The notes under the pieces were generated by a model. The model searched no databases. It was given only the letters and a program-made list of their open reading frames with translations, and was not told the DNA's origin. A DNA stretch of 42,895 bases, from the NCBI GenBank assembly GCA_024640465.1, contig JAHEEX010000005.1:1-42895 (forward strand). Reading direction: 5' to 3'. Positions 1 through 42,895 of this stretch are shown in pieces; position 1 is the first letter of the stretch; each line of letters starts with the position of its first letter. Source of the DNA: Sphingobacteriales bacterium (GTDB lineage Bacteria; Bacteroidota; Bacteroidia; Chitinophagales; Chitinophagaceae). The position numbers were made by a program, and so were the translations under genes.

Positions 1-637
1 TGATGTGTTCCGGTGCTGCATTCTTCCAAAGTGCGAAATCGCTTTTATTTCTTTTTTCTTCCTGTGATTCCAACTCCCTGGTGGTTTCCAGTTGTTCGTC
101 GAGCACCCTGCCGCTCAGGATGCCATAGGGCATTCCCTTTGCAGAAAAATCATGATGATATTTATCTACATCAAAATAAACAGATCCATTTGACACATAT
201 GCATAGCCGTCTGCAATAATCTTTTCAATCATTACAATCTGCTCAACGATATGGCCTGTAGCCGTTGGCTCAATCGAAGGCTCGAGGTTATTAAACTGAC
301 GCATAGCCCAATGGAAAAGGTTGGTATATTTCTGCACCAGCTCCATTGGTTCAAGCTTTTCGAGGACGGCTTTTTTGGAGATCTTATCTTCTGCTTCCCT
401 GCCTTCTTCTTCAAAATGCCCGGCATCGGTGATGTTGCGCACATAACGCACTTTATATCCCAGGTGCATGAGATACCTGTACACTATATCAAAGGTGATA
501 AAGGGGCGGGCATGGCCCAGGTGGCTTTCGCCACTTACTGTTGGTCCGCAAACATACATGCCTGTATGGCCGGGAGTAATGGAAGTAAAAACTTCTTTTT
601 TTCTCGTGAGTGAGTTATATACTTTCAGTGAAGCCAT
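1..637 (-). CDS. cysS: cysteine--tRNA ligase, N-terminal part (truncated by window edge)
   Basis: Manual reverse-strand translation from ATG at 635-637: [75 protein letters not shown]..., with the class I aaRS CGPTV and HxGH-type motifs of CysS. Absent from the ORF track because it runs off the edge. Confidence 0.95.
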
Positions 638-766
638 ATTTTAATTTATCAAAATTCAGTTAAGGAAAAATAGTAGTGTTCCGGGGAATAAAATAGATGT
701 GTTGCCTTAGCAACAGCAGGAACAACACGGGAAAGAGATATGTAACTGGCGATACATAAGGCAAAT

Positions 767-1927
767 CTATTCTTTTTCTTTCAATTTTACATCAGCAATA
801 ATGCCATGGTGATCAGAAAGTCTCTTATTAACCTGCGTAAACTGGTCAATGTTCATCCCGGGATCTGTAAATATATAATCGATTCGGAGTGTGGGCAGTT
901 CACCCAGTAACCGGGATGTGGCACTGGTAAATGTTTTACCAATCCCAGAGCCTTTTTCGAGAAAAGCGTCTTTTCTGTTTCCCCGTATTTTATCATATGC
1001 ATAGGAATTGGGTACATCGTTCAGGTCGCCACATACAATAACCGGGTAAGGACTTTTACTGATCAAATCCATGGTAAATTCAGATTGAAGGCTGTGAAAT
1101 GCAAAAGTGTAACGCATTTTCCGGAGTAAATTTTTGGAAGCTTCCAAACTTTCCCCATTCTGGTTTTCAATTTGATTCAGGCTCTGATATTCCCTGGACT
1201 TAAATCCAAATGACTGCAAGTGAATGGAGTAAATGCGTATCGTATCACCATTAAAAAGTATATCTGCAAATATTGTATTTTCTCCATCCTTGCTTATTCT
1301 TTCCGGGTACCTGACAAGTTCAGTATTGATAATGGGATAACGGGAAAAAATGGCTGTTCCGGCCATAATCGTTCTCCAAAACACCTTATCTTTTGAAAAA
1401 TAGTGATAAGGGTACCCCAGTTCTTCCACAATTTTTATCTCATTACCTTTGCCATTTTCTTCTGCATTTTCAAAAAATTCCTGGAAGCATAAGATATCAG
1501 GTTGTAAATCCCTGATTTCATTTAAGATAGCATTGCGGTTCAGTTCTTCATCAGGTTTAAAATTGGTATTATTAAAAGGCACAAAATACCTTAGGTTCCA
1601 GTCCAGTATCCTCAAGTGGTTTTCTTTCTTTTCTATGGAGAAATTTGATCCGAATGTAAACGGGATCACTTTGGAGAAACCGTTAATTCCTATGATGATG
1701 GCGCATAAAGAAAAAAGACTTTTTCTGGGAGAAAAAAACAGCCAGAAAATACAGAAAATGAATACTGTACAAAATAAATAAGGAAATAGAAGAGCCAAAA
1801 AACCGGTGAACCACCATTCACCTGGATTTAAATAAGGCGTTATACAGGCTATAAGTAAGAGCAGGATAACCAGAATATTAACCAGTAGAATGATTCTTGC
1901 CGTGAACTTTCGAAGAAACCTTTGCAT
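767..1927 (-). CDS. endonuclease/exonuclease/phosphatase (EEP) family protein with N-terminal TM helices
   Basis: 386 aa; motifs LRILDWNLRYF, QPDILCFQEFFENAE, VIVCGDLNDVPNSYAY and SDHHGIIADV are typical of EEP hydrolases. Confidence 0.9.
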   Translation of the reverse strand: MQRFLRKFTARIILLVNILVILLLLIACITPYLNPGEWWFTGFLALLFPYLFCTVFIFCIFWLFFSPRKSLFSLCAIIIGINGFSKVIPFTFGSNFSIEKKENHLRILDWNLRYFVPFNNTNFKPDEELNRNAILNEIRDLQPDILCFQEFFENAEENGKGNEIKIVEELGYPYHYFSKDKVFWRTIMAGTAIFSRYPIINTELVRYPERISKDGENTIFADILFNGDTIRIYSIHLQSFGFKSREYQSLNQIENQNGESLEASKNLLRKMRYTFAFHSLQSEFTMDLISKSPYPVIVCGDLNDVPNSYAYDKIRGNRKDAFLEKGSGIGKTFTSATSRLLGELPTLRIDYIFTDPGMNIDQFTQVNKRLSDHHGIIADVKLKEKE

Positions 1928-1936
1928 GACTTGAGT

Positions 1937-2860
1937 TTATATATCTTCTTCGCTTGCCCTTCGAAGCAGGTCTTTTTCTTCTTCCGTTAAACGATCGTAT
2001 CCTTTCTGATTAATTTTATCAAGGATCTCATCTACCTTTTGTTGCGTAAGATTGGCTGTTTTTTTGTAAGGCTGTTGTCCCTTTGTGTTATAGAAGACTT
2101 CCTGTTTAACCGGATTTTTTTTCCTTGGCTTTTTCTCCGGGTTAAACAGATTTGTAAACCGGTCATATAGGGTATTCATCCAGGCTCCCCAATCATTACC
2201 ATTAAGCAAAGCACGTCCAAAGAAAAACCCAACTGCCGCACTGGCCATATGGGAGAACAGAAACCCGGGATTTCTTGACATGGAGGCAAAGTCTATGATA
2301 AAGAAAACCACTGTAATGATCCAGAGGGGGATACCTCCATTGATCATGGGGAATAACCTGTATTGCGGAGATATTACCGTTGCAGCAAGTGCAATGGCTA
2401 CCACCGAAGTTGCAGAGCCGAAAAATACTTCGGTCCCTTTCAGTGGCTGTAACTGGGGAACCAAATTATAAGTAAGTATAAAAACAATGCCCCCGGCAAT
2501 GCCACCATAGAGGTATAATGGGATGATTTTTCTGTTGCCAACGAGGTCCTGCAGGATATAACCAAAGGTCCACAACCAGAATAAATTACTCAGCATGAGG
2601 AAAGTATTCAGCTGCGTAAAAATGGAGGTTATCAATGCCCAGGGACGTTGGAGGAATTTTGTGAAATCAGCCGGAAGTGTAAACCAGGCGTATGTATTTT
2701 TCATAAACTCATCCAGTGGCACATGAGACAGGCCATAAATGGTTTTAATGAAATGGAGGAGGATGAAAACAAGAACATTCATGATGATCAACATCATCAA
2801 CGCGTTGTTATCATTCCAAATGGACGTTTTTTTAAATGTTGGATAATCCCTGTACCCCAT
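1937..2860 (-). CDS. rhomboid-fold membrane protein, probably catalytically inactive (GSAT in place of GASG)
   Basis: 307 aa; multi-TM; aligns without gaps to the downstream-listed rhomboid around the active-site region (FGSATSVVAIALAATVISP vs MGASGAVMGIFAAFAYTFP); His region retained (SHMASAAVGFFFG). Confidence 0.85.
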   Translation of the reverse strand: MGYRDYPTFKKTSIWNDNNALMMLIIMNVLVFILLHFIKTIYGLSHVPLDEFMKNTYAWFTLPADFTKFLQRPWALITSIFTQLNTFLMLSNLFWLWTFGYILQDLVGNRKIIPLYLYGGIAGGIVFILTYNLVPQLQPLKGTEVFFGSATSVVAIALAATVISPQYRLFPMINGGIPLWIITVVFFIIDFASMSRNPGFLFSHMASAAVGFFFGRALLNGNDWGAWMNTLYDRFTNLFNPEKKPRKKNPVKQEVFYNTKGQQPYKKTANLTQQKVDEILDKINQKGYDRLTEEEKDLLRRASEEDI

Positions 2861-2921
2861 ATACTGTTTCCCTCTGTGTATGCTATAAAATTAAATAATT
2901 TTCTTTCTATAACGATCTGTA

Positions 2922-3617
2922 TTAATAAAACGTATTCCTGTTTTTTTTGTTCCAGATCATTACCAGCACTATACCTACTGCAGCCCCGCCCAGATGCGCA
3001 AAATGGGCAATACCACTTTGTTGATTGGAAACCCCGCCGAAAAGATCCAAAACGACCATTCCCAACAGGGCCCATTTGGCTTTAATCGGGAAAGGTATGG
3101 GGAGGATTAACATCTGGGTATTGGGGAAAGTATACGCAAATGCTGCAAATATTCCCATCACAGCACCTGATGCCCCCATAGTGGGAATATTCATATTCCC
3201 ATAAAATGTTTCATCACTGATCTGCCCCTGGTTATATAATTCAGCCAATTTGGAAACATCATATCCAAGGGCAATCATATGGACAAATGCAGCGCCAATT
3301 CCACAAAGCAGGTAAAAAATCAGGAAACGTTTGGGGCCCCACAGGTTCTCCAGCGTACTACCAAACATCCAAAGGGCAAACATGTTGAACAGGATATGAA
3401 AAAAATTCTGTGGCGAATGCAGGAACATATAGGACACCACCTGCCATGGTTTATAAAAAACCGATTTGAAATAATGCAGTGCAAAAGTATCTTCTATGGG
3501 AAAAACTTTTTCCTCAATCGTGATCTGGGCAAGCCAGACCAGTCCATTTATAATTAGTAAGTTTTTAACTATTGTCGGGAGTGCTTTAAATCCTCCTTGC
3601 CGAAAATTTGATTGCAT
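2922..3617 (-). CDS. rhomboid family intramembrane serine protease
   Basis: 231 aa; GASGAVMGI catalytic Ser motif, HLGGAAVG His motif, and HxxxN-type HILFNMFALWMFG. Confidence 0.93.
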   Translation of the reverse strand: MQSNFRQGGFKALPTIVKNLLIINGLVWLAQITIEEKVFPIEDTFALHYFKSVFYKPWQVVSYMFLHSPQNFFHILFNMFALWMFGSTLENLWGPKRFLIFYLLCGIGAAFVHMIALGYDVSKLAELYNQGQISDETFYGNMNIPTMGASGAVMGIFAAFAYTFPNTQMLILPIPFPIKAKWALLGMVVLDLFGGVSNQQSGIAHFAHLGGAAVGIVLVMIWNKKNRNTFY

Positions 3618-3670
3618 ATTTTATTTGCGGTTAATCCTGCTAATTTAATACTTGTACACCAATGGTTGGG

Positions 3671-5101
3671 TTAAAGATTTCTATGCGTAAGCTGAACAAC
3701 ATTTTCAATATGATGGGTGTGTGGAAACATGTCAACCGGTTGGATGGCAGTTACCTGGTAACTTGAATCCAATAACTGAAGGTCCCTTGCCTGGGTTGCC
3801 GGATTGCAACTTACATAGACCACTCTCGGTGCGCCAATTTCCAGAATTTTTTGGACCAGTTTTTCGTGCATGCCAGCCCGTGGGGGATCTGTAATAATCA
3901 CATCCGGACGGCCATTGGATTCAAAAAAGGAATCTGTACAGATATGGATAACATCTCCGGAATAAAATTGTGCATGATTGATTCCGTTGGCTTTTGCATT
4001 TTCACGGGCATCGATAACAGCAGCATCAATCACTTCCACGCCAATTACTTTGGCAGATTTGTCGCTCACATAAAGCCCGATGCTTCCGGTCCCGCAATAC
4101 AAATCATACACCGTTTCATGGCCGGTTAAACCGGTAAATGATTTGGTAACATCATATAATTTTTCGGCCTGAATTGTGTTGGTCTGGAAAAAGGATTTCG
4201 GTCCAATCCTGAAATATAAATGACCCAGCTTTTCCATAACATAAGCATTGCCTGAATAGAGTACAGGCTCCAGATCATGAATGCTGTCGTTGAATTTTGG
4301 ATTGATGGTATAATACAGTGAAGTGATCTGCGGAAATGCCTTTAACATTTCATCCAGCAGAAGTATCCTGTCTGTCTTCATCTCATGACCTATCACCAGG
4401 TTAACCATCAGTTCTCCTGTTGTGCAAAGGCGAAAGGTCAGATTGCGCAACCAGCCTTCATGGGCACGAATATTATAAAAGCTGAACTGCCTGGCCAGCA
4501 CAAAATCCCGCACCCAGTTCCTGATTTGGTTCACAGGTTCTGCCTGCAGGTAACATTCCTGTATATCAACAATTTTATCAAATATCCTTGGCACATGAAA
4601 ACCAAGTGCGGGTATATCTTTCTTTTCTGAAGGACCGGCTGCATCGTCACTAACTTCATTCATTTCTTCACGGGTCAGGTATTTCCTGTTACTGAAAGTA
4701 AACTCCAGTTTGTTCCTGTAAAACTTTGTGCGGTCAGATCCCAGGATGGGCATCATCTCAGGCAATTCAATTTTACCTATTCTTCTAAGGTTTTGAGATA
4801 CTTCCTGTTGCTTATACTCCAGTTGTTTTTCATACGGGAGCATCTGCCATTTACACCCCCCGCAAATGCCAAAATGTTTGCAAAATGGCTCAACCCGGTT
4901 TTCAGAATATTTATGGAAGTGTATAGCTTTTCCTTCAGCCCAGTCTTTTTTGTTCTTTGTGAGCATCAGGTCCACAATATCCCCAGGCACTGCGCCTTCA
5001 ATAAAATATACTTTCCCGTCGATTTTAGCCAGAGATTTTCCTTCTGCAGCATATCCACTAACTTCTATTTCCTTTAACAACTTGTTTTTAGGCTTGCGCA
5101 T
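3671..5101 (-). CDS. rlmD: 23S rRNA (uracil(1939)-C(5))-methyltransferase
   Basis: TRAM-like N-terminus, Fe-S cysteines CKHFGICGGCKWQ, SAM motif YDLYCGTGSIGLY, catalytic VVYVSCNPATQARDL. ORF track start 5125 is a TTG; ATG at 5101 is more likely. Confidence 0.93.
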   Translation of the reverse strand: MRKPKNKLLKEIEVSGYAAEGKSLAKIDGKVYFIEGAVPGDIVDLMLTKNKKDWAEGKAIHFHKYSENRVEPFCKHFGICGGCKWQMLPYEKQLEYKQQEVSQNLRRIGKIELPEMMPILGSDRTKFYRNKLEFTFSNRKYLTREEMNEVSDDAAGPSEKKDIPALGFHVPRIFDKIVDIQECYLQAEPVNQIRNWVRDFVLARQFSFYNIRAHEGWLRNLTFRLCTTGELMVNLVIGHEMKTDRILLLDEMLKAFPQITSLYYTINPKFNDSIHDLEPVLYSGNAYVMEKLGHLYFRIGPKSFFQTNTIQAEKLYDVTKSFTGLTGHETVYDLYCGTGSIGLYVSDKSAKVIGVEVIDAAVIDARENAKANGINHAQFYSGDVIHICTDSFFESNGRPDVIITDPPRAGMHEKLVQKILEIGAPRVVYVSCNPATQARDLQLLDSSYQVTAIQPVDMFPHTHHIENVVQLTHRNL

Positions 5102-5329
5102 CCGGCAAAAATACTCCCGATTCAATAAAAACCAATTACCGGATACATCATATTATTAGCCTTGTAACCTCCAAAAGGAAGATTTTTAAGGTCATTTGAA
5201 CTGTTTACACAATCCTTACCCTTTTTAGCCGTTTATTTTCTGGTTTACAATGCTTTACGTTGTGTAATACCGGCTTTAACAAAAAAGAAAACCGATTTTA
5301 GATATTTTTGTTTCTTAACCTGCTTACCC

Positions 5330-6778
5330 ATGAACCCAAAAGGTTTAGCTATTATTTTACTGTTTCTGTCGAGTCATGCTTTTGCGCAACCTGCTTACCA
5401 GATCAAAGTAACACTGAAACCCTTCACCAGTGGATACCTTTACCTGGCACATCATTATGGCAAAAAACAATACCTGATTGATTCTGCCCGGATCAATGAA
5501 AAAAGTGAAGCGGTATTTTCCGGAAAAGAAAAGCTCTTTGGCGGGGTATATATGATCGTTTTCCCGCAAAAAAACAGCTGGATCGAGTGTATTATAGATA
5601 AAGAACAACATTTTTCGGTTCTGGCCGATACGGCAAACCTATTCGCGTCAACCCGATTTATCGGTTCAAACGACAATACGCTTTTTGCGGAATACCAGAA
5701 AAAATCATATGATGCAGGAACCAGCATTTCTTCTATGCAGAAGCAAATGGCCCAGGCACAGCCTGCCGAAGCCGAAAAGCTGAAAGCCTCCATCCAGGAA
5801 AAAAGCACACAACTACAGCAGTATCGGGAGAATTTTATGAAAATGCACCCCGATCATCTCCTGACTGCCATCTTTTATGTACTGAAAGATCCCGTGGTTC
5901 CACCTGCGAACCAGCACCCAAAGGGAAAGTATGATTCTCTTTATGCCTATCAATATTATAAAAGTCATTACTGGGATAATATTTCCTTTACAGATGAAAG
6001 GCTGGTAAGGACACCGGTCTTTCAACCTAAACTCGACCGGTATTTTAATGATGTTTTACCTCAGTATCCTGATTCGCTAAAACTGGCCGCAGGGGAAATT
6101 ATTGACGCTTCGAAGTCAAACCCCGAAATGTTCAAGTTCCTGCTGTCAACATTAACCGATAAGTACGTAAATCCTACCTATATGGGACAGGATGCCGTGT
6201 TTGTATATCTTTTTGAAAAATATTACCTGACCGGCCAGGCAGACAGCTGGATGAACGAAAAATACAAGAAATTCATTTTCGACCGTGGTTACAGCCTGAT
6301 GGGAAATATAATCGGTAACCAGGGTGCTGATTTTCCATTTATTGATACTTCCGGAAAACCATCTTCTCTCTATGTGATAAACGGACCCTATACAATTATT
6401 TGTTTCTGGGACCCAACCTGTAGTCACTGCCAGGAAGAAGTTCCGAAACTGGACTCACTTTTTCAGGAAAAATGGAAAAAAAAGGGGGTTAAGTTAGTTG
6501 GAATGATGACTGAGGGAGGCAAAGAGCCCTGGCTCAAGTTCATTCGTGAACACAATTTGAAAGATTGGGTACACGTTTATCAAACCCAGGCCATGAAAGA
6601 TGCAGATTATGCTGCAGGGAAGCCCGGGTTCAGGCAATTATATGATGTATACCAGACTCCCATGCTTTATTTACTGGATAAGGACAAAAGAATCATAGCC
6701 AAAAAATTGAGTTATCAACAGATGGACGACCTGCTAAAAGTGAAATTGCAGGCTACCACAGCCCTAAAATTGCCCTAA
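5330..6778 (+). CDS. TlpA-like thioredoxin family protein (DUF5106/DUF4369-like N-terminus)
   Basis: 482 aa; signal peptide; C-terminal redoxin with FWDPTCSHCQEEVPKLDSLF (CxxC). Confidence 0.85.
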   Translation: MNPKGLAIILLFLSSHAFAQPAYQIKVTLKPFTSGYLYLAHHYGKKQYLIDSARINEKSEAVFSGKEKLFGGVYMIVFPQKNSWIECIIDKEQHFSVLADTANLFASTRFIGSNDNTLFAEYQKKSYDAGTSISSMQKQMAQAQPAEAEKLKASIQEKSTQLQQYRENFMKMHPDHLLTAIFYVLKDPVVPPANQHPKGKYDSLYAYQYYKSHYWDNISFTDERLVRTPVFQPKLDRYFNDVLPQYPDSLKLAAGEIIDASKSNPEMFKFLLSTLTDKYVNPTYMGQDAVFVYLFEKYYLTGQADSWMNEKYKKFIFDRGYSLMGNIIGNQGADFPFIDTSGKPSSLYVINGPYTIICFWDPTCSHCQEEVPKLDSLFQEKWKKKGVKLVGMMTEGGKEPWLKFIREHNLKDWVHVYQTQAMKDADYAAGKPGFRQLYDVYQTPMLYLLDKDKRIIAKKLSYQQMDDLLKVKLQATTALKLP

Positions 6779-6779
6779 C

Positions 6780-8738
6780 ATGAAGCGCCTCATTCCAATA
6801 TTCTCTTTCCTTTTAATTACTCAGTTCTCCCAGGCACAAACGCTGTTCACTTATGGAACTAAACAGGTATCTAAACAGGAATTTCTGCATGCATTTCAAA
6901 AAAACAATACAGAAACCCCGGATTACAAAACAGCCGTAACAGATTACCTCGAATTATATACCCGTTTCAAGCTTAAGGTACAGGCAGCATACGATGCCCG
7001 AATGGATACTCTCCCTAATCAGAAAGCGGATATGCTGAGTTTCCGTAAACAAATTGAGGAGCCGTATATGACGGATACGGTTGCATTAAAAAGATTGGTG
7101 GAAGAAGCTTATCAAAGGAGCCTCAAAGAAATAAGCCTGTCTCATATTTTCATCCCTTTCCGATCAGACTTTCAGGCCAACCCATATTCTACAAATCCCA
7201 TTTCAAAAGAAGATAGCCTTTCGTCATTAAAAAAAATGCAGGAGGTTTCCAGACGACTTAAAGCAGGTAATAATTTTGAAGAACTTGCCCGTGATTATTC
7301 CGCCGATAAGTCAACTGCTGTAAAAGGAGGAAAGATGGGGAATATTACTGTATTCACGCTCCCATATGAAATGGAAAATGTAGTGTACGGCCTGGCCAAT
7401 CAGCAGGTATCCGATCCCGTTATTTCAGCAAGGGGATATCATTTTTTTAAAAAAACAGGTGAACAACCGGCCCGGGGAAGAATTAAAGTGGCGCAGATTT
7501 TAATTGCTTTTGAACCTGATGTTACTCCATCTCAAAAAGCAGCTGCCCTTAAACTGGCTGATTCATTATATAATGCCATTATGAATGGCAGTAATTTTGA
7601 AGAGCTTGCCCGAAAGTTTAGCAATGATAAACTCACCCTAGCCACCGGAGGGGTTATGCCCGAATTTGGCATTGGCCAATATGAGCCAGATTTTGAAGAC
7701 AGGGTTTTTTCATTACGTTCAAAGGGAGAAATATCCCGCCCTTTTGAAACTTCATTCGGATACCATATTGTTAAAAAGATCGATGGCTTTCCTGTAGAGA
7801 AAGATCTTAAAATAGCATACCCGTTTCTTAAATCCGCGGTTATGGAAGATCCAAGAAGTAAAATTGCCGCAAAGTCGTTTGAAAAACAAGTGATCCAAAA
7901 AGTGGCCATAAAAAAATCGGTATATGATGCTTCAGCTTTATGGCGGATGACTGACAGCTTCATCTATAAAAACAAGAAGATTTCTATTGGTTCATTGAAT
8001 GCAACATCTGTCCTTTTCAGTTTCCCTAAAAAGAAGGTGACAGTGAAAGACTGGCTTGAATATGCCCGGGGAAATGTTGCAGAAGGCAAAGAAGTAAATT
8101 ACCCGGAACAAATGAAGCAATTTACTACTGCTTCTTCAGTAGTATATTACAGGGAGCACCTGGATGATTATAATGCCGATTTCCGTGCCCAGCTTCAGGA
8201 GTTTACAGATGGCAACCTGCTTTTTGAAGTGATGGAGAAAAAGGTATGGAATAAAGCGGCCATGGATACTGCAGGCCTGCGCAAATATTATGGGAATCAT
8301 AAAACCCAGTATCAATGGGGGCCGAGTGTTAGTGCCATCATATTTAATACATCGGATAAAAGATCAGCAGAAGATGCGCAGCGTTCCCTGCAACAGAATC
8401 CTGCCGGCTGGAGGTCAATGATGGAAAGTTCCGGAGGAAGGATAAATGGCGACAGCGGACGGTTTGAAATTGCGCAGATCACGGATAAGGATGCAAATAA
8501 ATTGAAGACGGGATATTTATCTCCCATAGTAGAAAACGAAACCGATAAATCCGCCTCTTTTTACTATATCGTAAATGTATACACGAAAACTTCTCCGCGT
8601 AATTTTGATGAGTCGCGGGGAATGGTTATGAATGATTACCAGTTGGAACTGGAGGAAAAATGGATTGCGGAACTTAAGAAGAAGTATCCAGTTAAAGTTA
8701 ATCAGTTGGTATGGCAGGATATTTTAACCAAAAAGTAG
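6780..8738 (+). CDS. peptidylprolyl isomerase, SurA/PpiC-like with two parvulin domains
   Basis: 652 aa; signal peptide; two repeats of the rotamase pattern (SLSHIFIPF...FEELARDYSADKSTAVKGGKMGNI...GYHFFKK and KVAQILIAF...FEELARKFSNDKLTLATGGVMPEFGIG...GYHIVKK). Starts 1 nt after the preceding stop. Confidence 0.9.
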   Translation: MKRLIPIFSFLLITQFSQAQTLFTYGTKQVSKQEFLHAFQKNNTETPDYKTAVTDYLELYTRFKLKVQAAYDARMDTLPNQKADMLSFRKQIEEPYMTDTVALKRLVEEAYQRSLKEISLSHIFIPFRSDFQANPYSTNPISKEDSLSSLKKMQEVSRRLKAGNNFEELARDYSADKSTAVKGGKMGNITVFTLPYEMENVVYGLANQQVSDPVISARGYHFFKKTGEQPARGRIKVAQILIAFEPDVTPSQKAAALKLADSLYNAIMNGSNFEELARKFSNDKLTLATGGVMPEFGIGQYEPDFEDRVFSLRSKGEISRPFETSFGYHIVKKIDGFPVEKDLKIAYPFLKSAVMEDPRSKIAAKSFEKQVIQKVAIKKSVYDASALWRMTDSFIYKNKKISIGSLNATSVLFSFPKKKVTVKDWLEYARGNVAEGKEVNYPEQMKQFTTASSVVYYREHLDDYNADFRAQLQEFTDGNLLFEVMEKKVWNKAAMDTAGLRKYYGNHKTQYQWGPSVSAIIFNTSDKRSAEDAQRSLQQNPAGWRSMMESSGGRINGDSGRFEIAQITDKDANKLKTGYLSPIVENETDKSASFYYIVNVYTKTSPRNFDESRGMVMNDYQLELEEKWIAELKKKYPVKVNQLVWQDILTKK

Positions 8739-8819
8739 AGATCAACTAATCTTTGTGTCTTTTTTACTTTGGGTTAATGTATTCCCTTCCTTATTCCTTA
8801 TTTCCTGTCTTTGGCTGTT

Positions 8820-8861
8820 GACTAAAGACTAAAGACTAAAGACTAAAGACTCCCGACTCCT
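8820..8861. repeat. heptameric tandem repeat, 4x GACTAAA followed by two degenerate units (GACTCCC, GACTCCT)
   Basis: Read directly: gactaaa gactaaa gactaaa gactaaa gactccc gactcct; abuts the metF stop codon. Confidence 0.9.
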
Positions 8862-9813
8862 ACACCAGTTCCTTCACCGTCTTCCAAATCACCTTCGGCT
8901 TACCCAGCGTATAATAATGTAATACCGGAACACCTGCTTTTTTGAGTTCCCTGGATTGTGCAATCAGCCATTCGGTTCCAACCTTTTCACAATCCTCATC
9001 TGTTTTGCAGCGCTGAATTTCATTGCTGAGATCAGTAGGAATATCCACATGAAAAGTCCGTGGAATGACATTCAGCTGTTTTTTATTGGTGATTGGTTTT
9101 AAACCCGGTATGATGGGAATCGTAATTCCTTCGGCCCGGCAATGATCTACAAATGCAAAGTATTTTGAGTTGTCGAAGAACATTTGGGTTACGATATATT
9201 CTGCACCTGCAGCCACTTTGGCTTTCAGGAAATCCATATCGGATTTAAGGTTTGGCGCTTCAAAATGTTTCTCCGGATAACCGGCAATGCCTATACAGAA
9301 ATGAGTCCTGAAACCTTCACGGATATCTTCTTCCAGGTAAATTCCATGGTTAAGATCAACTGTTTGTTTCAACAGGTCAATGGCATATCTGTTTCCATCT
9401 GGTTCTGGTTCAAAGGAGGCTTCATTTTTGGTAGCATCACCACGGAGTACCAGCACATTATCAATACCCAGGAAGTTCAGGTCGATCAAAGCATCTTCCG
9501 TTTCCCTTTTGGTAAAACCGCCGCAGATAAGGTGCGGTACGGCATCAATCTTATAATGGTTCATGATGGCCGCGCAAATTCCCACCGTTCCGGGCCTTTT
9601 GCGTATTTCCACTTTTTCAAAAGTGCCATCGGCCTTTTTCTTGAAGATCTGCTCACTGCGGTGATAGGTTACATTAATGAAGGAAGGTTTGAATTCCATC
9701 AAAGGGTCAAGGTGGTTATAGATCGAGTTGATGGTTTTCCCTTTTAAGGGTGGCAGGATCTCAAAAGAAACCAATGTGTCTTTGGCCTGGTTGATATGGT
9801 CGATAACTTTCAT
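8860..9813 (-). CDS. metF: 5,10-methylenetetrahydrofolate reductase
   Basis: 317 aa; VSFEILPP, FINVTYHRSEQ, PHLICGGFTKRETEDALIDL, VLVLRGD, EYIVTQMFFDN motifs. Confidence 0.95.
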   Translation of the reverse strand: MKVIDHINQAKDTLVSFEILPPLKGKTINSIYNHLDPLMEFKPSFINVTYHRSEQIFKKKADGTFEKVEIRKRPGTVGICAAIMNHYKIDAVPHLICGGFTKRETEDALIDLNFLGIDNVLVLRGDATKNEASFEPEPDGNRYAIDLLKQTVDLNHGIYLEEDIREGFRTHFCIGIAGYPEKHFEAPNLKSDMDFLKAKVAAGAEYIVTQMFFDNSKYFAFVDHCRAEGITIPIIPGLKPITNKKQLNVIPRTFHVDIPTDLSNEIQRCKTDEDCEKVGTEWLIAQSRELKKAGVPVLHYYTLGKPKVIWKTVKELV

Positions 9814-9983
9814 CTAACGTAACTTTTTTTACTTTACAGGTGCAAAATAAGCTAAGATTGACGGTTAATACAAATCTGTTAAAGCGATGGCCTTGATTAT
9901 TTCTCCCCGTTAACTTCCTTATTTTTGTTACTCATTCTGTTGAGGATGGCTATTGTGCCTCCGGAACAGCCATATAAAAACAC

Positions 9984-10769
9984 ATGGATTTAATCATTCA
10001 TACCAGGGACCTCGTTAAGAAATATCGTAACCGGACCGTTGTAAACCAGGTTTCCGTTGAGGTTAAACAAGGCGAGATCGTTGGACTTTTAGGGCCTAAC
10101 GGTGCGGGAAAAACGACTACTTTTTATATGGTGGTGGGCCTGGTTAAGCCAGATGAAGGCGAGGTTTACCTGAACGACCTGAATAACACCAAACTGCCTA
10201 TGTATAAAAGGGCCCAGATGGGGATTGGTTATCTGCCGCAGGAAGCCTCCGTTTTTCGGAAGTTAAGCGTGGAAGACAATATTTCCGCTGTGCTGGAAAT
10301 GACGAAACTCAGCAGGCAGCAGCAAAGAGATAAACTGGAGGACCTGCTGAATGAATTCAGGCTGACCCATGTTCGGAAAAATAACGGTGATTCCTTAAGT
10401 GGCGGGGAAAGAAGGCGTACAGAAATTGCACGGGCGCTGGCTGTTGACCCTAAATTTATCCTGTTGGATGAGCCTTTTGCAGGGGTTGATCCCATTGCCG
10501 TAGAAGACATCCAAACTGTAGTCGCCCGGTTAAAATATAAGAATATCGGTATTCTCATCACCGATCATAATGTAAATGAAACCCTGTCTATTTGCGACAG
10601 GGCATACCTGCTCATAGAAGGGAAGATTTTCAAGCATGGTACGGCCGAAGAACTAGCGGAAGACGAACAGGTTCGCAGGTTATACCTTGGGCGGAATTTT
10701 GAACTCAAAAGAAAAGATTATCTTCACGAAGAAGCCCGGCTGGATAGCCTTAGCTCAGAAAATCCCTGA
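9984..10769 (+). CDS. lptB: LPS export ABC transporter ATP-binding protein
   Basis: 261 aa; [20 protein letters not shown] Walker [17 protein letters not shown] signature, [16 protein letters not shown] Walker B, LITDHNV H-loop; LptB-like. Confidence 0.93.
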
Positions 10770-10823
10770 CCCATACTGAAAGGATGAATCCCGGATGCTG
10801 ACTACCTAAAAAGTAACATTTAC

Positions 10824-12335
10824 ATGAAATTACTTAGTCCCGCCATTTCCCGCCTGGCCCGTTTGCGCATGTGGCGTATTGATGCCACCACTGCACATCC
10901 GTTGGAAGCCCAGCGGGAGGTATTACAGGACCTTGTTACATCGGCTCAATACACTGAATTCGGGCGCAAGTATAATTTCAACAAACTCTTTTCACTTAAA
11001 GCTTTTAAGGAAGCGGTTCCCATTCATGAATATGAAGATCTAAAACCTTATGTAGAAAGGATCATGAACGGAGAGCAGCAAATTTTGTGGAACACTCCGG
11101 TTAACTGGTTTGCAAAAAGCAGTGGCACCACATCAGATAAAAGCAAGTTCATTCCTGTGAGCCAGGAGAGCCTGGAAGACAATCATTTTAAGGCAGCCAA
11201 GGATGTGCTGACCCTGTATTATAATTTTTACCCCGAATCAGACCTGCTCACCGGAAAAGGCCTTGTCATCGGGGGAAGCCATACCATTCATCGTTTCAAT
11301 GATGAAACCCATTATGGCGACCTGAGCGCTGTATTACTCCAAAATTCTCCATTTTGGGGAAGCTGGATAAGGACACCGGAGTTAAGTATAGCGTTGATGG
11401 ATGAGTGGGAGTCAAAGATTGAAAAACTGGCACAGAATACCATTCTCGAAAACGTGACCTCTATTTCAGGTGTACCTACCTGGACATTGGTTTTGTTCCA
11501 GCGGATCCTGGAAATAACGGGCAAGAAAAACATTCGTGAAGTGTGGCCGCAACTGGAAGTATATATGCATGGAGGGGTCTCATTTGTGCCATACAAAGAG
11601 CAGTTCCGTAAACTCATCGGAGCGGATATTCATTACCTGGAAATGTACAATGCCAGCGAAGGATTTTTTGCAGCGCAGGACCAACCCGGTGAAGAAGGGA
11701 TGTTGCTATTTCTGGACCATGGCATTTTTTATGAATTTATGCCTGTTGAAGAGTATGGAAAATCCCATCCGCAAACAATCGGACTGGATGATGTAGAAAT
11801 AGGCCGGCAGTATGCACCTGTTATCAGTACTAACGGAGGGTTATGGCGGTATCTTATTGGTGATACCATTCAGTTTACAACCAGGTATCCATTCCGCATT
11901 AAGGTTAGCGGCCGCCTGAAGCATTATATCAATGCGTTTGGGGAAGAGCTCATTGCAGATAATGCAGACAAGGCCATTGCTCATGCCTGTATGCAAACAG
12001 GCGCTATCGTTAAAGACTACACTGCCGGTCCTGTGTATTTCAGCGAGGGGAATAACGGCGCCCATGAGTGGCTTATCGAGTTTGAAAAAGAACCCGTTAA
12101 CCTGCCCTTTTTCATTTATGAACTGGATACGGCATTGAAAAGCCTGAACAGTGACTATGAAGCAAAAAGATATAAAGACATTGCCTTGCGATTACCCATC
12201 GTTCATGCTATGCGCCCGGGAATTTTTACAGAGTGGCTTAAACAAAAAAATAAACTGGGCGGACAACATAAAGTACCGAGGTTAAGTAACGATCGAAAAT
12301 ATATTGATGAAATCTTGTCGATCATAAAAGCCTGA
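10824..12335 (+). CDS. GH3 (auxin-responsive promoter) family acyl-adenylate/amide-forming protein
   Basis: 503 aa; FAKSSGTTSDKSKFIPVS, GGVSFVPYKEQF, YLEMYNASEGFFA, WLIEFEKEP motifs. Confidence 0.9.
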   Translation: MKLLSPAISRLARLRMWRIDATTAHPLEAQREVLQDLVTSAQYTEFGRKYNFNKLFSLKAFKEAVPIHEYEDLKPYVERIMNGEQQILWNTPVNWFAKSSGTTSDKSKFIPVSQESLEDNHFKAAKDVLTLYYNFYPESDLLTGKGLVIGGSHTIHRFNDETHYGDLSAVLLQNSPFWGSWIRTPELSIALMDEWESKIEKLAQNTILENVTSISGVPTWTLVLFQRILEITGKKNIREVWPQLEVYMHGGVSFVPYKEQFRKLIGADIHYLEMYNASEGFFAAQDQPGEEGMLLFLDHGIFYEFMPVEEYGKSHPQTIGLDDVEIGRQYAPVISTNGGLWRYLIGDTIQFTTRYPFRIKVSGRLKHYINAFGEELIADNADKAIAHACMQTGAIVKDYTAGPVYFSEGNNGAHEWLIEFEKEPVNLPFFIYELDTALKSLNSDYEAKRYKDIALRLPIVHAMRPGIFTEWLKQKNKLGGQHKVPRLSNDRKYIDEILSIIKA

Positions 12336-12442
12336 TGAAGCTTTTATTTTGAACACATCAATGAAAAGTAATCTGTTACTTCAATTTCTGTTATCCCATC
12401 TTTATTTTATATTGCAGCCATTAATCGAAAACAGCTATCATC

Positions 12443-13198
12443 ATGAAATTGCTTGAAAATAAAATTGCCATTGTAACGGGTGCAGCCCGGGGAATTGGGG
12501 AAGCCATTGCACTCAAACTGGCAGAACATGGAGCACATATTGCGTTTACCTATGTAAGCGACAGCAGCGCAGAAAAAGCCGCTGCGCTGGAATCCAGGCT
12601 GTCTGCCCTGGGTGTGAAAGCTAAAGCATGGAAAAGCAATGCCGGGGATTTTACACAATCAGAGCAGTTTGTTGCAGAAGTAATAAAAGAATTTGGTACG
12701 GTAGATGTTTGTGTTAATAATGCAGGCATCTCAAAAGATAACCTCTTATTAAGGATGACACCTGAGCAATGGGATGAAGTGATGGACATCAATCTGAAAA
12801 GTGTTTTTAATATGACCAAACAAGTGATCCGTCCGATGATGAAAGCCAAAAAAGGATCGATCATTAATATGAGTTCGATTATAGGTATCCGCGGCAATGC
12901 CGGCCAATCGAGTTATGCGGCCAGTAAAGCCGGTATCATAGGTTTCACCAAATCCATTGCACATGAACTGGGTAGCAGGAATATCCGCTGCAATGCAATT
13001 GCGCCAGGGTTTATCGAAACCGATATGACCCATTACCTGAAAGACGGAGATGCGTCAAAAGCATTTTTGGAAAAAATTCCATTGGGCCGTTTTGGCTCAT
13101 CAGAAGAAGTTGGAAACACAACACTTTTCCTTGCTTCAGATCTTAGTTCTTATGTTACAGGACAGGTGCTAAGTGTTTGTGGTGGCCTGAATATATAA
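12443..13198 (+). CDS. fabG: 3-oxoacyl-[acyl-carrier-protein] reductase
   Basis: 251 aa SDR; VTGAARGIGEAIA, NNAGISKDN, SSYAASKAGIIGFTKS, PGFIETDMT. Confidence 0.9.
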   Translation: MKLLENKIAIVTGAARGIGEAIALKLAEHGAHIAFTYVSDSSAEKAAALESRLSALGVKAKAWKSNAGDFTQSEQFVAEVIKEFGTVDVCVNNAGISKDNLLLRMTPEQWDEVMDINLKSVFNMTKQVIRPMMKAKKGSIINMSSIIGIRGNAGQSSYAASKAGIIGFTKSIAHELGSRNIRCNAIAPGFIETDMTHYLKDGDASKAFLEKIPLGRFGSSEEVGNTTLFLASDLSSYVTGQVLSVCGGLNI

Positions 13199-13313
13199 TC
13201 CATTGCCTAAATCATTTATTGTTAATTCAAATGAGTCAATTTTACATCAGGCAGCATTAAATATGCGGGCAAAAGTATTCAGTAAATAAAATGTGTTTGT
13301 TATTTTAATATTT

Positions 13314-13619
13314 ATGTTGATCAGGAAAATATTTGTTGGATTTTTTATATTGCTGTTTAGCTTTCAGCTGGCACCTGTTCATCAGATTGGCTCACTTTTA
13401 TTCAGTAAAAAGATCACAGAAGAAATACTTCAGGGCCAGGAGTCTGAACAAATCAAGTATCCGGATGATAGTATTAATAACCTTATATCTGGTCAATATC
13501 TTTTTTTTCAAAATTACCTTACGTCGAATTTATCGCTGTTTGATAAGGCATTAACAGTTCGAGTTATTACACGAACATCAGATGATATTCAAACACCTCC
13601 TCCAAATAATATCGGGTAA
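13314..13619 (+). CDS. small hypothetical protein with N-terminal signal/TM segment
   Basis: ORF beginning MLIRKIFVGFFILLFSFQLAPVHQIG, ending TPPPNNIG; lies immediately 5' of the SulP gene. Confidence 0.5.
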   Translation: MLIRKIFVGFFILLFSFQLAPVHQIGSLLFSKKITEEILQGQESEQIKYPDDSINNLISGQYLFFQNYLTSNLSLFDKALTVRVITRTSDDIQTPPPNNIG

Positions 13620-13668
13620 TTTTTCTTTTTTTATCTTGTCTTTTATTCTAACTAATTTATCGTTACAC

Positions 13669-15264
13669 ATGAAGTACCTGTTTAAAACGGTCAAAAATGA
13701 TGTGCCGGCATCAATTGTTGTATTGCTGGTAGCATTGCCACTTTGTCTTGGGATTGCCCTGGGATCTAAAGCGCCTTTGTTTTCAGGCATCATTGCCGGT
13801 ATTGTAGGTGGAATCGTAATTGGATTTTTAAGCGGATCACCGCTGAGTGTAAGTGGGCCCGCCGCCGGTCTTACCGTTATAGTTGCCACAGCTATAGGAC
13901 GGCTACCCAATTTTGAAGCATTCCTGTTGGCTGTTGTATTGGCAGGGATTATCCAGGTGGTGTTTGGATTCTTAAAAGCCGGTGTTCTCGGGGATTTTGT
14001 TCCCAACTCTGTTATCAAAGGCATGCTTGCGGCGATTGGTATCATTCTAATCCTAAAACAGTTTCCACACCTGGTAGGGTATGACAGCGACTACCTGGGC
14101 GATGAAAGTTTTAGCCAGGTTGATAATGAAAATACTTTCTCAGGTCTTTTTAGCTCAATAGCACATTTCACACCTGCAGCCATGATAATAGGAGGTATTT
14201 CCTTAACCATCCTGGTCATCTGGGAATGGCCAGCGTTTAAAAAATTCAAATTTATACAACTGGTACCAGGTCCGCTTATGGTGGTATTTTTGGGTGTTTT
14301 GGTAAATGAATTTTTTAAGCGGGGGGAGCCAGGATTTGCATTACAGCAGGAACACCTGGTAAGCCTGCCTGTGGCTGGTCATTTTTCTGATTTTGTAGGA
14401 TTTCTTTCATTTCCTGATTTTTCTTATTTGAATAACCCGGTTGTCTGGAGTACTGCCATAACATTGGCTATTGTAGCAAGTCTTGAAACATTATTAAGTA
14501 TTGAAGCGATCGATAAACTGGATCCTTATAAAAGGGTAACGCCTACCAACCGGGAACTCAAGGCTCAGGGAATTGGAAATATAGCATCAGGGTTGATTGG
14601 TGGCTTACCACTTACATCGGTAATTGTACGAAGCTCTGCTAATGTGAATGCTGGCGGCAGGAGTAAACTTTCTACCATCCTGCATGGTTTTTTAATGTTA
14701 TTGTGTGTTCTGTTTATTCCAATTTTGCTGAATAAAATTCCTCTTTCAGCTCTTGCCGCCATACTGATCTTTACCGGGTATAAACTGGTAAAAATCCCTA
14801 TGCTGAAAGAATTTTACCAGAAAGGCTGGGACCAGTTCGTGCCTTTTATTGTTACCATACTGGCGATTCTCTTTACGGATCTTTTAGTAGGAATATTGAT
14901 TGGTATTTTAGTTGGACTATTTTATATGATCCGAAGCAATTTCCAAACCTCTGTTTTTATGATCAACGATAATGCTAATTATCTTGTCCGGTTGAGAAAG
15001 GATGTATCTTTTTTGAACAAGCCCCTTGTAAAAAGTAAACTGGAATCCATACCGGAAAATTCCTTTGTAATAATTGATGCTTCCAGGGCGGACTTTATTG
15101 ATAAGGATGTGATTGAAGTGATAAATGAATACCTGGCACATGCGCACCTTAAAAATATAAAAGTAGAAATCAAAAAGAGCCTGCACAAACCTATGCACCT
15201 CTTATTTAAAGTGCCCGGCGAAGTTCTGGAAACTCCGCTTGCTTTTTCAATCTCAAATCATTAA
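13669..15264 (+). CDS. SulP family anion (sulfate/bicarbonate) transporter
   Basis: Start [33 protein letters not shown]; SulP motifs [57 protein letters not shown]-like C-terminus. ORF track start 13582 is likely too long. Confidence 0.92.
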
Positions 15265-15274
15265 CCTGCATATT

Positions 15275-15907
15275 ATGAAAATTTACGAAAAACTTCTTTT
15301 GGAAAATAAAGCCTGGGCCGCAGAAAAAGTATTGGATGATCCTGATTTTTTTCACAGGCTTGAGCATATTCAGTCTCCTGAGTTTTTATGGATCGGCTGC
15401 AGCGACAGCCGGGTACCGGCTAATGAAATTACCGGCACACAGCCAGGTGAGATTTTTGTACACCGGAATATTGCCAATATGGTTGTACATACGGATCTCA
15501 ACTTATTATCCGTATTGCAATATGCAGTAGAAGTCTTAAAAGTTAAACATATCATTGTTTGCGGGCACTACGGTTGCGGAGGTGTGAAGGCTGCCATGAC
15601 CAACCACAATTTTGGGATCATTAATAAATGGCTGCGCAATATCAAAGATGTATACCGGATACATCGTGAAGAAATTAATCAGATTTCAGAGGAGGAATTA
15701 CGCTTAAATAAGCTGATTGAACTTAACGTGAAGGAACAAGTGTTGAATTTAGCTAAAACTTCCATCGTTCAAAAAGCCTGGCAAAATGATCATAGGCCTC
15801 ACCTGCATGGATGGGTGTATGGACTGAATAACGGGCTCATAAAACCGATCTTTGAAATGGAAGCTGGCACGCATATAGACCCGATATACGAATTTGACGA
15901 TCTATAA
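15275..15907 (+). CDS. can: beta-carbonic anhydrase
   Basis: 210 aa from ATG at 15275; [16 protein letters not shown] and [16 protein letters not shown] zinc-ligand motifs. Confidence 0.94.
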
Positions 15908-15913
15908 ATTCGG

Positions 15914-16756
15914 TTATTCCTTTGTGCTAGTATTAATATTTTGTTGTTCCGGTTTATGTTTTCTCCAGTCAGGCGCGTAATAAAAGAATAAACGGATTAC
16001 ATGGCTTGCATTATACTGGTAGCCGCTTAATCTTAACTGGTATATAAACATATATCCAAAATCAAAACTTACTGTTTTGCTGATCGGTTGATTGATGCCT
16101 GCAAAAATCCGGTTTTGCTCAAAATTGCTGTAGACTACGGGCTTGCCAAAATGAAACATGATCTCATCTGCAAAGATCAATTGTGGTAGTTTGGGATTTG
16201 CAAATACCGGAATGCGTGTACTGATCAAATATCGAAACCTGTTGGTAAAGCGATAATTTCCGGTAGGTTCGCCATCTTTAATGGCTTCAATCCACCGTTG
16301 TTCATTCCTGATGCGATGAAGCATTTTTGTTTTTCCCGCAGGATGGGTATAAATAAGTTGCTCGTATATTCTGTTCTCATTTGCGTAATAACCCAGATCC
16401 CGTTGATCTGTGGCCAGCCAGAGATGGGCATAGCCTGCAGCAAGGTGCAGGTTTGGATTGAACCTGTAAGATAATGCGGTGCGGAAAAGATAAAATCCAG
16501 GGTCTTTGATAAAATTATTTCTCCTGGCGTGGAAATCGGCCAATATGCTCCAGTGTTCTGATATACGGGCGTTTAAATTGAAAGAGGTCCAAAATTGAAC
16601 TGTTTCCTTTACTTCCTTCGGCGGTAATTGCTGTGCCTGGATTTTGAAAGGCAGAACAATTGGCAAGACAATGAGTAAAATTATTTTCCAGTCTTTTGAT
16701 TTCTTTATTCTATAAATATGTTTCAAATTCCAGTCTTTGATCTTCAATGATATCAA
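15914..16756 (-). CDS. DUF2490 domain-containing outer-membrane-like protein
   Basis: 280 aa; signal-like segment; WTSFNLNARISEHWSILADFHARRNNF...HRIRNEQRWIE...FRYLISTRIP. Start codon appears to be TTG overlapping the preceding stop (TTGA). Confidence 0.78.
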   Translation of the reverse strand: MISLKIKDWNLKHIYRIKKSKDWKIILLIVLPIVLPFKIQAQQLPPKEVKETVQFWTSFNLNARISEHWSILADFHARRNNFIKDPGFYLFRTALSYRFNPNLHLAAGYAHLWLATDQRDLGYYANENRIYEQLIYTHPAGKTKMLHRIRNEQRWIEAIKDGEPTGNYRFTNRFRYLISTRIPVFANPKLPQLIFADEIMFHFGKPVVYSNFEQNRIFAGINQPISKTVSFDFGYMFIYQLRLSGYQYNASHVIRLFFYYAPDWRKHKPEQQNINTSTKE

Positions 16757-17520
16757 ACTTTATTTTTGAACGACGAAATGGCTTTACGGGTAAATTCACT
16801 CATAACAAGCCTGCCACTGATACCCGCTCTTTCATCCAACACGGTATCCCAGTTTTCACACCCTCTCCAGAAAATATTTTTCATCTCTGCCATAGCATCC
16901 GGATTGGATCTGCTAAGGGTTAACGCCAGTCTGGCAATGGATTCATCCATTTCTTCTATGGATGAATGTGTTTCTGCAAAAAGGCCTCTTCTCCTTGCCC
17001 AGTCTGCATTGCGCCACATGGTTGCATCAATGGCCAGTTGAGAAAAAGCGGAAGTACCTATTTTTCTTTCCACTGCCGGTCCAACCACAAAGGGTCCAAT
17101 GCCAACGGCTAATTCACTTAGTTTGATTTCAGCTTTTTCTGTTGCTATGCTATAATCTGCGGCTGATGCCAGGCCCACACCTCCTCCAACACATTTACCC
17201 TGAATCCTGGCGATAATGAATTTGGGACATTTGCGCATGGCATTAATTACAGATGCAAAACCCCTAAAGAATTTTTTTCCTTTTTCGATGCTGTCAATAG
17301 AGATCAGTTCATCAAATGAAGCTCCTGCGCAGAAAGTTTTTTCACCGGCACTTCTTAATACAATCACACTGATCTCCGGGTCGTGTGCGGCATGGTTAAT
17401 TGCTTTGGTCAGTTCTTCAAGTAAGATTCCGGGAAGGGAATTGCTTTGCGGATGGTAAAATTCAATACTGCCCACCTGCTGATGGACAACTGTTTTTACA
17501 TAGCCTTCTGTATCATTCAT
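16753..17520 (-). CDS. enoyl-CoA hydratase/isomerase family protein
   Basis: VIVLRSAGEKTFCAGASFDEL, IARIQGKCVGGGVGLASAADYSIATEKAEIKLSELAVGIGP crotonase motifs; adjacent to paaZ. ATG at 17520 is more likely than the TTG at 17541. Confidence 0.9.
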   Translation of the reverse strand: MNDTEGYVKTVVHQQVGSIEFYHPQSNSLPGILLEELTKAINHAAHDPEISVIVLRSAGEKTFCAGASFDELISIDSIEKGKKFFRGFASVINAMRKCPKFIIARIQGKCVGGGVGLASAADYSIATEKAEIKLSELAVGIGPFVVGPAVERKIGTSAFSQLAIDATMWRNADWARRRGLFAETHSSIEEMDESIARLALTLSRSNPDAMAEMKNIFWRGCENWDTVLDERAGISGRLVMSEFTRKAISSFKNKV

Positions 17521-17548
17521 GATGCATTTTTTAATTTGCAAAATATGC

Positions 17549-19606
17549 TTATGCTTTTCGGGGCCACTCTTTTTTGCGAACCATGGTTAGTATCGTGGCC
17601 ACTGCTACGTGTTCTCCTGTTTCGTCCCTCACTTCCACGAGCCATTTCACAATACCTTTCGGAATATCTGTTTCTTCTTTCTGTTCCTGTTCAATTTTTT
17701 CTTTACAGGTCAGTTGCACGCCAATGGTACTCCCTGCATATACGGGTTTCATAAACCTGCACTCTTCCAATCCGTAATTTAATAAAACAGGACCTTTTGC
17801 CGCATCAACAAATAACCCGGCTGCGGCACTGAGTATAAAATACCCATGGGCAACCGGTTTTTCAAACAGTGTTCCTTCCAGTGAGGTATGATCTGTATGT
17901 GCGTAAAAATGATCCCATGAAACATTGGCGAAGTTTACAATATCGGCTTCTGTAACTGTTCGCTTATGGGTGTGCAAAGTATCCCCGATAGCCAATTCTT
18001 CGAAATATTTCCGGAAAGGATGCTTAATATCTTCCTGTGTTTCAGCATTAGGCTGGTAAATATTTGTAATGGCTGTAATGGCTGTAGGCGAACCTTGAAC
18101 AGCTACCCTTTGCATATAATGTTTCACACCCCTTACGCCTCCCATTTCTTCGCCTCCGCCAGCCCTTCCCGGGCCGCCATGTACCAGGAGTGGTAACGGT
18201 GAACCATGACCGGTACTTTCTTTTGCACAGGCTTCATTTAATACAAGTATCCTGCCGTGATGTGTAGCCGCACCTAATACATATTGCCTGAATATTTTAT
18301 GATTTGAACTTACGATAGTGCTGCAGAGAGAACCGCTTCCTTTTTTGGATAAAACAATGGCCTCGTCAAGACCTTTATACGGCATGATTGTACTAACCGG
18401 ACCAAATGCTTCTACACTATGTACCACTTCAGTTGACATTGGTGTAGAATTTTTTATCAGGAGCGGGCTTAAAAATGCGCCTTTGTTATAATCCGCATCT
18501 ATCAGGTTGGCAGAATCAAGAGAGCCATAAACCAATTCCGATCCCTGCAAGAGTTTATGCACCTGTTCCCTGACCTCATTACGTTGCGTTTGGCCAGCCA
18601 ATGCACCCATTCTCACTTTTTCATTTTGCGGATTCCCCATTACTGTTTGGGAAAGCGCCTGGCTGATGGATTTCCAGGCTTCTTCCATGCGGTTTTCCGG
18701 GACAAAGATTCTTCTGACCGCAGTACATTTCTGACCGGCTTTGACGGTCATTTCTTTTCTTATTTCTTTGATGAAAATTTCCCAGTCGGCGGATCCGGGT
18801 TCAACATCCTCACCTACTACCAAACAATTCAGCGAATCTGCTTCCATATTAAAGGGTACGCTTTCCCGTAAGATAACCGGATGAGATTTTAACATGAGGC
18901 CTGTAGATGCGGAACCGGTAAATGTTACTACATCCTGTGAACCTGTATGATCCAGCAGATCACCGGCACTGCCGCAAATGAGTTGCAAGGCGCCTTCCGG
19001 CAGGATGCCTGATGCGATGATCTCCTGTACTACCGCTTCTGTTAGAAAAGAGGTAATGGTCGCGGGCTTAACAATTGCGGGCATTCCTGCCAGCCAGTTG
19101 ACCGCGCATTTTTCGAGCATTCCCCATACCGGAAAATTGAATGCATTGATATGAATGGCAACACCTTCTTTTGGCACCAGCAGGTGCTGTGCCATAAAAG
19201 TGTTTAACTTACTCAGGTTATGAGCCTCTCCATCTGTACAAAATGTTTCATTGGGAAATTTTCTGCGAAGGGATGCATATGCGAACAGGTTTCCGAAACC
19301 ACCTTCAATATCTATCCAGCTATCCGCTCTTGTTGCACCGGTCAGTGCACTGATGGTATAAAATTTTTCTTTTTTTTCAGTGAGGTATAATGCGAGGGCA
19401 CGCAGCATTCTGCCTCTCTCGTGAAAAGTCATCCTGCGTAAGTTGGTGTTTCCTTTTTCCCGGGCAAAACGAACTGCGCCGGCAAAATCGATACCTTTTG
19501 AACTGGCATTTGTTATGATCTCCCCTGTGCAGGCATTGAAAAGCGGTTGCCCTTCACCGTCACCTTCGATCCAGTTGCCTTTGATATAATTTCCGAGTTT
19601 TTTCAT
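17549..19606 (-). CDS. paaZ: phenylacetic acid degradation bifunctional protein PaaZ (aldehyde dehydrogenase + MaoC-like hydratase)
   Basis: 685 aa; ALDH domain with KAGQKCTAVRRIFVP and VTFTGSASTGLMLK; C-terminal MaoC-like domain DIVNFANVSWDHFYAHTDHTSLEGTLFEKPVAHGYF. Confidence 0.93.
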   Translation of the reverse strand: MKKLGNYIKGNWIEGDGEGQPLFNACTGEIITNASSKGIDFAGAVRFAREKGNTNLRRMTFHERGRMLRALALYLTEKKEKFYTISALTGATRADSWIDIEGGFGNLFAYASLRRKFPNETFCTDGEAHNLSKLNTFMAQHLLVPKEGVAIHINAFNFPVWGMLEKCAVNWLAGMPAIVKPATITSFLTEAVVQEIIASGILPEGALQLICGSAGDLLDHTGSQDVVTFTGSASTGLMLKSHPVILRESVPFNMEADSLNCLVVGEDVEPGSADWEIFIKEIRKEMTVKAGQKCTAVRRIFVPENRMEEAWKSISQALSQTVMGNPQNEKVRMGALAGQTQRNEVREQVHKLLQGSELVYGSLDSANLIDADYNKGAFLSPLLIKNSTPMSTEVVHSVEAFGPVSTIMPYKGLDEAIVLSKKGSGSLCSTIVSSNHKIFRQYVLGAATHHGRILVLNEACAKESTGHGSPLPLLVHGGPGRAGGGEEMGGVRGVKHYMQRVAVQGSPTAITAITNIYQPNAETQEDIKHPFRKYFEELAIGDTLHTHKRTVTEADIVNFANVSWDHFYAHTDHTSLEGTLFEKPVAHGYFILSAAAGLFVDAAKGPVLLNYGLEECRFMKPVYAGSTIGVQLTCKEKIEQEQKEETDIPKGIVKWLVEVRDETGEHVAVATILTMVRKKEWPRKA

Positions 19607-19652
19607 CTGGCGGGTTTTGAGTCTCCTGTAAAATTAGTGTAATCACATAGAC

Positions 19653-19683
19653 TTAACCGCAAAGCCCGGAAGAACGCTAAGAA
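19653..19683. repeat. dispersed repeat TTAACCGCAAAG-N10-CGCTAAGAA, copy 1
   Basis: Same two blocks with identical 10-nt spacing recur at 40544-40574. Confidence 0.7.
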
Positions 19684-19688
19684 ATAAT

Positions 19689-20177
19689 TCAGGCTTTTAT
19701 AAGTGGTTCAACGCCAAATTGCCTGAGGTGATGGAGGGCGTGTTTATACAAAAGCTGAATTTGTTCTGCATAATTTAGATTCCCAAAAAAAGGATTCAGC
19801 ACTTTTTTGCCTTCTTCATTTTCATATGCCCTAAAAAACTCAAGCAGGTTAACCTGTAGTTCACCAATGGCAGCTTGTATGGTATGATTTCTTAATGGAT
19901 ATGGCTCTTCATCCAAAAGAGGGTTTATTGTATTTTCTTTGAAAGGCTTATCGCTCATCAGAAAATTATAACTATTCGCCGGATCGGTCGGTTCAGTGGT
20001 ACCCGGCAGGCGAAGGGTTCCGGTAGCAATTTTTATAGCTGCACTGAAATGTTCTATCATTTGCTGCAGGTTCATTTTCCCCCATAAGGGTTTTGTACCC
20101 GTGTCAATTTTTTGCAGCAGGGGAATATATTCCTTTTTAAGAAACTGTAATTTCTCCTCATTCATAAGCAAAGCCAT
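19689..20177 (-). CDS. DUF1569/DinB-like protein
   Basis: 162 aa; PLWGKMNLQQMIEHFSAAIKIATG and LLYKHALHHLRQFGV resemble DUF1569/DinB-superfamily His-containing motifs. Confidence 0.65.
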   Translation of the reverse strand: MALLMNEEKLQFLKKEYIPLLQKIDTGTKPLWGKMNLQQMIEHFSAAIKIATGTLRLPGTTEPTDPANSYNFLMSDKPFKENTINPLLDEEPYPLRNHTIQAAIGELQVNLLEFFRAYENEEGKKVLNPFFGNLNYAEQIQLLYKHALHHLRQFGVEPLIKA

Positions 20178-20179
20178 TA

Positions 20180-20767
20180 TTATACTGATTGGCTCATTTT
20201 CTTATCAATAATGGTGGAAAGAGATGTAAATATATCATCAACGGAACCAACACCCTCTATTTCAACCACTTTGTCGGATTTTCGATAGTGATTGGCAACA
20301 GGAAGTGTGTCCCTGGAATAAACTTCAAGTCTTTTACGCTGCACATTTTCATCAGCATCGTCACTCCGGCCAGAAGTTTTAGCCCTGTTTACCATCCTGC
20401 TGATCAATTCTTCTTCCGGAACCTGCAAAAACAAAACTGCGCCAATGCTGGTTTTATTAAAATCCAGCAATTTATCCAGGGCTTCCGCCTGTGCAGTGGT
20501 GCGGGGGAAACCATCAAATAAAAATCCATTCACATCCTTATTGGCATCCAGGGCTGTACTGATCATCCCTATAACCACTTCATCAGGAACAAGCTGACCT
20601 TTATCCATGAGACTTTTAGCTTCCATACCCAGCGGGGTTTGTTGGGCAATTTCAGATCGAAGCAGATCACCGGTAGATAAATGCTTAAACTTGTACTTTT
20701 CAATTAATTTTTCAGATTGGGTGCCTTTTCCACTTCCGGGAGGTCCAAATAAAATCAGGTTAAACAT
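20180..20767 (-). CDS. adk: adenylate kinase (short, zinc-less form)
   Basis: 195 aa; NLILFGPPGSGKGTQSEKL, HLSTGDLLRSEIA, GFLFDGFPRTTAQAEAL, GRSDDADENVQRKRLEVY. Confidence 0.96.
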   Translation of the reverse strand: MFNLILFGPPGSGKGTQSEKLIEKYKFKHLSTGDLLRSEIAQQTPLGMEAKSLMDKGQLVPDEVVIGMISTALDANKDVNGFLFDGFPRTTAQAEALDKLLDFNKTSIGAVLFLQVPEEELISRMVNRAKTSGRSDDADENVQRKRLEVYSRDTLPVANHYRKSDKVVEIEGVGSVDDIFTSLSTIIDKKMSQSV

Positions 20768-20920
20768 GGCTTCATATCCCGGTCATTTATTGCGGGGATT
20801 CCAAATATAATGGTAAAAAAAGAATGTTAAAACATTTAGCCAAAAAAGCTTTTAACGATCAGAAGGCATGATTCAGAACTAAGAGGCCATACTTTTGTTA
20901 TAAATGTAAATCTCCCGGAA

Positions 20921-21487
20921 ATGAAAATAAGACTGATTTGGATTTTTGCCTTTGCACTGGGCAGTATGAACTGCAGTTATTCCCAACAATCCATCAATAA
21001 AGAAAAAACAACCATGGAAGACAAAGACAATAAACAACCGATTAATGTAAAAAATGGTACAGAGAAAGTGAATCTTCCGGATTCGGCCTGGAAAAAAATG
21101 CTCTCCCCGGAAGTATATTATATTGCACGCCAGAAAGGAACTGAACGTCCCTGGACCAGCAAATATGAAAAATTCAATGAAGTGGGTACCTATTACTGTG
21201 CGGCATGTGGTAATGCATTATTCAAAAGCGACACAAAGTTTGAGAGTGGCTGTGGATGGCCCAGTTTCTATGAGCCAATTTCTAAAAAAAGTATTATTAA
21301 TACTGTAGATAACAGTCATGGTATGACCCGCACAGAAGTGCAGTGTGGCAGGTGTGAAGCACATCTGGGGCATGTATTTGACGACGGCCCCCCGCCTACC
21401 GGATTACGGTATTGCATAAACGGCGTTATCCTTGATTTTGAAAAAGCTAAGGAAGCAGAGAAGAAATATGAAAAGGGCAAGATGTAG
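20921..21487 (+). CDS. msrB: peptide-methionine (R)-S-oxide reductase with N-terminal signal sequence
   Basis: 188 aa; YYCAACGNALFKSDTKFESGCGWPSFYEPI, EVQCGRCEAHLGHVFDDGPPPTGLRYCINGV. Confidence 0.95.
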   Translation: MKIRLIWIFAFALGSMNCSYSQQSINKEKTTMEDKDNKQPINVKNGTEKVNLPDSAWKKMLSPEVYYIARQKGTERPWTSKYEKFNEVGTYYCAACGNALFKSDTKFESGCGWPSFYEPISKKSIINTVDNSHGMTRTEVQCGRCEAHLGHVFDDGPPPTGLRYCINGVILDFEKAKEAEKKYEKGKM

Positions 21488-21523
21488 CGGAGTACATTTT
21501 TTTGAGCATATAACACATAATAT

Positions 21524-21556
21524 AAATGCCGGTTCCTTTTGAAAGAACCGGCATTT
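21524..21556. terminator. 12-bp-stem hairpin between convergent msrB and YceI genes
   Basis: aaatgccggttc (21524-21535) / gaaccggcattt (21545-21556), perfect inverted repeat, in a convergent intergenic gap; U-runs are weak. Confidence 0.7.
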
Positions 21557-21582
21557 AGCTATAATATATCAGCAATGAATTC

Positions 21583-22194
21583 TTATTTGACTTCCTGAGG
21601 CTTAACCTCGTTCATCTCCAAATTGATCTGGATGTCTACATCTTTCCCAACAACCAATCCGCCTGCTTCTGTTGCACGGTCCCATTTAAGGTTATAATCG
21701 AAACGATTGATCGTGGTTTTTGCCTTAAAGCCTGATTTTCTGCCCTTACCTGCATTAACGGTACCGCCATAACTAACATCAAAAACAACCGGTTTTGTAA
21801 TGTCCCTGATGGTAAGGTTACCACTTAACTGGTATTTATTATTTCCCAGGGGTTTAAATGAAGTACTTGAAAACTTCATTGTAGGGAATTGTGTAGCATT
21901 AAAGAAATCTTCACTTTTCAGGTGTTTGTCCCTGTTTTCATTTTCTGTATTAATGGAATTAATATCCACCTGAAAACTGATTGTTGCATCTGAAAAATCA
22001 GGCTTTGTATGTTCCACATTACCTTCAAAAATTTTGAACGTTCCTTCAACTTCAGAAACGGTCATATGCGTTACCGTGAATTTTACATTGGAATGGCTTT
22101 TATCAACCGTCCACTTAGTTCCCTGGGCCAATAATTGTACCGAAATAAACATAAATGCCATTACTGATAGAAGAGAAAATAACTTTTTTTGCAT
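21583..22194 (-). CDS. YceI family protein
   Basis: 203 aa; signal peptide; TKWTVDKSHSNVKFTVTHMTVSEVEGTFKIFEGNV; INRFDYNLKWD. Confidence 0.93.
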   Translation of the reverse strand: MQKKLFSLLSVMAFMFISVQLLAQGTKWTVDKSHSNVKFTVTHMTVSEVEGTFKIFEGNVEHTKPDFSDATISFQVDINSINTENENRDKHLKSEDFFNATQFPTMKFSSTSFKPLGNNKYQLSGNLTIRDITKPVVFDVSYGGTVNAGKGRKSGFKAKTTINRFDYNLKWDRATEAGGLVVGKDVDIQINLEMNEVKPQEVK

Positions 22195-22318
22195 ATTGGT
22201 AAATTTTAATGTTTAAACACTAAATTAAAGTTTTTTGTCTAATCAATATGTTAAAACATGTTTTTTTTGATCAGGAGTAGTTTTTTAAGATGCTGATCCA
22301 CCCGGTTAACTTTCGCCA

Positions 22319-22376
22319 CAGGTAAAACATTTTTTAGCATAGTTAGTTTTATCGCTAAATTTCAACCCTTAAATTG
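22319..22376 (+). promoter_or_regulatory. upstream element shared with 29883-29936
   Basis: caggtaaaacattttttagcat...gctaaatttcaacccttaaatt closely matches caggtaaaaccttttttcagcat...gcttaaattcatcccttacatt. Confidence 0.5.
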
Positions 22377-22384
22377 GATTACGC

Positions 22385-25300
22385 ATGGAGAGTAAACGCC
22401 TTTTACCCTATTCAATCATTTTGATATTTTTCGTTCAGTTTTCCGTATTCCCTGTTTCAGCGCAGAAAGTGGGACTTTCACAATTTGCCAAATGGAAGCC
22501 CCGGAACCTGGGTCCATCCGGAATGAGTGGCCGGATTACGGCTATTGATGCAGTTGTTGATGATCCCAAAACTGTTTACCTCGGCGCTGCTTCCGGGGTG
22601 TCTGGAAAACCATTAATGGAGGAGCGGCCTGGACCTCAGTATTTGACGAACAGCCCATCCTGAATATCGGGTCAATAGCTATTCAGCAGAATAATCCTTC
22701 TGTTGTTTGGGTGGGTACAGGTGAAGGGAATCCCCGTAATTCGATCAGCCTCGGGGAAGGCATTTTTAAATCCCTGGATGGGGGAAAGACATGGAAAAGA
22801 ATGGGCCTCGAGAAAACCCGGAATATACACCGGCTTATCATCGACCCGCAACAGCCTCAAACTGTATATGCCGGTGCCATTGGAAACCCATATGCAGAAC
22901 ATCCGGAAAGGGGTGTTTTTAAAACCACCGATGGCGGAGAAACATGGAATAAAATCCTCTTTACCAATGATACTTCCGGTGTGGCGGACATGATCATGGA
23001 TCCTTCCAATCCCAATAAATTATTTGTGGCCATGTGGCAGCACCGTCGCACTCCCTGGAGTTTAAGCAGTGGTGGTCCCGGCAGTGGATTATACATGACC
23101 CTCGATGGCGGAAAAAACTGGAAGAAACTGGGCAAGGCCGAAGGACTTCCAGATGGGAATCTTGGTCGCATTGGTCTGGCCATATCCCGCAGCAATCCTA
23201 ACCGGGTCTATGCTCTGGTGGAAGCCACCAAGAATGGATTATATAGAAGCGACGATGGCGGCTACACCTGGGAACTGGTAAACAGCGATCCCCAATGGGT
23301 TTCCAACCGTCCTTTCTATTTCCAGGATATTGCCTGCGACCCTGAAAATGAAAACCGGTTATGGCTCATTTACCAGATGATATCTGCCAGTGAAGATGGT
23401 GGGAAAAATTTCAAAGTGGTGATCCCCTATAACGGCATCCACCCCGATCACCATGCATTCTGGATCAACCCCAAAAACGGCAGTCATATTATTGATGGTA
23501 ACGACGGTGGCATTGGTGTTACTCAGGACCGCGGAAAGACCTGGCTTTTTGATGAGAAAATTCCTGTAGGGCAGTTTTATCACATCAATGTTGATAACGA
23601 AACGCCATATAATGTGATGGGTGGGATGCAGGACAATGGAAGCTGGAGAGGGCCCGGATATACCTGGATGGATGGCGGCATTAAAAATTATTATTTCGAA
23701 AACCTCTGGGGAGGCGATGGTTTTGATGTGATGCCCGATCAGGAAGATGCCAGTTGGGTATATGCCATGAGCCAGGGGGGATCTGTTGGTAGGTACAATG
23801 TGAAAACAGGGGAAACCTGGTTCATAAGGCCTCCGGAAACTGACCTTAAAACCCGTTTGCGTTTTAACTGGAATGCAGCGATGGCACAGGACCCATTTGA
23901 AAAATCTACCATTTATTATGGCAGTCAGTTTTTGCATAAAAGCTCCAATAAAGGAGCCAGTTGGGAAACCATTTCACCAGACCTCACCACAAATGATACA
24001 GTTAAAACGGATCAAAAAAATAACGGGGGTATTTCTGTTGATATTACCGGCGCAGAAAATTATTGCACTATCCTGACCATTGCTCCATCTCAAAAAGAAA
24101 GAGGGGTGATATGGGTTGGTACTGATGATGGGAATGTACAACTCACTCGTGATGGTGGAAAAACGTGGACCAGTTTTAGGGGCAGGATTACCGGTATGCC
24201 TTTGGGTGGATGGATACCACAGATTCAAACTTCAAGGTATAATGCCGGAGAAGCGTTTGTGGTTTGTAATGATTACCGCCGGGGTGATTTCAAACCCTAT
24301 ATTTTCAGGACGACTGATTATGGCAAAACCTGGAGCAGGATGATCGATGAGAAAAAAGTTACGGGTTATGCCTTATGCGTTATACAGGACCCTGCAGAAC
24401 CAAATCTGATCTTTGTGGGAACAGAACAGGGCTTATGGGTTAGCCTGGATAATGGCGTTTCTTTTGAACAATGGAAAAATGGCTATCCTTCTGTATCCAC
24501 ATACGACATGGCCATACAGGAACGCGAGGCCGACCTGGCCATTGCTTCTTTTGGCCGGGCTTTATGGATCCTCGATGATATCAGGCCATTAAGAAAGCTA
24601 GCTGCAAACAAAGGCCAGCTGAACAAACCAATACAATTATTCACTGCACCCGATGCGATACAAGCGCAATATCGCAATGCCCCTGGTTATGAATGGAGCA
24701 CCTGGGGTATTTGGGATGCTGATAACAAACCACGCGGTGCTTCTGTATCATATTTCATTCAACCGGTAAAAAAAGACACTTCAAAAAATGCAAAAGCAGA
24801 TAGTGCATTCGTAAAGATTTATAATGAACAAGGTGCATTGATCAGAAACCTTAAATGGAAAGCAGATACAGGGTTTAACCGAAACGTATGGCGGATGGAC
24901 GAAAGGGGATTTCGATCCCCAGGCTCCCCCAAACCAAAACCCGGAGATCCGGAACCAGGCGGGCAGCAGGTTCTTCCCGGAACATATAAACTGGTAATGG
25001 AATATCAGCAGGCAAAAGATTCAACCCTGATTACCATAAAAGATGATCCCAGGTTGGGCAACAGGAATTCGGTTAGAATAGCACAAAGCCAGATGCGTGA
25101 AAGATTGCGAAAAAGCTCAGACCAGTTGACTGTCAGGATGGATCAATTGACGGAAGCGGAAGAGGCTTGCAAAAAAGTAGAAGCACATTACAAAGATATT
25201 ACAGGCGCAACTGCTGATTCAATAAGGAAGGAAACCAAGGTCATGCAGGATTCCATTAAAGCCATCCGTGAATTCATCAGTGGAAAAACGCAAACCAGGC

Positions 25301-25530
25301 AGGGATACGGACAGGTGCCACAAATAACTGTGATGAACCAATTGCAAGAGGCCAATCAATCCATTGGTTCCAAGCCAATTGCACCAGGAGCACAGGAAGA
25401 ATTACAAGTTGCACAGGCGGAACAATTAATTGCGGCAGCTGTTGGGCGTATAGATCGTTTTATGACAGGACCATGGGCATCTTACCGAACAAAAGTGGAA
25501 GGTAGTAAACAAAGTTTTTTTAAGGAGTAG
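22385..25530 (+). pseudogene. sortilin/VPS10-like BNR-repeat (glycosyl hydrolase-like) secreted protein, interrupted by a single -1 frameshift at ~22594-22597
   Basis: 92-aa ORF 22385..22663 and 939-aa ORF 22711..25530 are two parts of one protein. Adding one G to the GGGG run restores ...GAASGGVWKTINGGAAWTSVFDEQPILNIGSIAIQQNNPSVVWVGTGEGNPRNS.... Multiple SxDGGxTW-type Asp-box repeats. Confidence 0.85.
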
Positions 25531-25551
25531 GCCGATCGTAATGACTTATTT

Positions 25552-25593
25552 AAATCTCCCTGCCGAATGGATGCGACAGGGAGATTTTATTTT
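25552..25593 (+). terminator. intrinsic terminator downstream of the sortilin-like gene
   Basis: aaatctccctg (25552-25562) / cagggagattt (25577-25587), 11-bp perfect stem followed by T-rich tattttac. Confidence 0.75.
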
Positions 25594-25666
25594 ACCGCTC
25601 TTGTATTTGTACGCTTCAGTGTAAAATAAAGATGGTTTTATAAGCCCACCTGCTTACTTTTGTTCC

Positions 25667-26977
25667 ATGGAAAAGGTTGAAGAACAAACCCTGAGCGAAG
25701 CACCAATTATGCAAAATAATCCCATTCTATCTCAACTTTCCGCTACCCTCATCGGATCAGAAATTGTCCGCATGAATGGAGAGATCAAAGAAAAAATGAA
25801 AAGTGGCGAGAAGATTTTTAATTATACCATCGGAGATTTTGATCCTGCTCTTTTTGCGATCCCCATCGAGCTGGAAGAAGAAATAATTTATGCTTACCGG
25901 AAACATTTTACCAACTATCCTGCGGGAGAAGGTGAGGCCGAACTAAGAAGTTCGATAGCGCGATTTATGTTGGAAAGAGAAGGCCTTGAATACGGTCTTG
26001 ATGAAATTCTGATTGCGTCCGGAGGCCGGCCACTTATTTACACTATCTACCGCGCCATTGCAGATAAGGGCGAAAAAATTATCTATTCGGTTCCTTCCTG
26101 GAACAACAATCATTATGTTCATTTTGTAGAAGGCGAACACTGTGCCCTCGAAACGAGTGCAGAAAATAATTTTATGCCAACAGCAGAGGAGATACGCCCG
26201 CACCTGGATGGAGCCGTTCTGCTGGCTCTTTGTTCACCACTTAATCCAACCGGCACAACTTTTTCCAAAGAGCAGCTTGAAGCTATCTGCGATATGGTCA
26301 TTGAGGAAAACAATCGCCGGCCTGCCAATGCTAAAAAATTATTCATCCTCTATGATCAGATTTACTGGCAACTCACATTTGGACAAACCGAACATTTTAA
26401 TCCGGTCTCGCTTCGCCCCCAACTGAAAGACTATACTATTTTTGTTGATGGCATCAGTAAATGTTTTGCTGCTACAGGCGTTAGGGTGGGATGGTCGATG
26501 GGGCCAAAACAGGTCATTGGAAAAATGAAAGCCATTCTTTCCCACCTCGGTGCATGGAGCCCTTTACCGGAACAAAAAGCAACGGCCAAGTACCTCATGC
26601 AGAAAGGATCGGTGGACCAATACCTGAAAATTTTTAAAGCCGGTTTAAACGAACGGCTGCAAAAAATTTATACCGGATTTCAGCAACTGAAAAAAGAAGG
26701 ATATCCCGTTGATGCAATTGTTCCACAGGCAGCAATCTATCTCACCGTCAAAATCGATTTAGTCGGAAAGAAAACAACGGATGGTCAGTTACTAGCAAAA
26801 CAGGCAGATGTTACCGCCTATATTTTGAACGAAGCCAAACTGGCTATCGTCCCGTTTCATGCATTTGGCGCGGATAAGACATCTCCCTGGTACCGGCTTA
26901 GTGTTGGCACGGTAAAAATTCAGGAGATTAATGAAATGTTCCAAAAGCTGAAAGAGGCATTGAAAAAGCTGGAGTAG
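25667..26977 (+). CDS. PLP-dependent class I/II aminotransferase
   Basis: 436 aa; IASGGRPLIYTIYRAI, LCSPLNPTGTTFSKEQL, ILYDQIYWQLTF, VDGISKCFAATGVRVGW (Lys region). A TAnnTTTG motif at 25655-25662 suggests initiation may really be at a downstream Met (about 25709). Confidence 0.9.
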   Translation: MEKVEEQTLSEAPIMQNNPILSQLSATLIGSEIVRMNGEIKEKMKSGEKIFNYTIGDFDPALFAIPIELEEEIIYAYRKHFTNYPAGEGEAELRSSIARFMLEREGLEYGLDEILIASGGRPLIYTIYRAIADKGEKIIYSVPSWNNNHYVHFVEGEHCALETSAENNFMPTAEEIRPHLDGAVLLALCSPLNPTGTTFSKEQLEAICDMVIEENNRRPANAKKLFILYDQIYWQLTFGQTEHFNPVSLRPQLKDYTIFVDGISKCFAATGVRVGWSMGPKQVIGKMKAILSHLGAWSPLPEQKATAKYLMQKGSVDQYLKIFKAGLNERLQKIYTGFQQLKKEGYPVDAIVPQAAIYLTVKIDLVGKKTTDGQLLAKQADVTAYILNEAKLAIVPFHAFGADKTSPWYRLSVGTVKIQEINEMFQKLKEALKKLE

Positions 26978-27012
26978 TAATGCAGTGCAAAAAGTTGTGA
27001 AGAAGCAACTAG

Positions 27013-27172
27013 TCCTCCCCCTAAAACCTGAGTAAGTATTAAGCTCGAAATTCACCCCCGCCAGCGGGGGACAATACTTCTCCAAAAATTTCATGTAATG
27101 AAGGGCTGTTATGTCCCCCTCTGGAGGGGGAAACCCGCATAAGCATTGAACTGTAGTGCTTTAGGGGGAGGA
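27013..27172. repeat. ~160-bp multi-armed palindromic intergenic element (MITE-like)
   Basis: Perfect 13-bp terminal inverted repeats tcctccccctaaa (27013-27025) / tttagggggagga (27160-27172). Inner arms: gag-t-aagtatt/aatacttctc capped by cccccg-ccag-cggggg (27055-27070), and tccccct-ctgg-aggggga (27114-27131). Confidence 0.75.
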
Positions 27173-27234
27173 AGATCCTCCCTTTCAGTAAATTTTTTTA
27201 AGGATGAGTCATTAAGACTTTGAGAACATAGCAC

Positions 27235-27265
27235 AAAAAAAGCCATCTCTTTTTTAGAGACAGCT
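27235..27265 (-). terminator. intrinsic terminator for the leftward 82-aa/lipoprotein genes
   Basis: On the minus strand: agctgtctct-aaaaa-agagatggct (10-bp stem with two G-U pairs) followed by TTTTTTT. Confidence 0.75.
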
Positions 27266-27290
27266 TCTTTGAATTTTATAATTAGGGAAC

Positions 27291-27539
27291 TTAATTCATA
27301 TTAAACAAAAAGACAAAAGGCTTCAGCTCTTTTTCCTTGATTGCCTGAAGTACCGTTTTTCGTTCATGATAGATCCGGTATTTATTGAGATCAATCAATT
27401 CATGTGACACACTGATATTGTCAAATGACTCAACATCAAATAACATTTTATTCAGGCGTTCCACTTCACGCTCAATGGCATGTTCGCTCATTGATTCGTC
27501 TTTTAGTAATACCAGCAGGTCTCTGTTGGGACTCTTCAT
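27291..27539 (-). CDS. small hypothetical protein (82 aa)
   Basis: ORF MKSPNRDLLVLLKDESMSEHAIEREVERLNKMLFDVESFDNISVSHELIDLNKYRIYHERKTVLQAIKEKELKPFVFLFNMN; followed by a minus-strand terminator. Confidence 0.7.
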   Translation of the reverse strand: MKSPNRDLLVLLKDESMSEHAIEREVERLNKMLFDVESFDNISVSHELIDLNKYRIYHERKTVLQAIKEKELKPFVFLFNMN

Positions 27540-27554
27540 ATTAATAGGATTTAG

Positions 27555-27689
27555 CTAATAACCAACCATGCCTTTCTTATTTGGACATCCGCAGTTTTTA
27601 TTGAAAGCACCTTTAGACGAACTGCAGGATGAACCGATAAGCGTTATAACAATTAACAGAAAAAAAATATTTAAGTTCAGTTTTTTCAT
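27555..27689 (-). CDS. 44-aa putative lipoprotein, not in the ORF track
   Basis: Manual translation: MKKLNLNIFFLLIVITLIGSSCSSSKGAFNKNCGCPNKKGMVGY*; lipobox-like IGSSC and a Cys-rich tail; ATG at 27687-27689, stop at 27555-27557. Confidence 0.75.
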   Translation of the reverse strand: MKKLNLNIFFLLIVITLIGSSCSSSKGAFNKNCGCPNKKGMVGY

Positions 27690-27736
27690 GGATCTTGATC
27701 TGTAAAGTAAACATTTTTATAAACAGAGTAAAATAA

Positions 27737-28867
27737 TTGCCCGATTTTTGGATAAATCTTAAAAGAATCAGTAAAAATACCCCAATAATAGGGCCTAAAT
27801 ACCGTAAATTCCTCATTTCCCCGCTTGATTGGGGCCTGGGTCATGCTACCCGGATTATACCCATAATCCATTATTTGCAGCAACTAGAGTGCCAGATTTG
27901 GATTGCATGCTCCGGCCCGACCGAAAAGGTCTTAAAAGAATCTTTTCCGGATATTCCCTTTTTGAAACTGGAAGGTTACGGGGTAAAATACCCTTATGAT
28001 AAACGCCATTTCGGCTGGAAAATTCTCAGTCAGTTTCCCCGGATCAAGTCTGCCGTAAAAGCAGAACATCTTTGGCTGGCGAAAAACCAGGCTATCTATC
28101 AATGGGATGTAGTTATAAGTGATAACAGATATGGATTGTTCCATCATCAACTGGAATCGGTAATCATCACACACCAGGTGAATATAAAAACGGGTATGGG
28201 GAACTGGGCCGACAAGATCGTTTGTTGGGTAAATCGTTATTACATCAAAAAATTTGATCGATGCTGGATCCCTGATCAACGTGGCAGCATTAACCTTGCA
28301 GGCGAACTATCTCATGGAACAATACCAGCGAACGCCATTTATATTGGACCCTTGTCCAGGTTTACAGATTCAAATAAATCCGATGCTGGTTACCTGCTGA
28401 TTTTATTATCCGGCCCGGAACCACAACGCAGCCTGCTGGAACAAATTATATCAGCACAATTGCTTGGGTATGATGGCCCTGTAAAAATTATTCGGGGCCT
28501 GCCTGCAGAAAATGCAAAACCAGAAAACACAGCAGCTATCGAATGGTTTAACCATTTACCGGCAACTGCATTACAGGGTATGATCGAAAAGGCGGCATTA
28601 GTAATCTGCAGATCTGGTTATTCTACTGTGATGGACCTGGTGAGGGTACAAAAAAAAGCCATCCTGATCCCAACACCCGGACAGGCGGAACAGGAATACC
28701 TGGCAGCTTACCTCATGCAACAGGGCATATATTTAAGTGTGGCGCAATCCGCTTTCGACTTGCAAAATGATCTGGAAAAAGCAGCACAATTTTCATCCAA
28801 GATTCCTTGGCTGGAATATGATGCGTTTAAGGAAGTGGTTCGCAAATTTGTTTATGGTCAAAAATGA
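27737..28867 (+). CDS. glycosyltransferase family protein (MurG/GT28-like)
   Basis: 376 aa; FLISPLDWGLGHATRIIPIIHYL, VVISDNRYGLFH, LILLSGPEPQRSLLE, ALVICRSGYSTVMDLVRVQKKAILIPTPGQAEQEYLA. TTG start in the ORF track; true start uncertain. Confidence 0.88.
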   Translation: MPDFWINLKRISKNTPIIGPKYRKFLISPLDWGLGHATRIIPIIHYLQQLECQIWIACSGPTEKVLKESFPDIPFLKLEGYGVKYPYDKRHFGWKILSQFPRIKSAVKAEHLWLAKNQAIYQWDVVISDNRYGLFHHQLESVIITHQVNIKTGMGNWADKIVCWVNRYYIKKFDRCWIPDQRGSINLAGELSHGTIPANAIYIGPLSRFTDSNKSDAGYLLILLSGPEPQRSLLEQIISAQLLGYDGPVKIIRGLPAENAKPENTAAIEWFNHLPATALQGMIEKAALVICRSGYSTVMDLVRVQKKAILIPTPGQAEQEYLAAYLMQQGIYLSVAQSAFDLQNDLEKAAQFSSKIPWLEYDAFKEVVRKFVYGQK

Positions 28868-28887
28868 AAGTAAATAGCTGAATAAAA

Positions 28888-29778
28888 TTGCAAACAAAAA
28901 CTAAAGCACACCTGGCGGTTCTTGGCGCTAACCTGATATTCGGTGTGAATTTCAGTGTGGTAAAATATATTACGCCCGCACTCATTAAGCCATTTGGGTT
29001 GAACGTAGTGAGGGTTGTGGTAACTACCGCTTTGTTCTGGTTGATGCTTATGTTTGAGAAACCCGAAAAACAAATCCAAAAAAAGGACCTGCCTTTGTTT
29101 TTGCTTTGTGGACTAACGGGCGTAGCCATCAATCAATTGCTTTTCATTAAGGGCCTGTCCATGACTTTTTCCACACACGGAGCCTTATTGATGTTGTGTA
29201 CACCCATCATGATCACTATTGCCGCTTTATTTTTCCTGAAAGAAAGGCTTACCCTGGGCAGATTGGGTGGATTACTTTTAGGGATTGGCGGAGCCACCAT
29301 GCTTATACTCTCCAAGGAGAAAAGTGGAAGCGGATCAAATGTTTTACTGGGCGATATTTTCATCATCATCAATGCCATATCCTATTCATTTTATTTTGTG
29401 TTGGTAAAGCCACTGATCCTGAAATATTCCCCGCTGCAGGTGATCACCTGGGTGTTTACTATGGGTGCGGTTTTTATCATCCCGGTGGGTTTGCAGGAAT
29501 GTATTTCTGCGCCTTGGGATACATTTACCATGATTGATTTTTCCGCCATAGCTTTTGTGGTTTTGGGCGCAACCTTTCTCGCTTATCTGTTCAATATTTA
29601 CGGGTTGCATCACCTTAATGCATCTGCCACAGGGTCATATATTTACCTTCAACCTATTTTTGCCACAGTGGTTGCGATGATATTCCTGCATGAACCCTTC
29701 AGTTGGATCAAAGCGTTGTCTGCAGTGATGATCTTTGCGGGGGTGTTCCTGGTGAATTTAAAACGACAAAGTAATTAA
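28888..29778 (+). CDS. EamA/DMT superfamily transporter
   Basis: 296 aa, about 10 TM helices, two EamA repeats; TTG start with an in-frame TGA just upstream. Confidence 0.9.
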   Translation: MQTKTKAHLAVLGANLIFGVNFSVVKYITPALIKPFGLNVVRVVVTTALFWLMLMFEKPEKQIQKKDLPLFLLCGLTGVAINQLLFIKGLSMTFSTHGALLMLCTPIMITIAALFFLKERLTLGRLGGLLLGIGGATMLILSKEKSGSGSNVLLGDIFIIINAISYSFYFVLVKPLILKYSPLQVITWVFTMGAVFIIPVGLQECISAPWDTFTMIDFSAIAFVVLGATFLAYLFNIYGLHHLNASATGSYIYLQPIFATVVAMIFLHEPFSWIKALSAVMIFAGVFLVNLKRQSN

Positions 29779-29882
29779 GAAACTTTGCTTCGGTTCTTAT
29801 CCAGCCTGAACATTTCATTTATTAATGAAGTGAGGTATTTTTTCAACCCTTAATGAGGACACATAATTTTATATTTCTTCCG

Positions 29883-29936
29883 CAGGTAAAACCTTTTTTC
29901 AGCATCCCAATATTTGGCTTAAATTCATCCCTTACA
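29883..29936 (+). promoter_or_regulatory. upstream element shared with 22319-22376
   Basis: caggtaaaaccttttttcagcat cccaatatttg gcttaaattcatcccttacatt; see the other copy. Confidence 0.5.
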
Positions 29937-29953
29937 TTAAAGAAATAACTGAC

Positions 29954-32900
29954 ATGAGAAAACTTTCGATGTTCCTATGGGGCATATGCCTCAGCCTGTC
30001 TCTTTTTGCCCAGCCCACGTTCCCGGTTAATGGGGTTGCCGATCAGCGTGATCCCTGTTATGCTTTTACCCATGCTACACTGGTGGGTCAAAATACGCTC
30101 ACGGATGCAACGCTTGTTATCAGGGCCGGTAAGATTTCCGCAGTTGGAAATAATGTTAGCATCCCTGCTGATGCCATTATTATTGATTGTAAGGGGAAAT
30201 TCATTTATCCTTCTTTCATTGATATTTATGCTGATTACGGGATAGCCATTCCACAACGGCCACAGGGTGGTGGCTTTTTCGGCCCGCAGCAGATCACTTC
30301 AAATCAAAAAGGGGCTTATGGCTGGAACCAGGCTATCAGGTCTGATGTGGACGGATCTAAATTATTCACTGTTGATGATGCTAAAGCGAAGCCGCTTCGT
30401 GAATTGGGATTTGGCGCAGTGCTGACTCACCAGAAAGACGGAATTGCCCGGGGCACCGGAACAATTGTTTCCCTGGCTTCCATGAAAGAAAACCAGGTGA
30501 TCATCAAAGAAAAAGCATCCGCTCATTATTCTTTTAATAAAGGATCAAGTACACAGAGCTATCCAGCATCGGTCATGGGCAGTATATCACTGCTTCGCCA
30601 AACATATATAGATGCCCAATGGTATAAAAATAACCCGGACAAAGAAGGCATGAACCTCAGCCTGCAGGCATGGAACAATTCCTTAAACCTGCCACAAATT
30701 TTTGATGCTGGTGATAAATGGGCTGCCATGCGTGCAGACCGGATCGGGGATGAGTTTGGATACCAGTACATCATTAAAGCCGGCGGAAACGAATACCAGC
30801 GAATCAGTGAAATGGCTTCCACAAAAGCCAGTTTCATTCTGCCCCTTAATTTTCCACAAGCCATGGATGTGGAAGACCCCAATGATGCCCGCTTTGTAGC
30901 GCTGGCGGATATGAAGCACTGGGAAATGGCGCCTTCCAATCCGGCGGCATTTGAAAAGGCAGGAATCCCTTTCTGCTTAACTACTGCCGACCTCCGGGAT
31001 ACAAAAGCGTTTTACACCAACCTGAGAAAAGCCATGGATTATGGCTTGTCTGAAGGCAAGGCACTGGAGGCACTAACGCAAACGCCTGCACGAATTTTAG
31101 GGGTATATGACAAGGTGGGAAGCCTCGAAGCGGGTAAAATAGCCAATTTCTTTATTGCAACCGGCCCTGTTTTCCAGGAGAAAACACAAATACTTCAGAA
31201 CTGGGTCCAGGGTGTAAAATATGGTATTAAAGAAGAGAACTGGAGCGATGTAAAAGGTACATACAACCTTACTGTACAATCTGCCCAAGGGGTTTCCAAC
31301 TATACTGTTGATGCAAAAAGCATGAGTGCCGCCAATGTCATTGGCAAGGATACGGTTACAGGAAAATTCAGTTACGATGGGAAGTTGGTAAAATTGAGTT
31401 TTGCGCCGGATAAAAAATCAAAAGGCAATATCCGGTTAAGCGGCGTTAGTAATGGCGATAGCTGGAACGGATATGGCGAAGACTCGGCAGGCAACAAACT
31501 CACCTGGACGGCTACCCTAAAATCGCAGCCCGTTGCAAAGGCTGATTCTGTTAAGAAAAAAGATGCCGTAAAAACCGGAAAAATGGTTTATCCCTTCCTG
31601 CCATATGGATGGGAGGAAAAACCCAAGGCAGAAAACCTGCTGATCAAAAATGCCACGGTGTGGACCAGTGATGAACAGGGTAAGTTAGAGAATGCAGATG
31701 TGCTGGTAAAAAATGGAAAGATCGTTCAGGTGGGAAAAAACCTGTCTGACGCCTCTGCAAGGGTTATCGACGGAACAGGTAAACACCTTACGGCCGGTAT
31801 CATTGATGAGCACTCACATATTGCCGCTGCTTCCATCAATGAAGGGGGTCAGTCTGTAACATCAGAAGTAAGGATCGCTGATAACCTCAATCCCGATGAT
31901 ATAAATATCTATCGCCAGTTAAGTGGGGGTGTAACCACTTCTCATATCCTGCATGGCAGCGCCAATACCATTGGCGGTCAGACGCAGCTGATCAAATTGC
32001 GCTGGGGTTCAAATGATGATGAATTGAAGTTCCAGGGAGCACCCGGATTTATCAAGTTTGCGCTTGGAGAAAATGTAAAGCGTTCCTCATCAACACAAGG
32101 CAACCAAAGATTCCCGGATACCCGCATGGGTGTGGAGCAGGTTATGGAAGATGCGTTTACAAGGGCAAAAGATTATGAGAATGAAATCAATCGGGTGACG
32201 GCAGAACAGAAGTCGAAGAAAGGGACAGTTATTGATCCATATAAAAGCGTGCGCCGCGACCTGGAGCTGGAAGCCCTGGTGGAAATACTCAATAAGAAGC
32301 GGTTTATTACCTGTCACTCCTATGTACAAACTGAGATCGTTGCGGCCATGAAAGTGGGCGAAAAAATGGGATTCACTTTCAATACTTTCACGCATATCCT
32401 GGAAGGATATAAAGTGGCTGATAAAATGAAAGCCCATGGGGCCAATGCGTCTACTTTTTCCGACTGGTGGGCGTATAAGAATGAGGTGTTTGATGCCATT
32501 CCTCAGAATCCGGCCATCATGCAACGTGTAGGCCTTAACGTTGCCATCAATTCTGATGATGCAGAAATGGCCCGTAGGTTGAACCAGGAAGCTGCCAAGA
32601 GCATTAAATATGGCGGGCTTACCGAAGAAGAAGCACTAAAGATGGTTACCATCAACCCGGCTAAAATGCTTCATGTGGAAGATAAAGTGGGTAGTATCCG
32701 TGCCGGTAAAGATGCAGACCTTGTGTTATGGAGCGATAATCCACTGAGCATATATGCCAAAGCGGAAAAAACAATTGTTGACGGTATCGTTTATTTTGAC
32801 CGCCAGAAAGACCAGGAGATGCGTAAGCAGGTGGCTGCAGAAAGAAACCGCCTGATCCTGAAAATGACCGGTGAAAAGAAAAGCGGCGGCCCCGTTGGCC

Positions 32901-32983
32901 CTGCTGTTCCAAGTTACCAGGTGCTGCTCAATTGCGGGGATCATTCGCACAGTCATGGTTTTCTGACAATTGACATGGATTAA
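29954..32983 (+). CDS. secreted amidohydrolase-family protein with two tandem amidohydrolase-like halves
   Basis: 1009 aa; C-terminal half keeps metal-ligand motifs (IIDEHSHIAA, ITCHSYVQTEIV, FTHILEGY, INSDDAEMA); N-terminal half lacks HxH (FIDIYADYGIA). Confidence 0.9.
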   Translation: MRKLSMFLWGICLSLSLFAQPTFPVNGVADQRDPCYAFTHATLVGQNTLTDATLVIRAGKISAVGNNVSIPADAIIIDCKGKFIYPSFIDIYADYGIAIPQRPQGGGFFGPQQITSNQKGAYGWNQAIRSDVDGSKLFTVDDAKAKPLRELGFGAVLTHQKDGIARGTGTIVSLASMKENQVIIKEKASAHYSFNKGSSTQSYPASVMGSISLLRQTYIDAQWYKNNPDKEGMNLSLQAWNNSLNLPQIFDAGDKWAAMRADRIGDEFGYQYIIKAGGNEYQRISEMASTKASFILPLNFPQAMDVEDPNDARFVALADMKHWEMAPSNPAAFEKAGIPFCLTTADLRDTKAFYTNLRKAMDYGLSEGKALEALTQTPARILGVYDKVGSLEAGKIANFFIATGPVFQEKTQILQNWVQGVKYGIKEENWSDVKGTYNLTVQSAQGVSNYTVDAKSMSAANVIGKDTVTGKFSYDGKLVKLSFAPDKKSKGNIRLSGVSNGDSWNGYGEDSAGNKLTWTATLKSQPVAKADSVKKKDAVKTGKMVYPFLPYGWEEKPKAENLLIKNATVWTSDEQGKLENADVLVKNGKIVQVGKNLSDASARVIDGTGKHLTAGIIDEHSHIAAASINEGGQSVTSEVRIADNLNPDDINIYRQLSGGVTTSHILHGSANTIGGQTQLIKLRWGSNDDELKFQGAPGFIKFALGENVKRSSSTQGNQRFPDTRMGVEQVMEDAFTRAKDYENEINRVTAEQKSKKGTVIDPYKSVRRDLELEALVEILNKKRFITCHSYVQTEIVAAMKVGEKMGFTFNTFTHILEGYKVADKMKAHGANASTFSDWWAYKNEVFDAIPQNPAIMQRVGLNVAINSDDAEMARRLNQEAAKSIKYGGLTEEEALKMVTINPAKMLHVEDKVGSIRAGKDADLVLWSDNPLSIYAKAEKTIVDGIVYFDRQKDQEMRKQVAAERNRLILKMTGEKKSGGPVGPAVPSYQVLLNCGDHSHSHGFLTIDMD

Positions 32984-33015
32984 TAATACTAACGATATAC
33001 ATTAAACGATTTTAT

Positions 33016-34335
33016 ATGCAGATTAAAAATATAGCCACATTTTTTGCCGTAATGCTGCTGGCAGCTTTAATGCCTGTTTTTGCACAGGATGATATTTATC
33101 CTGCCAAACCTTACAATGGATTGCTGTTTATTAAGAATGCCACCATACATATCGGTAACGGGCAGGTAGTTGAGAACGGAACCATCGAAGTCAATGCCGG
33201 AAAGATCGTTCGGGTAGGAAAAGATATTGCCATTCCCGCTGATGATGTGAAGGTCTTTGATGCTAAGGGTAAGCACGTTTATCCCGGATTGATCCTGTCT
33301 GTTTCCAACCTCGGACTGGTGGAAGTTCCAACAGTGAGGGCAACATCAGATGTGCAGGAAATTGGAACAATAAATCCATCGATAAGATCTATTGTGGCAT
33401 ACAATACGGATTCAAAGATCATCAATACCGTTAGAAGCAATGGGGTCTTATTGGCCAATATAGTCCCGGATGGTGGCGTGATCAGCGGGTCTTCTTCTGT
33501 AGTGCAACTGGACGCCTGGAACTGGGAAGATGCAGCCTATAAGATGGACGCAGGTATCCATTTCCGGATGCCCGCGCTGTTTGTTCGTCCAAATCCTTTT
33601 GCCGCTTTCTTAGGTAATACGGCACCTGCGGGTGATCCGGTAAAGCGTTCCCTGGAGCAAATAGACCAGGTAAAAGCAACCTTGCGCGAAGCACAGGCTT
33701 ATGGCAAACAAACCGGAGTGAAAGAGACCAATCTTAAAATGCAGGCCATGCAAGGCCTCTTTACCCGCAAACAAAAATTCTATATTCATTGTGATGTGGT
33801 GAAGGAAATGCTGGTGGCAATAGATTTTGTAAAAGAATTCAATTTGGATGTGGTAATTGTTGGTGGTAGTGAAAGCTGGCAGATCGCTGACCTGCTTAAG
33901 AAGTATAATATTCCTGTTATTTTAAATCAGATGCACAGCCTGCCCACACTTCCTGATGATGATGTGGATCAGCCCTATAAAACGGCGGTTCTCTTACAAA
34001 AGGCAGGTGTGCTTTACGCCATCAATGATGAGGATGGACAACACCGGGGAAAGAACCTTCCATTCAATGCCGGAACAGCTGCAGCTTATGGCCTTAGTAA
34101 GGAAGAGGCCTTATCAGCCATCACTTTGAATGCCGCAAAGATCCTGGGGGTCAGCGACAGGACAGGTTCTCTGGAAGCGGGTAAGGATGCCAATATTGTT
34201 GTAAGTGAAGGTGATATCCTTGATATGCGCAGCAGTATAGTTACCATGGCATTTATTCAGGGCCGGCAGATAGACCTCAACAATAAGCATACACAATTAA
34301 ACGAAAGGTATAAACAGAAATACAGTCTTAAGTAA
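33016..34335 (+). CDS. secreted amidohydrolase-like protein, metal-binding HxH lost
   Basis: 439 aa; amidohydrolase composite-domain sequence (GNGQVVENGTIEVNAGKIVRVGKD...VYPGLILSVSNLGL, ITLNAAKILGVSDRTGSLEAGKDANIVV); VSN where HxH is expected. Confidence 0.85.
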   Translation: MQIKNIATFFAVMLLAALMPVFAQDDIYPAKPYNGLLFIKNATIHIGNGQVVENGTIEVNAGKIVRVGKDIAIPADDVKVFDAKGKHVYPGLILSVSNLGLVEVPTVRATSDVQEIGTINPSIRSIVAYNTDSKIINTVRSNGVLLANIVPDGGVISGSSSVVQLDAWNWEDAAYKMDAGIHFRMPALFVRPNPFAAFLGNTAPAGDPVKRSLEQIDQVKATLREAQAYGKQTGVKETNLKMQAMQGLFTRKQKFYIHCDVVKEMLVAIDFVKEFNLDVVIVGGSESWQIADLLKKYNIPVILNQMHSLPTLPDDDVDQPYKTAVLLQKAGVLYAINDEDGQHRGKNLPFNAGTAAAYGLSKEEALSAITLNAAKILGVSDRTGSLEAGKDANIVVSEGDILDMRSSIVTMAFIQGRQIDLNNKHTQLNERYKQKYSLK

Positions 34336-34516
34336 AACAGTTCCTAGTTACTATTTTCTTTACTGTATGAAAATGTATTTTTCACGTATATATTGGATTT
34401 AATACAGTTATAAATTGTGTAATACCAATTGAAAGAGTTAATAATTGAGGTAATTTTAATTGGCTAAAGTGAAATGAATAAGCTCTTTAGTTAAGTAATT
34501 TGAAAGGTTTTTTTGG

Positions 34517-34602
34517 CCACAGAGGGCCACGGAGAAAATGGAGGGCCACTGAGATATACTTCTCTGTGGCCCTCGTTTTTATAACTCTGTGGCTCTCTGT
34601 GG
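34517..34602. repeat. 86-bp near-perfect hairpin/inverted repeat built from CCACAGAG/CTCTGTGG units
   Basis: Outer arms 34517-34534 / 34585-34602 (16 Watson-Crick plus 2 G-U of 18), inner AAAA/TTTT, inner arms 34541-34554 / 34561-34574 (13 of 14). Confidence 0.9.
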
Positions 34603-34665
34603 GCTTAACTGTTTTTGCCTTTTATAGGTGATAGAAAACCATTGTGAAAAAGAATTGTTACAGTT

Positions 34666-35049
34666 ATGGAGGTGAATAAAATTACAGAATCAATTATTGG
34701 ATCTGCTATTGAGGTACATAAAAGACTTGGCCCGGGGCTTTTAGAATCAACATACCTGGCTTGTTTAATTTATGAGTTAAATAAGAAGAAACTGGATGTT
34801 AAGAAGCAACTTGGCCTACCGCTTGTTTATAAAGAAATAGACCTGGAAATTGGTTACCGATTAGATTTGTTGGTAGAAGACAAAGTTGTAATTGAAATCA
34901 AGTCTGTAGAGTGTTTAACTGATGTACATATAGCACAAGTACTGACGTATTTAAAACTTTCAAATGCAACAGTAGGGTTGCTTATAAATTTCAATGTTTC
35001 GCGATTAACTGATGGAATCAAAAGGTTGATAGCAAGAGACAATTTTTAA
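34666..35049 (+). CDS. GxxExxY family protein (PD-(D/E)XK-like nuclease fold)
   Basis: 127 aa; GPGLLESTYLACL matches the GxxExxY signature; RLDLLVEDKVVIEIKSVE has D...ExK spacing. Confidence 0.92.
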   Translation: MEVNKITESIIGSAIEVHKRLGPGLLESTYLACLIYELNKKKLDVKKQLGLPLVYKEIDLEIGYRLDLLVEDKVVIEIKSVECLTDVHIAQVLTYLKLSNATVGLLINFNVSRLTDGIKRLIARDNF

Positions 35050-35086
35050 TTCTTTACTACTTTATAGTTCCAGCGAAATGAATTTT

Positions 35087-35130
35087 CTCTGCGGCCCTCT
35101 TTTTAAATCTCTGTGGCTCTCTGTGGGCTA
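35087..35130. repeat. direct repeat of the right arm of the 34517-34602 hairpin
   Basis: ctctgcggccctctttttaaatctctgtggctctctgtgggcta vs 34562-34607 ctctgtggccctcgtttttataactctgtggctctctgtgggctta; 21 nt (ctctgtggctctctgtgggct) identical. Confidence 0.9.
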
Positions 35131-35144
35131 ATAAATAATTCCAG

Positions 35145-35639
35145 TTAAACTGTATTCTTAGGAAAATCAAAGAACAAAAATTCCTTTTTGGCTTTCCGGA
35201 AACCAGACCAGCTTTCCGCTGTAGTGGTTATTGCAAATATGCTGCAGGTAGGCATTTCATCAATTTCTGCAACCTGCAGCATATTCGCAAAAGCGGTGAT
35301 ACCGGGATTGTGTGAGAAAATGGCTACATGTTTAATTGAATCGTCAAGTTGACTAATGACGTTATAAAACGCATCCACACCAGCCATATATAGTTCATCC
35401 CGATAAAGAATTTTGTCTTTATCTTTTCCCAGTATTTCTGCAAAAGCCTGGGCGGTTCTTTTGGCCCTTTTGGCGGGGCTGGAAACCAATGCATCAATTT
35501 TAACAGCTTTATCCAGGAGTCGTTTTGCCATCATAGGCGCATCATGCTTTCCCCTTTCATTAAGAGGGCGTTCAAAATCAGGCAGGGAAAAATCACCCCA
35601 ACTGCTTTTTGCATGTCGTATCAATAATACTGTTTTCAT
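35145..35639 (-). CDS. sixA: SixA-like histidine phosphatase
   Basis: 164 aa; LLIRHAKSSW (RHG-like), ERPLNERGKHDAPMMA, ALVSSPAKRAKRTAQ, VAIFSHNPGITAF. Confidence 0.88.
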   Translation of the reverse strand: MKTVLLIRHAKSSWGDFSLPDFERPLNERGKHDAPMMAKRLLDKAVKIDALVSSPAKRAKRTAQAFAEILGKDKDKILYRDELYMAGVDAFYNVISQLDDSIKHVAIFSHNPGITAFANMLQVAEIDEMPTCSIFAITTTAESWSGFRKAKKEFLFFDFPKNTV

Positions 35640-35661
35640 GAAACTGCGATACCATGAAAGT

Positions 35662-35694
35662 AAAAAAAAAGAAAGAACAAAGAATTGTTCTTTC
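35662..35694 (-). terminator. intrinsic terminator on the minus strand
   Basis: gaaagaacaa-agaa-ttgttctttc perfect 10-bp stem (35671-35694); adjacent A9 (35662-35670) is the U-run on the minus strand. Confidence 0.85.
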
Positions 35695-35966
35695 TATCAG
35701 GTATAGAAATGAAATAGATTCAAAAAGGGTATCAGAGTAATAATTTCTTAAATCAGGCCAAATAGGAAAGAGGGATTTATAAAAACGGGTCCAATACATT
35801 GAAAATTAATCAAATACCTTGCCAAAAAAGATTTTTTTCATTTAAAATACAAAAATTGCAGCTGAAAAGTATGGAATATAGCTTTGAGGAATAAAATATG
35901 CTACTGCTTTATGTTTCAAAATAGTTTATTTCTGTTGGCTTGGGATTTTTGACATATACAACCGTC

Positions 35967-36524
35967 TTATGGCAGGTATTCCGTTTTATAATCTTTTAAT
36001 AATTCTGCCAGGGTTTTTCCCATTTCCTGTTTTTTCTTTGGAATGATCAGTGCCGGACTAAGTTCAGGCATAATAGAGGCAAATTCTTCTTTTGTACCAT
36101 TATTGGCATCAGTAAATCGCCAGCTTTTACCCCCATCAACAGAAAGGCCAACAAGGTGGGAAACGGAACTTACAACTATGCCTTCCATCTTGATTTCTGA
36201 TAGTTGTTCAATGATACACTGTTGGGTTCCGTTATATGCCAGGACCCTGATGATCCTGCCTGCTTTCATTTCTGTAAAAGTCACATCTTTCAATAATTCG
36301 ATCTGTTTTTCCATAAATTCCACAAACCCGGATTCCCCGCCAACCAAATCCAATAAACGGGTATTATTATAATGAGCGAAAGTGGTAAAGTCTTTATTGC
36401 GAAATGCAGTTGTCATACTATCAGCTGCGGCCCTGATACCTGGAATAAGGCTCAAAGAGTCAGTTTGCGTTTTGGCTAAACTGGCCAGAAGGATGAAACA
36501 AATACTAAATATGCTTTTTCTCAT
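35967..36524 (-). CDS. hypothetical secreted protein
   Basis: 185 aa with signal peptide MRKSIFSICFILLASLAKTQ; coherent ORF with its own intergenic context. Confidence 0.75.
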   Translation of the reverse strand: MRKSIFSICFILLASLAKTQTDSLSLIPGIRAAADSMTTAFRNKDFTTFAHYNNTRLLDLVGGESGFVEFMEKQIELLKDVTFTEMKAGRIIRVLAYNGTQQCIIEQLSEIKMEGIVVSSVSHLVGLSVDGGKSWRFTDANNGTKEEFASIMPELSPALIIPKKKQEMGKTLAELLKDYKTEYLP

Positions 36525-36587
36525 TGCTTTATTTTCAGGTGAAAAATACTATTTCCACTTACCTTTGCCAAGTTTAAAAAAATAAAT

Positions 36588-37511
36588 ATGTCACTTATAG
36601 TTGTTGGCTCCATGGCTTTTGATCAGATAGAAACCCCGTTTGGAAAAAGCGACCGTATTGTGGGGGGAGCCGCAACATATATCGCCTGGAGTGCCTCCAA
36701 TTTTGCTAAACCGGTTAACCAGATTTCCGTTGTTGGCGGTGATTTTCCCAAAGAAGAACTGCAGGCATTGCAGGATAGGGGCGTGGTACTGGAAGGGGTG
36801 CAAATAAAAGAAGACGAAAAATCATTTTTCTGGGCAGGAAAATATCATATGGATATGAACTCCAGAGATACGCTGGATACTCAGTTAAATGTACTGGCTA
36901 ATTTTGTGCCTGTTGTTCCAGACAGTTACCAGGGTAGTGAATTTTTAATGTTGGGAAACCTTGTACCTTCTATTCAGCATAGCGTGATAAATCAAATGAA
37001 AACCAGGCCTAAACTGATTGTCCTGGATACAATGAATTTCTGGATGGAAACAGCCATGGAGGATCTTGAAAAGGTTTTAAAAGATGTAGATGTGCTATTG
37101 ATCAATGATAGCGAAGCCCGTGAATTGAGTGCACAGTATTCACTGGTAAAAGCAGCCAGGGAAATTATGAAGATGGGGCCTAAATACCTGGTAATTAAAA
37201 AGGGTGAACATGGTGCATTGCTTTTCTACGACGATGAGGTTTTTGTAGCTCCGGCACTTCCGCTGGAAGATGTATTTGACCCAACAGGAGCTGGAGATAC
37301 ATTTGCCGGTGGATTTATAGGTCATCTTGCCCGCACAAAGGATATCTCATTTGAGAACATGAAAACTGCCGTCATTGTTGGATCAGCTATGGCATCTTTC
37401 TGTGTGGAGAAATTTGGTAATACACGGTTGAAAGAAATTTCTAAGGAAGATATTGATAACCGCATACGCCAGTTTGTAAACCTGGTGAATTTTGATATAC
37501 AGTTAATATGA
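36588..37511 (+). CDS. PfkB family carbohydrate/nucleoside kinase
   Basis: 307 aa; GGAATYIAWSASNF, LLINDSEARELS, YLVIKKGEHGALL, DPTGAGDTFAGGFIGHLA. Confidence 0.93.
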   Translation: MSLIVVGSMAFDQIETPFGKSDRIVGGAATYIAWSASNFAKPVNQISVVGGDFPKEELQALQDRGVVLEGVQIKEDEKSFFWAGKYHMDMNSRDTLDTQLNVLANFVPVVPDSYQGSEFLMLGNLVPSIQHSVINQMKTRPKLIVLDTMNFWMETAMEDLEKVLKDVDVLLINDSEARELSAQYSLVKAAREIMKMGPKYLVIKKGEHGALLFYDDEVFVAPALPLEDVFDPTGAGDTFAGGFIGHLARTKDISFENMKTAVIVGSAMASFCVEKFGNTRLKEISKEDIDNRIRQFVNLVNFDIQLI

Positions 37512-37553
37512 CAATTCTTATTGTGATGGTATTTAATTTTTAGCCTCCATGTA

Positions 37554-39263
37554 TTACATTTTATAGGCGAGTACAATACCCCTTTTCATTATTTTTCTTT
37601 TGCCTTCCAGGTTAAAGATCTCCGTCACCAAATAATATATTCCCACAGGAAGACTATGGGTTTTTTCATCCAGTCCATTCCATCGAAAGAATCCGCTGGT
37701 ACCACAAAGATTATTCCTAACCAGGTATCTCACGGGTCGGCCACCATGATCAAAAATGATGATGGAGCAAGTATATCCGGGACCCGGAAATTTGTATTGA
37801 ATGGTTAGTTGATCGTCATGACCATCCTGATCCGGGGAAAAGGTCAACGGACTGATATTGATTTCGCCTTCAACCGGGTCTTCCTGGCGGAACTGTGAAT
37901 TGACATATCCCGGAGTACCATAGCCTGCATCAGTTGCCGCTGATTGCCAGTTTGCCGGGTCTTGTGAAAGGCTTGCCGGATTGATGCGTTCCAGGGACAC
38001 GCCTTCCCTGTTAGCTAAGAGTGGAAAATGGTAGTCATCCTTATATGTAAAAAGGTCCAGTTCTTTACCCTGTGAATCCATTATCATAACCAGGCCCTGA
38101 TCATCCGGATAGGAAGGCATTTCGGGTAAACTAAGTATATGTTGCCTGTCTTTGACTATATACTCACGCTCAACTATATCCGAATTTTCTGTCAGGGCGT
38201 AAAATTCACCCGGGAAAAGCAGAAATGGGGACTCGCTGCATTTTTTCAGGCTCCCTGCAGGGCCATTCCGTTGGTTTCCTATGTAAATGTTTTGCAGGTT
38301 CAGGATACCCGGCCCACGGTTAAATAATTCAACATAATCAACACCCCCGGGCCTTGGGTCAAAGAGTATTTCATTAATCCTCAATTGTCCATCAATAGGA
38401 GGCAGGGGAATTCCGGTTTTAACTTCCCCCTGGTCCTGGCTGGTATTTCCGGCACAGTCTGTTGACTCTTTGACGCGCAAAAAATACACCTGTGTTCTTT
38501 CTAAAGGTGTTGACAAGCGCAAGAGGGCTTCTTTGAATAGTGGTGCAGCCAGGCTTACAGAAAACGGACGACCAATACCTGGTCCGATCTCATATCGTTG
38601 AGGGTTAACCGAAATGGTGCTATCAAGGCTTTCATTAAATACAGCCGCAACAGTAATGCTGTCGATAGTGTAACTGCGCAGCAAGATTGGTGGCGACTTG
38701 TCCGGGGCAACTGCATTTACGCTATTCATTTTACCGGGTGTTCCACCTTTATCTGCAATACTCGCCACCCAATTTTCACTTTCTTTACAGGGCATACGGA
38801 GGTCGATCATTTCCAGCGACCAACCGCCTTCCTGTTTCAATTGATTTCTGTACCATTCCGGTTTATAAGATATGGCATGAACTGTTTTTCCTTCGGGAGA
38901 TATAAGCACAATTACATCTCCGGTATTATCGAGGGAGGGGAATGCACTAACCCCTATGGCTGCCCCAAATGCATTGAAAGAATGTATAAAAGCCCGGGGG
39001 CATATAATCACCTGGCTATCTGCCTGAAGCAAAAATGGGCCTGCAATTGTTGCTATGCTATTACCGTCTGAAATTTTCCATTTGTCGAGGTTAATACTTC
39101 GATCGGATATGTTGGTTAATTCCAGGAATTCGCTGTTGGGAAGACCAACAGATGGAGAGGGATCCGGGAAAATTTCAGAGATGACTATGTCATACCTGTT
39201 TATATTTTGAGCAGGCAGGTATTTAGTAAACAGGCAAAAAAGGAAGAGACATACATTTTTCAT
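37554..39263 (-). CDS. secreted lamin-tail-domain protein with gliding-motility/T9SS-type C-terminus
   Basis: 569 aa; two lamin-tail-like segments (IVISEIFPDPSPSVGLPNSEFLELTNIS; LRINEILFDPRPGGVDYVELFNRGPG); C-terminal SPDQDGHDDQLTIQY...GFFRWNGLDEKTHSLPVGIYYLVTEIF. Confidence 0.85.
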   Translation of the reverse strand: MKNVCLFLFCLFTKYLPAQNINRYDIVISEIFPDPSPSVGLPNSEFLELTNISDRSINLDKWKISDGNSIATIAGPFLLQADSQVIICPRAFIHSFNAFGAAIGVSAFPSLDNTGDVIVLISPEGKTVHAISYKPEWYRNQLKQEGGWSLEMIDLRMPCKESENWVASIADKGGTPGKMNSVNAVAPDKSPPILLRSYTIDSITVAAVFNESLDSTISVNPQRYEIGPGIGRPFSVSLAAPLFKEALLRLSTPLERTQVYFLRVKESTDCAGNTSQDQGEVKTGIPLPPIDGQLRINEILFDPRPGGVDYVELFNRGPGILNLQNIYIGNQRNGPAGSLKKCSESPFLLFPGEFYALTENSDIVEREYIVKDRQHILSLPEMPSYPDDQGLVMIMDSQGKELDLFTYKDDYHFPLLANREGVSLERINPASLSQDPANWQSAATDAGYGTPGYVNSQFRQEDPVEGEINISPLTFSPDQDGHDDQLTIQYKFPGPGYTCSIIIFDHGGRPVRYLVRNNLCGTSGFFRWNGLDEKTHSLPVGIYYLVTEIFNLEGKRKIMKRGIVLAYKM

Positions 39264-39316
39264 CCGGGCAATTTAATATCCTGATGCCACCATAAAAAAG
39301 CGGGTTACAACATTTA

Positions 39317-39348
39317 TTTGGCAGAAAAAACTTTCCCCTTTACTTTTG
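39317..39348 (+). promoter_or_regulatory. Bacteroidota-type promoter (TTTG - N20 - TACTTTTG) for asd leader transcript
   Basis: TTTG 39317-39320, 20-nt spacer, TACTTTTG 39341-39348, matching the TTTG/TAnnTTTG consensus. Confidence 0.7.
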
Positions 39349-39356
39349 GACACGAA

Positions 39357-39419
39357 ATGCAATTGAGAAAAAAACATACAAAACAGATTAAAAAACATTC
39401 CTCTAAAGCGGAAGGTTAA
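39357..39419 (+). CDS. putative Lys-rich leader peptide upstream of asd
   Basis: ATG CAA TTG AGA AAA AAA CAT ACA AAA CAG ATT AAA AAA CAT TCC TCT AAA GCG GAA GGT TAA = MQLRKKHTKQIKKHSSKAEG*; 6 of 20 residues are Lys; starts ~9 nt after the -7 element. Confidence 0.55.
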   Translation: MQLRKKHTKQIKKHSSKAEG

Positions 39420-39477
39420 GATATTTTGTATGTTACTAAATATGTCTAAAGCCTTCCGGAAGCGGAAGGTTTTTTTT
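39409..39477 (+). promoter_or_regulatory. candidate transcription attenuator: antiterminator (39409-39458) vs terminator (39452-39477)
   Basis: cggaagg (39409-39415) and cggaagg (39463-39469) both complement ccttccg (39452-39458); the second pairing has loop GAAG and is followed by T8. Confidence 0.7.
39452..39477 (+). terminator. intrinsic terminator in the asd 5' leader
   Basis: ccttccg-gaag-cggaagg-tttttttt; oriented on the + strand, 57 nt upstream of the asd ATG. Confidence 0.85.
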
Positions 39478-39534
39478 ATAATCCATTTTTAAACAATAAA
39501 ACTTCCTCTGAAAAGGGGATGAAAGGAGGACCAA

Positions 39535-40542
39535 ATGAAAGTTGCTGTAGTTGGCGCCACCGGACTGGTGGGCACAAAAATGTTAGCTGTTCTGGCAGAA
39601 AGAAATTTTCCTGTAGACGAACTCATTCCTGTTGCATCAGAGAAATCCATTGGAAAGGAAGTCTTCTATAAAGGGAAAGCATTTAAGGTAGTGGGCGTGC
39701 AGGAAGCCATTGCAGCTAAACCGGATGTAGCCCTCTTTTCCGCAGGAGGCAGTACCTCATTGGAACAGGCACCTCTTTTTGCTGCGGCAGGGATAACTGT
39801 AATTGACAATTCTTCTGCATGGCGGATGGACCCTACAAAAAAACTGGTTGTGCCAGAGATCAATGCAGGTGAATTAACCCGTAATGATAAGATTATTGCC
39901 AATCCAAACTGCTCTACAATTCAGATGGTGGTTGCATTGAACCCATTACACAGGAAATATACAATAAAAAGGATCGTTGTTTCAACATATCAGAGTGTTA
40001 CAGGTACCGGTAAAAAGGCGGTGGATCAATTGATGGGAGAACGTCAAAAAGCAGTACAGGGAAGTGCTGCAGATTACCCGATGGCCTATAAATATCCTAT
40101 TGATCTTAACGTTATCCCCCAGATTGATGTATTTCTTGAAAATGGATATACGAAAGAAGAAATGAAGATGGTGAATGAAACTAAAAAAATAATGGGCGAT
40201 AATTCCATCCAGGTTACAGCAACTACAGTACGCATTCCCGTTATGGGCGGACACAGCGAAAGTGTAAATGTGGAATTTGAACATGAATTTGATTTGGCTG
40301 AACTTCGAAACCTCCTGATCAGTGCGCCAGGTGTTGTGGTAGTGGACGATCCTTCTAACCAACAGTATCCAATGCCCATGGATGCACACGAAAGGGACGA
40401 GGTTTTTGTTGGCCGGCTGAGAAGGGATGAAACGCAACCCAAAACGTTGAATATGTGGATCGTATCTGATAACCTTCGTAAGGGAGCGGCTACAAACGCG
40501 GTTCAGATTGCAGAGTATCTTGCTGCTAAGGGATTGTTATAG
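39535..40542 (+). CDS. asd: aspartate-semialdehyde dehydrogenase
   Basis: 335 aa; KVAVVGATGLVGTKMLAVL, VPEINAGEL, NPNCSTIQMVVALNPL (catalytic Cys), STYQSVTGTGKKA, GHSESVNVEFE. Confidence 0.96.
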   Translation: MKVAVVGATGLVGTKMLAVLAERNFPVDELIPVASEKSIGKEVFYKGKAFKVVGVQEAIAAKPDVALFSAGGSTSLEQAPLFAAAGITVIDNSSAWRMDPTKKLVVPEINAGELTRNDKIIANPNCSTIQMVVALNPLHRKYTIKRIVVSTYQSVTGTGKKAVDQLMGERQKAVQGSAADYPMAYKYPIDLNVIPQIDVFLENGYTKEEMKMVNETKKIMGDNSIQVTATTVRIPVMGGHSESVNVEFEHEFDLAELRNLLISAPGVVVVDDPSNQQYPMPMDAHERDEVFVGRLRRDETQPKTLNMWIVSDNLRKGAATNAVQIAEYLAAKGLL

Positions 40543-40543
40543 T

Positions 40544-40574
40544 TTAACCGCAAAGAAATTAATGGCGCTAAGAA
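40544..40574. repeat. dispersed repeat TTAACCGCAAAG-N10-CGCTAAGAA, copy 2
   Basis: Matches 19653-19683 with the same 10-nt spacing. Confidence 0.7.
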
Positions 40575-40582
40575 TTATGCTG

Positions 40583-41251
40583 TTAATCTTTTATTGCCCG
40601 GTTAATGAATTCAATCAGTGGTTGCAATGCCTGCAATGCAGCCACTGATTTTTTTACTAATTCAGGGTCTGTTAATTCATTATCCGCTATTGGTTTCATG
40701 GCGGTGAAACTTTTTAGTTTCAGGAATTCTGCTGCAGGGTTATCTGCTTCATATCCTTTTGGTACACGTTGCAGTTTATAGTCCTCACCTTCGTATATTT
40801 CGCCATATGCTTTTTTGAAACCAGCCGCCCCGGTAATTTTCTTAAACTCATTAAAGCAATAGTCGATCTCCTGCCTTACCTGAGCCAGTTCTTTTGGCAT
40901 GGGCATCCAAAGTCCGCCACCAATAAAAGATGCCCCGGGTTCCAGGTGGAAATAATAACCTGCGAGGTTTGATTTCTTTCCGCCCTTATTGATAAATGCG
41001 CCAAAATTGCTTTTGTATGGAGATTTATCTTTCGAAAAACGTACATCCCGGTTTATCCGGAACATACATTCTTTGGCTTTTATTCCTCCGATTGTTTCGT
41101 CAGATTTTGCCAGTTTGTCTATCACCTGCTGGATAAATGTTTCATAGTCTTTTTTTGCTGTTTCGTAAATAGGTCTGTTGGCATCAAACCAGGGTTTGTT
41201 GTTATTCTTTTTCAGGTTTTTCAGAAACTTTATGGTAGCTGGCTGAAGCAT
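40583..41251 (-). CDS. DUF2461 family protein (TIGR02453)
   Basis: 222 aa; FLKNLKKNNNKPWFDANRPIYE, FRINRDVRFSKDKSPYKSNFGAFI, GYYFHLEPGASFIGGGLWMP. Confidence 0.93.
   Translation of the reverse strand: MLQPATIKFLKNLKKNNNKPWFDANRPIYETAKKDYETFIQQVIDKLAKSDETIGGIKAKECMFRINRDVRFSKDKSPYKSNFGAFINKGGKKSNLAGYYFHLEPGASFIGGGLWMPMPKELAQVRQEIDYCFNEFKKITGAAGFKKAYGEIYEGEDYKLQRVPKGYEADNPAAEFLKLKSFTAMKPIADNELTDPELVKKSVAALQALQPLIEFINRAIKD
40613..40655 (+). terminator. intrinsic terminator for asd located inside the convergent DUF2461 coding sequence
   Basis: aatcagtggttgca (40613-40626) / tgcagccactgatt (40637-40650), 13 of 14 plus G-U, followed by a T-run to 40655. Confidence 0.75.
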
Positions 41252-41274
41252 ATGAATTGATTAAAAAATGAACA

Positions 41275-41357
41275 TAAAAAATCGCGCAAATGGCATGTAT
41301 GGTATTCGCTTTCAAAAAGGGTTTGCGAATATACCAAACGTGTTTATCTGCGCGATT
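41275..41357 (-). terminator. long imperfect hairpin with minus-strand U-run downstream of the HNH gene
   Basis: aatcgcgca...tggtat-tcgc (41280-41309) vs gcgaatatacca...tgcgcgatt (41324-41356); minus strand reads tgcgcgattttttatg after the stem. Confidence 0.65.
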
Positions 41358-41378
41358 GGACATGGATAAGAAACGGGA

Positions 41379-41939
41379 TTAAATCCTTCCCCAGTTCTCT
41401 CCGCTTTTAATACGATACAATGTCATCTCACTAACGCCATATTTTTCTGCCAGTTGACGATAAGTGAGTTTACGTTTCGGATCTTCCAGTAATTTTTTTA
41501 TGGACTTAACCTGAGTAGCATTGAGCTTAAGGCCAACAGTCCTCGAAGCCTGCACAGCTTTATAAGCTATTTTGGCTGGTGATTTTTGCTGATGTTTGGC
41601 TACTTCTTCCTGTGTTGCCCACTTCAGGTTCGCTGCACGATTATCCAGTTTATTGTGATTGGTGTGCACAACGAATTTATGTTTGGGCGATGCTTTCTTT
41701 TGGAACAGTTTAGCCACTTCACGATGTATATAAATCGTTCCCTTGCTATTGGGCCTGTGCAGATTCAAGCTGCGGTAACCAGTGGTTAATGAACCATTCA
41801 GCAATTTACCATCTTCCAGAACGTCGTCAGTATAACTGGCAACCCTGCCGTGACTGGACACAGCATATTTTTTTCTAAGCTCTTTCCATCCCGGAAATTG
41901 CAAAGATTTCCAGACTTCGCCGGCTATTTTTTTAATCAT
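41379..41939 (-). CDS. free-standing NUMOD4 / HNH endonuclease-like protein with C-terminal HTH
   Basis: 186 aa; EVWKSLQFPGWKELRKKYAVSSHGRVAS (NUMOD4), VVHTNHNKLDNRAANLKWATQEE (HNH_3), LTYRQLAEKYGVSEMTLYRIKSGENW (HTH). Confidence 0.85.
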   Translation of the reverse strand: MIKKIAGEVWKSLQFPGWKELRKKYAVSSHGRVASYTDDVLEDGKLLNGSLTTGYRSLNLHRPNSKGTIYIHREVAKLFQKKASPKHKFVVHTNHNKLDNRAANLKWATQEEVAKHQQKSPAKIAYKAVQASRTVGLKLNATQVKSIKKLLEDPKRKLTYRQLAEKYGVSEMTLYRIKSGENWGRI

Positions 41940-41955
41940 GAGACTGATTTTTAGA

Positions 41956-41978
41956 ATTCTAATTTACTAAATTAGAAT
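41956..41978. promoter_or_regulatory. 23-bp palindrome upstream of the HNH gene (candidate operator)
   Basis: attctaattt-act-aaattagaat, perfect 10-bp arms, 16 bp upstream of the ATG. Confidence 0.6.
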
Positions 41979-42044
41979 GGCAACCAAGAATAAATTTTTC
42001 TAATACAAAGATATAGAAACATCTGGCTGAAAGGGTTTCTTTCA

Positions 42045-42895
42045 TTACAGTGCCCCATAACCGGATATTTTCATAAAAGCGTCTTCATCGAGTATATGTA
42101 TCTGTGGTATTTTTCTGGCTTTTTCCAGTTTTGAGCCGGCATCTTCACCAACCACCAGGTAGTTTAGTTTGCTGCTAACCCCTGAAAGTAGTTTACCACC
42201 TTGTTTTTCCACCAATTCTTCCGCTTCAGATCTTTTCATTTTCTGTAAAGTCCCTGTAAACAGGAAGGTTTTGCCCAGAAGGCTTCCCCCCCTGGCAGTT
42301 TCTTTCTGGCTTTCCAGTGTAAGGCCCATTTTTTCCAGTTGCTTTAGCATCTTTATATTATCTGCATTATGGAAGAACTGGTAAATACTTTCTGCTACCT
42401 TAACACCAACATCTTCGATCTGAAGCAGTTCTTCTTTTGAATAATCGGCCAGCTTCATCAGGTGGCTGGTATGTTGGGCCAGGGCTTTAGCGGTTGTTTC
42501 ACCCACATATCGGATCCCCAAAGCGTTTATAAGCCTGTGCAAAGGCTGGGATTTTGATTTCTCAATTGCCTCCTGCAAGTTGGATACTGATTTATCACCC
42601 ATACCTTCCATATTACGCATCTCCTTATAAGGGAGCATATAAAGAGAAGGAACATCGGTTATCCATCCCAGTTCGAAGAATTTCCTAATATTGGCTTCCC
42701 CCAAGCCCCTTATATCCATGGCATCTTTACTGGTGAAGTGGATGATCCTTTCCACCACCTGGGCCTTACAGTTCATGTTTGGACATCGCCATACGGCTTC
42801 TTCTTCGGGTTTATAGAGCAGATCACCACATACGGGGCAATGTTTAGGGAAATGGATAATTTTTTCATCTCCAGATCTGATATCGGCCAGGGATT
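42045..42895 (-). CDS. ligA: NAD-dependent DNA ligase, C-terminal part (truncated by window edge)
   Basis: Minus-strand reading extends the listed 243-aa ORF to the edge: SLADIRSGDEKIIHFPKHCPVCGDLLYKPEEEAVWRCPNMNCKAQVVERIIHF (zinc finger), then HhH and BRCT domain (GGSLLGKTFLFTGTLQKMKRSEAEELVEKQGGKLLSGVSSKLNYLVVGEDAGSKLEKA). Confidence 0.95.
   Translation of the reverse strand, partial: SLADIRSGDEKIIHFPKHCPVCGDLLYKPEEEAVWRCPNMNCKAQVVERIIHFTSKDAMDIRGLGEANIRKFFELGWITDVPSLYMLPYKEMRNMEGMGDKSVSNLQEAIEKSKSQPLHRLINALGIRYVGETTAKALAQHTSHLMKLADYSKEELLQIEDVGVKVAESIYQFFHNADNIKMLKQLEKMGLTLESQKETARGGSLLGKTFLFTGTLQKMKRSEAEELVEKQGGKLLSGVSSKLNYLVVGEDAGSKLEKARKIPQIHILDEDAFMKISGYGAL

Follow-up and report, generated by a model that had tools for sequence, protein, structure and literature searches.

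A putative lysine-codon transcription attenuator in front of asd in the Chitinophagaceae

The asd gene of a Sphingobacteriales bacterium from the Chitinophagaceae—a family of soil and water bacteria—is preceded by a short, lysine-rich leader that we interpret, with a probability of roughly 90%, as a classical ribosome-mediated transcription attenuator reading the supply of charged lysyl-tRNA. The locus lies in a 42,895-nucleotide stretch of DNA (GenBank assembly GCA_024640465.1, contig JAHEEX010000005.1), referred to here as the window. The anatomy of the leader, its conservation, coding frame, covariation and predicted folds were computed, and from these we infer ribosome stalling, a lysyl-tRNA signal and termination in vivo.

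In the proposed mechanism, transcription would begin a base or two ahead of the leader AUG. With lysyl-tRNA plentiful, the ribosome would reach the stop codon and cover GGAAGG (segment 2), whereupon segments 3 and 4 would form a terminator and asd would be switched off. With lysyl-tRNA scarce, the ribosome would stall at a conserved Lys codon and cover segment 1, segment 2 would pair with segment 3, no terminator would form and asd would be transcribed. If the leader were left untranslated, segments 1 and 2 would pair and the terminator would form again. Across the family, the device very probably turns on the lysine pathway in response to a shortage of lysine.

Parts and predicted folds of the leader

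A first-pass annotation had proposed a lysine-responsive attenuator at this site, and its promoter, leader open reading frame (ORF), six Lys codons, repeated segments, terminator loop, T8 run and spacing to asd all proved to match the sequence in every coordinate. The parts, as now understood, are as follows.

39317–39348, + strand: asd promoter of Bacteroidota type, TTTG-N20-TACTTTTG, with TTTG at 39317–39320 and TACTTTTG at 39341–39348
39357–39419, + strand: leader peptide ORF, MQLRKKHTKQIKKHSSKAEG and stop; 20 codons, ATG at 39357, Lys at codons 5, 6, 9, 12, 13 and 17
39373–39383, + strand: segment 1, AACATACAAAA, within codons 6–9; pairs with segment 2b as the predicted protector helix
39409–39416, + strand: segment 2a, CGGAAGGT, predicted 5′ arm of the antiterminator; overlaps the final leader codons and includes CGGAAGG at 39409–39415
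39424–39434, + strand: segment 2b, TTTTGTATGTT, partner of segment 1 or part of the inner stem of the antiterminator
39448–39458, + strand: segment 3, AAAGCCTTCCG, common to antiterminator and terminator; includes CCTTCCG at 39452–39458
39463–39477, + strand: segment 4, CGGAAGG (39463–39469) with T8 (39470–39477), the 3′ arm and U-tract of the intrinsic terminator
39535–40542, + strand: asd, aspartate-semialdehyde dehydrogenase (335 aa, TIGR01296), the predicted regulated gene

The whole attenuator spans 39355–39477, with the terminator hairpin and T-run at 39448–39477; a GAAG loop separates segments 3 and 4, and 57 nt lie between the T-run and the asd ATG (39535). The asd product was identified as Asd by a match to TIGR01296 (E 1e-132) that exceeds the curated cut-off. 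The 20-aa leader peptide had no match in Pfam or NCBIfam and is therefore not a catalogued small protein. As the first-pass annotation had pointed out, no + strand gene lies directly upstream: the neighbour (37554–39263, − strand) is divergent, so the asd-proximal terminator is not needed by any + strand gene on that side. This neighbour encodes a 569-aa lamin-tail-domain protein whose C-terminus matches a type IX secretion signal weakly, below the cut-off.

The leader folded more stably than all but one of 200 shuffles (z = −3.8). The twin CGGAAGG copies are both complementary to CCTTCCG, and their distal pairing, read from the outset as a terminator, gave z = −4.1 against shuffles and was by far the strongest terminator of its region. 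The proximal pairing, which had been proposed as an antiterminator with an inner stem, duly appeared when the RNA was folded without segment 4, CGGAAGGUU pairing with AGCCUUCCG around that stem at −18 kcal/mol. The full leader fold held one further helix, absent from the earlier description: an 11-pair protector joining AACAUACAAAA (39373–39383) to UUUUGUAUGUU (39424–39434), which places the true segment 1 within the Lys codons. Its addition makes the arrangement a complete 1:2 / 2:3 / 3:4 attenuator, all three of the mutually exclusive helices having been found on folding, and predicts that an untranslated leader would also be a terminating state.

Ribosome stalls simulated at Lys codons 5, 6, 9, 12 and 13 of the window produced the antiterminator, even at equilibrium, and a ribosome at Lys17, a ribosome at the stop codon or no ribosome at all produced the terminator. 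The original switch model, in which a ribosome finishing the leader permits termination and a stalled one frees the antiterminator, thus agrees with the folds, but the element that it called segment 1 is really segment 2. Its view of the Lys codons as regulatory likewise needs trimming: it stands for codons 5, 6, 9, 12 and 13 and falls for Lys17, because a ribosome there already covers segment 2. The regulatory Lys codons, as predicted from these folds, are the conserved 6, 9, 12 and 13, together with 5.

Conservation, coding frame and pairing in relatives

Regions upstream of asd were sampled from 29 genus members (window included), 128 further family members—picked from the closest Asd proteins—and 80 named genomes, and were searched with a leader profile built from seed sequences. 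The profile matched 27 of 29, 123 of 128 and 23 of 80, respectively, the positives among the named genomes including Niastella, Flavihumibacter, Filimonas, Limnovirga and Sediminibacterium. All of the matches in the genus and family samples (150/157 regions, from Chitinophagaceae with close Asd) exceeded 31 bits; leader scores ran from 31 to 96 bits, and dinucleotide shuffles reached no more than 6.1, the antisense strand no more than 26.1. Counts by bit score equalled those obtained with an nhmmer E below 1e-3, a threshold that is itself too lenient because antisense strands reach 26 bits. With the same profile, no asd leader was found at 57 other Bacteroidota loci from the 80 named genomes (leader-negative records include Mucilaginibacter, Pedobacter, Sphingobacterium, Dyadobacter, Hymenobacter, Spirosoma and Algoriphagus), and the asd leader was absent from 24 family genomes with Asd 63–76% identical. 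Judged by these matches, the asd leader is widespread in the family, not universal.

Comparison with relatives had been suggested as a check on the initial proposal, and it came out in favour: more than 100 relatives share the leader frame, the four Lys codons, the two alternative pairings and the terminator, with compensatory changes. Two genus mates (L016 in G012 and L019 in G010) lack the leader ORF and terminator upstream of asd and carry the same promoter about 7 nt from the asd ATG, so asd in these genomes is nearly leaderless. They represent a natural deletion that predicts unattenuated asd, and the loss of the leader from both makes the attenuator dispensable.

A TAnnTT[TC]G box occurs in 74 of 84 relatives' leaders, mostly 6–9 nt before the leader ATG, and 69 of the 74 box-bearing leaders have a TTTG/TTGG element at the −33 position. 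Given this placement of the −7 box, transcription should start no more than a few bases from the AUG; for the window, the expected start site is at about 39354–39356 and the leader would be nearly leaderless.

The first-pass annotation had cautioned that Lys codons come easily from A-rich DNA, and on that footing the ORF might be a chance one beside the ordinary terminator of an upstream gene. A coding test over 90 divergent leader representatives excludes this: Lys accounts for 38.1% of core codons when these are read in frame and for 4.6% and 15.0% when the other frames are read. The core consensus is K-H-T-K-R-T-K-K, with Lys at core positions 1, 4, 7 and 8 in 79, 76, 69 and 70 of the 90. 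Stop codons across the core are almost confined to the two other frames, and in most core codons it is the third position that varies most (AAA/AAG, CGC/CGT, ACN). With the upstream gene divergent, and with conservation, frame, covariation and geometry all found in relatives, a chance ORF is refuted by the conserved frame, codons and pairings and has a probability of practically nil.

RNAalifold, run on the family alignment, recovered the terminator only: MAFFT fails to align segment 2 correctly across genera, and helices 1:2 and 2:3 are in competition. Complementarity was therefore tested by segment swaps and by pair counts within one genus. Segments paired better within species than after any swap between species (1:2, z 7.6; 2:3, z 5.3; 3:4, z 20.2); relatedness inflates figures of this kind, but slid controls for the genus pair counts do not reproduce the signal. 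Four pairs of the 1:2 helix in that genus show changes on both sides, one of them being U-A in 11 and C-G in 9 genus mates, where the usual change in the leader codon is CAU to CAC, which is synonymous.

The geometry of the leader also fits the proposed switch. A ribosome covers about 11–12 nt downstream from the first A-site base. Segment 2 begins 11 nt or more beyond the final conserved Lys codon in 85 of 86 representatives, with a mode of 17, and would thus stay clear of a ribosome stalled at that codon; relative to the stop codon it begins somewhere from −14 to +6 nt in all 86, where a terminating ribosome would cover it. When the ribosome footprint was removed and the RNA folded as it would stand before segment 4 is made, the antiterminator formed in 85/85 representatives with the ribosome on the first or last conserved Lys codon, and in 0/85 with the ribosome at the stop. 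With every segment included, equilibrium folding in about 75% of relatives prefers the terminator despite a ribosome on a Lys codon, and antitermination in these would therefore have to rely on the order of folding.

Leaders at other genes and the identity of the signal

The target gene alone does not settle the signal, because Asd serves Lys, Thr and Met. Further copies of the leader were sought in genomes with a covariance model, and strong ones turned up at dapA. Four relatives have the same Lys leader before dapA (L247 in G070, L248 in G042, L249 in G144 and L250 in G077), with the peptides MLMIKKNTKRSKKHSQCTEG, MQNIQKHTKQVKTISIQGKG, MQNIQKHTKQVKTISIQREG and MTMIKKYNKVSKKRSILQEG; DapA acts specifically in the branch leading to diaminopimelate and lysine. 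Of the 24 genomes from the sub-lineage without the asd leader, 7 carry Lys-rich leaders before aspC-lysC or lysC (loci L355, L356, L359, L363, L365, L368 and L369). The lysC leader peptides (e.g. MMNNKPYKKDKKRIPQR and MVIKKLHKELKRLAAGRPQ) keep the Lys codons and not the core peptide, and the aspC-lysC leaders share the four segments and differ in terminator sequence (GGCTTACC-type). This distribution suggests a shift of the control point between asd and lysC. Leaders of the same four-segment build, MKPVTHIHHHHSLPKR and MLQNTHIHHHHTYREV, precede the hisG operon (L253 in G128 and L255 in G144), those of two genomes carrying THIHHHH. Read as predicted attenuators, they are a built-in positive control, with His codons at hisG showing codons that follow the product. 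The genes asd, dapA and aspC-lysC are all on the route to lysine. Taken together, the dapA, aspC-lysC and hisG leaders indicate lysine as the signal of the asd leader.

Weak R1 matches outside the family were mostly terminators adjoining unrelated genes and were discarded; those retained lie at hisG (G128, G144), lysA (G349) and aspC-lysC (G135). The lysA case, from another family of the order (L263), is a possible Lys-rich leader, MMIYKHKSSKRFLPKW, with a terminator, and G041 has a possible lysA leader as well. In the window's own genome, the device was seen only at asd, with none convincing at the dapA, lysA, lysC and hisG genes checked.

The leader might instead be multivalent, reading Lys and Thr together as two products of the Asd branch point, and we regard this as unlikely. 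Thr is the second commonest leader residue (11%), its two core sites are filled in 72/90 and 46/90 representatives, and Thr starvation would still stall the ribosome at a permissive place, so a weak Thr response is conceivable. The first Thr, however, sits in segment 1, where pairing accounts for it; the second site often holds I, N or S instead; and the dapA and lysC leaders retain Lys, mostly without the second Thr.

Less probable still is an arrest peptide, in which the KHTKRTKK sequence itself, and not the lysyl-tRNA supply, would stall the ribosome, sensing for example an antibiotic, a polyamine or lysine itself. Translation through Lys-rich stretches encoded by AAA can be slow, which would suit such a peptide, and the core is conserved beyond Lys, in His and Thr codons for which pairing accounts in part only. 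Yet these codons lie in segment 1, where pairing constrains them, the lysC leaders have kept their Lys codons and lost the peptide, and HIHHHH appears in the similarly built hisG leaders, as codon counting predicts.

A lysine riboswitch or another ligand-binding RNA, with the ORF incidental, would also place a terminator and an alternative helix before a lysine-pathway gene. Such an RNA is very improbable here: no Rfam family matched the window at its gathering score, the lysine riboswitch RF00168 was found in 0/61 family genomes and in 4 positive controls, the reading frame is under coding selection and the position of the stop codon tracks segment 2.

With lysyl-tRNA as the preferred signal, lysine synthesis in the Chitinophagaceae is likely to be governed by lysine-codon attenuators borne on nearly leaderless transcripts, rather than by a riboswitch, with a regulon that shifts within the family: asd carries the device in most of the family, dapA does so too in some genera, and aspC-lysC has it in members of the sub-lineage in which asd has no leader. 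Such attenuators would form a lysine-specific class of leader-peptide attenuation. Since Asd supplies the cell wall with diaminopimelate as well, a switch at asd would couple both wall and protein synthesis to the availability of lysine.

Relation to known attenuators and riboswitches

The 1:2 / 2:3 / 3:4 layout of the asd leader is that of the trp and his attenuators. Enterobacterial trp, his, thr, leu, ilv and phe attenuators (RF00513, RF00514, RF00506, RF00512, RF01859) likewise have a short ORF rich in codons for the product, the same alternation of segments ending in a U-tract terminator, and a stop codon located where a ribosome that terminates prevents the antiterminator from forming. 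The asd leader differs from them in reading, as predicted, lysine and none of the listed amino acids, in belonging to Bacteroidota and not Proteobacteria, and in having its promoter so close to the AUG that no space is left for a ribosome-binding site. None of the Rfam amino-acid leader families (His, Leu, Trp, Thr, Phe) reached its gathering threshold in the window; the best sub-threshold match, at a loose threshold, was to Phe_leader, full length, with 27.9 bits against a gathering score of 55.

The lysine riboswitch (L-box, RF00168), known from Firmicutes, gamma-proteobacteria and Thermotogales (PMC3766115), likewise controls lysine-pathway genes, often via premature termination, but its aptamer senses free lysine directly, unlike the asd leader. 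Closer in kind is the upstream ORF of the Corynebacterium ilvBNC leader (ilvB-II motif, PMC10272879), also found comparatively and also combining a conserved ORF, codons for the product and a terminator; it concerns branched-chain amino acids and Actinobacteria, unlike the asd leader.

A 2013 survey described attenuator motifs for His, Leu, Thr, Trp, Ile/Val and Phe, suggested that amino-acid attenuators may have originated in gamma-proteobacteria and placed lysine control with the riboswitch (PMC3766115). We found no lysine leader-peptide attenuator in the literature searched, although Lopatovskaya, Seliverstov and Lyubetsky 2010 (cited in PMC4833913) might list a related prediction. A lysine attenuator across a large Bacteroidota family would widen both the amino-acid range and the phylogenetic range of attenuators, and its near-leaderless start raises the question of whether RNA polymerase and the leading ribosome stay closely coupled in Bacteroidota when translation initiates without a ribosome-binding site. 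Set beside these systems, the mechanism looks classical, and what looks new, on the sequence evidence assembled here, is its lysine specificity, its phylum and its near-leaderless start.
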